DNA of 39,343 nucleotides from a virus: the IMG/VR virus record IMGVR_UViG_3300023174_000336, positions 1-39,343 of that record; one strand, 5' to 3'. Under the pieces are notes generated by a model that saw only the letters and a list, made by a program, of their open reading frames with translations, was not told where the DNA came from and made no database searches. Within the stretch, counting starts at the first letter, position 1. Each line of letters starts with the position of its first letter. Below are positions 1-39,343 of the stretch, one piece after another. Both the position numbers and the translations under genes were made by a program.

Positions 1-31
1 TGCCATTTCCTGTACCTCCTGAGGTTGATCT
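1..31 (-). promoter_or_regulatory. Start codon and Shine-Dalgarno of the gene spanning the end join
   Basis: Read on the minus strand, AGGAGGT at 20-14 is followed by seven bases and then ATG at 6-4, with GCA at 3-1. This is the usual pattern of the leftward genes here, where AGGAGG precedes the start. The coding region continues at base 39343. It decides the start of that 37-aa protein. Confidence 0.75.
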
Positions 32-92
32 GCCTCGTCAGCAGCTGGTAATCAATCCAGCTGGACTGGTCGTCGCATCGACCAGTTTCGGC
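32..92 (-). ncRNA. Type II hammerhead ribozyme, copy 1
   Basis: Minus strand, 5' to 3': GCC (92-90), GAAA (89-86), stem III CTGGTCG/CGACCAG (85-79 with 72-66, loop ATGCGA) extended by the A86-U65 pair, cleavage cytidine C64, stem I CAGCTGG/CCAGCTG with an 8-base loop, the CTGACGA box, then GGC (34-32), which pairs with the opening GCC as a 3-bp open stem II. Every invariant core base of the hammerhead is present. Open stem II defines the type II permutation. Predicted cleavage is between 64 and 63. The 5' G is the last base of the TAG stop of the upstream gene. The ribosome site of the next gene begins 12 bases after the 3' end. Confidence 0.92.
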
Positions 93-397
93 TAGGCCTT
101 GGAGGCCTTGAGCTTGGCGATCTCGAGCTTCCATCGGGTGATGGTCTCGTCGAGCTTGGCGTACTTCTCCTCGTTGCGAGCGATGCTGCGCTCAGCTGAA
201 GCGATGCGATCAGCTGCGCGGTCAGCCAGCTCCCAGCTGTATGGCTGGAGGTTTCGCTTGGCGTCGTTGATCCAGCGTCGCAGGTGCGACTTCTCAGCTC
301 GCAGCGAGCGGATCTCCCGCTCGTAGCTGCTGATCTCGAAATCCGTCTTGCTGAAGACGTAGACCTTTCCGTCGGCCGTGAATGATGCGTTTCCCAT
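92..397 (-). CDS. Coiled-coil protein in the ribozyme-processed leftward operon
   Basis: This is a 101-aa protein of unknown function. The ATG at 397 was chosen over an in-frame ATG at 430 because AGGAGG (407-402) precedes it, and the upstream start would run into ribozyme copy 2. After about 20 residues (GKVYVFSKTDFEI) the chain is one long charged helix rich in E, R, K and A, with many heptad-like spacings to the end, so a coiled coil is likely. No signal peptide or membrane segment is visible. It is flanked by ribozymes 2 (upstream) and 1 (downstream), and its stop codon shares a base with copy 1. Its RNA would therefore be freed as a single-gene message. Confidence 0.8.
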   Translation of the reverse strand: MGNASFTADGKVYVFSKTDFEISSYEREIRSLRAEKSHLRRWINDAKRNLQPYSWELADRAADRIASAERSIARNEEKYAKLDETITRWKLEIAKLKASKA

Positions 398-423
398 GTT
401 GCCTCCTATGTCTCGAGGAACCT

Positions 424-476
424 GCCTCATCAGCAGCTGGAGGTTATCCCAGCTGGACGCCCGAAGGCGTTTCGGC
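424..476 (-). ncRNA. Type II hammerhead ribozyme, copy 2 (UUCG-capped stem III)
   Basis: This is the most compact copy, 53 nt. Minus strand: GCC (476-474), GAAA (473-470), stem III CGCC/GGCG closed by a cUUCGg tetraloop (465-462) plus the A470-U457 pair, cleavage C456, stem I CAGCTGG/CCAGCTG with loop GATAACCT, CTGATGA, then GGC (426-424) pairing with GCC. The core matches the hammerhead consensus exactly. Predicted cleavage is between 456 and 455. The first G is the last base of the TAG stop of the 476-700 gene. The stable tetraloop, unrelated to stem III of the other copies, shows that structure rather than sequence is conserved there. Confidence 0.94.
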
Positions 477-700
477 TACCAAGCGTGAGCGTACTGCTTG
501 CACCAGACGCTGCAGTCTTGGCCGTTGTTCTTGCGGTCGTGCTTCTCCTTGAGCGTGAGCGGCTCGTAGCAGCTCATGTGGTAGATGCGCCAGACCAGTG
601 TGGCCTGATCAGCTCGACCGTACTCGACCACGAGCACGGCAGTCTTGGCCGTCGTGCTCTTCTCGCAAAGCACGCAGATGCGTGCAGCTCGTTTCGCCAT
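476..700 (-). CDS. Small cysteine-rich, probably zinc-binding protein
   Basis: This 74-aa protein has CVLC near residues 9-12, a HMSC element in the middle and CSVWC near the C-terminus. These are candidate metal ligands, suggesting a zinc-ribbon-like fold, but no named family is recognised. The ATG at 700 is preceded by AGGAGGTAAC, nearly the same leader as the 781-993 gene. It lies between ribozyme copies 3 and 2, and its TAG stop overlaps copy 2 by one base. Such small proteins in a separately transcribed phage unit often act early on host functions, but nothing here shows that directly. Confidence 0.8.
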   Translation of the reverse strand: MAKRAARICVLCEKSTTAKTAVLVVEYGRADQATLVWRIYHMSCYEPLTLKEKHDRKNNGQDCSVWCKQYAHAW

Positions 701-718
701 GTTACCTCCTGTTCACCT

Positions 719-780
719 GCCTCATCAGAGCTGGTAGGTGAGTCCCAGCTGACTGACCGTCGCATGCGGCCAGTTTCGGC
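719..780 (-). ncRNA. Type II hammerhead ribozyme, copy 3
   Basis: Minus strand: GCC (780-778), GAAA (777-774), stem III CTGGCCG/CGGTCAG (773-767 with 759-753, loop CATGCGA) plus the A774-U752 pair, cleavage C751, stem I AGCTGG/CCAGCT with a 10-base loop, CTGATGA, GGC (721-719). Stem III resembles copy 1 but with a compensatory T-A to C-G change and a G-C to G-T change, which supports pairing. Predicted cleavage is between 751 and 750. It starts directly after the TGA of the 781-993 gene and ends just before the AGGAGG of the 476-700 gene. Confidence 0.92.
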
Positions 781-993
781 TCAGAGCTCTACGCTCTTGA
801 ACGTCTTGGTCAAGGTCTCCGACGGCAGTGCGCGATGCCGACTGCAGCGCAGGTCGTCGTGCTCCTTGCCGTACAGGTCGGTGTACGTCTCCCGCACCAC
901 AGCAGGCTTGGTGCACTGCTTGATGGGAGAGAGGCCACCGAAGCCGAAGCTGCTGTAGCGGGTTGAGCACTTGAGCTTCTTGGCTCGTGCCAT
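781..993 (-). CDS. Small basic cysteine-containing protein, first gene of the leftward operon
   Basis: This 70-aa protein of unknown function starts MARAKKLKCSTRY. It contains C9, C27 and C50 and several histidines, so a small metal site is possible. The ATG at 993 is preceded by AAGGAGGTAACA. It is the first gene after the long intergenic region in the direction of transcription. Ribozyme copy 4 sits just upstream of its ribosome site and copy 3 directly after its TGA. A longer open frame (725-1018) overlaps it in another frame, but lacks such a ribosome site and would cross both ribozymes. Confidence 0.75.
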   Translation of the reverse strand: MARAKKLKCSTRYSSFGFGGLSPIKQCTKPAVVRETYTDLYGKEHDDLRCSRHRALPSETLTKTFKSVEL

Positions 994-1011
994 TGTTACC
1001 TCCTTGGCCTT

Positions 1012-1087
1012 GCCTCATCAGAGCTGGTCGGCCACGTCCAGCTGACGGTGGGAGCTGCAGGGTTGCCTGTGCATCCCACCGTTTCGG
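1012..1087 (-). ncRNA. Type II hammerhead ribozyme, copy 4 (long stem III, weak stem II)
   Basis: Minus strand: CC (1087-1086), GAAA (1085-1082), stem III CGGTGGGA/TCCCACCG (1081-1074 with 1053-1046) plus A1082-U1045 and a 20-base apical part that can form a small CAGG/CCTG hairpin, cleavage C1044, stem I AGCTGG/CCAGCT with a 10-base loop, CTGATGA, GGC (1014-1012). Stem II has only two standard pairs because the third would be C-A. All core bases are kept. Predicted cleavage is between 1044 and 1043. No gene lies upstream, so cleavage here would trim the leader of the operon rather than separate two genes. Confidence 0.87.
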
Positions 1088-1272
1088 TTGGAGGTTTTGG
1101 GTTCATGTATTCAGCTGTTCAGGAGACCGACCTTGCGGCTGCCTTGTGGTCTTCGGCCTCTGGTCACCCCAGCTCCGTCGCCCTTCTGGCACTGAAGCTT
1201 GCGCCTCAGCTGTCTGAAGACAGGTTAAGGCCTAGCTGCGAGTCTTGCAACCCCCATTTCGTGCTCAAAGTG

Positions 1273-1313
1273 ATTGTTACATGTGTAAGATTTCTTAACA
1301 ATCCTGTAACAAT
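1273..1313. repeat. Inverted ATTGTTACA / TGTAACAAT pair
   Basis: ATTGTTACA (1273-1281) and its exact complement TGTAACAAT (1305-1313) are separated by 23 bases. The spacer itself contains the dyads TTACA-TG-TGTAA and GTAAG-ATTT-CTTA. This could be a protein-binding operator near the leftward operon's promoter. On the minus strand TTGTTA-N17-AACAAT could act as a weak promoter, though the match is poor. Related motifs recur at 1598-1622 and 1770-1778. Confidence 0.5.
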
Positions 1314-1597
1314 GGGCAGCTGAGCTGAGCTGAGCTTGAGGCCTGAGCTGTGGAGCGGTGATGGCCGTAGAGGCCTGTCAGAAGGCCGTAGAGCTGCGTT
1401 GAGGCCTTGGCCTGTGTGGTTGGGCTGTGCCATGGACATCGAGGCTCCTGACCCCGAAAGTCAGACATTGTTGCACCTGCAACTATTCTCAGCTGAGGCC
1501 TGAGGGGGTGTCTCCTCACAGTGGTTGAGCCCCCTAGGCGGTCGCCACCACCACTGCCCTTGATACTAGGGGGGAGTATCTGACCACAGCTCTGCAC

Positions 1598-1622
1598 ATT
1601 GTTACAATGCCCTATTGTTACA
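1598..1622 (+). repeat. Direct repeat of ATTGTTACA, 16-bp step
   Basis: ATTGTTACAAT (1598-1608) is followed by ATTGTTACA (1614-1622), the starts being 16 bp apart. It is the same motif as the inverted pair at 1273-1313, and TTGTAACAA occurs at 1770-1778. Repetition only within this non-coding region suggests binding sites for a repressor, activator or replication initiator. No protein can be assigned. Confidence 0.5.
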
Positions 1623-1652
1623 TAGTGCGCGGCCAGCTGCGATCTCAAGCAG

Positions 1653-1701
1653 CCCCCCCGATGGGGTAGCGACGACTGCGCGCATGCTTCTGGGGGGTTT
1701 T
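1653..1701 (+). terminator. Possible C/G-run hairpin with T tract
   Basis: Seven C (1653-1659) and six G (1692-1697) can pair across about 32 bases and are followed by four T (1698-1701). It may be a terminator or a structured leader element. The C run can also pair with GGGG at 1663-1666, so the fold is uncertain, and no rightward gene ends just before it. Confidence 0.25.
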
Positions 1702-1924
1702 ACCCTCCCACAAACTGGAGCCCTATTAGTGTCCAACGCCCTGTCAGTAAGCACTCGACAGCCCCTGTGTTGTAACAAACCCCTAGTCTAGACAGTTACG
1801 ACATCTTAACCTATAACATTTGTTCCGTACCCATACATTTTTTACCCATATATAGTAGAAGCATAAGTTCCCACAGCACATCAGGGGATATAAACCTATT
1901 AGGCCCTGTAGAGTTCTCACTCAT

Positions 1925-1952
1925 TTGGGACATGCTCCATCTCGCCAATAAT
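1925..1952 (+). promoter_or_regulatory. Candidate promoter of the rightward late operon
   Basis: TTGGGA (1925-1930) and AATAAT (1947-1952) are separated by 16 bases, a fair sigma-70 match about 40 bases before the first late gene. The upstream 130 bases are AT-rich. It is only a motif match. Other pairs in the AT-rich stretch are possible. Confidence 0.35.
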
Positions 1953-1992
1953 GGCGAACTATACCCACTATGGGGAAAGAGGAATATTAACC

Positions 1993-2427
1993 ATGGCATC
2001 TAAGGATCGTATGATTAAGCGTAGGCCAATCAAGCCAGGCCCAGTAAAGCCACAGCCTAAGGGCAAGCTGCCGAAGCGCGGCCCAGGCAAGAGCATTGAT
2101 CCAGGATTCCTTCCAAAGAAGGGACCGCAGCTTCCTAAGCCAGGCAAGCCAGTAAAGCCGACCCCTAAGGGTGGCGGCATTCGCGACCTTCTTTACAAGG
2201 TGAAGCCAGGCGAGAAGATGCAGAAGCTCAAGAAGAGCTACGAGTCTGCCCTGAGCAAGCCGCGTGGCAAGAAGCCAATGCCAGTTACTGGCCCTATGAT
2301 CAAGGCCCCAAAGCGTAACCCTATCTCTGATATGGTAAAGCCTGGTTTTATGCAGAAGTTCAATCCTGCCGATGTCCAGAAGGGTCGCAAAACCAAGCCA
2401 GTAATGCCTCGACGAGGCGGCCGCTAA
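1993..2427 (+). CDS. Proline/lysine-rich basic protein, first late gene
   Basis: This 144-aa protein is made largely of K, P, G and R, with KPGPVKPQPKGK-like patterns through the first half and a basic C-terminus ending RRGGR. It has no membrane segment and is probably disordered. The ATG at 1993 follows AGAGGA about ten bases upstream. An in-frame ATG at 1951 overlaps the candidate -10 element and is less likely. Function is unknown. The strong positive charge fits nucleic-acid binding or a virion-associated role, which is inference. It opens a run of small genes leading to the terminase. Confidence 0.65.
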   Translation: MASKDRMIKRRPIKPGPVKPQPKGKLPKRGPGKSIDPGFLPKKGPQLPKPGKPVKPTPKGGGIRDLLYKVKPGEKMQKLKKSYESALSKPRGKKPMPVTGPMIKAPKRNPISDMVKPGFMQKFNPADVQKGRKTKPVMPRRGGR

Positions 2428-2430
2428 TTC

Positions 2431-2841
2431 ATGGCTCGACCTCGCGATAAGTACGGACGCAACATTGGACGACCAAAGTCCGCATCTGAGAATGATCGCT
2501 TTGTGCGGCAGGCCCAGGTTCCTGGTGCTTCATTCGATGTCTATAAGACGGCCAGCGGTGGGAAGGTCTATGATCCAATCACCCGCGAGTTTACCGCTCT
2601 AGCTAAGAAGGCCTCTCCTCGGTACAAGGGAGCGGATTACAGCAAGGCAAAAGGCCCAACGGTTTCGTCTAAGGATGGATATCGTACCCCACAGAACTCT
2701 AGGACTTCCCTTCCTAAGAAGGAGAACCTAGGTCAAGCTGGGCGGCCAGTCAGCGCCGACGATCGACGACGCCAGATGCTCTTTGACTATGGCATTGATA
2801 TTGCCCAGGTTAAGGAAAAGCTTAAGGGCGGTCGTCGCTAA
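2431..2841 (+). CDS. Small basic protein of unknown function
   Basis: This 136-aa basic protein begins MARPRDKYGRNIGRP just three bases after the preceding stop. Its N-terminal half has a GASFDVYKTASGGKVYDPITRE stretch suggesting a small folded domain. The rest is K/R/S-rich up to a final helix ending KEKLKGGRR. No family is recognised. Tight spacing and similar composition tie it to its neighbours in the pre-terminase cluster. Confidence 0.65.
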   Translation: MARPRDKYGRNIGRPKSASENDRFVRQAQVPGASFDVYKTASGGKVYDPITREFTALAKKASPRYKGADYSKAKGPTVSSKDGYRTPQNSRTSLPKKENLGQAGRPVSADDRRRQMLFDYGIDIAQVKEKLKGGRR

Positions 2842-2852
2842 GCGGAGGTCAG

Positions 2853-3104
2853 TTGGGAGACAACCACGCACACCTATATCGACTCAGCTCTTGTACGCTA
2901 GAGGGTCCGTTAACGGTCCTGTTCAGCTGCAAGGGCTGTGCTGATATCCGCGTCTTTGGCCCCAAGGTCAAGGTCGTGAGAACCCCAGCTGGAATCAGTC
3001 AGGAGCTTGAGAACGAACTCATCCTATCCTGGAACAATGAAGAGAAGACCAAGAACCTCCGAGAGAGGATCTTGAAGCAGCTCGAGAGGAAAGAGCACTC
3101 ATGA
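2853..3104 (+). CDS. Small protein of unknown function with TTG start
   Basis: The 83-aa frame starts with TTG at 2853, supported by GGAGGT four to five bases upstream. No ATG is available in the N-terminal part. It has three cysteines, including a CKGC pair (residues 26-29), and a charged helical C-terminus (ERILKQLERKEHS). A small metal-binding protein is possible. It overlaps the next start by four bases (ATGA). Confidence 0.6.
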   Translation: MGDNHAHLYRLSSCTLEGPLTVLFSCKGCADIRVFGPKVKVVRTPAGISQELENELILSWNNEEKTKNLRERILKQLERKEHS

Positions 3105-3412
3105 AGATGCCAACGCCAAAGGAAAAGCCACGACGCTATATGAGCGCGGCTGAATACGATCGATACGTCTCTACGACCGAAAAGGCTGGTAAGGCTACGA
3201 TGCGTGGCACTCGCTGGTTGAACGACCCACGAGACCCAAGCGACTTTAACGAGAAGACCCAGATCAAGGTTGCCACTGGTGGCAGAGTCAAGAAGCGATC
3301 TAAAATCGTTCTGAATCCCGACTTTATTAAGAAGGGTCAGAGCACCTATAGTGGTACGTACAAGGGCGGTTCAAGCCCATCAACCTATAAGCCTAGGGGA
3401 AAGAGGCCATAA
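3101..3412 (+). CDS. Small basic protein of unknown function
   Basis: This 103-aa protein is rich in K, R, T and S. It has a central RWLNDPRDPSDFNEKTQI stretch and a C-terminal low-complexity tail of G, S, Y and P ending KPRGKRP. The start overlaps the previous stop (ATGA) and its own stop overlaps the next ATG, showing translational coupling. No family is recognised. It resembles its neighbours in charge and predicted disorder. Confidence 0.65.
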   Translation: MKMPTPKEKPRRYMSAAEYDRYVSTTEKAGKATMRGTRWLNDPRDPSDFNEKTQIKVATGGRVKKRSKIVLNPDFIKKGQSTYSGTYKGGSSPSTYKPRGKRP

Positions 3413-3675
3413 TGCCACTGATCAAGGGACGTTCAAAGGCCACGATCTCAGCAAACATCCGCAAAGAGATCAAGGCTGGCCGACCACAGAAGCAGGCAGT
3501 CGCTATTGCCCTTCGATCAGCTGGTAAGCCAAAGCCTGAGGTCTACGGCAAGCGTGTCGAGAAGTACACGTCCATTACCCAGAAGAAGCGCCATGAGCGC
3601 ACCGAATCAGCTCGACAGCGCGCCTCTGAAGGCCGCTACGAACGAGCCATGAAGCCAATGCGAAGGGGTCGATAA
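3412..3675 (+). CDS. DUF6496-like small phage protein
   Basis: This 87-aa protein begins MPLIKGRSKATISANIRKEI and contains GRPQKQAVAIALRSAGK. From memory this pattern is typical of a widespread small phage family (DUF6496-like): a short helical region followed by a basic tail. The biochemical role of the family is not established. The C-terminal half is almost all charged helix (ERTESARQRASEGRYERA). It overlaps both neighbours by one to four bases in the same operon. Confidence 0.75.
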   Translation: MPLIKGRSKATISANIRKEIKAGRPQKQAVAIALRSAGKPKPEVYGKRVEKYTSITQKKRHERTESARQRASEGRYERAMKPMRRGR

Positions 3676-4166
3676 TGCCAAAGGTCGGTAAGAAGGAATT
3701 CGCATACACCGAGAAGGGCAAGAAAGCCGCTAAGGCCTATTCCAAGAGGTCTGGAATTCCTATGAACTACAACGGCAAGTACAGTGGCAAGACGTCCTAC
3801 AGCGACAACGAAGGAACGTGGTTCAGCCCATTCGGTTACACTGTTGGTAGGCCAGATAAGAAGCGAGACATCCGTGGCACACCAGCTACTGACAGCCAGA
3901 CCGAAAGTTCCATGCCTGGTGGATTTGGCGAAGGATGGCTTGGCCTTGCTAAGGGCGCTATGACCAAGGGTGGCGAAGCTGTGCAGCTGGACCCACGAAA
4001 TCTCTATGACGGCCCTAAGGGCAAGTACGGTGAACCAGGCGAGCGCATGATCTCGTCCAAGACCGCTGGTCGCATTCAGGCCTTTGAGGCCCGAAGGAAG
4101 CGCGCAGCAGCTGGCAAGAAGCGCGGCATGGTCTCCTCCATTAAGAGGAAGAATACCAATTCGTGA
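3675..4166 (+). CDS. Small basic protein of unknown function
   Basis: This 163-aa protein starts MPKVGKKEFAYTEKGKKAAK, a lysine-rich head seen in many small phage proteins. A glycine/serine/tyrosine-rich middle follows (NYNGKYSGKTSYSDNEGTWF), then a basic C-terminal helix. It has no membrane or catalytic motif. The start overlaps the previous stop and its stop overlaps the GTG of the protease-like gene. It may be structural or nucleic-acid binding; neither can be shown. Confidence 0.65.
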   Translation: MPKVGKKEFAYTEKGKKAAKAYSKRSGIPMNYNGKYSGKTSYSDNEGTWFSPFGYTVGRPDKKRDIRGTPATDSQTESSMPGGFGEGWLGLAKGAMTKGGEAVQLDPRNLYDGPKGKYGEPGERMISSKTAGRIQAFEARRKRAAAGKKRGMVSSIKRKNTNS

Positions 4167-4579
4167 CCAGCGCGCAGAGGCGCGCTTTCCTCAAGTATCT
4201 CGTGGGAGCGCAGCAGACTTTTGGTCTCCAGAACTGGGAGATCACGCTGAACGAGCAGCACGCAAATCAGGATTCAAACGCTGAGATTGAAGTTAGCGAC
4301 AACCTCTACTCGGCAAAGCTCTACTTGTCGCCAGATTTCTGGACAAGCAAGCCTCAGGTGCAGCGGGAGATCATCGCGCATGAGCTACTTCACATTATGT
4401 TCGCGGGTTTTGACCGAGCGGTCGGCAGTCTCGAAGAGACGGTCGGCACTGCGGCCTGGACTCCATTTTACAAATTCTATGACACAGAGGTAGAAAGGGC
4501 CGCTGACGCAGTCTCCCGCGTCGCGGCCCTTGCTATTCCCCTCCCAGAGTTCCCGAAAGGAAAAGATGGCAACAAGTAG
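4163..4579 (+). CDS. Small zincin-like metalloprotease (HELLH)
   Basis: This 138-aa protein has REIIAHELLHIMF, a zinc metallopeptidase HExxH motif at H73-H77, preceded by beta-like segments (EIEVSDNLYSAKLYL). A downstream helix carries E109 and E111 (TEVERAADAV), one of which could be the third zinc ligand as in gluzincin-type folds. Size and layout resemble minimal phage zincins, for example SprT- or ImmA-like. It could be a maturation or host-directed protease, but substrate and location are unknown. The GTG start at 4163 overlaps the previous TGA. Confidence 0.7.
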   Translation: MTSAQRRAFLKYLVGAQQTFGLQNWEITLNEQHANQDSNAEIEVSDNLYSAKLYLSPDFWTSKPQVQREIIAHELLHIMFAGFDRAVGSLEETVGTAAWTPFYKFYDTEVERAADAVSRVAALAIPLPEFPKGKDGNK

Positions 4580-5222
4580 GTTCGCTTCAGGAGAGTTCGA
4601 TCCCTCAGCTTATTTTACCTCAGGGTACAATAAGTATAAGGATCGTGTCTGGCTGCGCAAAGCAGCTGCTCCCTCCTACTCGCAGCCTGGGACAGTCGTA
4701 AAGAACATTGACTACTCCAAGATGGCCCTGCCGAAGGTAACGTGGCAGACTGGCTATGGTCCAGATCGAACCCAAGAGTCTGAACAGGCTGCAAAACTGG
4801 CTATTAAAGCAGACCTAGAGAAGAAGAAGGCTGCGGCATTTAACGAATGGAAGAAAAATAACCCAGGGCAAAGCCCTCTTCGGTTTAACCAAATGTACGT
4901 AGATCAGCCTAGCGATTTTAACGTTAATAAGGAGTACCAAAAAAGAACTACAGCTCAAATTGAAGCTGGTATTCCAACCCAAGCTAAGGCCCCTACAAGT
5001 GCATACGGAAGCACACTTTCAGATGCAGATCTTACAAAGGTGCAAACTCGCTTTAAGCCTCTTAAGACAGCATCAGCTCGATATGATGAGGCTGCAAAAA
5101 TGATTACAGAGCGAGCGAAGTACGACAAGGAGCTCGGTAGGGAGAAGGGCGAGTACACTAAGTACCTATCAAATTACCAGTCTGCTTTCGATGCGCTTAA
5201 GAAGTCGCTCGGGCAGTCTTAA
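4566..5222 (+). CDS. Unknown 218-aa protein upstream of the terminase genes
   Basis: The start ATG at 4566, preceded by GAAAGGAAAAG, was chosen over an in-frame ATG at 4530 deep inside the previous gene. The protein is hydrophilic, rich in Y, K, Q and A, with a helical C-terminal part (ERAKYDKELGREKGEYTKYL). No domain is recognised. It overlaps the protease-like gene by 14 bases and abuts the next gene (TAATG). A minor virion or DNA-packaging accessory role is plausible only from position. Confidence 0.65.
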   Translation: MATSRFASGEFDPSAYFTSGYNKYKDRVWLRKAAAPSYSQPGTVVKNIDYSKMALPKVTWQTGYGPDRTQESEQAAKLAIKADLEKKKAAAFNEWKKNNPGQSPLRFNQMYVDQPSDFNVNKEYQKRTTAQIEAGIPTQAKAPTSAYGSTLSDADLTKVQTRFKPLKTASARYDEAAKMITERAKYDKELGREKGEYTKYLSNYQSAFDALKKSLGQS

Positions 5223-5707
5223 TGACCGAAGCTAAGCTAGTTAGCAAGGCTGGATACGGCAAGCAGGGATATTGCAAACTTTGCTCTTTTGCCGAAGTCG
5301 ATGCTGTCAATGATCGGCTGAAGAGAGGCTGGAATGCTCGGCAAGTCAATGACTTTCTAAAGCAGTACGGCATCCAGGTCAATCGACAGACAGTATACGC
5401 CCACAAGGATCACATCACTGCACCAGCTGACAAGGTAGTAGCTGCGGCCGATAAGGCCAGGATGCAGCCAGCGATTAGGAACGCCACTACCGACCAATTC
5501 CTCGAGGCAGTCAAGGACATTGGGTTCCTAAGGGCACAACAGAATCCTGATGAGATCACGATTGACCACGCTCTCAAGGCAGCGTCGATCCTGTCTCAGA
5601 AGAAAGAGAAGGGGACAAACGTCTTTCTTCTCATGGCCAAGGTCATTACTGGGAATAAACCCCAGTTGATCGTTGAAGGCGTAGCGGAGGAGTACCATGA
5701 GTCTTAA
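5222..5707 (+). CDS. Candidate terminase small subunit
   Basis: This 161-aa protein has CKLC (residues 18-21), then a helix-turn-helix-like stretch RGWNARQVNDFLKQYGIQV followed by RQTVYAHKDHI, and a C-terminal helical region that could mediate oligomerisation. A DNA-binding N-terminus plus helical C-terminus a few genes before the large terminase subunit fits a TerS, which recognises packaging sites. Similarity to a named family was not recognised, so a transcription regulator remains possible. It starts at ATG 5222 (TAATG coupling). Confidence 0.5.
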   Translation: MTEAKLVSKAGYGKQGYCKLCSFAEVDAVNDRLKRGWNARQVNDFLKQYGIQVNRQTVYAHKDHITAPADKVVAAADKARMQPAIRNATTDQFLEAVKDIGFLRAQQNPDEITIDHALKAASILSQKKEKGTNVFLLMAKVITGNKPQLIVEGVAEEYHES

Positions 5708-6083
5708 GATTTTGCGCAAGGTCGGAAACCTTGACAGCGTTACACTGAATGCACTTGCCTCTGAGGGTGGGTATGTTGGCAACGGTTATTTTGATAATGA
5801 TCATCCACGATCGGCCAACCTGTCACCAGAGCTTTTGAAGAATACCGAGTGCTTTGCTATTGCGACTGAAGAACTCGAGATTGTGAAGGACGGCATTACC
5901 GACCTTGTCACAGCTGAGAAGCTCCGCGATGGAGCAAAGCTCAGCTTTAACGTCAAGATCGAGTTAGACGATGAGTCAAAGAGCTCAATCGAAAGCACGT
6001 CCGAAGAGCCAGCGCACCAGATCCTTGATCCTCTCGCAGAGGTCATTGTTCTCGGCGCTGACGGCGAGGGCGATCGAGAGTGA
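5697..6083 (+). CDS. Unknown acidic protein
   Basis: This 128-aa protein is acidic, in contrast to the basic proteins earlier in the operon. It contains NGYFDNDHPRSANLSPEL and a negatively charged C-terminus (VLGADGEGDRE). No catalytic, membrane or metal motif is visible. The ATG at 5697 overlaps the previous gene by 11 bases and the stop overlaps the next GTG, so it is translationally coupled. Its position just before TerL suggests a packaging or head role, but this is not supported by motifs. Confidence 0.6.
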   Translation: MSLKILRKVGNLDSVTLNALASEGGYVGNGYFDNDHPRSANLSPELLKNTECFAIATEELEIVKDGITDLVTAEKLRDGAKLSFNVKIELDDESKSSIESTSEEPAHQILDPLAEVIVLGADGEGDRE

Positions 6084-6463
6084 GTTTCGAGTTCGCTGAC
6101 TGCGAGCCGCTTCTCCCAGACTCGAAAGTTGAAAAGATTCAGGAGAGGCTAAAGCGGGAGTTCCCAGCGATTGGGGATGCCGTCTTCGTCTCGTATATCC
6201 AGCCAAGGCAGCCACTGAACAGCAAGAACGGTGGTGGCCCAGCTGATATCGCAGAAGTTGCGGTCTTCGCAATCCTGTCCCAGAACCCCAAGGCTCCCCA
6301 ATATCACATCATGACCAAGGCAGCTGTGTACCTTGACGAGTGGCGAGATGTCCAGAAGACATACGGCCACTTCGTTGCGAAGGCAGATCCTGCATATCGG
6401 ATCTTCCACCGCACCTGCGTTGAGCATGCCAAGACCATGAAGAATTTGAGGGAAATGAACTGA
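6080..6463 (+). CDS. Unknown protein upstream of the terminase
   Basis: This 127-aa protein starts with GTG at 6080 overlapping the preceding TGA. It has a compact mixed alpha/beta look: ADIAEVAVFAILSQ in the middle and a helical C-terminus with DPAYRIFHRTCVEHAKTM. No known family or active site was recognised. Its stop overlaps the ATG of the next gene by one base. Confidence 0.6.
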   Translation: MSFEFADCEPLLPDSKVEKIQERLKREFPAIGDAVFVSYIQPRQPLNSKNGGGPADIAEVAVFAILSQNPKAPQYHIMTKAAVYLDEWRDVQKTYGHFVAKADPAYRIFHRTCVEHAKTMKNLREMN

Positions 6464-6681
6464 TGGCTAGGAGTGGAAGCTTTTCGGGTCCAACCGAGGA
6501 GTACGGCCTGCCCCTATCCGTCGTAAAGGTCAATGATAACGCATTGCCCCCAAGGTTCCATCCTCTCATCGAGGCCCTAACAGGCTTTACCGACGAGGAG
6601 AAGGGCGAGCTCCAGAACAAGCTGGACGAGGGATTTGGTATCGTTGAGCTGATCAACAGCCTCGGAAACAGGTCTACGTGA
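6463..6681 (+). CDS. Small unknown protein before TerL
   Basis: This 72-aa protein begins MARSGSFSGPTEEYGLPL and has an acidic helical segment (TDEEKGELQNKLDEGFGIVE). It has no recognisable domain. It overlaps the terminase GTG start by four bases, so translation of TerL is probably coupled to it. Confidence 0.6.
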   Translation: MARSGSFSGPTEEYGLPLSVVKVNDNALPPRFHPLIEALTGFTDEEKGELQNKLDEGFGIVELINSLGNRST

Positions 6682-8168
6682 CCGAGACACTGAGAGTACA
6701 ACAGAAGCAAGCTGAGACGATCGACCATCTGGAGAAGGGCAGGGACCCTGTCTACTTCTTCGAGAAGGTCCTCGGTATCCGCGTCAATCACGCCCAGAAG
6801 CGATGGCTAGACCTTATTAGGCCTGGCGAAGATGGATGGCAGTGGCGTCACAAAATGGTGATCCACGTAGCTGCAAACCAGATCGGCAAGACTCTTGGAG
6901 TCGCTGGCCTCATCCTGTGGGCATGCAACTACAAGACTGGCGTCAAGACTGATGACCCAGAGGAGTGGCTCAGGGCCACGTACCTGTGGATTCACGTAGC
7001 GCCAAAGCAGCAACAGGCATACCTTCCACTCAAAGATATTCGCCTCTTGATCCGAGGGAATCACCCAGCTCAGGTTATGAAGTACAACCTTCCTGATGGT
7101 TTTGTCAAAGAGGTTCGAGTAGAACAATACTACGAAGGTCTCGAGTTCTGGAACGGCGCGATCGTGCAGTTCCGAACTAGCGAAGACAAGGCCCAGGCCC
7201 TCCAAGGTTACCGATGCTCTGGAATCAGCTTCGACGAGGTTGGTTTCGAGGACCACCTCAAGGCAGTCGTGTACGAGACGCTCATGATGCGTCTGATCTC
7301 GACAGGCGGACCAATCCTTTTGGTTGGTACACCAAACGGCCTAACAGAATACTATGAATTTGTTCGAGACATTGTCGATCAGGGCAAAGAGGTCGGCGAG
7401 AGGCAGTGGGTTAAGGACGATTCTGCGCTCTGTTGGAGTCACGTTTCCGACAACGTCGGATTTGGTATCACCCAGGAAGAGATTGATAGGATGGAGGAAA
7501 ACCTCGATCCTACAACCAAAGAGCAACAGCTCCGTGGTGCATTCCTTGAACCAGCAGAGGCTTTCTTCATCCCAACCGATAAGATGCTTGCGGTATTCGA
7601 CAAGGACATGGCAGACTCCGAGTTGCCAGTCAGGGGACACCGATACGTGATCTTCTGGGACCCAAGCGTGGCAGCAGACCCTACAGCAGTGGTCGTGCTC
7701 GACGTCAGCGTCAAGCCATGGCGAGGTGTCTACTTCAAGCACTACGGTAAGCCAGCTGCATTCAATCAGCTTATCGGAGATATCTACGCACTCCACGCGC
7801 TCTACAATTCTGATGGCGCACTTGCGATCACTGGGTTTGATGCAACGAGCATGGGTGGAGCCGTTGTCAGGCAATCTCTGGCCAATCTACACCCGCAGAG
7901 GCCTCTGAACTTCGGCGGCCCAAGCACAAAAGTAACAAGCCTTATGAATCTCAAGGCGGCAATCACAGAAAAGAAAATCGTCATTCCGTCATCGTGGGCC
8001 AGGCTCCAGCGCGAGATCCTGAACTACCGACTAAAGGATGATAAGATTCAGCAAGACGCTGTCATGGCCCTCGTTGGTGCTACTGACATTGCGTCTAAGG
8101 GATTCTCTGGATCACAAAAGAGTAGTTTCTCAGTCAATGGCCGAGTTACGGCCCCAGCATGGCGGTAA
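6678..8168 (+). CDS. terL: Terminase large subunit (ATPase-nuclease DNA packaging motor)
   Basis: This 496-aa protein has the two-domain TerL layout. The N-terminal ATPase has a Walker A-like ANQIGKT (K71) and Walker B SFDEVGF (D186, E187), then a PNGLTEYYEF segment typical of the coupling region. The C-terminal RNase H-like nuclease has FWDPSVAADPTAVVVLDV (D328), TGFDATSMGG and KDDKIQQDAVMAL, supplying the acidic metal ligands. It drives genome translocation into the prohead and cuts the concatemer. The GTG start at 6678 is coupled to the gene before. The portal follows after five bases. Confidence 0.95.
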   Translation: MTETLRVQQKQAETIDHLEKGRDPVYFFEKVLGIRVNHAQKRWLDLIRPGEDGWQWRHKMVIHVAANQIGKTLGVAGLILWACNYKTGVKTDDPEEWLRATYLWIHVAPKQQQAYLPLKDIRLLIRGNHPAQVMKYNLPDGFVKEVRVEQYYEGLEFWNGAIVQFRTSEDKAQALQGYRCSGISFDEVGFEDHLKAVVYETLMMRLISTGGPILLVGTPNGLTEYYEFVRDIVDQGKEVGERQWVKDDSALCWSHVSDNVGFGITQEEIDRMEENLDPTTKEQQLRGAFLEPAEAFFIPTDKMLAVFDKDMADSELPVRGHRYVIFWDPSVAADPTAVVVLDVSVKPWRGVYFKHYGKPAAFNQLIGDIYALHALYNSDGALAITGFDATSMGGAVVRQSLANLHPQRPLNFGGPSTKVTSLMNLKAAITEKKIVIPSSWARLQREILNYRLKDDKIQQDAVMALVGATDIASKGFSGSQKSSFSVNGRVTAPAWR

Positions 8169-8173
8169 AATAA

Positions 8174-10126
8174 ATGTCAGAAAATCTGGATCTTTTGAAT
8201 AAGCAGCTATCTGATCAGGAAGTTGCCCTCATGGCGAGGACGCGATATTCGGATAGCGACCCATATCAGTCGCGATTGATTAGCAAGTACCAGCGAGCAC
8301 ATCACTTCTACGCCCCGCTCTTTGGAGACCAGTGGCCAGAAGACGTAGCTCAGAGGCCTGGAAAGATCCACATTACCGTCAATATTGTCAAAGCCGCCGT
8401 CGACGTAGATGCGCGGCTACAGGCGCTTCTTCCAAGGATCTCACTGATCCCTGACACGCTTGCTGAGGGAGACCGACAACGAGCTGAGGCAGCAGAGAAG
8501 ATGATGCTTGGATTCCTTGAGCTTTCAGCTTGGGATGTCTGGCTCGGCGACTTGACTAAGTCTAAGTGCCTCTACGGCAAGGGCATCCTCAAGCCGTACT
8601 GGAACAAGCGCGACAAGCGACCAGATGTTATCGTGATTGAAAACCCTGCTAACCTTCGCGTTGGCTGGGGTTCGTCTGACTACCGCGTCATTGACTGGGC
8701 AATCTACGAATATCTCCTTTCCCCAATTGAGGCCATGTCGCAGTTCCCTGGAGTCAACATCCAGTCTACCAGCGACAAGAGGAATCCATTCATCGTTGCT
8801 AAGGGTGGTCTTGACCACAGTGACCCTCTTGCCCAGAAACTCCCGCCAATCCCTGCGGACAGGAATCTTGTCCGAACACCGATCAGCCGAGTCCGTAGTG
8901 AGTACGAGCAGAGCCAGGTGAGAGTCTGGGACTACTGGTACAAGAACAAGGACGGAGTTGTCTGCAATGCTACCCTTATTGAGGGGCAGATTGTCGACGG
9001 ACCAACGGAGCACGAAGAACTCCCAGACGTCCCATTCATTATCATCGAGAACGACCACGAACCAGGCAGCCCTGAAGGCATCAGCACAGCCGAGGCCGTC
9101 TTTGATATTCAGGTCGAGCTCAACCGAGCGATCAGCCATTGGGCCCAGCTTGTTGCAGACGAGATTGACCCAGCATGGCAGCTTACTGGTGAGAATGCTG
9201 ACAGCGTTCCTGGCGGTATCATTCCAAAGGGCGGAGAAATCATTGCAGCTGGTGCTGGTAATCGCATTGACGCAATCTCAAAGCCAGTCAACCAGTTCCC
9301 AATTCAGAGCCTTATGCAGGAGTTCTGGAGCCTGTACCACAAGACTACTGGCTTGTCAGAGGTTGTCTTCGGTTCAATGCCGTCAGCTGGTACGTCTGGC
9401 CGAGCACTTGCTATCCAGATCGAGTCCGTTGCTAACCGCATGGACCCAAAACGACGCAGGCTCTACGCTGGTCTTAAGGAACTGATCATCTTCTGGACGT
9501 ACATGACAGAAAAGGTCAATCCAAAGATCTCAACTGTTGGCCCTGATGGTAAGCCAGCCAAGGTTGGTCTTGGAGAACTGTTCCAGGGTCTAAGGCGCTG
9601 GAAGTTTGTTGCTCCAGAGCTGACGCCACGAGACGTTATCGAGAACACGACCAACGAGATCAACAAGCTTAACGCCCGAACGACGTCACTCAGGACTGCC
9701 ATGGATAACCTCGGTGTTGACTCGCCAGAAGACGAACTCAAGCTCATTCAGCTTGAGCGCGCTAACCCGCAGCTCTTCCCAGGCGACGTACAGGCTTACG
9801 TTGCAGTGATGAACATGCTTCAGCAGATGCAGCAGCAGAAGGCCCAGATGGATCAGGCTTCTCAGCAGTTGCAGGCTCCGCAAGAAGCAGCTCTTGCTGG
9901 TGGTCCTGGCGCTGCCGCTGCAGCTGGCGCAGCTGCTGCTCAGAACCAAGAGTTTGGCATGCAGCCTAGCCTGACGCAGGATATGAATCAGGCAGGCCCA
10001 GCTCAGCCAATGACGCAGCAAGGTGGCCCAGCTCCAGCAGGAAGTAATCCAACCAGCACAACGCTGATTAGGAATACTCCGACTGGCCAAGCTACAACCC
10101 TTCAGCAGACAGTAATTAGGAGGTAA
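8174..10126 (+). CDS. Portal protein
   Basis: This 650-aa protein directly follows TerL and shows features of large portal proteins: an N-terminal SKYQRAHHFYAPLFGDQWP segment, VNIVKAAVDVDARLQALLP, then GKGILKPYW and an ENPANLRVGWG region, with an extended helical part later. The C-terminal 120 residues are low complexity, rich in Q, A, G and P (QQMQQQKAQ; GGPGAAAAAGAAAAQ), which may form a flexible barrel extension. It forms the dodecameric vertex ring through which DNA passes. The ATG at 8174 has little Shine-Dalgarno support, so reinitiation after TerL is likely. Confidence 0.88.
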   Translation: MSENLDLLNKQLSDQEVALMARTRYSDSDPYQSRLISKYQRAHHFYAPLFGDQWPEDVAQRPGKIHITVNIVKAAVDVDARLQALLPRISLIPDTLAEGDRQRAEAAEKMMLGFLELSAWDVWLGDLTKSKCLYGKGILKPYWNKRDKRPDVIVIENPANLRVGWGSSDYRVIDWAIYEYLLSPIEAMSQFPGVNIQSTSDKRNPFIVAKGGLDHSDPLAQKLPPIPADRNLVRTPISRVRSEYEQSQVRVWDYWYKNKDGVVCNATLIEGQIVDGPTEHEELPDVPFIIIENDHEPGSPEGISTAEAVFDIQVELNRAISHWAQLVADEIDPAWQLTGENADSVPGGIIPKGGEIIAAGAGNRIDAISKPVNQFPIQSLMQEFWSLYHKTTGLSEVVFGSMPSAGTSGRALAIQIESVANRMDPKRRRLYAGLKELIIFWTYMTEKVNPKISTVGPDGKPAKVGLGELFQGLRRWKFVAPELTPRDVIENTTNEINKLNARTTSLRTAMDNLGVDSPEDELKLIQLERANPQLFPGDVQAYVAVMNMLQQMQQQKAQMDQASQQLQAPQEAALAGGPGAAAAAGAAAAQNQEFGMQPSLTQDMNQAGPAQPMTQQGGPAPAGSNPTSTTLIRNTPTGQATTLQQTVIRR

Positions 10127-10128
10127 CA

Positions 10129-12675
10129 ATGGGTCGCGCAAGTTTCGGCGGTTCAGGCGACTACAGCGGTATCTTCTCATCCCTCTTCCAGAACGCTGAG
10201 TCCAAGGCTCGTTCAGAGGCCAATGCGGCTTCTGCCCGAGCTGAGCAGCTTCGTGATGCAGATGATGCGGACATGCTGTCTCAGTGGGAAAGCGGTCAGG
10301 TTTCAGATGCTGAGTTGATGTCCTACCTAACCAGCAGGCGAGAGGAAGTCTCTGGCGACCCAATCGAGGAAAAGAAGTTTGACAAACTGATTCGCGATAC
10401 TCGTTCAACAATTGATGACTCAAAGGCAGAACTTGCGTATGCACAGTCTGGCAACATTCAAGACCTGATTAACTACTACCAGACTAAAGCTGGCACGATT
10501 TCTGGAGACTCGCTAAAGAAGCGACAGATCGAGATGCGCGTTGATGAGCTTCGAGATAAGCAAAATAGCGATCTTGGAGATAATAACCTCGCTCGTGCCA
10601 AGTACCGACTAGAGTCTGGCCAGATTACGTTTGCACAATATACAAAGGAAGCTGAGTCGGCAATCTCCGTTTTTAGAGACTCAGACCCTAAGAGGTACTA
10701 TGATCTTATGACCCAGCTTGAGGGCCAGAAGAGTGACCGAGTTGGTGGCGGCAACACGATTGCAAACACCAAGTACGATATGGCTGTTCTTGCTGCTCAG
10801 GCTTACGAGGCTGGAGAGACGAGCTTCGAGTTTAACGGCGCGACAATTAAGCTTGACTCCGCTAAGATGGAGTCGATTGACCAGGCATACGTCGACGCAG
10901 AGCGTTCACGAATTGCAAGCATGAAATCACGAGGGCTTGATACTGGAGATGCATCGAAACAGCTTGGTGACTATATTACCAACCACGCGCAGGTGCACGA
11001 GACTATCGATGACGCCTCATGGCTTTCCAGCCAGATCGTTATTGCAGAAGACAAGATTAAGACTGCCCTAAAGAGCGGAGACCTAAAGACAGCGTATGAC
11101 GTTGTTGCTGCAGAGAGCGCACGAATCAAGTCTGAGATTGCAAAGCAGTTTGGATCGAGCGACGCATCTGACCGAGGCACTGCACAGTACAAGGCAAGTG
11201 CTGACTCCATGGTCGCTGCATTTGATACATTCCTTAACCCAGCTTCAACAACAGAGCAGATGACTGCTTCCCTTGCTGCGGTTGGAACTGCCTACAACAG
11301 CCTACCAACGCGAGACACGCGATCTGGCACGGCTGTGTCGGATCTTCTCGAAGGGGCACTCAAGGAAGACGGGGGTATGCTTCGAGCTGCAATGACAGCT
11401 GGCAATGGGCACAACTTGATCCGCACTGGCAAAGGCAAGCTCGTAACATTTAGGGGCGAAACCCGCGTTGCGCCAATTGAAAATATTACTGAGTACGTCA
11501 ATGGTGTTGCCACGACAAGGCCAAGTGTTCGGTGGGATATTGCTTTCGGTGATGTTCTCAAGGGAATGACCAAGGATGAGCTTAATGGCCTCCAGACGTT
11601 TAGTTCTATGACTGACTATGGTGGCAATATCATGACGCAATCATTAGTTATTGCCGAGCCACAGCCAATGGGTTATGCTGGCATTCAAATTACTAAGAGT
11701 CTTGCTAATAACTACAACGTTAGCAGCAATTTGAGGAAGATGCCAGTTGGTACAGTCCTTACTGGTGCTGAAATGTCAAAGTATAAGGACGATATCAATT
11801 CATTGCTTGCGCAGGGTTTGATGGATTTCACTAGCGACGTTGGAAACAATGTTTATAAGTTCCAAGCTCCGAATGGGCAAGTATTTGTTAAGGACCCAGA
11901 TTCTAATACCTGGTTTAAGGACAAACTTCCATGGGAAGGTAAGATTCGCTATAGCACAGATTTTGTTGGACCAAATGGAGAAATGATTCCATACTTCAAG
12001 GACAATGGAGATTTTGAGCTTGAAGTCAATGCTGGGCCAGCTGCGTTCCAATCTGGTGCTCCTGTTCCGTATACGGGAACGAACTACAAAGCAGCTCAAG
12101 ATGCATTCACTAAGGGACTTGTTACAATTCCTCCTGATGCATACTGGCGAGATGCTTCTGGTAATCTTACGCAAGATCCAAAATACAATACGTGGAAGTA
12201 TTGGACTGAAGGCGGTTCTGGCTTTGACGGCTGGGGCAGAAAAGATGGTAAGGCTGGGTATATTCCAGGTTACGATGGGTCAACTTCTGACTGGTGGAAC
12301 TTTGACGATAATGGCGAAGATACCTCAGGAAAGGCCAGCCCAGCTGCATTCCTTGATGAGCTGAAGAAGGGTACTCAGCCAACGATTGGTATGGACCAGC
12401 CAACTGCTAAGCCAGCATCTACAAAACTTACGGAAGATCAGAAGATGTCAGCTCGAGAGCGCATCCTTATGTTTGAGAATGCATCGTCTTTGCCTTTGGC
12501 AATCGGTCGAGCTCAGAATGCGTATAGGATTCCAGATTTTGAAATTCCAAAGATTAGGCCAAACATTGATCCAAATCTTGGGACTAAACCGCCAACGCCA
12601 CCAAAGCCAACGACAACGCCAGCTCCAGCAGTAGCGACATCAAAGGACATGGACTTTAGAGGAGGCAATGTTTAG
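10129..12675 (+). CDS. Large virion-associated protein, probable internal/ejection protein
   Basis: This 848-aa protein follows a strong AGGAGGTAACA site at 10119-10129. The first 400 residues are mostly charged helices (SARAEQLRDADDADML; KRQIEMRVDELRDKQ), consistent with coiled coil. The middle is beta-rich with GYAGIQITKSL and VFVKDPDSNTWFKDKL, and the last 60 residues are proline/threonine-rich (TKPPTPPKPTTTPAPA). There is no catalytic motif or signal peptide. Between portal and giant protein, and without a tape-measure candidate elsewhere, it best fits an internal or ejected protein as in short-tailed phages. Its last third is more AT-rich than the terminase and portal genes. Confidence 0.65.
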   Translation: MGRASFGGSGDYSGIFSSLFQNAESKARSEANAASARAEQLRDADDADMLSQWESGQVSDAELMSYLTSRREEVSGDPIEEKKFDKLIRDTRSTIDDSKAELAYAQSGNIQDLINYYQTKAGTISGDSLKKRQIEMRVDELRDKQNSDLGDNNLARAKYRLESGQITFAQYTKEAESAISVFRDSDPKRYYDLMTQLEGQKSDRVGGGNTIANTKYDMAVLAAQAYEAGETSFEFNGATIKLDSAKMESIDQAYVDAERSRIASMKSRGLDTGDASKQLGDYITNHAQVHETIDDASWLSSQIVIAEDKIKTALKSGDLKTAYDVVAAESARIKSEIAKQFGSSDASDRGTAQYKASADSMVAAFDTFLNPASTTEQMTASLAAVGTAYNSLPTRDTRSGTAVSDLLEGALKEDGGMLRAAMTAGNGHNLIRTGKGKLVTFRGETRVAPIENITEYVNGVATTRPSVRWDIAFGDVLKGMTKDELNGLQTFSSMTDYGGNIMTQSLVIAEPQPMGYAGIQITKSLANNYNVSSNLRKMPVGTVLTGAEMSKYKDDINSLLAQGLMDFTSDVGNNVYKFQAPNGQVFVKDPDSNTWFKDKLPWEGKIRYSTDFVGPNGEMIPYFKDNGDFELEVNAGPAAFQSGAPVPYTGTNYKAAQDAFTKGLVTIPPDAYWRDASGNLTQDPKYNTWKYWTEGGSGFDGWGRKDGKAGYIPGYDGSTSDWWNFDDNGEDTSGKASPAAFLDELKKGTQPTIGMDQPTAKPASTKLTEDQKMSARERILMFENASSLPLAIGRAQNAYRIPDFEIPKIRPNIDPNLGTKPPTPPKPTTTPAPAVATSKDMDFRGGNV

Positions 12676-15600
12676 TGCCATTTGATCCAGGTAAACCAAA
12701 GCCAACACCAGGAGCAACACCAGCTCCTTCCCAAGGCGATGTTGTTGATATTGCAGCTAATGATGCACTTTCAAAACTAGATCTTGGCAGGGGTCGAATT
12801 GACCTTGGCGCGGCTATCGCTGGCAGTGGATCATCTCTTACAGCACCGCTAAACGCGAGATACAATCCTGCAGATCAGCAGGGTCCTGGCATTGACCAGC
12901 AAGCCATGGGCGTTCTTGGGAATGCTCTTACGTGGAGCGTGTACAGCCGAGAGCGACCGCTTATCGGTCTTGACACTGCACTCAAAAACCTTACTGGTCA
13001 TGGATTTATCGATGATCTAAATAACGGTTGGAACTCGTTTGCAGATGCTGGTAAAAATGGCAATATTGCTGCTGCGGCAACAACTGGGGCAATTGGCCTA
13101 AGCATGGATATCCTTACAAATAAGTTCTCCCGAGGTCGACTCAACTCAACACTGGCCCAGCAGCTTATTGATGTTAAGGGCAAGGGTCTTGATGACAAGC
13201 TGACCGCTGGGGAACAAAGTCGATTCCAGTATATTCTTAATCCAGAGACTGCTTTGCAGAATTTGGCTAAAAACCCATTGTCTCTTCTTAATTTAAATCC
13301 AGCTGCTCAACTTCTTGACGGAACAGGAATTTTTAACTTTCTTCTAGAAAACTTTAGCGGCGGAATCAAGGTATCTGATGTGTATGACCAGGCTAGAAAG
13401 CGTGGGTTTACTGATCAGGACATTGCTGATCTCCAAAGTGGCAAGAAAAGCATCTACGACTTTGGCGGAATTGAGTACATGGTCTCCGACAATGCATTTG
13501 TAGACTTTGGTCTTGACATTGCAACAGACCCTATGACCTACCTTACCTTTGGTGTTGGTGGCGTTGTGAAGGGTGCTGTAAAGTCAGCTGGTGTTGGCCT
13601 TATTAAGGGCGCATCAAAGAAGATTGCATTCCGTGGCGTAGAGCTTGGATTTGGTGCATTTGGCAAGTCCGCGACAAACGGACTTCGCACTGCCGTTGCT
13701 CGTGGTGCGCACGCCTTTAGCGAGCTCAAGCGTGTTGGCCTTGTCCGTAAGGTAGCTCCAGCCGCAGACGAGGCAGCAGAGGCACTGCTCAAGGGGGATG
13801 TTTCCGCAGCTACCGCAGAAGGCCTCGGCGAGGCAACAGCTCGAGTTGCCATCGGCGCAGAGTCTGGTAGCAGGTACGTCCGTACACTTCGCGCAGCTGG
13901 AAGGAAAGTTGGCAGGGGCGTTATTGCCTATGACGTATTTGCTACTGGATACACCGTTCTTGAAGGAGCAGCTGAGTATACGTCAGACAACATCTTCAAG
14001 CCAGGTGAGCGCGGTGGATTCGTTGATGCATTGCTTGACTTTACTGACGAGACCACTAAGTACGTTGACGAAAACGGTAACGTGCAGCGCAACCGATGGC
14101 TATCCGACAAGGCCGCATTTATCATTTTAAGTGCACAGCACTACCGACCTGGACAGGTCATCAACGCAATGGGTTACGACTTTATTAAGAAGCAGATTAC
14201 TGCTGATGGCACGAATGCAGTAAAGACCCTGCTTAAGGGAGACTTTGAAGGACCAATTCTTGACTCTCTTACCAAAGGCGTTGAGGGCCTAACGACTCGA
14301 GATGCTCAGCGCGAATGGGTCATTAAGAACCTTGATAATGACGAGCAGGCATATTGGAGCCTTATTGAGCTTGGTATTTCCCGAGTCGTAGCATTTGGAT
14401 CTCGCGACGGATCATATGTTGGCCTCAACCCAAATCTTCGCAGGGCTCTACAGGTATCTGCAGAATCCGCTGACGACATCATTGTTTCGGGAAATAGGCG
14501 ATGGGCTGCAATTCTTCGAGAGGCTCGCAGGGCCATGGACGCTGGAGACCTCAAGGGATCACATGTTGCTGAGATCCTATCCGACTGGGGAAGGAAAACA
14601 AAGAACGAAGTTGGCCAGGGTCGGAAGACTCGCGTTGAAGGTCTTGAATACGACCTTAGCCCAGAAGAGTTCCTTGCCAACTTTAAAAACTACCGCAAGC
14701 GCGCTAACCAACTTGCTGACATTGTTGGTGAGCGAGTGCCAGTTGTTCTTGCTCTCTATGATGATATCCCAACACAAGAAATCTACATCGAGGTCCTAGA
14801 CCAACTTCGAATTGGTGGAACCAAGACCAAGGGTAAGAAGTACAAGAACATCTTTGGCGAAGAAGTCGAAAATGTTACTATCGACAAGACGCAGCTCCGA
14901 GAGATCCTTCTAAATCGCTCATCGCTCATGAGCGGAAAGAATGGACAGAGGATCGCTCGATTCCTTGAGAAAGATTCTGTCGAGGAACTTACCCTCAAGG
15001 AATTTGAGCAGCTGATTCAGGTTGACTATGATAGGGCCCCAACTCAAGCTGACATCATGTCTGCTCTGCGCATGCATGAGCGCCTCGCCCCAGAACCTCT
15101 TGGTGCTTCCCCAATTGTTCAGGACGTCGATGGGGTCGTCAATACGGCCCAGCTTCGAGAACGACCAATTGAAGTGACTGCCAGCAGGATGCGCCCAGAA
15201 ATTCAAAGGGGCATCCTCGGCACTGCAGATGAATCAATTACCAAGGTAGAGACAGTCGAGAGCACTCGAATGACTACCCCAGAGATTGCCGTATTTGAAG
15301 AGACTATCGGCGAGTTTATCAACCTTACTGACGCAGCTCAAGTACGTACTGTAGAGCGATCAATTGGCCGATATGAAGGAGCACTTGAGCCATCTGTAAC
15401 AATTACCCTTGCCCCAACTGAGACCGTTGCTGGCGCACGTCGAGCTGCAGCCCTCGCCCTACGCGGATTCAGCAGCAACACCAGGAATTGGCAGGACTCA
15501 ATTCTCATTGTCGCCGATGCAGTAAATATTGCTCGGTCTAATCAAGCTGGAGTACTCGATCTTGCTGGTAAGCCGATCGCGCCTAACGCAATCAGACTTG

Positions 15601-18600
15601 TTTGGAAGATCAAGAATATTGATAAGCTTCCAGCATCAAAGATTCAGGCAATTGTTGAGTCATTTGATTTCCCACTAACATACAATAAAGCTACTGGCGA
15701 GATCACTGCAATCTTTACGGATGCTGATCTTACTGGCCCAATCGAGAATGCAATTAGTGGCGCAGAATCAAAAATCTTAAACCTTGAAGGAGTAAAACTA
15801 GATGGCCGAAGCAGCGAACGTGTCTACGCAGAATTCTTCAGCTCAGGCGAACGAGCTGCAGACAACACAATCATCCGAAAATCCCCAGAGCTTGTCGCAG
15901 TCGAATCAGAATTCAGTCGATATGGGCTTGGAGGAGTCCTCGACGCAGCAAGTAGCACAGACGGCATTGTTCACCTCACCACAGACGCCTCGGCAGCCGC
16001 TGCAAAACGCCGTGCAGAATCGCGCCCTGCCAGGTATTCAACTAGTGGTACGCTCGAGTCGCTAGAGTCCATCTCTACTCGATTGCAGGATACTACGCTT
16101 GATGCCGCAGCTCGTACAGAGGCAGAGAACGCACTAGTAGAGGCCCTGCACAGCTCGAGCATGTCCGATGCGCAAATTGCCACGTGGCTCCAGACTCTTG
16201 AAGCAAAGCTTAAGGGGGGAGCCTCCGCCCCTCTGTCCAGTCTGAGCGGGGAGCCATCATACTCCCCGCTCAAGCTGGTCAAAGATCTCATGGATACTGG
16301 CCTGAGCCAAGATGTTGCAGAAGCTACTGCCCAGATTGTTGAGCTTCGAGCGCGAGCATGGTCGCGCCAGACTGGCATGCCGATTTCCGAGTACTATTCG
16401 CAGCGCATTGAGCGAATCGTTGCTGAAGAGTCCGACCCATCTGTGGTGGCTGCCCTTTGGCAATCACGTCAACAGGCCCTTAAAGAAGTATTTGAAGATC
16501 CAGACATTACTCCAGAGCAGGCCCTAAAGTTTGCTGAGGAATTTGACGTTCCGAAGGAAATGCAAGGAATCAATGGCCCAAAGCTTAAGCCAGAACTTGT
16601 TGAAATCCCAGGTATCGTTGATGGCCAAGGAAGACCACGTCGCGTCGTTATTCCAGGTGGATTAGCTGCCCTTGAACCAGTAGTCTCTCCAGCAAAAATT
16701 ACAGAAGTTGCTGTTAATGACGTTGCAGAAAATACCACCTTACAAGGACTTGTTCAGGACTTTATTAGGTCTATTAGGGAACGTACAGACTTTACTGGTT
16801 ATAAAAGAGTTACAGCTTCTGGAAGAAGGATTTACTCAGAGGGCGGATGTCTAATTTTTTCTGTTGCATTGCAGAAGAAGTATGGCGGAAAGTTAATTGG
16901 AGCATGGGATGACGTTGATCCAGTAACCTCCCCAAGCAACCTGATTGATCATGTCGCTGTACAACTTGAAGATGGAACAATTATCGATTCTCGTGGAAAA
17001 AGGTTTACTGAGGATGAATTCCTTGATGATCTAGCAGAAAAGCAAGGATGGGAAGATCCAGCATTTGACGTGATCAACACAGATGGCACTGGCCTTATTC
17101 AGCTTGATGATGTAAAGCTAGATATTCCATACGATGAGGGACTTTCGAATCAGATCTTTGACGCCCTTAATGAAGCAGAACCAAGAGTATCGGCTTCAGC
17201 GACTCCAGAGTACACACCGTTTAGTCTTGGTGACGAAGTTATTATCAGGTCTCAGGGTATTATTTTGGGAGAAGCTTTTGAGCATCAAGCAAAAACTGGA
17301 GACGCTGGCCCAATTGTAACCATTGCAAAAATTTACAAGAAACTATGGGCTGGTAAAGAGGTAGATCTAAAAGATCCATTCCTCATGATGAACAAGCTAT
17401 TCTTTTCTATGCTTTCTCCAAACACGGCGTTGTTTGAGAATGAGGCACTTTATGGTCTTGTCCGAACAAGGAACCTTAAAGAACTTGTAGAGCTTGGTGA
17501 TTGGGCAAGATCTGAAATTGAAAAAATTAAATCAGAATTTCCAGACATTGATAGCGAAACTATGGCCTCAAAGATGGGCGTAGCATATCAAATTAAACTT
17601 GGCAGAAAACTGCCAGAATCTAGGTTGGTAGATTTCTCTGGAGAAAAGCTTAAAGAAGCGCAAGATAGTTTGCAAAACGGATACTTTACCGACCCAACGT
17701 ACCCAGATCCGTTTACTGCAGCAAGCAATAGGGCAATTGGTCGAATTATGTCCATTATTGCTTGGGCCTCTGAGGACCCATCATATCTACAATGGTTTGC
17801 GTTAAAAGATGGAGAATCTACTATCCAGCTCGCTCAGAGGTATACTGGATTTAGTGGAGTTGGCTTAAAAGTCGGTAATTTTGCTGTAGAACTTGCAAGT
17901 CCATCAAAGACAACAGCTGGCACTATTGATGAAATTATGACTAGGGTTATTGCTGATTGGCTAGATTCAAAAGGAATGCTTGATTCTACAGTTGAAAGAA
18001 TTCGAGAAGTAGAGCCAAAATATGCGGATGTAATTGTTGAGTACCGAAGAAAAAAGCTAGAAGCTGAATCAAGTGGAGACACAAAAGCTGCAAAAGAAGC
18101 AACTGCTGCAAACGCAAGTGGGCAAGAAGTAAAAATTAAATCTAAAAGATTTGTTGAAGAAGATGCTGCTGTTCGAGGAGGGATTGGCGACCTTCCAGAT
18201 GCACTAAAGGGTAAGGATCCAAAATACGTTAGGTTTGGTGGTTCATACTCTATAATGAACGAAATTCTTCAGATGATGAAGGATGAGTTTGCAGAAAAGT
18301 ACGATCCGATCTTTAAGGAAATGTCACTTGCGGAGTTCCAATGGTTTATGTGGGACTCAAGGCGTGGACAAATTGAGCCACATTCAATCGTGGCAAATGG
18401 GGCAGAAAGGATGCCAAAGGCATCAGTTCAAGAACTTCTTAACGGATTGGCAGCACTTAGGTCTGCTGGATACAAAAAGGTTGGGCAAAAGGTCCGACCA
18501 ACCGATCCAAACGTTATTGGAAAACTTTGGCAGGAGAGGACTGGAGAAATCCTTGGATCCACTACGTTTGCTGATGATGGAAGGGCAATCATCCGCATCG

Positions 18601-20981
18601 GCAAGAATGCAGATGCATCTACAGCTCTGCATGAGTTTGCCCACGTATGGCGACGAGAGCTGACTGGCGAAGACCTTACGTTCTTTGGTGAGCGATACGG
18701 TGTCACCGATGGAGTTTGGACACGAGAGGCAGAAGAGGCCTTTGTGGCCGACGTTGAGCAGTATGTCAAGGAAGGCAAGCACCCAGACGCACGAGTGCAG
18801 AACGTCATGGGCAAGTTCAAGAACTGGCTCCGCGAGATCTACGGCTACCTGAAGGGTGAGAAGAAACTGAGCCCAGAGGTTCGAGCTCGACTAGATAAGT
18901 TGTTCGAGGGAGAAGACGTTCAAGCACCACCGATGTTCCGTGAGTCATCGACGCTTGACGTCCTCTCTCGATTGCAGAAGGACTTTGCCACGTCAAAGGG
19001 TGACGCACGACTTGTTACAACCACTGCGTCAGCTGAGAGGGCCGCGCTCGATGCAGCTCGAATCGCAAGCTTCCCGATGCCTCAGTGGCATCCAAGCATG
19101 CGCAAGTCCGATGCCCAGTGGCTGAACGACGTCCGCGCCTTTGAGGCAGAGTTGAAGACGCTCGACCCAGACTACACTGTGTCGCTTCCGCCAGATACCT
19201 ATATCCCATGGCGAGACGGAAAGATGCTGACGCAGACCATGAAGGACTACATCCAGGCTCGCTCAGTCATCTACGATTGGATTGAGAAGATTGGTCCGCT
19301 TTCCAAGTCAGCTGGTGCTCTTCGATGGGCATTCGCTGGATCGAATCGGGAACAAGCTAGGGTTTCCAAGCGTTTCTTCTATAGGCAGATGATTGGCCTT
19401 GGCGCAACGCCAAAGCAGGTCGAAATGTTCCTTGCAGCTATTCACCAGAGGGCTGAGTCAAGCAGCCTCTGGGACAAGGCAAGCGTCAAGCTCTTCAGGC
19501 GTGGCCAGGATCTCCTTCCTTCAATGATCACAGAGATTGGTAAGGAAGTATTTGGGGAGAAGGTTACGGCCAAGCTCAAGGAGCAAAAGCTCACCTACTG
19601 GCAGGTCATGGACCGATCGTCATCTGGATTCTATCGATGGCTAGACGGAAAGATCAAGACAGGGAGCAAGGGCGAAGCAGCAAAGCTTGTTGCGGCACGT
19701 TATAACGCCGCTCAGGCATCTGTCCTGCAGCAATGGGGTGTGCGGTTCATTTCGCGTATTGCCTACCCAGTACTCCGATTCTATTCTGACCCACGATGGT
19801 GGATGCTCAACTATCTTGAGGCTGATATTCTTACCGCTACGCAGCTTGGACTAAGCACAGCTATTAAGGGCCGAAAACTTAATAAGCGAGCACGAGACGG
19901 GGAGAATATCTCGAGCCCAGTAACGCTGACCCATGAGACACGTCAGATCCCAATCGGCAACGAAGACGCTGGAAAGCCAATCCCAGAACTTGACACAGGA
20001 TGGGTTGACAACCGACATCTTGCTGGATACGTCACAGCTGGTATGGACGAGGCAGCTTCTCGTAATAGGGAACGAGTACTTAAAGAGGCTGGTATTGATG
20101 CTGAGACTGGCGACATTATCAACTTCCAAGAGACTATCGACTGGCTTGAAAAGAACGACCCAGACTTCCAGTGGTTTAATGATATCAATGGTGAGAAGAT
20201 CACTTATGCCAGCCGAATGGATCAGGCCAAGGCAATTGAGGCCAGGCTGAAGGCTATTAAGTCCCGAGACGCTGGTAAGCCACTGACCCAGATCCTTGAC
20301 GAGCAGATGTACAAGTTCGATGAGAAGGGTGTTAAGAAGACTGTCGAAGACGAAGCCAAACTTCTCTTCAGCCCAGAAGAATTCATTGAGCTGCAGCCAG
20401 TCATCCAGGCCATTGCCGCAAAGAACAACGACTCCTATGTGTCGCTGAAGAACATCCTGCGCGGCAATCCAAACAGGTCAAACGTCGAGAAGATTCTCAA
20501 CAGCTACTGGCTGTTCTGGCCAATCAGCTACCAGCTCAAGGCTGGTAAGTGGTTCTTCAAGGTGATGGTTGACGCTGAGGGTGGCGGAACGCTTAAGAAC
20601 CTTGCAAAGTTTGAATATATTCGAGCTAAGTTTGAGACAAATATTCAACGCAATGAACAGTTTAGAAACGTCTTTGAGCAGAACCCCACACTGTGGCAGA
20701 TTGCTCGAATGATCCTTCCAATGGACCCATCTGAGTATGGTGTGTCTCTTGGTAGGCCAACACGATACACTGGCCAGATGCTGGGCTTGATTGAACAGTC
20801 AGCAATCCCAATGGATCCGCTCAGGGCTGCCGTAAGGTCGCTCTCGCTTGGACCATTGTACCTTGCTGAATTGCTTCAGTACATGCAACGCGAAGGCTCG
20901 TTTGAACGGATCCCAGAAGAGATCCGATCGCTGCTACCCGATTTTGGTAGTGAACAGGTAAACAAGGAGGAAACACCGTGA
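12675..20981 (+). CDS. Giant multidomain virion protein with cysteine-peptidase-like and zincin domains
   Basis: This 2768-aa protein is 21% of the genome. Visible parts are: a disordered G/P-rich head; a glycine-rich hydrophobic stretch (about 280-330) that may insert in membranes; long helical regions; a C/H/D arrangement at C1392 (GGCLIFSVAL), H1426 (IDHVAVQLEDG) and D1438 resembling papain/NlpC-like enzymes; a zinc protease motif HEFAH at 1986-1990; and an aromatic C-terminal part (YWLFWPISYQLKAGKWFF). The layout matches polyvalent proteins, packaged with DNA and injected to act in the host. It is not a plausible tape measure because of its enzyme motifs and place before the capsid gene. 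It uses a GTG start at 12675 overlapping the previous stop. Confidence 0.75.
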   Translation: MPFDPGKPKPTPGATPAPSQGDVVDIAANDALSKLDLGRGRIDLGAAIAGSGSSLTAPLNARYNPADQQGPGIDQQAMGVLGNALTWSVYSRERPLIGLDTALKNLTGHGFIDDLNNGWNSFADAGKNGNIAAAATTGAIGLSMDILTNKFSRGRLNSTLAQQLIDVKGKGLDDKLTAGEQSRFQYILNPETALQNLAKNPLSLLNLNPAAQLLDGTGIFNFLLENFSGGIKVSDVYDQARKRGFTDQDIADLQSGKKSIYDFGGIEYMVSDNAFVDFGLDIATDPMTYLTFGVGGVVKGAVKSAGVGLIKGASKKIAFRGVELGFGAFGKSATNGLRTAVARGAHAFSELKRVGLVRKVAPAADEAAEALLKGDVSAATAEGLGEATARVAIGAESGSRYVRTLRAAGRKVGRGVIAYDVFATGYTVLEGAAEYTSDNIFKPGERGGFVDALLDFTDETTKYVDENGNVQRNRWLSDKAAFIILSAQHYRPGQVINAMGYDFIKKQITADGTNAVKTLLKGDFEGPILDSLTKGVEGLTTRDAQREWVIKNLDNDEQAYWSLIELGISRVVAFGSRDGSYVGLNPNLRRALQVSAESADDIIVSGNRRWAAILREARRAMDAGDLKGSHVAEILSDWGRKTKNEVGQGRKTRVEGLEYDLSPEEFLANFKNYRKRANQLADIVGERVPVVLALYDDIPTQEIYIEVLDQLRIGGTKTKGKKYKNIFGEEVENVTIDKTQLREILLNRSSLMSGKNGQRIARFLEKDSVEELTLKEFEQLIQVDYDRAPTQADIMSALRMHERLAPEPLGASPIVQDVDGVVNTAQLRERPIEVTASRMRPEIQRGILGTADESITKVETVESTRMTTPEIAVFEETIGEFINLTDAAQVRTVERSIGRYEGALEPSVTITLAPTETVAGARRAAALALRGFSSNTRNWQDSILIVADAVNIARSNQAGVLDLAGKPIAPNAIRLVWKIKNIDKLPASKIQAIVESFDFPLTYNKATGEITAIFTDADLTGPIENAISGAESKILNLEGVKLDGRSSERVYAEFFSSGERAADNTIIRKSPELVAVESEFSRYGLGGVLDAASSTDGIVHLTTDASAAAAKRRAESRPARYSTSGTLESLESISTRLQDTTLDAAARTEAENALVEALHSSSMSDAQIATWLQTLEAKLKGGASAPLSSLSGEPSYSPLKLVKDLMDTGLSQDVAEATAQIVELRARAWSRQTGMPISEYYSQRIERIVAEESDPSVVAALWQSRQQALKEVFEDPDITPEQALKFAEEFDVPKEMQGINGPKLKPELVEIPGIVDGQGRPRRVVIPGGLAALEPVVSPAKITEVAVNDVAENTTLQGLVQDFIRSIRERTDFTGYKRVTASGRRIYSEGGCLIFSVALQKKYGGKLIGAWDDVDPVTSPSNLIDHVAVQLEDGTIIDSRGKRFTEDEFLDDLAEKQGWEDPAFDVINTDGTGLIQLDDVKLDIPYDEGLSNQIFDALNEAEPRVSASATPEYTPFSLGDEVIIRSQGIILGEAFEHQAKTGDAGPIVTIAKIYKKLWAGKEVDLKDPFLMMNKLFFSMLSPNTALFENEALYGLVRTRNLKELVELGDWARSEIEKIKSEFPDIDSETMASKMGVAYQIKLGRKLPESRLVDFSGEKLKEAQDSLQNGYFTDPTYPDPFTAASNRAIGRIMSIIAWASEDPSYLQWFALKDGESTIQLAQRYTGFSGVGLKVGNFAVELASPSKTTAGTIDEIMTRVIADWLDSKGMLDSTVERIREVEPKYADVIVEYRRKKLEAESSGDTKAAKEATAANASGQEVKIKSKRFVEEDAAVRGGIGDLPDALKGKDPKYVRFGGSYSIMNEILQMMKDEFAEKYDPIFKEMSLAEFQWFMWDSRRGQIEPHSIVANGAERMPKASVQELLNGLAALRSAGYKKVGQKVRPTDPNVIGKLWQERTGEILGSTTFADDGRAIIRIGKNADASTALHEFAHVWRRELTGEDLTFFGERYGVTDGVWTREAEEAFVADVEQYVKEGKHPDARVQNVMGKFKNWLREIYGYLKGEKKLSPEVRARLDKLFEGEDVQAPPMFRESSTLDVLSRLQKDFATSKGDARLVTTTASAERAALDAARIASFPMPQWHPSMRKSDAQWLNDVRAFEAELKTLDPDYTVSLPPDTYIPWRDGKMLTQTMKDYIQARSVIYDWIEKIGPLSKSAGALRWAFAGSNREQARVSKRFFYRQMIGLGATPKQVEMFLAAIHQRAESSSLWDKASVKLFRRGQDLLPSMITEIGKEVFGEKVTAKLKEQKLTYWQVMDRSSSGFYRWLDGKIKTGSKGEAAKLVAARYNAAQASVLQQWGVRFISRIAYPVLRFYSDPRWWMLNYLEADILTATQLGLSTAIKGRKLNKRARDGENISSPVTLTHETRQIPIGNEDAGKPIPELDTGWVDNRHLAGYVTAGMDEAASRNRERVLKEAGIDAETGDIINFQETIDWLEKNDPDFQWFNDINGEKITYASRMDQAKAIEARLKAIKSRDAGKPLTQILDEQMYKFDEKGVKKTVEDEAKLLFSPEEFIELQPVIQAIAAKNNDSYVSLKNILRGNPNRSNVEKILNSYWLFWPISYQLKAGKWFFKVMVDAEGGGTLKNLAKFEYIRAKFETNIQRNEQFRNVFEQNPTLWQIARMILPMDPSEYGVSLGRPTRYTGQMLGLIEQSAIPMDPLRAAVRSLSLGPLYLAELLQYMQREGSFERIPEEIRSLLPDFGSEQVNKEETP

Positions 20982-21544
20982 CCGAAGAACTCGCCACTCA
21001 GGCAGCTCAGGAAGTAAGCGTCAACGCAGAAGCGTCCGCTGAAAAGGGCACAACCGAGATCGAGAACATTAGGACGGAGTTCGAAGCCCGATTTAAGGGG
21101 CTTCAAAGGGTGATCGCTGAGAAGGATGAGGCCTTGCAGCGGTATACAACGGAACTGAGTGAGTTAAAGACCGCAGGCCTTTCCGAGGAAGAGCGGGAAC
21201 AACTCAAGCAGACCGAACTCAAGCAGAGGCTGGACCAGCTCGCTCGCGAGAATGAGCTCCTCAAGCTCTCCAAGGATTATCCTGAGGAGTTGCCATTGTT
21301 CCAGAAACTGGTTGGCGCACAGGATGTCAAGAGCCAGCTCGATGTAATTCGAGAGCTCAAGGCAGCCATCGCGCAAGCGCAGGCCCCAGCGGCAGCTCCT
21401 AAGGAGCAGGACCTGGAAGTCTCGGATGTTAACCCAACCAACCCAGCTCGTAGAGAGGCTCCAGGAGTTCGACTGTCGGACGGCAGGCTTATGTCTGACG
21501 ATATCGCAGATCGAATCCTGAAGTCTTTCGGAGTTCGGGACTAG
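20978..21544 (+). CDS. Capsid scaffolding protein
   Basis: This 188-aa protein is acidic and dominated by coiled-coil heptads from about residue 25 to 105 (EFEARFKGLQRVIAEKDEAL; KQRLDQLARENELLKL). An A/P/Q-rich linker and a short C-terminal region ending RILKSFGVRD follow. This is the classic shape of a scaffold, with a C-terminal capsid-binding helix, placed directly before the major capsid gene. It organises prohead assembly and leaves before DNA entry. The GTG start at 20978 has AAGGAGG upstream and overlaps the end of the giant gene by four bases. Confidence 0.88.
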   Translation: MTEELATQAAQEVSVNAEASAEKGTTEIENIRTEFEARFKGLQRVIAEKDEALQRYTTELSELKTAGLSEEEREQLKQTELKQRLDQLARENELLKLSKDYPEELPLFQKLVGAQDVKSQLDVIRELKAAIAQAQAPAAAPKEQDLEVSDVNPTNPARREAPGVRLSDGRLMSDDIADRILKSFGVRD

Positions 21545-21561
21545 TATAAGGAGCCATAAAA

Positions 21562-22512
21562 ATGGCTGATACACAGTTTCAGTCGTCTGCGCTAAGCGCA
21601 GCGATTACGTTCAAGGTCCAGAAGAAGGTCCTTGAGAACCTGCGCGCCGACCTTGTTTGGGCCGATTCGCAGTATGCAGAGCAGGGCGATTTCATGCCTG
21701 GCTTTGATACGCTGAAGTTCGTCAGCGTGCCTGACCTTTCGTTCACCGCCGCGACGACTCCGCTTACCGAGGGCACGCGCCCAGAAAAGCGCAGCATGTC
21801 GATCTCGACGGTGTCCGTCTCGACGGCACAGTACGGCGATCTCATTTCGATCTCGGATATCGCGAAGGTTAAGAGCCCTCTCGAGATTACCGCGATCGCT
21901 TCTGAGCGCCTTTCACAGGTCGCCAGGCAGGCTGTCGACAAGATCACTCGCGACGTTGTTGCGGCTGGTGGTACTCCGTTCTATGCAACTGAGGCCAACG
22001 GCGACGCTAACACGACCCGCAGCGAGCTTTCGTCAGGGGCCAAGCTGAAGGCTGCGGACCTCCGCAAGCTTCGCTCGACCATGTACAAGAATAATATCCC
22101 AACCTTCTCGGATGGGTATTACAGGCTTTGGATTTCGCCAGAGCAGGGCTTTGACCTCCGCAACGACACTGGCTCGACTGGTGGCTTCGTTGACGTGAAC
22201 AAGTACTCGACCCCAGAGACTCTTCTCCGTGGCGAGCTTGGTCGCATGGAAGGCTTCCGCATTGCAGAAGTTGTTAACGCCCCGACGTTCGCCAGCACCA
22301 CGACGGTCCATGCGGCAATCGCCCTTGGAGCTGTTAAGGGCTGGGGCGCTGGTGAGCTCCAGACGCTTCGCACGTACCATGTGGCTCCAGGCGGGGACCA
22401 CAGTGACCCGCTCGGCCAGGAAGAGCTGATCGGCTTCAAGGTCAACTTCGGTTGCGCCGTGTTGTCGAACGCTTACTACTACAGGCTCGAGTCGGCAGCA
22501 ACCGCTCTGTAA
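21562..22512 (+). CDS. Major capsid protein, N4-gp56-like family
   Basis: This 316-aa protein shows the pattern of the N4-gp56 capsid family (HK97 fold): an N-terminal helix with VLENLRADLVWADSQYAEQG, then FDTLKFVSVPDLSF, the marker PLTEGTRPEKRSMSI, a long spine-helix region (LERLSQVARQAVDKITRDVV-like), and a C-terminal GFKVNFGCAVLSNAYYYRLE strand. The ATG at 21562 is preceded by AAGGAGCCATAAAA. Codon use is more uniform and GC-richer (TCG, CGC) than in neighbours, as expected for a highly expressed gene. A hairpin follows at 22518-22558. Confidence 0.9.
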   Translation: MADTQFQSSALSAAITFKVQKKVLENLRADLVWADSQYAEQGDFMPGFDTLKFVSVPDLSFTAATTPLTEGTRPEKRSMSISTVSVSTAQYGDLISISDIAKVKSPLEITAIASERLSQVARQAVDKITRDVVAAGGTPFYATEANGDANTTRSELSSGAKLKAADLRKLRSTMYKNNIPTFSDGYYRLWISPEQGFDLRNDTGSTGGFVDVNKYSTPETLLRGELGRMEGFRIAEVVNAPTFASTTTVHAAIALGAVKGWGAGELQTLRTYHVAPGGDHSDPLGQEELIGFKVNFGCAVLSNAYYYRLESAATAL

Positions 22513-22517
22513 TTTAT

Positions 22518-22558
22518 TTGGCTCCCTAGGATGGAATCTTTTCTGTCCTAGGGGCCAA
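22518..22558 (+). terminator. Hairpin after the capsid gene, possible attenuator
   Basis: TTGGCTCCCTAGGA (22518-22531) pairs with TCCTAGGGGCCAA (22546-22558) with one bulged T and a 14-base loop, followed by GCAATATTTT. The weak T tract suggests partial termination or mRNA 3' protection, lowering expression downstream of the capsid gene. Confidence 0.6.
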
Positions 22559-22584
22559 GCAATATTTTAAGTAAGGAGTAAAAA

Positions 22585-23052
22585 ATGCCTGCACGACGTA
22601 GTATTCGTACAGCAATCAGCAAGACCGCGACTCTTGCAACAGCAAATGACCTTGACGGTACTTCCGATAATACCCAAGCTTTTGTTGTTGGTGGTGGCGA
22701 TCGTCTGATTATCGCACAGATCAATAACGGAACTGATGGTACGGCTGGAAAGGACGTTGTTGAGTACAGCGTTGACGGTGGTAAGACGTGGGCGTCTGCT
22801 ACTGACGTACTCGCCCTTGCATCAGACGATTTTTCGGGCACGGCGATTACCAACGGCGTTTTGAACGTCGCTGGTACGGAGCCAAGTGGCGCAGCCCTAT
22901 TCAAGGCTGGTCCATTCGAGGGTCCAACGGCTGTGCGTATCACGCGCAACGTTTCGCAGAACGCAAGCTCGGCTGCCTGGGTAACTGGCGCACCGACCGT
23001 AATTTGCGCACTCGTTGGTGGCGTCCCTGGTGACCTCACCACGCTTGCCTAA
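22585..23052 (+). CDS. Probable head decoration/cement protein
   Basis: This 155-aa protein follows the capsid gene after a hairpin and has its own AAGGAGTAAAAA site. It is beta-rich (QAFVVGGGDRLIIAQINNG; VVEYSVDGGKTWAS; AVRITRNVSQNASS) with few charged helices, as expected for small capsid-surface or fibre-like domains. No specific family is recognised. Its stop codon lies in the first copy of a 17-bp tandem repeat. Confidence 0.6.
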   Translation: MPARRSIRTAISKTATLATANDLDGTSDNTQAFVVGGGDRLIIAQINNGTDGTAGKDVVEYSVDGGKTWASATDVLALASDDFSGTAITNGVLNVAGTEPSGAALFKAGPFEGPTAVRITRNVSQNASSAAWVTGAPTVICALVGGVPGDLTTLA

Positions 23053-23098
23053 GATTTAGTTCGATCTAAGATTTAGTTCGACCTAAGATTTAGTTCGA
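23048..23098 (+). repeat. Three tandem 17-bp repeats
   Basis: cctaagatttagttcga is repeated at 23048-23064, 23065-23081 (first base t) and 23082-23098. Each unit holds an 11-bp dyad, CTAA-GAT-TTAG. The first TAA is the stop of the preceding gene. The copies are almost identical, so the array is recent or under selection. It is followed at once by the G/C hairpin at 23101-23125. Confidence 0.85.
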
Positions 23099-23100
23099 AA

Positions 23101-23125
23101 GGGGGGTGGGATCTTTCCCACCCCC
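23101..23125 (+). terminator. G/C hairpin without T tract
   Basis: GGGGGTGGG (23102-23110) and CCCACCCCC (23117-23125) form a perfect 9-bp stem with loop ATCTTT. No T run follows, so it is more likely an mRNA stabiliser or pause element between head genes than a strict terminator. With the tandem repeats it fills the 91-base gap. Confidence 0.55.
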
Positions 23126-23143
23126 TGAGTAGATGGAGGGCAT

Positions 23144-23995
23144 ATGCCTAATAATACCGCTACTCTCAGAGGATATCTCAGGACCGCCCTCCGTGACGAG
23201 GACGCGGCTGCGTATGCCTGGACAGATACAGAACTTGGAAACATCATCGACTGGTCCGTAGCTCGCCTATGGCCACGACACTCCACGCAGCCAAGCACCC
23301 TTGGCTCAAACCAGAAGATCTACCTAACTTCAACCGTAACTGCGGCTTCGTTTGCCGCTGGTTCAGTAACTTACACCTGCGCCAACAATATCCCAGTAAG
23401 CGGAGTTGTCGACATCACTGGCATCACGCCGATTGGCTACAACGTAACCAATGGGGTTGTGACCTCTCGAACCGATTCACAGATTGTTATCACAAAGACT
23501 GACCCTGGGGCATATGTCTCTGGTGGTCTTGTAGAAAACAAGGCGTATCGGTATCACCTTAACGAAAGCATTACCCACGTCACAAGGTGCGACTGGCTCA
23601 GCGAAGATGGAAACACCGAATACGGTGCACTTGATGGCCAAAGCTGGGAAGTTCTTGGTAACACCGATGACGATAACGCCTTGCTCTACATCTCCCCAAT
23701 CATCGTAGAGCAGGGTGGCACTCTTCGCCTGCATGCCCATAACCAGTATGGGACTGCAGCCAACTATATCCCAGAGCGACTTGTTCCCCTGGTCATTGCT
23801 CGAGCTCGAGCTGAGGCCTATCGACGCCTTGCTGCAGATCGACAGAAGTTCAAGGCCTGGCTGTCAAGAAACCAGGAGCAGAACGTCACGATCAACGAGT
23901 TGCTGCAAATGATCAATGAGGCCGATAACGAGGCCCTAGTCCTTGATCGCAGCCAGAAGAGCTGGCAGAAGCCAGTCCCAGCGAGGCGCGCATGA
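23144..23995 (+). CDS. Head-tail connector/adaptor-like protein
   Basis: This 283-aa protein starts at ATG 23144 with GGAGGG upstream. The N-terminal LRGYLRTALRDEDAAAYAWTD and a helical C-terminal part (PERLVPLVIARARAEAYRRL, then KFKAWLSRNQEQNVTINELL) resemble adaptor proteins that bind under the portal. A beta-rich insert (about residues 60-130) looks like an added surface domain. Its place between decoration and tail proteins supports this. It overlaps the next gene by four bases. Confidence 0.65.
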   Translation: MPNNTATLRGYLRTALRDEDAAAYAWTDTELGNIIDWSVARLWPRHSTQPSTLGSNQKIYLTSTVTAASFAAGSVTYTCANNIPVSGVVDITGITPIGYNVTNGVVTSRTDSQIVITKTDPGAYVSGGLVENKAYRYHLNESITHVTRCDWLSEDGNTEYGALDGQSWEVLGNTDDDNALLYISPIIVEQGGTLRLHAHNQYGTAANYIPERLVPLVIARARAEAYRRLAADRQKFKAWLSRNQEQNVTINELLQMINEADNEALVLDRSQKSWQKPVPARRA

Positions 23996-24855
23996 TTGCA
24001 CTGTTCAATGACTCTGGAGATCGCCTAGCAATTAACTTCCGCACCAAGAGGGACGGCAGCACCCTGAACCTAAATCAGAAGACTGACGTCGCTACTGGTA
24101 CGTATGAAGTAAATAACATCACGATGAGTATGGCAACAGACTCTATCACCGAGGCTAAGCAGAACCGCGACGGAATTGAACAGTACGCAGTTACTCGCAA
24201 CGCGATGACTGTGTCGCTCTCTGGGGTTGCTAGGGCATCGAGTTACAAGAGGCTTTTTGATATGCTGCATGACTTGGCCTTTGCCATGGATGCAGCTTCG
24301 ATGACTGTTTCCGATGCTACAGCTGTAGCTGACTTGACGTTCTCAACGCCTACGGCAGACTCGACTAACTATGCTGCTGGGTATGTACCAAGCAAGTATA
24401 TCGTTCGACCACGGCAGATGCCTACGCCGACGGTTTCGCAATTCAACGGAACAAGTTTCCCATTCACCTGTGAGTTCACAGTCCTAGATCCACGTAGGTA
24501 CTGGACTGGTACGGTGACGCCGAAGACGGCAAGCGGAACAATCGATAACTCGCTGGCCACCTACCGATCATGGCCGACTTTAACCCTGACTATGTCTGGA
24601 GCTGGGTCTGCCACGTACACGATTAGCGTCGGCGGAGTGCCGCTTGTCCTGAATCTGTCTGGCCGATCTAATGGACAGACTGTCATTGTTGACTTTGAGA
24701 AAAAGAAGATCACGGTCAATGGAACAGAAAACCCAGGACTATACGTCAGTGGCACGTTCTTCGAGATCGGCACTGGCGCGGCTCAGGCACTCTCGATCAC
24801 GAATACCACAAACACCGCAAGTTCGTTGTCGTGGAAGAGGGCCTTTGCTCTGTGA
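23992..24855 (+). CDS. Distal tail (Dit)-like protein
   Basis: The 287-aa chain has an N-terminal barrel-like half (GTYEVNNITMSMATDSITEA; FPFTCEFTVLDPRRYW) and a C-terminal galectin-like half with SWPTLTLTMSGAGSATYTIS and DFEKKKITVNGTENPGLYVSG. This two-part layout is typical of Dit proteins that connect the tail to the adsorption device. It is followed by a hub-like gene and a fibre, the usual order. The ATG at 23992 overlaps the previous stop and its own TGA overlaps the next GTG. Confidence 0.7.
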   Translation: MIALFNDSGDRLAINFRTKRDGSTLNLNQKTDVATGTYEVNNITMSMATDSITEAKQNRDGIEQYAVTRNAMTVSLSGVARASSYKRLFDMLHDLAFAMDAASMTVSDATAVADLTFSTPTADSTNYAAGYVPSKYIVRPRQMPTPTVSQFNGTSFPFTCEFTVLDPRRYWTGTVTPKTASGTIDNSLATYRSWPTLTLTMSGAGSATYTISVGGVPLVLNLSGRSNGQTVIVDFEKKKITVNGTENPGLYVSGTFFEIGTGAAQALSITNTTNTASSLSWKRAFAL

Positions 24856-26186
24856 TCCAGCCGAAGTATCGAGTCATTGTCCGCGACTTTGGGGCTAACT
24901 TTTCCCCTGGTAACGTCATTGCCGAATTCGAGAATGCCAAAAACGTTGGCTGGGGAACATACCTCAACGATGTCCCAGAGGCCTATTTCACCATTAACCA
25001 AGAGGACCCAAAGCTCCAGCTGATCAGGGGATACGAGGGAAAGTCCCACGTCCAGATCTACCGCGACAGCGACCTCATTTTTGGTGGCTTGCTCATGGAG
25101 CATGATGCCACTGCAGAGGATGCAGTCTTCTATTGCTACGGCTACCTCGGCGGCCTATTCTGGCTTCACACGGATTGGGACCAGAAGTGGCCACTATCCA
25201 CAATTATCAAGAAGGCCAAGAGTGGCACGACCGTAACTCTTACCACGTCTGAAGATCACGGCATCGTAGCTGGGGACAAGATCTTCATCGAGCTGGACGG
25301 CACAAATGCTGAGTTCCCTGAGGGCGCGCAGACTGTCGTCGCAGCGCCGACAACGAAGACCTTTACCTATACCACGGGCACAAGCGCAACGGTAACTGAG
25401 ACGACGCTGACTGGCGTCAACAGGGTCCAGTTCCAGGTTGTGCAGATTGTCAATGACCTATGGACAAGAGCAAAGACGACACTGACAAACTCCAACATGG
25501 CCTGGATTACTACAGGAACAATCGAATCTCCAGTAACGGAGAGCGACGGATCTGTCCCTCTTGCGCTTCCAGATTACAAGACCTACTACAAAAGAATCCT
25601 CTTTGTACTCAAGGATCTTGCTGCCTTTGCAGTAAGCGACACAACCAATATCGTGTCGTTTGAGATCACACCTTCTGGTACATTTAACTTCTGGAAAGAT
25701 CGCGGCGTCGACAGGACAAGCACGGTACAGTTTAGGTACGGAGACGATAAGGTCTCATCCTTTGGAGATACGGCGCAACCAGTCGAGTACAGGAACACCA
25801 TCATTGCAGTTGGGTCTCAGCCGTTTGAGATCACTGGCCAGACGACGTCAGAAGATGCGACTGGTCAGTCTGAGTACGGACGCAGGGAGGAAACAATTTA
25901 CCTGCAGTACGTCCGCACAGATACCGAGCTGCAGAGGATTGCAGACCTTCGTCTCTCAAGGGCAAAGCGTATCCTCCCAACTATCTTCCTCAACACCCAC
26001 CTCAATTCCTTTACACCACCTGGCGCGACTGGAGCTGCATTCAATGTTGGCGACACGATCAAGGTAGATATCAACTGGGGTATCACTAACGTCAACGGAC
26101 CGTATCTAGTGACTGGTGTCAAAGTCATCGTTCAGCGCGGAACCGAAAGGGTCCGACTCCTACTGCAAGAAAGGCCTGGTGCATAA
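24852..26186 (+). CDS. Tail hub-like protein (ReqiPepy6 Gp37-like)
   Basis: This 444-aa protein resembles the tail proteins called Gp37-like in actinobacterial phages. It has an N-terminal VIVRDFGANFSPGNVIAEFE and YFTINQEDPKLQLIRGYEGK with QIYRDSDLIFGGLLMEH, as in the beta-domains of baseplate hubs. A short inserted Ig-like domain follows (residues ~120-180), and the C-terminus has FNVGDTIKVDINWGITNVNG. The GTG at 24852, overlapping the previous TGA, is preferred to an in-frame GTG at 24831 inside the Dit gene. It likely forms the central trimer that the fibre attaches to. Confidence 0.7.
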   Translation: MIQPKYRVIVRDFGANFSPGNVIAEFENAKNVGWGTYLNDVPEAYFTINQEDPKLQLIRGYEGKSHVQIYRDSDLIFGGLLMEHDATAEDAVFYCYGYLGGLFWLHTDWDQKWPLSTIIKKAKSGTTVTLTTSEDHGIVAGDKIFIELDGTNAEFPEGAQTVVAAPTTKTFTYTTGTSATVTETTLTGVNRVQFQVVQIVNDLWTRAKTTLTNSNMAWITTGTIESPVTESDGSVPLALPDYKTYYKRILFVLKDLAAFAVSDTTNIVSFEITPSGTFNFWKDRGVDRTSTVQFRYGDDKVSSFGDTAQPVEYRNTIIAVGSQPFEITGQTTSEDATGQSEYGRREETIYLQYVRTDTELQRIADLRLSRAKRILPTIFLNTHLNSFTPPGATGAAFNVGDTIKVDINWGITNVNGPYLVTGVKVIVQRGTERVRLLLQERPGA

Positions 26187-28303
26187 TGGCTGATCAAGAT
26201 CCATTTAGCGGACTACGTACTGGCCCTTGGGTTGGTACGAACAATGATCCACTCTTCCAAGGATTGACCGACGAGAATACGGTTGTCCCTGGTGGCGTCA
26301 TCGAAGACCAGAGCATTACCAACGCTAAAATTGTTAACCTAAACGCAGAAAAGATTGACGCTGGTACGTTGAACGTCACTGGTTCTATGTCGATTAAAAC
26401 AGCTGGTGTTCTACCACAGCTTGAGATCACATCTACTGGTACTATCATGCGTGATAACGCTGGCAATACCGTACTAGAAATCAATGGATCTACCACGACG
26501 TTTGATGCGGACATTATTTCGGCTGGAACAATTACTGGATCAATGATTCAAGCTGGAACGATTACTGCTGATAACATTGCAGCTGGAACTATTACTACTA
26601 CCGAAATTGCTGCAAACACAATTACAGCTGCGGATATCGCAGCTGGAACTATCACGGCCACCGAGATTGCTTCAAATGCCATCACTACGGATAAACTCAA
26701 TGCCAATGCAGTAACTGCTGCAAAGATTGCAGCTGGCACTATTACTGCTACAGAGATCTCGTCAAATGCTATTACAACTGACAAGATTAATGCAAATGCT
26801 ATTACTACTGCAAAGATTGCTGCTGGGGCGATTACGGCCACCGAAATTGCTACTGGGACAATTACAGCTGACAGGATGGTTGCTGGCACTATTACTGCAG
26901 ACTCAGCTATTATTGCGAACGCAGCCATTACTGGGGCTAAGATTGCCAGTGCAACTATTACTGACGCAAATATTTCAAGTTTAAGCGCAGCCAAGCTAAC
27001 AGCTGGTGCAATTACTATTGCTCCAAGTAGCGGAGTTAGCGCAATCTCATCTACAAACTTTAACGTTACAAGCACAGGTTCTGTAACGGCAAACGATTTA
27101 ATTATTGGCGCAACGACAGGAGACTCGATTGGCAATGATACTTCTGGTCGAATTGCCATCGTCCCAGCAACTACTCAAAGTGCTGCTTCATTGCAAGTGC
27201 AGACGGATTCGTCAGGCAATCTTTCTACGACAAAGAGCGTGAGTTCAGCGACTTCTGCCCTTGCTTCCGCAGACTCAACCGTTACGACGACCGCAGCGCA
27301 TGGCTTTGTTGCAGGACAGTTCGTATCGTTCTCTGGTACGACAGGTGCGGCGTGGAACCTAATCACGCCAGCGTTGCCCATTCAGATTAAGGCAACTCCT
27401 ACGACGACGACGTTTACGGTCAATCACTTTCTTGCCTTGCCTGCGCTCACCCTTGGCGGAACGGTCACCGCTTACAAGCGCCTCAACATCGTTGCCCCAG
27501 GAGGCGCGTTTGTTTACCAAAGCGGAACGACGCCAGGCCTAATGGGAAGCGGTTCTCTTGCTCTTGGAGCTTCGCTCACAAACCTTGGACGCGGAACGAC
27601 TGCAACGTTAGCTGACGGCGAGATGGGATTCTTGACTGCGCTTGACTCTACAACTGCTCCAAAGACGCCAAGATACGGGAGCGGTGGCAGCCTTTATTCG
27701 CGAACGGGGGCGACGGACGTTTCAACAAGCGGAGACTTTATTCTCGGAACGAGCAGTACTTCTACGCAGGGCGACATCCGTTTCAAGACGGGCACTGGTG
27801 GACGCATTGGTGCGTTTAACGCGACGTCTGGCAACACGTCGATTGGCGTATACAACGCTGACCGAAGCGCCTATGCCGCGCTCGTGGCCCTAGGATTCTA
27901 CCCAAACCAGGGAACAGCAAACCTGAGCCACAACGGCTCAAACTTTACAATGAACGATACTTTAGCGGTCACTGGGGCAATTACGGCAACGACAAACATT
28001 ACTGCGACTGGAACCATCGGCGGTTCAAACCTGCCATCCTATGTGCGAACCGCAGTTTCCACTGCAAGCACAACAAGCATTGCCGCACAAGGATTCCAAG
28101 ACCATACCGTCACGTATACCTCCACTGGATCAACGCCAACTGTTGTTATTGCATCCGTGTATCACTCAGGGGCAACAAGCGCGAACTTAGTCGCAACGGT
28201 ATGGTCTAGAACCGCATCATCAGCAACTATCCGCATTTATAATGCAGGCACTGCGTCGACCACTTCGTCGCGGCAAGCCATGGTAATGGTGGGGATTGGA
28301 TAA
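26186..28303 (+). CDS. Tail fibre with 10-residue beta repeats
   Basis: This 705-aa protein is the probable receptor-binding fibre. After an N-terminal attachment region, residues about 115-275 are built from units of roughly ten residues such as IAAGTITATE, ISSNAITTDK and INANAITTAK, a pattern that folds as a beta-solenoid or triple beta-helix shaft. The middle is G/S/T-rich with KTGTGGRIGAFNATSG. The C-terminus is a beta domain that looks H-type-lectin-like (QGFQDHTVTYTSTGSTPTV; ATVWSRTASSATIRIYN). Host range is likely set here. The ATG at 26186 overlaps the previous TAA. Confidence 0.82.
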   Translation: MADQDPFSGLRTGPWVGTNNDPLFQGLTDENTVVPGGVIEDQSITNAKIVNLNAEKIDAGTLNVTGSMSIKTAGVLPQLEITSTGTIMRDNAGNTVLEINGSTTTFDADIISAGTITGSMIQAGTITADNIAAGTITTTEIAANTITAADIAAGTITATEIASNAITTDKLNANAVTAAKIAAGTITATEISSNAITTDKINANAITTAKIAAGAITATEIATGTITADRMVAGTITADSAIIANAAITGAKIASATITDANISSLSAAKLTAGAITIAPSSGVSAISSTNFNVTSTGSVTANDLIIGATTGDSIGNDTSGRIAIVPATTQSAASLQVQTDSSGNLSTTKSVSSATSALASADSTVTTTAAHGFVAGQFVSFSGTTGAAWNLITPALPIQIKATPTTTTFTVNHFLALPALTLGGTVTAYKRLNIVAPGGAFVYQSGTTPGLMGSGSLALGASLTNLGRGTTATLADGEMGFLTALDSTTAPKTPRYGSGGSLYSRTGATDVSTSGDFILGTSSTSTQGDIRFKTGTGGRIGAFNATSGNTSIGVYNADRSAYAALVALGFYPNQGTANLSHNGSNFTMNDTLAVTGAITATTNITATGTIGGSNLPSYVRTAVSTASTTSIAAQGFQDHTVTYTSTGSTPTVVIASVYHSGATSANLVATVWSRTASSATIRIYNAGTASTTSSRQAMVMVGIG
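26520..26960 (+). repeat. In-frame repeats in the tail fibre gene
   Basis: Imperfect in-frame repeats carry variants of GCAGCTGGAACTATTAC and ACTGCTACAGAGATTGC, coding ten-residue beta units. DNA copies differ mostly at third positions, so the array is old and kept by protein structure. Unit number may vary between related phages by recombination. Confidence 0.8.
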
Positions 28304-28306
28304 GTT

Positions 28307-28525
28307 ATGACCACTGAAACTGTTGAATTGGCAATTTACTCCTCAGATGGAATTGTTGAATCAATTATTGGACTTCCGATTGCCGCACTTGACGGCTACA
28401 GCACAGGGAACGACATGCTTTTTGAGGTGCTGACCTCACGAGATCAATGCCCAATTGACGACCTGTCGCCTGGGAAGATTGTCCGAAGGATTGGGACTGG
28501 TCAGTATCGGCTGGAAGATTTATGA
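28307..28525 (+). CDS. Small unknown protein between fibre and lysis genes
   Basis: This 72-aa acidic protein starts MTTETVELAIYSSDGIVESI and ends GTGQYRLEDL. It has a beta-rich look and no motif. It may be a small tail accessory protein or fibre chaperone, as such genes often follow fibres. That is inferred from position only. Its stop overlaps the next ATG. Confidence 0.6.
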   Translation: MTTETVELAIYSSDGIVESIIGLPIAALDGYSTGNDMLFEVLTSRDQCPIDDLSPGKIVRRIGTGQYRLEDL

Positions 28526-28707
28526 CCCGCAGCCAAGCAGACCTTATTCTTGAGCGGCTTGACGCGCAGTCACAAAAGATTGACAAGCTTCAGAGCGAGA
28601 TTGATCAGATGAAGGGCGGCTTGACCGTCCTCAAGGCCATCGGGGCATTTTTGGGAGTTGGTGGAGTAGGCGCTCTGTTAGCGTGGATTCAATCGCAAGG
28701 GAAATAA
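28522..28707 (+). CDS. Holin-like small membrane protein
   Basis: This 61-aa protein has a coiled-coil N-terminal half (LERLDAQSQKIDKLQSEIDQ) and one hydrophobic segment near the C-terminus (IGAFLGVGGVGALLAWI) ending QSQGK. This topology, directly before a lysin-like gene, fits a small holin or holin partner that would permeabilise the inner membrane. An alternative is a membrane-anchored spanin- or pinholin-like factor. Confidence 0.65.
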   Translation: MTRSQADLILERLDAQSQKIDKLQSEIDQMKGGLTVLKAIGAFLGVGGVGALLAWIQSQGK

Positions 28708-28725
28708 TTGCAGGAGGATTGGAAA

Positions 28726-29940
28726 ATGAAGTACAAAGTTAAGTCACAAATCGGAACTGATGCTGAGTCTCTGAAGGGTATTCTAGATGACTGCGGCCCC
28801 TCGGCAATTGCAGCTGCAGCTGCATGGGCCTCTGCTTACCTACTAGATCCAACCGCAACGGATGGAGTCAAGGCTAAGGAGAAGGCTACTGGCCGCAAAG
28901 AAAAGCAGGGCGTTTCGGATAACGGCTCAAGCCTTGGCGACCTGATCAAGACAGCCAAGGTTCTTGGCGCAAACGCTCGATACGCAGACAGCTGGGAAGA
29001 CGTCATCCGCGAGGCCAAAAAGGGCGCAGCTATCGGCATCTGGGTTCAGCAGCCTGCTGGATACCCTAAGGGTCTTGAGGTCTCCGCATGGCACGACAAG
29101 TGGAAGCGTTGGTGGTGGGTCAAGCAGAAGCAGCCTGACCGCACGTATGGCCACATGACTTCAGCTGGATGGGATCCAGTCGAGGGCTGGCAGTGGGCAT
29201 GCCCCACGCGCACTGGCAAGGGCAAGGAGGCCTTCGGAGTCAAGGTCACTGAGGAGCAGCTCAAGCAAATCGCTGACAGCAAGCGTGTCGCTGGCAAGGA
29301 CAAGGCTCCAGCCTACAAGCACTGCATCATCATTTGGTTAACGGAGGCGCAAAAGGAACAGCTCAGGACGGCTAAGGCCCAAAAGGAGGCACTGCCACCA
29401 GGAGCCAAGATCGGGGATATCGACGTTGCCCTGGATGATTTCATGGGCAAGGTAGGCACTCCTGAGGAGAGGGTCATTAAAAAGCCCGTAGAGGCCCCTC
29501 AGAAGCCCGTAGAGGCCCCGAAAGTGGAAACTAGGGTGGAGACTCCACCCGCCAAGGAAGAGGCCCCAAAGGCCGTATTTTCCTCGGTAACTCTCCCAGA
29601 CATGTCGAAGATCGACTGGATGGGTAAGGCAGAGGAGGCTGCGAGCGCACTAGCTGGTGCGCTTGAGGCGTCCAAGAAAGGTGTAACAAAAGTGGATAAG
29701 ATTAAGATTGCTTTACTTTGGATCAAAGCCAACACTGGCGTTGACGAAGCGTTGTTTGAGGCCCTGCGAGCGTTCCTTGCAACCTCGATCGCTGTTTCGT
29801 TGGGCCTCGGCATCCCACTCCTCGACTTGAGTGGTGGCGACTTCCGCACGATTTTGTCAGCTGGTTTGGCGGCATGCCTACAGGTTGTAGTACGAGCTTT
29901 GAACCCAGACGACACCAAATTCGGTATCGGCAAGAAGTAG
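28726..29940 (+). CDS. C39-like peptidase with C-terminal membrane segments, probable lysin
   Basis: The ATG at 28726 follows AGGAGG by nine bases. A TTG at 28708 lies before that site and is rejected. The 404-aa protein has LDDCGPSAIAAAAAW with C23, a GAAIGIWVQQPAG strand and YGHMTSAGWDP with H143, the Cys-His pattern of C39/papain-like peptidases, so it could cut peptidoglycan cross-links. A K/P/E-rich linker (about residues 240-290, KPVEAPQKPVEAPK) leads to two hydrophobic stretches (RAFLATSIAVSLGLGIPLL; FRTILSAGLAACLQVVVRAL) near the end. A lysin joined to a membrane-spanning tail is unusual. Confidence 0.65.
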   Translation: MKYKVKSQIGTDAESLKGILDDCGPSAIAAAAAWASAYLLDPTATDGVKAKEKATGRKEKQGVSDNGSSLGDLIKTAKVLGANARYADSWEDVIREAKKGAAIGIWVQQPAGYPKGLEVSAWHDKWKRWWWVKQKQPDRTYGHMTSAGWDPVEGWQWACPTRTGKGKEAFGVKVTEEQLKQIADSKRVAGKDKAPAYKHCIIIWLTEAQKEQLRTAKAQKEALPPGAKIGDIDVALDDFMGKVGTPEERVIKKPVEAPQKPVEAPKVETRVETPPAKEEAPKAVFSSVTLPDMSKIDWMGKAEEAASALAGALEASKKGVTKVDKIKIALLWIKANTGVDEALFEALRAFLATSIAVSLGLGIPLLDLSGGDFRTILSAGLAACLQVVVRALNPDDTKFGIGKK

Positions 29941-29941
29941 T

Positions 29942-29995
29942 CCGCCGCTTCGGCTAAGCCCGAAGCATAACAATTGTTCAGAAGGCGGCGGTTTT
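29942..29995 (+). terminator. Branched terminator of the late operon
   Basis: CCGCCGC (29942-29948) pairs with GCGGCGG (29985-29991), followed by TTTT. Inside lie a GCTTCGG/CCGAAGC hairpin (sharing two bases with the outer stem) and the palindrome AACAATTGTT (29969-29978). The structure ends the rightward late operon just before the next promoter. Confidence 0.75.
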
Positions 29996-30021
29996 CACCC
30001 TACTATATTAGAGGTTACATC

Positions 30022-30049
30022 TTGACTAGATCAGTCACAGATGCATAAT
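30022..30049 (+). promoter_or_regulatory. Sigma-70-like promoter for the second rightward unit
   Basis: TTGACT (30022-30027), 16 bases, then CATAAT (30044-30049). It lies between the late terminator and GGAGGTGA at 30059-30066, so it should start the transcript of the exonuclease gene. This is the best promoter match in the window. Confidence 0.7.
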
Positions 30050-30070
30050 GCTCTACATGGAGGTGAAGCC

Positions 30071-30853
30071 ATGATCTGGACATTAGAGCTAGACAGGGAG
30101 CTTTTGGCGGTACAGTCAGCTAATGAAGATGCTACGGCATCGAAGCTGGCAGGTATCTTCACGAGCAAAACTGGTCAAAAATTCACAGAGGATCAGGTTC
30201 GCAATCGCTTGCGACGTATCAAGGCTCAGCTAGACACTGAGTCGTTGAAGCCTGTTATCTCGACAGACGAACAGCACTTTTCAATTGAGGCGACGCCTAA
30301 GGATCAATACGTTGGTCCTCGGCTCGCCTTTTTTGATATCGAAACCACGGGGCTGAAGGCCCACGTTGGCCGCATGCTCTGGGGTTCGATCGCGGACTCG
30401 TGGGGCAATGTGAAGAACTTCTCGCTGGAAGATTATCCAGGGAAGACAATCACCGATGACAGCGAGCTGGTCGATGCGTATGCTCGAGAGCTCGAGAAGT
30501 ACGACGGTGAGTGGGTATCGTGGAACGGCAAGCTATTCGATGTGCCGTTCATGAATGCTCGACTCCTCAAGGGTGGCAAGGAAGTCCTTCGTGGCGACCG
30601 AGTCCACGTTGACTTGATGTACTACTCGAAGGGCTCGTTGGCCCGAGTTGGTACGAGCCGCTTGGCTGGAGTGTCGGAGTTCTTTAACACGGCCAGCAGC
30701 AAGACGCCGCTCAGCTTTGATGTCTGGAACCTAGCTATGGCTGGGGATCTTGACGCTCTGCGCAATGTTGGAGAACACTGCGAAGCTGACGTTCTTGTCC
30801 TGCGAGACGTGTACAGGCATCTCAAGCCACTCATTAGGAACAAGCACCGATGA
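30071..30853 (+). CDS. DEDD-type 3'-5' exonuclease (YprB-like RNase H fold)
   Basis: This 260-aa protein starts at ATG 30071 with GGAGGTGA upstream. An in-frame ATG at 30041 overlaps the -10 element. The first 60 residues look like a winged-helix or HTH part (ATASKLAGIFTSKTGQKF). The nuclease has Exo I (FFDIETTGLK, D89 and E91), Exo II (WVSWNGKLFDVPFMNARLL) and an Exo III-like motif (EHCEADVLVLRDVY). Exonucleases of this class trim single strands in replication or repair. First gene of its unit, likely early. Confidence 0.85.
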   Translation: MIWTLELDRELLAVQSANEDATASKLAGIFTSKTGQKFTEDQVRNRLRRIKAQLDTESLKPVISTDEQHFSIEATPKDQYVGPRLAFFDIETTGLKAHVGRMLWGSIADSWGNVKNFSLEDYPGKTITDDSELVDAYARELEKYDGEWVSWNGKLFDVPFMNARLLKGGKEVLRGDRVHVDLMYYSKGSLARVGTSRLAGVSEFFNTASSKTPLSFDVWNLAMAGDLDALRNVGEHCEADVLVLRDVYRHLKPLIRNKHR

Positions 30854-31215
30854 GCCGCCAGCTGACGTTCCAAGAAGTATTCAAGGAGCTGTACGACGAG
30901 GCTTATGACCTCCTCGTAGAACGCCAGCGCAAGTACGGCCCAGAGAACATCCGCAGTCAGGGCATCTATGGTGTCCTGACGCGACTCTCCGACGACAAGA
31001 TTGCCCGAGTGAAGCAGTCGCTTCAGGGCACTGTTGTCAACGGAAAGATCGAGCTTGATCCAATCCTCGACGCAGAGGCCACGGACACGTTCGAAGATGC
31101 CCTTCTGGATATTGCAAACTATGCACTGATCGCGCTATCACTGCACCGAGGAGTGTGGGGGTTCCCTCTGGCCGAAGACCTCGATGAGGACGAAGAGGAG
31201 GGAATCGAGATATGA
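30850..31215 (+). CDS. Nmad1-like (DUF1599-type) protein
   Basis: This 121-aa protein has LVERQRKYGPENIRSQGIYG, VLTRLSDDKIARVKQSL and a C-terminal DIANYALIALSLHRG, the pattern of the Nmad1/DUF1599 family, small helical proteins encoded by phages near nucleotide-modifying enzymes. The family has been proposed to take part in modified-nucleotide metabolism. That role is not biochemically settled. It overlaps both neighbours by four bases, with the deoxyribosyltransferase-like gene next. The acidic tail (EDLDEDEEEGIEI) is probably disordered. Confidence 0.75.
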   Translation: MSRQLTFQEVFKELYDEAYDLLVERQRKYGPENIRSQGIYGVLTRLSDDKIARVKQSLQGTVVNGKIELDPILDAEATDTFEDALLDIANYALIALSLHRGVWGFPLAEDLDEDEEEGIEI

Positions 31216-31598
31216 AACGCATCTACCTAGCTGGCCCGATTGAGCTGGTCAGCGAAGACGTTGCAATGGAGTGGCGTGCAGATGCAGCTGCGTACATTGC
31301 CGAGAACACAGAGTGCGAGTCGGTCGATCCGATGCACTACGAAGACGAAGACTCAAGCGACGCAAACATCGTGAACACGGACAAGGCCCTGATCAAGAGC
31401 TGCGACGCCGTGCTCGTAGACGGCAGGACCCCTGGGTGGGGCACTGCCATGGAGGTCCTGTTCGCTTGGGAGCGCAACATCCCAGTCGTTGTCTGGGGCG
31501 TAACGGAATATGAAGCATCCAAGTGGTTGCGGCATCACTCGGTAGCTGTGATCAAGAGCCTGCCGCAGGCGGTCTTCAAGGCTGCCTCAGTCGCATAG
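31212..31598 (+). CDS. Nucleoside 2-deoxyribosyltransferase-like enzyme
   Basis: This 128-aa protein begins MKRIYLAGPIE, the diagnostic N-terminal strand and loop of this family, followed by AMEWRADAAAYI, then a CDAVLVDGRTPGWGTAMEVLFAW segment whose acidic residue is the expected nucleophile, and a C-terminal NIPVVVWGV strand. The family swaps or releases bases on deoxyribonucleosides or their monophosphates. Next to an Nmad1-like gene it may supply or remove an unusual nucleotide. ATG overlaps the preceding stop. Confidence 0.82.
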   Translation: MKRIYLAGPIELVSEDVAMEWRADAAAYIAENTECESVDPMHYEDEDSSDANIVNTDKALIKSCDAVLVDGRTPGWGTAMEVLFAWERNIPVVVWGVTEYEASKWLRHHSVAVIKSLPQAVFKAASVA

Positions 31599-31606
31599 GA
31601 GAACAC

Positions 31607-31915
31607 ATGGCAAAGACACCAGCGTGGCAGCGTAAGGAAGGACAAAACCCCAAGGGCGGACTCAACGCCAAGGGCAGGGCGTCGCTTCGTGCAGCTGGCC
31701 AGAACATCAAGGCTCCAGTCAAAGCTGGTGACAACCCACGAAGGGCCAGCTTCCTTGCTCGTATGGCGGGGATGCCAGGCCCAGAGTACAAGGACGGCAA
31801 GCCGACACGGCTCCTCCTCAGCTTGAAGGCGTGGGGTGCATCATCAAAAGCAGACGCCAAGAAGAAGGCCGCGTCAATCAGTTCTCGAAACAAGGGGGGT
31901 AAGCGTGCCAGCTAA
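31607..31915 (+). CDS. Small basic protein with NPKGGLNxKGR motif (DUF6321-like)
   Basis: This 102-aa protein starts at ATG 31607 behind AGGAGAAC. It has QNPKGGLNAKGRASLRA, then IKAPVKAGDNPRRASFLARM, a pattern I recall from a common small phage family. A second basic helical part (KADAKKKAASISSRN) follows. No enzyme motif. Probably nucleic-acid binding by charge, inferred. It overlaps the next gene by 11 bases. Confidence 0.7.
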   Translation: MAKTPAWQRKEGQNPKGGLNAKGRASLRAAGQNIKAPVKAGDNPRRASFLARMAGMPGPEYKDGKPTRLLLSLKAWGASSKADAKKKAASISSRNKGGKRAS

Positions 31916-32072
31916 GATTGGTCTCTACGCAAACATTAACGCCAAGCGCAAGCGAATCGAAGCTGGCTCTGGCGAGAAGATGAGAAAGCCTGGGGCCAAG
32001 GGAGCCCCGACGAACAAGGCCTTTGTCGATTCTGCGAAGACGGCAAAGCGACCTCGCTCCAAGTCCTTGTAG
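31905..32072 (+). CDS. Small basic phage protein whose stop lies in the tRNA gene
   Basis: The 55-aa protein starts with GTG 31905, with GGGGGGTAAGC upstream. It contains GLYANINAKRKRIEAGSGEK and MRKPGAKGAPTNKAF, a pattern repeated in many phages as a small basic protein of unknown function. Its TAG stop (32070-32072) is formed by the first bases of the tRNA, a 10-base overlap. Ribosomes would therefore reach into the tRNA unless the transcript is processed first. Confidence 0.75.
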   Translation: MPAKIGLYANINAKRKRIEAGSGEKMRKPGAKGAPTNKAFVDSAKTAKRPRSKSL

Positions 32073-32138
32073 CTCAGGGGATAGAGCGCCTCCGTCCTAA
32101 GGAGGGCGTCGGGGGTTCGAGTCCCTCCGAGGACACCA
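32063..32138 (+). tRNA. tRNA-Arg (anticodon CCU), CCA encoded
   Basis: A full cloverleaf of 76 bases: acceptor GTCCTTG/CGAGGAC, D arm GCTC/GAGC, anticodon stem CCTCC/GGAGG with loop GTCCTAA giving anticodon CCU, T arm GGGGG-TTCGAGT-CCCTC, discriminator A and encoded CCA (32136-32138). It reads AGG, an arginine codon used very often in these genes, for example across the portal, fibre and giant protein. One oddity is G at loop position 32. It overlaps the preceding stop codon and is followed by a terminator. Confidence 0.93.
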
Positions 32139-32143
32139 CAAAC

Positions 32144-32188
32144 ATCGGTCTACCTCTATCGTGTCTAGGGGTAGACCGATTCCTTTTC
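32144..32188 (+). terminator. Rho-independent terminator after the tRNA
   Basis: ATCGGTCTACCTCTA (32144-32158) pairs along 15 positions with TAGGGGTAGACCGAT (32166-32180), including one G-T pair, with loop TCGTGTC, followed by TCCTTTTC. It ends the second rightward unit six bases after the tRNA's CCA. Confidence 0.88.
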
Positions 32189-32218
32189 CCGTGATAAGCT
32201 TGCAAAGAAGGAGGGAAA

Positions 32219-32950
32219 ATGTCAGAAACACCAATCACAGACGCACTCAGCACGTACATCAAGGACAACGCCTCGATCAGAAAGCCCGATGGGAAGTACC
32301 ATCCGTCAGGCCTGTTCGGCTGCGACCGCAAAACAATCTACGAGGTACTCGGTACGCCGAAGACGGACACCCGAGACGACCGCAGCTTCAGGATTCTGGA
32401 GTTGGGCCAGATCGTGCACGACTTTGTGCAGAAGGCGATCCTGACCCAGTACGACGAGGCCTACGACGAGATCAAGCTCAACGTCCCAGAGCTCAACATT
32501 GTGGGGTCAGCCGACCTCATCGTGCGGGTTGGGGACGAGTGGGAAGTCGTCGAGCTGAAGACGATCAATAGTCGGGCATTCCAGTATGGGGACATCCCAA
32601 AGCCAGAGCACGTCATGCAGCTACAAACGTACATGCATGCGATTCGAGCCAATGGGTTTACGGTTGCTGGCATTGGGCCAAACGAGGACGTCGTCTTCGA
32701 CGCGGCCCCATTCAAGGACTTGACCAAGGGTCGTCTCGTATACATTTCCAAGGACGACATGAAGATGGCCGAGTACACCATCGAGTACTCAGAGGAGCTT
32801 GCGAGGTCAATCATTGACAAGGTCGCCAAGCTGGATTACCATCTCAAGTCTAATACCCTGCCAGAGCGGTTGCCTGAAGAGAAGGGCAAGAAGCATTGGC
32901 TTTGCGGGTATTGTGAGTTCAAGACCAAGTGTTGGGAGGTAGACAAGTGA
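32219..32950 (+). CDS. PD-(D/E)XK exonuclease (Cas4/RecB-like)
   Basis: This 243-aa protein has YHPSGLFGCDRKTIYEVLG near the N-terminus (a likely cysteine ligand), then ILELGQIVHDFVQKAI, the nuclease core SADLIVRVGDEWEVVELKT (D99, E112, K114), the QLQTYMHAI helix, and a C-terminal WLCGYCEFKTKCWE with three cysteines. The layout matches Cas4-like nucleases with an iron-sulfur cluster. It probably resects ends for the annealing protein encoded next. The ATG at 32219 follows GAAGGAGGG. Confidence 0.85.
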   Translation: MSETPITDALSTYIKDNASIRKPDGKYHPSGLFGCDRKTIYEVLGTPKTDTRDDRSFRILELGQIVHDFVQKAILTQYDEAYDEIKLNVPELNIVGSADLIVRVGDEWEVVELKTINSRAFQYGDIPKPEHVMQLQTYMHAIRANGFTVAGIGPNEDVVFDAAPFKDLTKGRLVYISKDDMKMAEYTIEYSEELARSIIDKVAKLDYHLKSNTLPERLPEEKGKKHWLCGYCEFKTKCWEVDK

Positions 32951-33525
32951 GCAGATCAATCCTCGACGGTTACGTAACGGTAGACCAGCGCATCGTCGCA
33001 TTCAAGGAGGCCTTCCCCGAGGGCAGCCTCCAGAGCGAGATCGTGTTGATGTCAGACAACAAAGTGGTGATCAAGGCCTACGCCTATCGCTCACCAGAAG
33101 ATGCACGGCCAGGGATTGGCCATGCAGCTGAAGTCATTCCTGGGAAGACCAGCTTCCAGCGCGACAGCGAGCTCATGGTCTGCGAGACCTCAGCTTGGGG
33201 TCGTGCCATCGCAGCTCTTGGCTTCGAGGTCAAGCGCGGTGTAGCCACGCAGGAAGAGGTTGCTGCGGCTCAGGGCCGACAGGCCTCCCCAGCAGTCAAG
33301 ACAGACCCAGAGAAGCTTGCGACCCCAGATGACCAGAAGAAGGTCTTCGAGGTTGCGGTCGCTTCTGGCCTTGACGTCGAGCAGGTAAAGGCCTTGGTCA
33401 ACTTGTCGACTGGCAAGACCAAGCTGGACCAGCTGACGTATCAGGACTGTGACGTCATCCTCAACGAGGTCAACACCAAGGGTAGCCGTTACAAGCTTGC
33501 CCTTGACGTTAAGAAGGTGGGCTGA
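32947..33525 (+). CDS. Putative single-strand annealing / recombination protein
   Basis: The GTG start at 32947 overlaps the preceding TGA and has GGGAGGT upstream; an in-frame GTG at 32929 is rejected. The 192-aa protein has GYVTVDQRIVAFKEAFPEGS, VIKAYAYRSPEDARPGIGHA and ETSAWGRAIAALGFEVKRGV, a set conserved in many actinobacterial phages next to exonucleases and often likened to ERF/Rad52-type annealers. The C-terminal 70 residues are a separate small helical domain. Pairing of annealed strands with the nuclease before it is inferred from context. Confidence 0.65.
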   Translation: MSRSILDGYVTVDQRIVAFKEAFPEGSLQSEIVLMSDNKVVIKAYAYRSPEDARPGIGHAAEVIPGKTSFQRDSELMVCETSAWGRAIAALGFEVKRGVATQEEVAAAQGRQASPAVKTDPEKLATPDDQKKVFEVAVASGLDVEQVKALVNLSTGKTKLDQLTYQDCDVILNEVNTKGSRYKLALDVKKVG

Positions 33526-34787
33526 TGAGCATGCCGAATAATGAGCAGGCCGAAGCTGGTCTACTCGCACGGCTGCTGATTGACCCTGCCCAGATCCCTG
33601 TCATCAGTGACAAGCTGTCTGCTGATGACTTCTATCGGCCAGAGTTTAAGACTGCGTACGCGCAGATGGTTAAGCTCTCTCAGGCGCGGAAGACCGTTGA
33701 TGCGGCCACTATGGGGAAGGACGGGGAGATCCTACAGGAGCTCTTGACTCAGCTCACCCCTGCCCATCACGCGCCCCTCGAGGAGTACGCGGCCATCGTG
33801 CGGAGGGATTCGTTCCGCCGTAAGATGATCGCGTCCCTCGAGAAGGTCATCTCTCGTGTCGAGCACGAGGAGGATAGGGAGAAGCTCCTGACCGAGCTCG
33901 GATCTGTCACCGCTGCCATCATGGAAGGCGCAGAGGACGGCATGCTCCTGAGCCCAGCTGCGGCGATGGATCTGTACCTCGACGAGCTTGTCGCACGAGA
34001 GTCTGGCCGCAGAGGCCTGCGCTACGGCATCGAGCCACTCGACTCGCTCCTGAACCCAGCAAAACCTGGCGACATGATCGTCGTGGCCGCAAGGCCTTCG
34101 GTCGGCAAGTCGGCCTTGGCAGACAACATTGCCGACAACTGGGCGGTGCAGTCAGAGCACCCAGTTCTATTTGTGTCGATCGAGATGACCGTTCCCCAGC
34201 TCATGGACCGAGCTGTCTCTCGCGTAGCTCGCATCGACGCCAGTCGTGTGACGCGATGCCAGCTGACGGCAGAGGAGAAGGAGCGCATGGTCAAGGTCGT
34301 CCATGATCGACAAGCATTGAAGATCTGGTATCTCGATGACCCGCACGCAACGACTGGCAGCATCCGAGCTGCAGCTGCGCGCATTCGCCATACACATGGT
34401 GGGATCTCTGGGATCATCATCGACTACTTGCAGATCCTTAAGGACGACGGCAAGGACACCGAGGTGCAGCGAGTCACGAGAATCAGCCGCAACATCAAGG
34501 CTCTGGGGCGTGAGTTTAACTGCCCAGTGATGGCCTTGTCGCAGCTGAATCGTAGCGTCGAGCTGCGTGAGGATCAGAGTCCCAAGCTCCACGACCTCCG
34601 CGAGTCTGGTGCGATCGAGCAGGATGCTGACGTCGTCGTCGGCCTCCGTCGAGAGCTCGGCACTCCAGACATGTGGGTCGAGGTCTTGAAGAATCGCAAT
34701 GGCAAGGTCGGAAAGGTACGTCTGGACTTCGACACCCAGTACATGGTCTTCGCCAAGCCAGATCCAGTAGCTGCGGCTGTCGCATGA
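33525..34787 (+). CDS. dnaB: DnaB-like replicative helicase
   Basis: This 420-aa protein has a short N-terminal DnaB-type domain (NEQAEAGLLARLLIDPAQI; ADDFYRPEFKTAYAQM) and a RecA-like motor: RYGIEPLDSLLNPAKPGD, Walker A ARPSVGKSAL (K195), VLFVSIEMTVPQLMDR, GIIIDYLQILKD (Walker B), NCPVMALSQLNRSVE and DLRESGAIEQDADVVVGLRR. It would unwind DNA 5'-3' at the fork. ATG overlaps the previous stop by one base. The cluster lacks a polymerase gene. Confidence 0.93.
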   Translation: MSMPNNEQAEAGLLARLLIDPAQIPVISDKLSADDFYRPEFKTAYAQMVKLSQARKTVDAATMGKDGEILQELLTQLTPAHHAPLEEYAAIVRRDSFRRKMIASLEKVISRVEHEEDREKLLTELGSVTAAIMEGAEDGMLLSPAAAMDLYLDELVARESGRRGLRYGIEPLDSLLNPAKPGDMIVVAARPSVGKSALADNIADNWAVQSEHPVLFVSIEMTVPQLMDRAVSRVARIDASRVTRCQLTAEEKERMVKVVHDRQALKIWYLDDPHATTGSIRAAAARIRHTHGGISGIIIDYLQILKDDGKDTEVQRVTRISRNIKALGREFNCPVMALSQLNRSVELREDQSPKLHDLRESGAIEQDADVVVGLRRELGTPDMWVEVLKNRNGKVGKVRLDFDTQYMVFAKPDPVAAAVA

Positions 34788-35275
34788 CCAAGCTGATCAC
34801 GACGTTGAACTCGATCGTGGTCCTCGTTCTTGTGGCCTACCTATTGACGGTTACGCCTTCTGAGCTTATAGTGAACGAAGTCAACTACAGGTCGCCGATG
34901 CCAAGTGCCTCTGGCTCGGCGGCCATCCCCGAAACTATTGACGGCATTGCCACGTGGTACGACGCGACCAAGAACTACGCTTGGTTCACGAAGAAGCCTC
35001 GAGCTAATGCCGACAAGTACCACCAAGAGGGAGCACCGTATCCATTCTACGTGGCAGCTGGGCCAGAGCTCAGGGCACTGAAACCCTTCAAGTGGGGCGA
35101 CAGGCCGTACAGGATTTCAATCTACAACTACAAGACGAAGAAGGAGATTATCGGATGGGTCGTAGACGAGTGCATGTGCAGAAGGCTGGTCGACCTATCG
35201 CCAGCGGCCTTCGTAGCTCTAGGCGTCCCGCTCGGCGTAGGAATCCAAAAGGTGAAGGTGACAATCCTACCGTAG
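34784..35275 (+). CDS. RlpA-like double-psi beta-barrel protein with N-terminal anchor
   Basis: This 163-aa protein begins with a hydrophobic segment (LNSIVVLVLVAYLLTV, residues 7-22), a signal anchor, then a spacer and a domain with GIATWYDATKNYAWF near the start and GWVVDECMCRRLVDLSPAAF at the end, as in RlpA/DPBB domains. Such domains bind or cleave peptidoglycan glycan strands. In a replication module it is out of place; it may be a secreted wall enzyme. ATG overlaps the helicase stop and its last 121 bases overlap the next gene in another frame. Confidence 0.7.
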   Translation: MTKLITTLNSIVVLVLVAYLLTVTPSELIVNEVNYRSPMPSASGSAAIPETIDGIATWYDATKNYAWFTKKPRANADKYHQEGAPYPFYVAAGPELRALKPFKWGDRPYRISIYNYKTKKEIIGWVVDECMCRRLVDLSPAAFVALGVPLGVGIQKVKVTILP

Positions 35276-35430
35276 CCAAGTGGGAGGATGCCGACACGCT
35301 GGGCGAGTGCCCATACTGCGGCAAGTACAGGCCAATCATCTTTCGAGGTGATGTGAAACCATGCTTCATGTGGGAAAGGGTTGAAGAAGATGACGGAGAT
35401 GACGGAAGCTCAGAAGAGGGGGAGGAATAA
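35155..35430 (+). CDS. Small protein with CxxC motif, overlapping the RlpA-like gene
   Basis: This 91-aa protein starts at ATG 35155 with AAGGAG upstream. The first 40 residues are very basic (GRRRVHVQKAGRPIASGLRS), lie inside the 121-base overlap and are probably shaped by it. After them come a CPYCGKYRPIIF zinc-ribbon half and an acidic tail (EEDDGDDGSSEEGEE). It overlaps the next gene by about 41 bases. Function unknown; zinc-binding is plausible. Confidence 0.6.
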   Translation: MGRRRVHVQKAGRPIASGLRSSRRPARRRNPKGEGDNPTVAKWEDADTLGECPYCGKYRPIIFRGDVKPCFMWERVEEDDGDDGSSEEGEE

Positions 35431-35737
35431 CCGCAAGCGCGGCAACGCCATCGAGCTATGGGCGTGTAAGAAGCTCGGCATTAGCAGGACAGGGATGTTC
35501 GGAGGCAAGGCCGATGGCGGCAAGTACGACGAGCGTTTCGTGATTCAGGTGAAGAGTGGTGGGGCATTCAGCGAGAGGACATGGAGTCTTCTGGAATCTC
35601 TCAAGCCACTTGCGCACCAGACCAGAGGCGTGGTTTACGCCTCAGCTGACGGAGCGGGTAGCAAACGCCGCTCATACATTTGCATCGAGCTGGACGACTT
35701 TGTCCGACTCGTAGGGCAGGAGGAAAGCAATGTCTGA
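35390..35737 (+). CDS. Resolvase-like PD-(D/E)XK nuclease
   Basis: This 115-aa protein has GRNNRKRGNAIELWACKKLG followed by GKADGGKYDERFVIQVKSGG. The nuclease pattern is an N-terminal glutamate, a D and a Q-x-K, which resembles archaeal-type Holliday junction resolvases and small phage resolvases. Resolving branched replication intermediates before packaging would fit. The start is uncertain: ATG 35390 is chosen, with a TTG at 35381 and an ATG at 35399 as alternatives. It overlaps the SSB gene by eight bases. Confidence 0.7.
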   Translation: MTEMTEAQKRGRNNRKRGNAIELWACKKLGISRTGMFGGKADGGKYDERFVIQVKSGGAFSERTWSLLESLKPLAHQTRGVVYASADGAGSKRRSYICIELDDFVRLVGQEESNV

Positions 35738-36071
35738 TAAGGGACAGTTCATCGCAACAGTCGGCAAGGTCGGCACAGATCCAGAGCTCAAGGAGACGAA
35801 GGTCGGCCCAGTGCTGACGTTCCGCTTCGCAGTGCAGACTGGCTACCCTTCGGCCAAGGGAGAGAAGGGGCCAGATCCTGTGTGGTACGACGTCACCACG
35901 TTTAAGCAGGAGCTCTTCGACCAGATCAAGGGAGCGGCCTACAAGGGCGCAAACGTCTGCGTTGAGGGCTACATCAAGGGTCGCGAGTACAACGGCAAGA
36001 CTTACTACAGCATTACGGCCTCCCGCGTGGGCAAGGTCGAGTGGCTGAAGAAGACCGAGCTTCCGTTCTAA
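35730..36071 (+). CDS. ssb: Single-stranded DNA-binding protein
   Basis: This 113-aa protein has an OB-fold order typical of bacterial SSB: QFIATVGKVGTDPELKET, VLTFRFAVQTGY, DPVWYDVTTFKQELFDQIKG and CVEGYIKGREYNGKTYYSIT. It is shorter than host SSBs and lacks the acidic C-terminal tail, so it may not recruit host partners. ATG 35730 follows GGAGGAAAGCA. It lies between the resolvase and primase-like genes. Confidence 0.92.
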   Translation: MSDKGQFIATVGKVGTDPELKETKVGPVLTFRFAVQTGYPSAKGEKGPDPVWYDVTTFKQELFDQIKGAAYKGANVCVEGYIKGREYNGKTYYSITASRVGKVEWLKKTELPF

Positions 36072-36961
36072 TGCAGTCCTTCCTCGAGACGGTCTGGAAC
36101 CAGAGTCGCGGTATGCACGCTGACCCTTTGGGTCTGGCGTATGGCGAGCTGCGATTCATGAAGACTGATCCTAATGGCGAGAAGGACGTGCGGCAGTTTT
36201 TCTGTGACATGTCGCTGAGCCACGAGTTTGGGATCAAGCAGGCCGTTGAGGAGGCCATGCAGAAAGTGGCCGATGGCTGGGACGTCTACTACGGCGTGCT
36301 GCTGCGCAACTCCATGAAGGGGACTGCAGCAGCTTGCCCAGAGTGGACGAGCATCCTGTGGGCTGACATCGACGGCAAGAACTTTGCTAACAAGGGCGCA
36401 GCTCTTGCAGCACTGAACCTGTACCCGATCAGGCCGAGCATTGTCGTGGACTCTGGCAACGGATTCCACGCCTACTGGCTCCTCGACAATCCACTACCGA
36501 AAGGGGAGGCGCAGCTTGCGATGAAGGAGATTGCTCGCATCTGCGGAGGCGATGCGGTGAGCGACTTCCCGCGAGTACTGCGCCTCCCTGACACCAGAAA
36601 CTACAAGAAGCCACCGTACCCACCAGTGCGGCTGCTTCGTCTCGATCGTGAACAGCTCTATCGGCCTACAGACTTCGTAGTCCCAGAGAAGAAGAGCACG
36701 CGCAAGCGTGAGATCCTCAACGACGGCGACCTTGCGAAGATCCCTGTGTGGCTGAGCGAGCTGGTCAAGGACGGTGCTCCTCGAGGGCAGCGATCCGAGA
36801 CGTCATTCAAGGCCTGTCTCTGGCTCATGCGATACGGCATCAGCGAAGGCCAGATCAGGGATCTCTTCGCCAGCAATCCAGCTGGGATCGGAGAGAAGTA
36901 TTCAGAGTCTGGCGACCGCTGGCTCAGTAGGACAATCGCAGCTGCGAGGGAGGCGTTGTAA
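36071..36961 (+). CDS. AEP-type primase-like (prim-pol) protein
   Basis: This 296-aa protein has the motifs of archaeo-eukaryotic primases: ILWADIDGK (D99, D101), VVDSGNGFHAYWLL (H133) and FPRVLRLPDTRNYK. The C-terminal helical part (RSETSFKACLWLMRYGISEG; RWLSRTIAAAREAL) resembles small domains found behind such cores. It likely makes primers, perhaps some DNA, for host polymerase. ATG 36071 overlaps the SSB stop; an in-frame ATG at 36041 lies inside SSB and is rejected. Confidence 0.85.
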   Translation: MQSFLETVWNQSRGMHADPLGLAYGELRFMKTDPNGEKDVRQFFCDMSLSHEFGIKQAVEEAMQKVADGWDVYYGVLLRNSMKGTAAACPEWTSILWADIDGKNFANKGAALAALNLYPIRPSIVVDSGNGFHAYWLLDNPLPKGEAQLAMKEIARICGGDAVSDFPRVLRLPDTRNYKKPPYPPVRLLRLDREQLYRPTDFVVPEKKSTRKREILNDGDLAKIPVWLSELVKDGAPRGQRSETSFKACLWLMRYGISEGQIRDLFASNPAGIGEKYSESGDRWLSRTIAAAREAL

Positions 36962-37164
36962 TGGCAGGAGTAAAAGCAAAGCGAGCTGGCGTAGCAAAGC
37001 CGCCAGTATGGACGATCACCAGCTGCAGCGAGTGCAACCACGTGATCGATTACACAGATCCCAAGAGAGTCGTCTTCCCAGCTGTGCGCGTGAAGGTCAT
37101 CACCTTTACCGAGGCCAAGGGCTCGACTCGCTGGGAGTGGCGGCATAAGGCCTGCTTCAAGTAA
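36961..37164 (+). CDS. Small zinc-finger-like protein
   Basis: This 67-aa protein has CSECNHVIDY (C22, C25) and a C-terminal RHKACFK, giving a C-C-H-C set of possible zinc ligands. The N-terminus is basic. Its ATG overlaps the primase stop. No family is recognised; DNA binding or protein interaction is plausible. Confidence 0.7.
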   Translation: MAGVKAKRAGVAKPPVWTITSCSECNHVIDYTDPKRVVFPAVRVKVITFTEAKGSTRWEWRHKACFK

Positions 37165-37172
37165 GGAGAGAC

Positions 37173-37430
37173 ATGAGCAACGTTGACTGGTACGAAAGCA
37201 TCAACCGATACCGAGACAGGGCGCAGGAGTACGGCAAGCTCAAGAGCGAAGCAGCTCAGGAGTTTGTCAGGCTCGTGGCCATTAAGACAGACCGATGGGT
37301 TGCCCAGAAGATGGTCGACGCCGAGTACGCTGAGAAGCTTGAGGTCGCTCAGGCCGAGACCGAGATCGCAAAGGTAGCAATGGGAAACTTCATCGCAGAA
37401 GCATTCAAGAAGCTGAAGGAGGAAATCTAA
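37173..37430 (+). CDS. Small helical protein of unknown function
   Basis: This 85-aa protein is almost wholly helical and charged (YRDRAQEYGKLKSEAAQEFV; AEKLEVAQAETEIAKVAMG), so it may form a coiled coil. ATG 37173 has AAGGAGAGAC upstream. Its stop overlaps the ATG of the next gene. No motif is recognised. Confidence 0.7.
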   Translation: MSNVDWYESINRYRDRAQEYGKLKSEAAQEFVRLVAIKTDRWVAQKMVDAEYAEKLEVAQAETEIAKVAMGNFIAEAFKKLKEEI

Positions 37431-37567
37431 TGCCGATTAATCCAGTATTTGCGACGTCACGTATCAAGGGATTTGTGGCTCGATACCACACGCTCGTGAT
37501 CTTCACAGCTGGGCAGGCCTCAGCTTTGATCTTCCTGCTTGTGGCCAGACTCCTAGGCGGCAAGTGA
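37430..37567 (+). CDS. 45-aa single-pass membrane protein
   Basis: The frame of 45 codons starts at ATG 37430, overlapping the previous TAA, with AAGGAGGAAATC upstream. It reads MPINPVFATSRIKGFVARYH, followed by a hydrophobic stretch LVIFTAGQASALIFLLVARL and LGGK. The basic N-terminus and one long hydrophobic segment suggest an inner membrane protein with its N-terminus inside. Its TGA overlaps the next GTG. Function unknown. Confidence 0.7.
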   Translation: MPINPVFATSRIKGFVARYHTLVIFTAGQASALIFLLVARLLGGK

Positions 37568-37788
37568 GATGCCCGAACTGCGGGAGCTCGGACTTCAATC
37601 GGTACAGGGCTCCGCAGGATACGATGGGGATGACGGTGAGGAGACACAGCTGCGTGAAGTGCGCGAAGATCTTCCTCTCGTTTCAGATCCCGTACTCGGA
37701 GGAGAAGGCGCACCAGCTCCTCAACCTCATCTTGGCCGCGACGAAGAAGAGGCCGACCGTTTCTTTAAAGAGAAAGCTCGTGAACTAG
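37564..37788 (+). CDS. Zinc-ribbon protein (NrdR-like N-terminus), 0 frame
   Basis: This 74-aa protein starts with GTG at 37564, overlapping the previous TGA. RCPNCGSSDF and RRHSCVKCAKIFLSFQI form a four-cysteine zinc ribbon like that at the front of NrdR, but no ATP-cone domain follows. It ends soon after TTTAAAG at 37764-37770. A -1 shift there would join it to 47 more residues of the frame ending at 37913, giving about 116 aa. Whether the short or fused form is made cannot be told from sequence alone. Confidence 0.7.
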   Translation: MRCPNCGSSDFNRYRAPQDTMGMTVRRHSCVKCAKIFLSFQIPYSEEKAHQLLNLILAATKKRPTVSLKRKLVN

Positions 37789-37913
37789 GCTACCTCGACG
37801 AGGGCGGCAAAGGCCTCTGGGCGTTCTACCGAGACAACGGCATTCTCCCGCCAGAGTACATGCGTCGGGTGATCCCAAGCAAAGAGCTGACTGGGACAAT
37901 CGACAAGCTCTAG
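37569..37913 (+). CDS. Overlapping frame whose 3' half looks coding (fusion by -1 shift or internal start)
   Basis: This frame is open from ATG 37569 to TAG 37911-37913. Its first 60 residues overlap the zinc ribbon and look like a shadow. The last 55 look genuine (RFFKEKARELGYLDEGGKGL; WAFYRDNGILPPEYMRRVIP). Either it is translated from an internal GTG or the shared ribosome site, or ribosomes shift -1 from the zinc-ribbon frame at T_TTA_AAG. Coding therefore extends up to the terminator at 37921. The exact N-terminus is unresolved. Confidence 0.5.
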   Translation: MPELRELGLQSVQGSAGYDGDDGEETQLREVREDLPLVSDPVLGGEGAPAPQPHLGRDEEEADRFFKEKARELGYLDEGGKGLWAFYRDNGILPPEYMRRVIPSKELTGTIDKL

Positions 37914-37920
37914 GCCAGAA

Positions 37921-37965
37921 AGCAAAAAAGCCGAGGCGGCCATGTGGCTACCTCGGCTTTTTGCT
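37921..37965. terminator. Bidirectional terminator between convergent units
   Basis: GCCGAGG (37930-37936) pairs with CCTCGGC (37951-37957), extended by AAAAA/TTTTT (37925-37929 with 37958-37962) and AGC/GCT after one bulged A (37924), with a small inner GCC/GGC hairpin. A/T runs flank both sides of the GC stem, so it can stop transcription from the left and from the right. Confidence 0.9.
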
Positions 37966-37971
37966 TGAGCT

Positions 37972-38145
37972 CTAAATGTTCAGTCGTGCTGGGGACTCTG
38001 CCATAGCTCGAAGGCGAGCTAGGACGATTGACAGGCAAGGCGTGCAGTAGAGCTTCTTGCCGCCTCGATACTTAGTGCTATGCAGCCTTTCGCCGTCGCA
38101 CTTCTTCCCGATGACTCCGCTAAGGCACTTCTTCTGCTCTTTCAC
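37972..38145 (-). CDS. Small zinc-binding-like protein, leftward
   Basis: This 57-aa protein starts with GTG at 38145, chosen because AAAGGAGG lies four bases upstream; an in-frame GTG at 38172 would put that site inside the coding region. It has CLSGVIGKKCDGERLH and YCTPCLSIVLARL, which could form a four-cysteine zinc site, followed by a hydrophobic helix. It is transcribed alone between the promoter at 38199 and the terminator at 37921. Function unknown. Confidence 0.7.
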   Translation of the reverse strand: MKEQKKCLSGVIGKKCDGERLHSTKYRGGKKLYCTPCLSIVLARLRAMAESPARLNI

Positions 38146-38198
38146 TTTGCCTCCTTTAGCAGTGCCAGCCACATGGCCAGCTCTTGACTGCTAAGTAG

Positions 38199-38206
38199 AG
38201 TATAGC
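38199..38206 (-). promoter_or_regulatory. Candidate extended -10 promoter, leftward
   Basis: On the minus strand TGC is followed by TATACT (38204-38199), an extended -10 element with no good -35. It lies about 50 bases before the ribosome site of the 37972-38145 gene and just after the terminator of the upstream leftward operon, so it would give that gene its own transcript. Confidence 0.5.
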
Positions 38207-38211
38207 ACATC

Positions 38212-38293
38212 AAAAAAATGGCCATACCACTTTTTCCTCTACCCACGCTCAGAGCTTTTTCTGGTCGTGCGTAAAAAATAGATGGTACGGCCA
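38212..38293 (-). terminator. Terminator of the ribozyme operon, long loop
   Basis: On the minus strand TGGCCGTACCA (38293-38283) pairs with TGGTATGGCCA (38229-38219) with one G-T pair, followed by seven T (38218-38212). The 53-base loop contains its own GCACG/CGTG hairpin. It ends transcription five bases after the last gene of the leftward operon. Confidence 0.7.
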
Positions 38294-38297
38294 CTTT

Positions 38298-38645
38298 TCA
38301 ATCCTCATCAAAAATGAATACAGGAACCCACCCATCCGACATGCAAGCTCCTGCAGCCTCAGGCCACCCTGAGGTGTCGACCTTTGTGCCACACGCTTGC
38401 GTGAGTGGCAGGCCATTGATCTCGAGCTCTTCTGGCTCAGCCGATACGCCGACAGGCCAGTCGCACTTACTGCACGCCCACACGACGCTGCGCGGGGAGT
38501 CCTTGTACGGCTGGCTCGGCTCATGGCCAAGCTTGGTGGCCTCGTCGATGCTCTGCAGGTAGAGCCTGCCCAGTGCGCCAGACCAGCGGTTGAGCTTGAA
38601 CGGTACGAGCTCTTCGTCGTCCGCCTTCTTCCATAGCGAGCTCAC
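38298..38645 (-). CDS. Unknown protein with CxxC, last gene of the leftward operon
   Basis: This 115-aa acidic protein starts with GTG at 38645 overlapping the previous TGA. It has VVWACSKCDWPVGVSAEPEE, a CxxC pair, and a later single cysteine (TQACGTK), so a zinc site is possible. The C-terminus ends VPVFIFDED. No family is recognised. There is no ribozyme between it and its neighbour. Confidence 0.65.
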   Translation of the reverse strand: MSSLWKKADDEELVPFKLNRWSGALGRLYLQSIDEATKLGHEPSQPYKDSPRSVVWACSKCDWPVGVSAEPEELEINGLPLTQACGTKVDTSGWPEAAGACMSDGWVPVFIFDED

Positions 38646-38872
38646 ACTGCCAGCTTGACGGCCACGCCGACGTTCTTACGAGACCAGCGAGCGATGCGCT
38701 CCATGGCCTCCTGCTGCGTGCGAGCTCTTCCTGTGACGTGCGATCGTGGCGACCGAGTCAGGGACGTCGTAGCTTCGAAGCCATACGTCCAGCTGTATCG
38801 GTCGTCCTTCCAGATCCTAAAAATGAATCCTTCGTCCGTATACCCTTTGTCGATGTTAACTCCGTCCATCAT
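38642..38872 (-). CDS. Small unknown protein
   Basis: This 76-aa protein starts at ATG 38872 with AAGGAGACCT upstream, inside the end of the preceding gene (17-base overlap). It has a beta-rich first half (EGFIFRIWKDDRYSWTYGFE) and a basic helical second half (TQQEAMERIARWSRKN). This resembles a small dsRBD-like alpha/beta shape, but no family is recognised. Confidence 0.65.
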   Translation of the reverse strand: MMDGVNIDKGYTDEGFIFRIWKDDRYSWTYGFEATTSLTRSPRSHVTGRARTQQEAMERIARWSRKNVGVAVKLAV

Positions 38873-39239
38873 AGGTCTCCTTCATACACTTGATGCAGAT
38901 CGGCACGAGGCCGATGCCGCGTAATGCGTTAGCTGTGGCCTTGCTCTTGCCGACTTCCATGAAAGCTACGCTGGTCTCGCGGTCAAAGTAACCACCAGTG
39001 CCAGTGTAGATGTCGACTCGGATCTTCTTGCCGCAAGCTACGCAGATTTCCAAATAGTTTGCTCGTCCTTCCCTCCAGCTCTCCCGCGCATGCTGGTCGA
39101 GCTTCTCGTCGCTGGGGAGGAGGATGCCGCCATTACCAGCAAGCCTCTCGAGCACTACGACCATGTGGTCGACGTCTGGGTTGCTTGTGATTTGGCAGAT
39201 CCTCCTCGCCAGCTGAGGGATGGCCTCGGCCACCGTCAC
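38856..39239 (-). CDS. Unknown protein with two CxxC pairs
   Basis: This 127-aa protein starts with GTG 39239 overlapping the TGA of the gene before. It has CVACGKKIRVDIY in the middle and CIKCMKETYDG at the end, forming a likely four-cysteine zinc site. Before it is a helical region (VAEAIPQLARRICQITSNP). Several genes of this operon share small size and cysteine pairs, so they may be a set of zinc-binding early proteins. No family is recognised. Confidence 0.7.
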   Translation of the reverse strand: MTVAEAIPQLARRICQITSNPDVDHMVVVLERLAGNGGILLPSDEKLDQHARESWREGRANYLEICVACGKKIRVDIYTGTGGYFDRETSVAFMEVGKSKATANALRGIGLVPICIKCMKETYDGRS

Positions 39240-39343
39240 GAGTGAGCCTCAATGAGGCTGTCCTCGTCAGGCCGAGGGTCATAGGTGTCGAGCTCGGCTC
39301 GAGCTTCTGCATCGATGCACCAGTGGTGGTAGGCCAGCCCAGT
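39236..39343 (-). CDS. Small protein, leftward, continues across the end join to base 6 (37 aa in total)
   Basis: The minus-strand frame enters at the right edge and stops with TGA at 39236-39238. It has no start inside the right end. If base 39343 is joined to base 1, reading continues in frame to an ATG at bases 6-4, which has an AGGAGGT Shine-Dalgarno at 14-20. The completed protein has 37 residues, begins MATGLAYHHW and ends in an acidic tail rich in D and E. It belongs to no family I recognise. Ribozyme copy 1 lies just upstream (32-92). The stop overlaps the GTG start of the next gene. The in-frame join with a good ribosome site is the best evidence that the genome is circular or circularly permuted. 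Confidence 0.75.
   Translation of the reverse strand, partial: TGLAYHHWCIDAEARAELDTYDPRPDEDSLIEAHS

Follow-up and report, generated by a model that had tools for sequence, protein, structure and literature searches.

In 2011, Perreault et al. described clusters of hammerhead ribozymes that flank single genes of phages, advanced the hypothesis that they process mRNA, showed that triple arrays cleave both in vitro and in E. coli, and found 4 of 18 consensus-conforming hammerheads to be inactive in vitro (PMC3088659). The prophage arrays of that study (Agrobacterium, Azorhizobium and Clostridium scindens; PMC3088659) resemble the locus analyzed here in that they include type II hammerheads, with a pseudoknot between loop I and the 3' tail, and in that several hammerheads of one transcription unit flank single genes or short blocks of genes. 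They differ from it in that here four hammerheads lie within 1.1 kb of a phage metagenome contig, each ribozyme has a single gene to itself, stop codons abut stem II or lie inside it, and cleavage is predicted from sequence.

Three further systems offer a comparison. The early polycistronic RNA of phage T7 is processed into mono- and dicistronic mRNAs (PMC4858673), and its RNase III sites are likewise intercistronic structures at which a polycistronic phage RNA is cut (PMC4858673); there, however, a host protein makes the cut, whereas here the RNA would cut itself, leaving a 5'-hydroxyl and a cyclic phosphate. In RiboJ-type insulators, a hammerhead placed 5' of the ribosome binding site gives the mRNA a uniformly trimmed 5' end (PMC7536230, PMC6206723); most of these hammerheads cut about 85-90% in cells (PMC7536230), and transcript levels are about twofold higher with RiboJ (PMC6206723), but RiboJ is a synthetic element set behind a promoter rather than between natural genes. 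Finally, the hammerhead-like ribozyme HHphage of haloviruses HF1/HF2 lies 13 nt ahead of the start codon of a phage gene, a helicase gene, with a mapped 5' end at most 3 nt from the cut site (PMC3088659), although it is a single ribozyme with a variant core in an archaeal virus.

The stretch of DNA analyzed here (the window) comprises an entire IMG/VR phage record, 39,343 bases in length, which encodes a terminase, a portal protein, a major head protein, a distal tail protein and a replicative helicase. At its left end, one leftward operon carries several hammerheads on one strand, flanking single genes. In the order of transcription, its features are:

1088-1345, minus strand: leader, 5' of the first ribozyme, kept in two relatives; its block ATTGTTACAGGATTGTTAAGAAATCTTAC is a promoter/operator candidate
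1013-1087, minus strand: hammerhead 1 (type II), predicted cut between 1044 and 1043, stem II of 2 bp, pseudoknot UGGCC/GGCCA; RF02276 match at 1002-1089, 39.1 bits
781-993, minus strand: gene 1, 70 aa, AAGGAGG and then ATG 19 nt past hammerhead 1; the UGA stop lies directly against hammerhead 2
719-780, minus strand: hammerhead 2 (type II), predicted cut between 751 and 750, pseudoknot UCACCU/AGGUGA; RF02276 match at 711-781, 37.8 bits
476-700, minus strand: gene 2, 74 aa, with cysteine; the G of its UAG stop is also that of hammerhead 3 stem II
424-476, minus strand: hammerhead 3 (type II), predicted cut between 456 and 455, pseudoknot AACCU/AGGUU; RF02276 match at 416-477, 38.5 bits
92-397, minus strand: gene 3, 101 aa, resembling a coiled coil; the G of its UAG stop is also that of hammerhead 4 stem II
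32-92, minus strand: hammerhead 4 (type II), predicted cut between 64 and 63, pseudoknot UUGAU(U)/(G)AUCAA; RF02276 match at 24-93, 46.8 bits
1-8, minus strand: start of gene 4, AGGAGGT and then ATG GCA; the rest is lost at the contig end

The Rfam model RF02276 (Hammerhead_II) matched four minus-strand sites of the window over its full length, all above the gathering score of 37 bits. A structural scan that demanded the invariant core and set minimum lengths of 4 bp for stem I, 4 bp for stem III and 2 bp for stem II returned exactly these four, and neither scan found a further hammerhead in the 39,343 bases. The sequence-only reading had already placed four type II hammerheads on the minus strand and had proposed the Rfam type II covariance model as a check; the model and the structural scan agree with it in position, and the scan predicts the same four cuts. 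Dinucleotide shuffles of the whole window gave a mean of 0.07 structural-scan hits per shuffle, and among 2000 shuffles of region 1-1200 one contained a single hit and none contained two, which rules out a chance motif as the explanation of the four sites. No other Rfam RNA family scored above threshold in the array region.

All four copies contain the core C3UGANGA9, G12AA(A), U16.1 and H17, the latter being C throughout, and all have loop-closed stems I (6-8 bp) and III (5-11 bp) and an open stem II of 2-3 bp. The sequence-only reading had listed GCC in every copy; this holds in three, and the most upstream copy (1013-1087) has ACC, so that its stem II has 2 bp instead of 3. Known type II hammerheads normally have a short stem II, which relies on the pseudoknot that loop I usually forms with the tail 3' of stem II (PMC3088659). 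Such a pairing of 5-6 pairs, a feature unused in detection, was found in all four copies, and a four-by-four comparison of loops and tails in the window showed that the best partner of every loop is its own tail. Based on the covariance model, the core and this independently found pseudoknot, we identify the four sites as type II hammerheads. In secondary-structure predictions stems I and III form and the 2-3 bp stem II does not; stem III of copy 2 fails to form in a short context, and in longer transcripts other pairings compete with stem I of some copies.

The spacing of ribozymes and genes in the array is tight. Each ribozyme begins directly past a stop codon (UGA followed by GCCGAAAC) or shares a G with it (UAG with CCGAAAC), and 18-26 nt separate its end from the next ATG, with a Shine-Dalgarno sequence in between. 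Every complete interval between two ribozymes contains one ORF. The assignment of one gene to each ribozyme, as originally suggested from the letters, is therefore seen in full for three of the four, since the gene that follows the 32-92 copy is truncated at the contig edge and consists only of the ATG GCA at 8-1. Searches of Pfam, PHROGs and PADLOC gave no confident name to any array gene of the window; gene 1 had no Pfam or PHROG match, and gene 3 had only coiled-coil matches, all of them sub-threshold.

We also analyzed the surroundings of the array. A search for sigma-70-type promoters on the minus strand of 1-2500 gave no hit, and thus the start of the operon was not located. Alignment of the leader with two relatives, L128 and L129, revealed a repeated ATTGTTAC / ATTGTTAAGA..TCTTAC block and a conserved CTGAACAG.TGAATACA stretch; the conserved AT-rich block may be the operon promoter or a regulator site. 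We claim no RNA element in the leader, because the covariation term that RNAalifold computed for the three sequences was slightly unfavourable (+2.68). When the two contig ends were joined as for a circle and read by hand, they were not in frame. The minus-strand genes at the right end (38642-39239) show ordinary phage-type overlaps with no hammerhead in between; within the limits of the contig, the ribozymes are therefore restricted to a single operon. A lone tRNA-Arg gene (anticodon CCT) lies at 32063-32138 on the plus strand, among replication genes. Regarding the host, the terminase had no match among 50,697 phage records, and an assignment from capsid and helicase was rejected: the capsid hits listed, to fecal, Bacillus and Paenibacillus phages, are only 27-31% identical, and those for the helicase spread too widely to discriminate.

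Taken together with the precedents, we propose, with a probability of roughly 0.77, that type II hammerheads in the gaps of this operon of small accessory genes cut the polycistronic RNA into one-gene mRNAs with structured ends. Hammerheads cleave between stem III and stem I. Each of the four would fold in the nascent RNA, and its cut would separate the stem III hairpin from the stem I hairpin, freeing one gene on its own mRNA, so that a gene between two ribozymes would have structured ends on both sides. The upstream product would end in the stop codon, GCCGAAAC, the stem III hairpin and GUC with a 2',3'-cyclic phosphate, while the downstream product would begin with a 5'-hydroxyl, the stem I hairpin, CUGAUGA, the pseudoknotted tail and the Shine-Dalgarno sequence. 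Stability and translation of neighbouring genes would thereby be uncoupled, as at the RNase III sites of T7 and with RiboJ in synthetic operons. The presence of a ribozyme ahead of gene 1, upstream of which no conserved gene was recognised, is consistent with the ribozymes shaping 5' ends in addition to separating genes. The sequences show the motifs with their pseudoknots, placement and conservation, and others have shown that comparable arrays cleave; that these four cut, how their products fare and what the phage gains are inferred.

Comparison with related phages indicates that the folded RNA has been retained. In the corresponding minus-strand operon of two relatives, L128 and L129, whose terminases are 79% identical, there are 6 and 5 type II hammerheads, and a third, known from a fragmentary record, has 2 close to its end. 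No hammerhead was found in the available records of two relatives that are further removed (terminase identity about 71%), so the array is not essential to such phages. Across the 15 hammerheads of the window, L128 and L129, stems I and III differ in sequence and retain their pairing: each of positions 1-5 of stem I shows between two and four types of standard pair, with one non-pairing cell, and stem III positions 3-4 show two to three. In the copy with the UCACCU pseudoknot (hammerhead 2 of the window), loop and tail are identical across the three phages, yet the stem I arms are AGCUGG/CCAGCU, CACCGG/CCGGUG and GCCGGG/CCCGGC. Since the stems diverge and stay paired around an intact core, selection on the folded RNA is indicated.

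Two further observations concern these relatives. The orthologous hammerheads at L129:6432-6484 and L128:6531-6586 (both minus strand) precede the same 90-aa gene; stem III is mostly replaced between them and still paired, and the nucleotide at the cleavage site is C in L128 and A in L129. In addition, the window has an excess of AGCT/CAGCTG (760 AGCT against 546 expected, both strands), most densely in 1-2000, whereas the relatives over-represent CCGG instead (184 against 105), and the two words occupy corresponding spots, including hammerhead stem I arms and the leader.

Most of the genes between the ribozymes have been exchanged. The three array genes of the window have no recognisable homologue in the arrays of the relatives; L128 and L129 share only the first and the last two of their ribozyme-adjacent genes and have different ones in the middle; and ribozyme 3' halves of the same kind (UCACCU and CGCC types) stand before different genes in the two. 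Array genes are mostly unknown accessory genes in general, as Pfam, PHROGs and PADLOC named very few of 116. All this would also be expected if the ribozymes were modular joints or hitch-hikers, short conserved elements at which cassettes recombine and whose cleavage is of little consequence. Recombination, however, needs conserved sequence, and here the stems diverge with pairing kept and core intact, so we regard this explanation as improbable and favor the dicing of the operon RNA.

To place the array in a wider context, we surveyed viral contigs and bacterial genomes with a motif scan, obtaining 248 non-redundant hammerheads among the matches listed; the scan favours a GCC/GGC stem II, the ORF calls follow simple rules and the counts ignore phylogeny. 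Exactly one ORF was present in 51 of 95 intervals of up to 4 kb between successive hammerheads (among the matches listed). Loop I formed a mean of 3.9 Watson-Crick pairs with its own tail and 2.9 with other tails (248 hammerheads, among the matches listed), and within arrays of at least three hammerheads a loop's own tail did no worse than any other in 66 of 97 cases (among the matches listed), which makes the specificity of the pseudoknot look looser elsewhere than in the window. Among the matches listed, at E-value limits of 0.01 or 1e-4, 36 of 119 phage records matched the type II model two or more times and 12 matched it four or more times; thus, four in a row is not exceptional. Two other uncultured phages have very long arrays, each on one strand: L131 (G005:C1:1-13000) has 11 hammerheads, the most among the matches listed, with one ORF in most intervals, and L133 (G010:C1:1-12000) has 9. 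The sequence-only reading had considered the arrangement undescribed; this does not hold, as clusters, the processing hypothesis and the cleavage of triple arrays were all presented by Perreault et al. in 2011 (PMC3088659).

The survey also bears on what would happen after the cut. If the cut were followed by ligation of the 5'-hydroxyl and cyclic-phosphate ends, through reverse cleavage or a host RtcB ligase, the product would be a one-gene RNA with its hammerhead halves re-joined, or a circle. Stem II halves of neighbouring ribozymes do pair almost as well as cognate ones (mean 2.98 against 3.37 bp; 94 intervals, among the matches listed), the GGC of the hammerhead 1 3' strand pairs better with the GCC of hammerhead 2 than with its own ACC, and because a ribozyme also precedes gene 1, even that gene would be excised on both sides. 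On the other hand, this cross-pairing is uninformative since stem II is near-invariant, cognate pairing is still slightly better, and spliced or circular products from such arrays were looked for and not detected (PMC3088659), making ligation quite improbable compared with linear one-gene mRNAs as the end product.

The survey also covered the position of the stop codon. That of the upstream ORF lies at most 6 nt from the core in 152 of the 248 hammerheads and at most 30 nt in 214, and 43 have a UAG inside stem II (among the matches listed); at random positions in the same loci, a stop lies within 0-5 nt in 3.9% and within 30 nt in 19%. UAG is favoured at the junction, where it accounts for 60 of 158 stops against 15 of 73 farther off (among the matches listed). 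Likewise, TAGCCGAAAC is present in 48 of 225 CCGAAAC hammerheads as opposed to 7 of 195 CCGAAAC words outside hammerheads, and in 40 of those 48 it is in frame with an ORF of at least 40 codons (among the matches listed). These junctions, together with the discussion of regulated cleavage by Perreault et al. (PMC3088659), could suggest a switch responding to magnesium, a ligand or a terminating ribosome that blocks folding at the stop codon until it departs, but the loops of the four have no aptamer-like insert and close packing alone would account for the junction, given a median spare gap of 13 nt beyond ribozyme, pseudoknot tail and Shine-Dalgarno sequence with a modest lean to the stop side (among the matches listed), so that we deem such a switch highly improbable. 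Stop codons are not mentioned in the main text of PMC3088659, and therefore their anchoring of the ribozymes, and its frequency, may be unreported; a literature search that covered few subscription journals found no later work on phage hammerhead arrays.

Extending the dicing of operon RNA beyond this locus, we tentatively suggest, at somewhat less than even odds, that stop-codon-anchored dicing is a general system of phage type II hammerheads, in which UAG is often used in stem II, the ribozyme fills the gap to the Shine-Dalgarno sequence and is retained while genes swap, giving each incoming accessory gene ready mRNA ends, and the ribosome possibly gates the cut. The order of stop codon, ribozyme, pseudoknot tail, Shine-Dalgarno sequence and start is a measurable rule, which holds for most type II hammerheads listed from phage contigs and less strictly in bacterial genomes. 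The role of phage hammerheads has been an open question since 2011. The set in the window is clean, is conserved in close relatives and follows this tidy spacing rule of most surveyed hammerheads; together with the arrays of the two relatives it offers a compact test case, with four ribozymes on one strand and ends predicted to the base. If their cleavage is confirmed, it would represent a protein-free dicing of phage polycistronic RNA, a natural counterpart of both RiboJ and the RNase III sites of T7.
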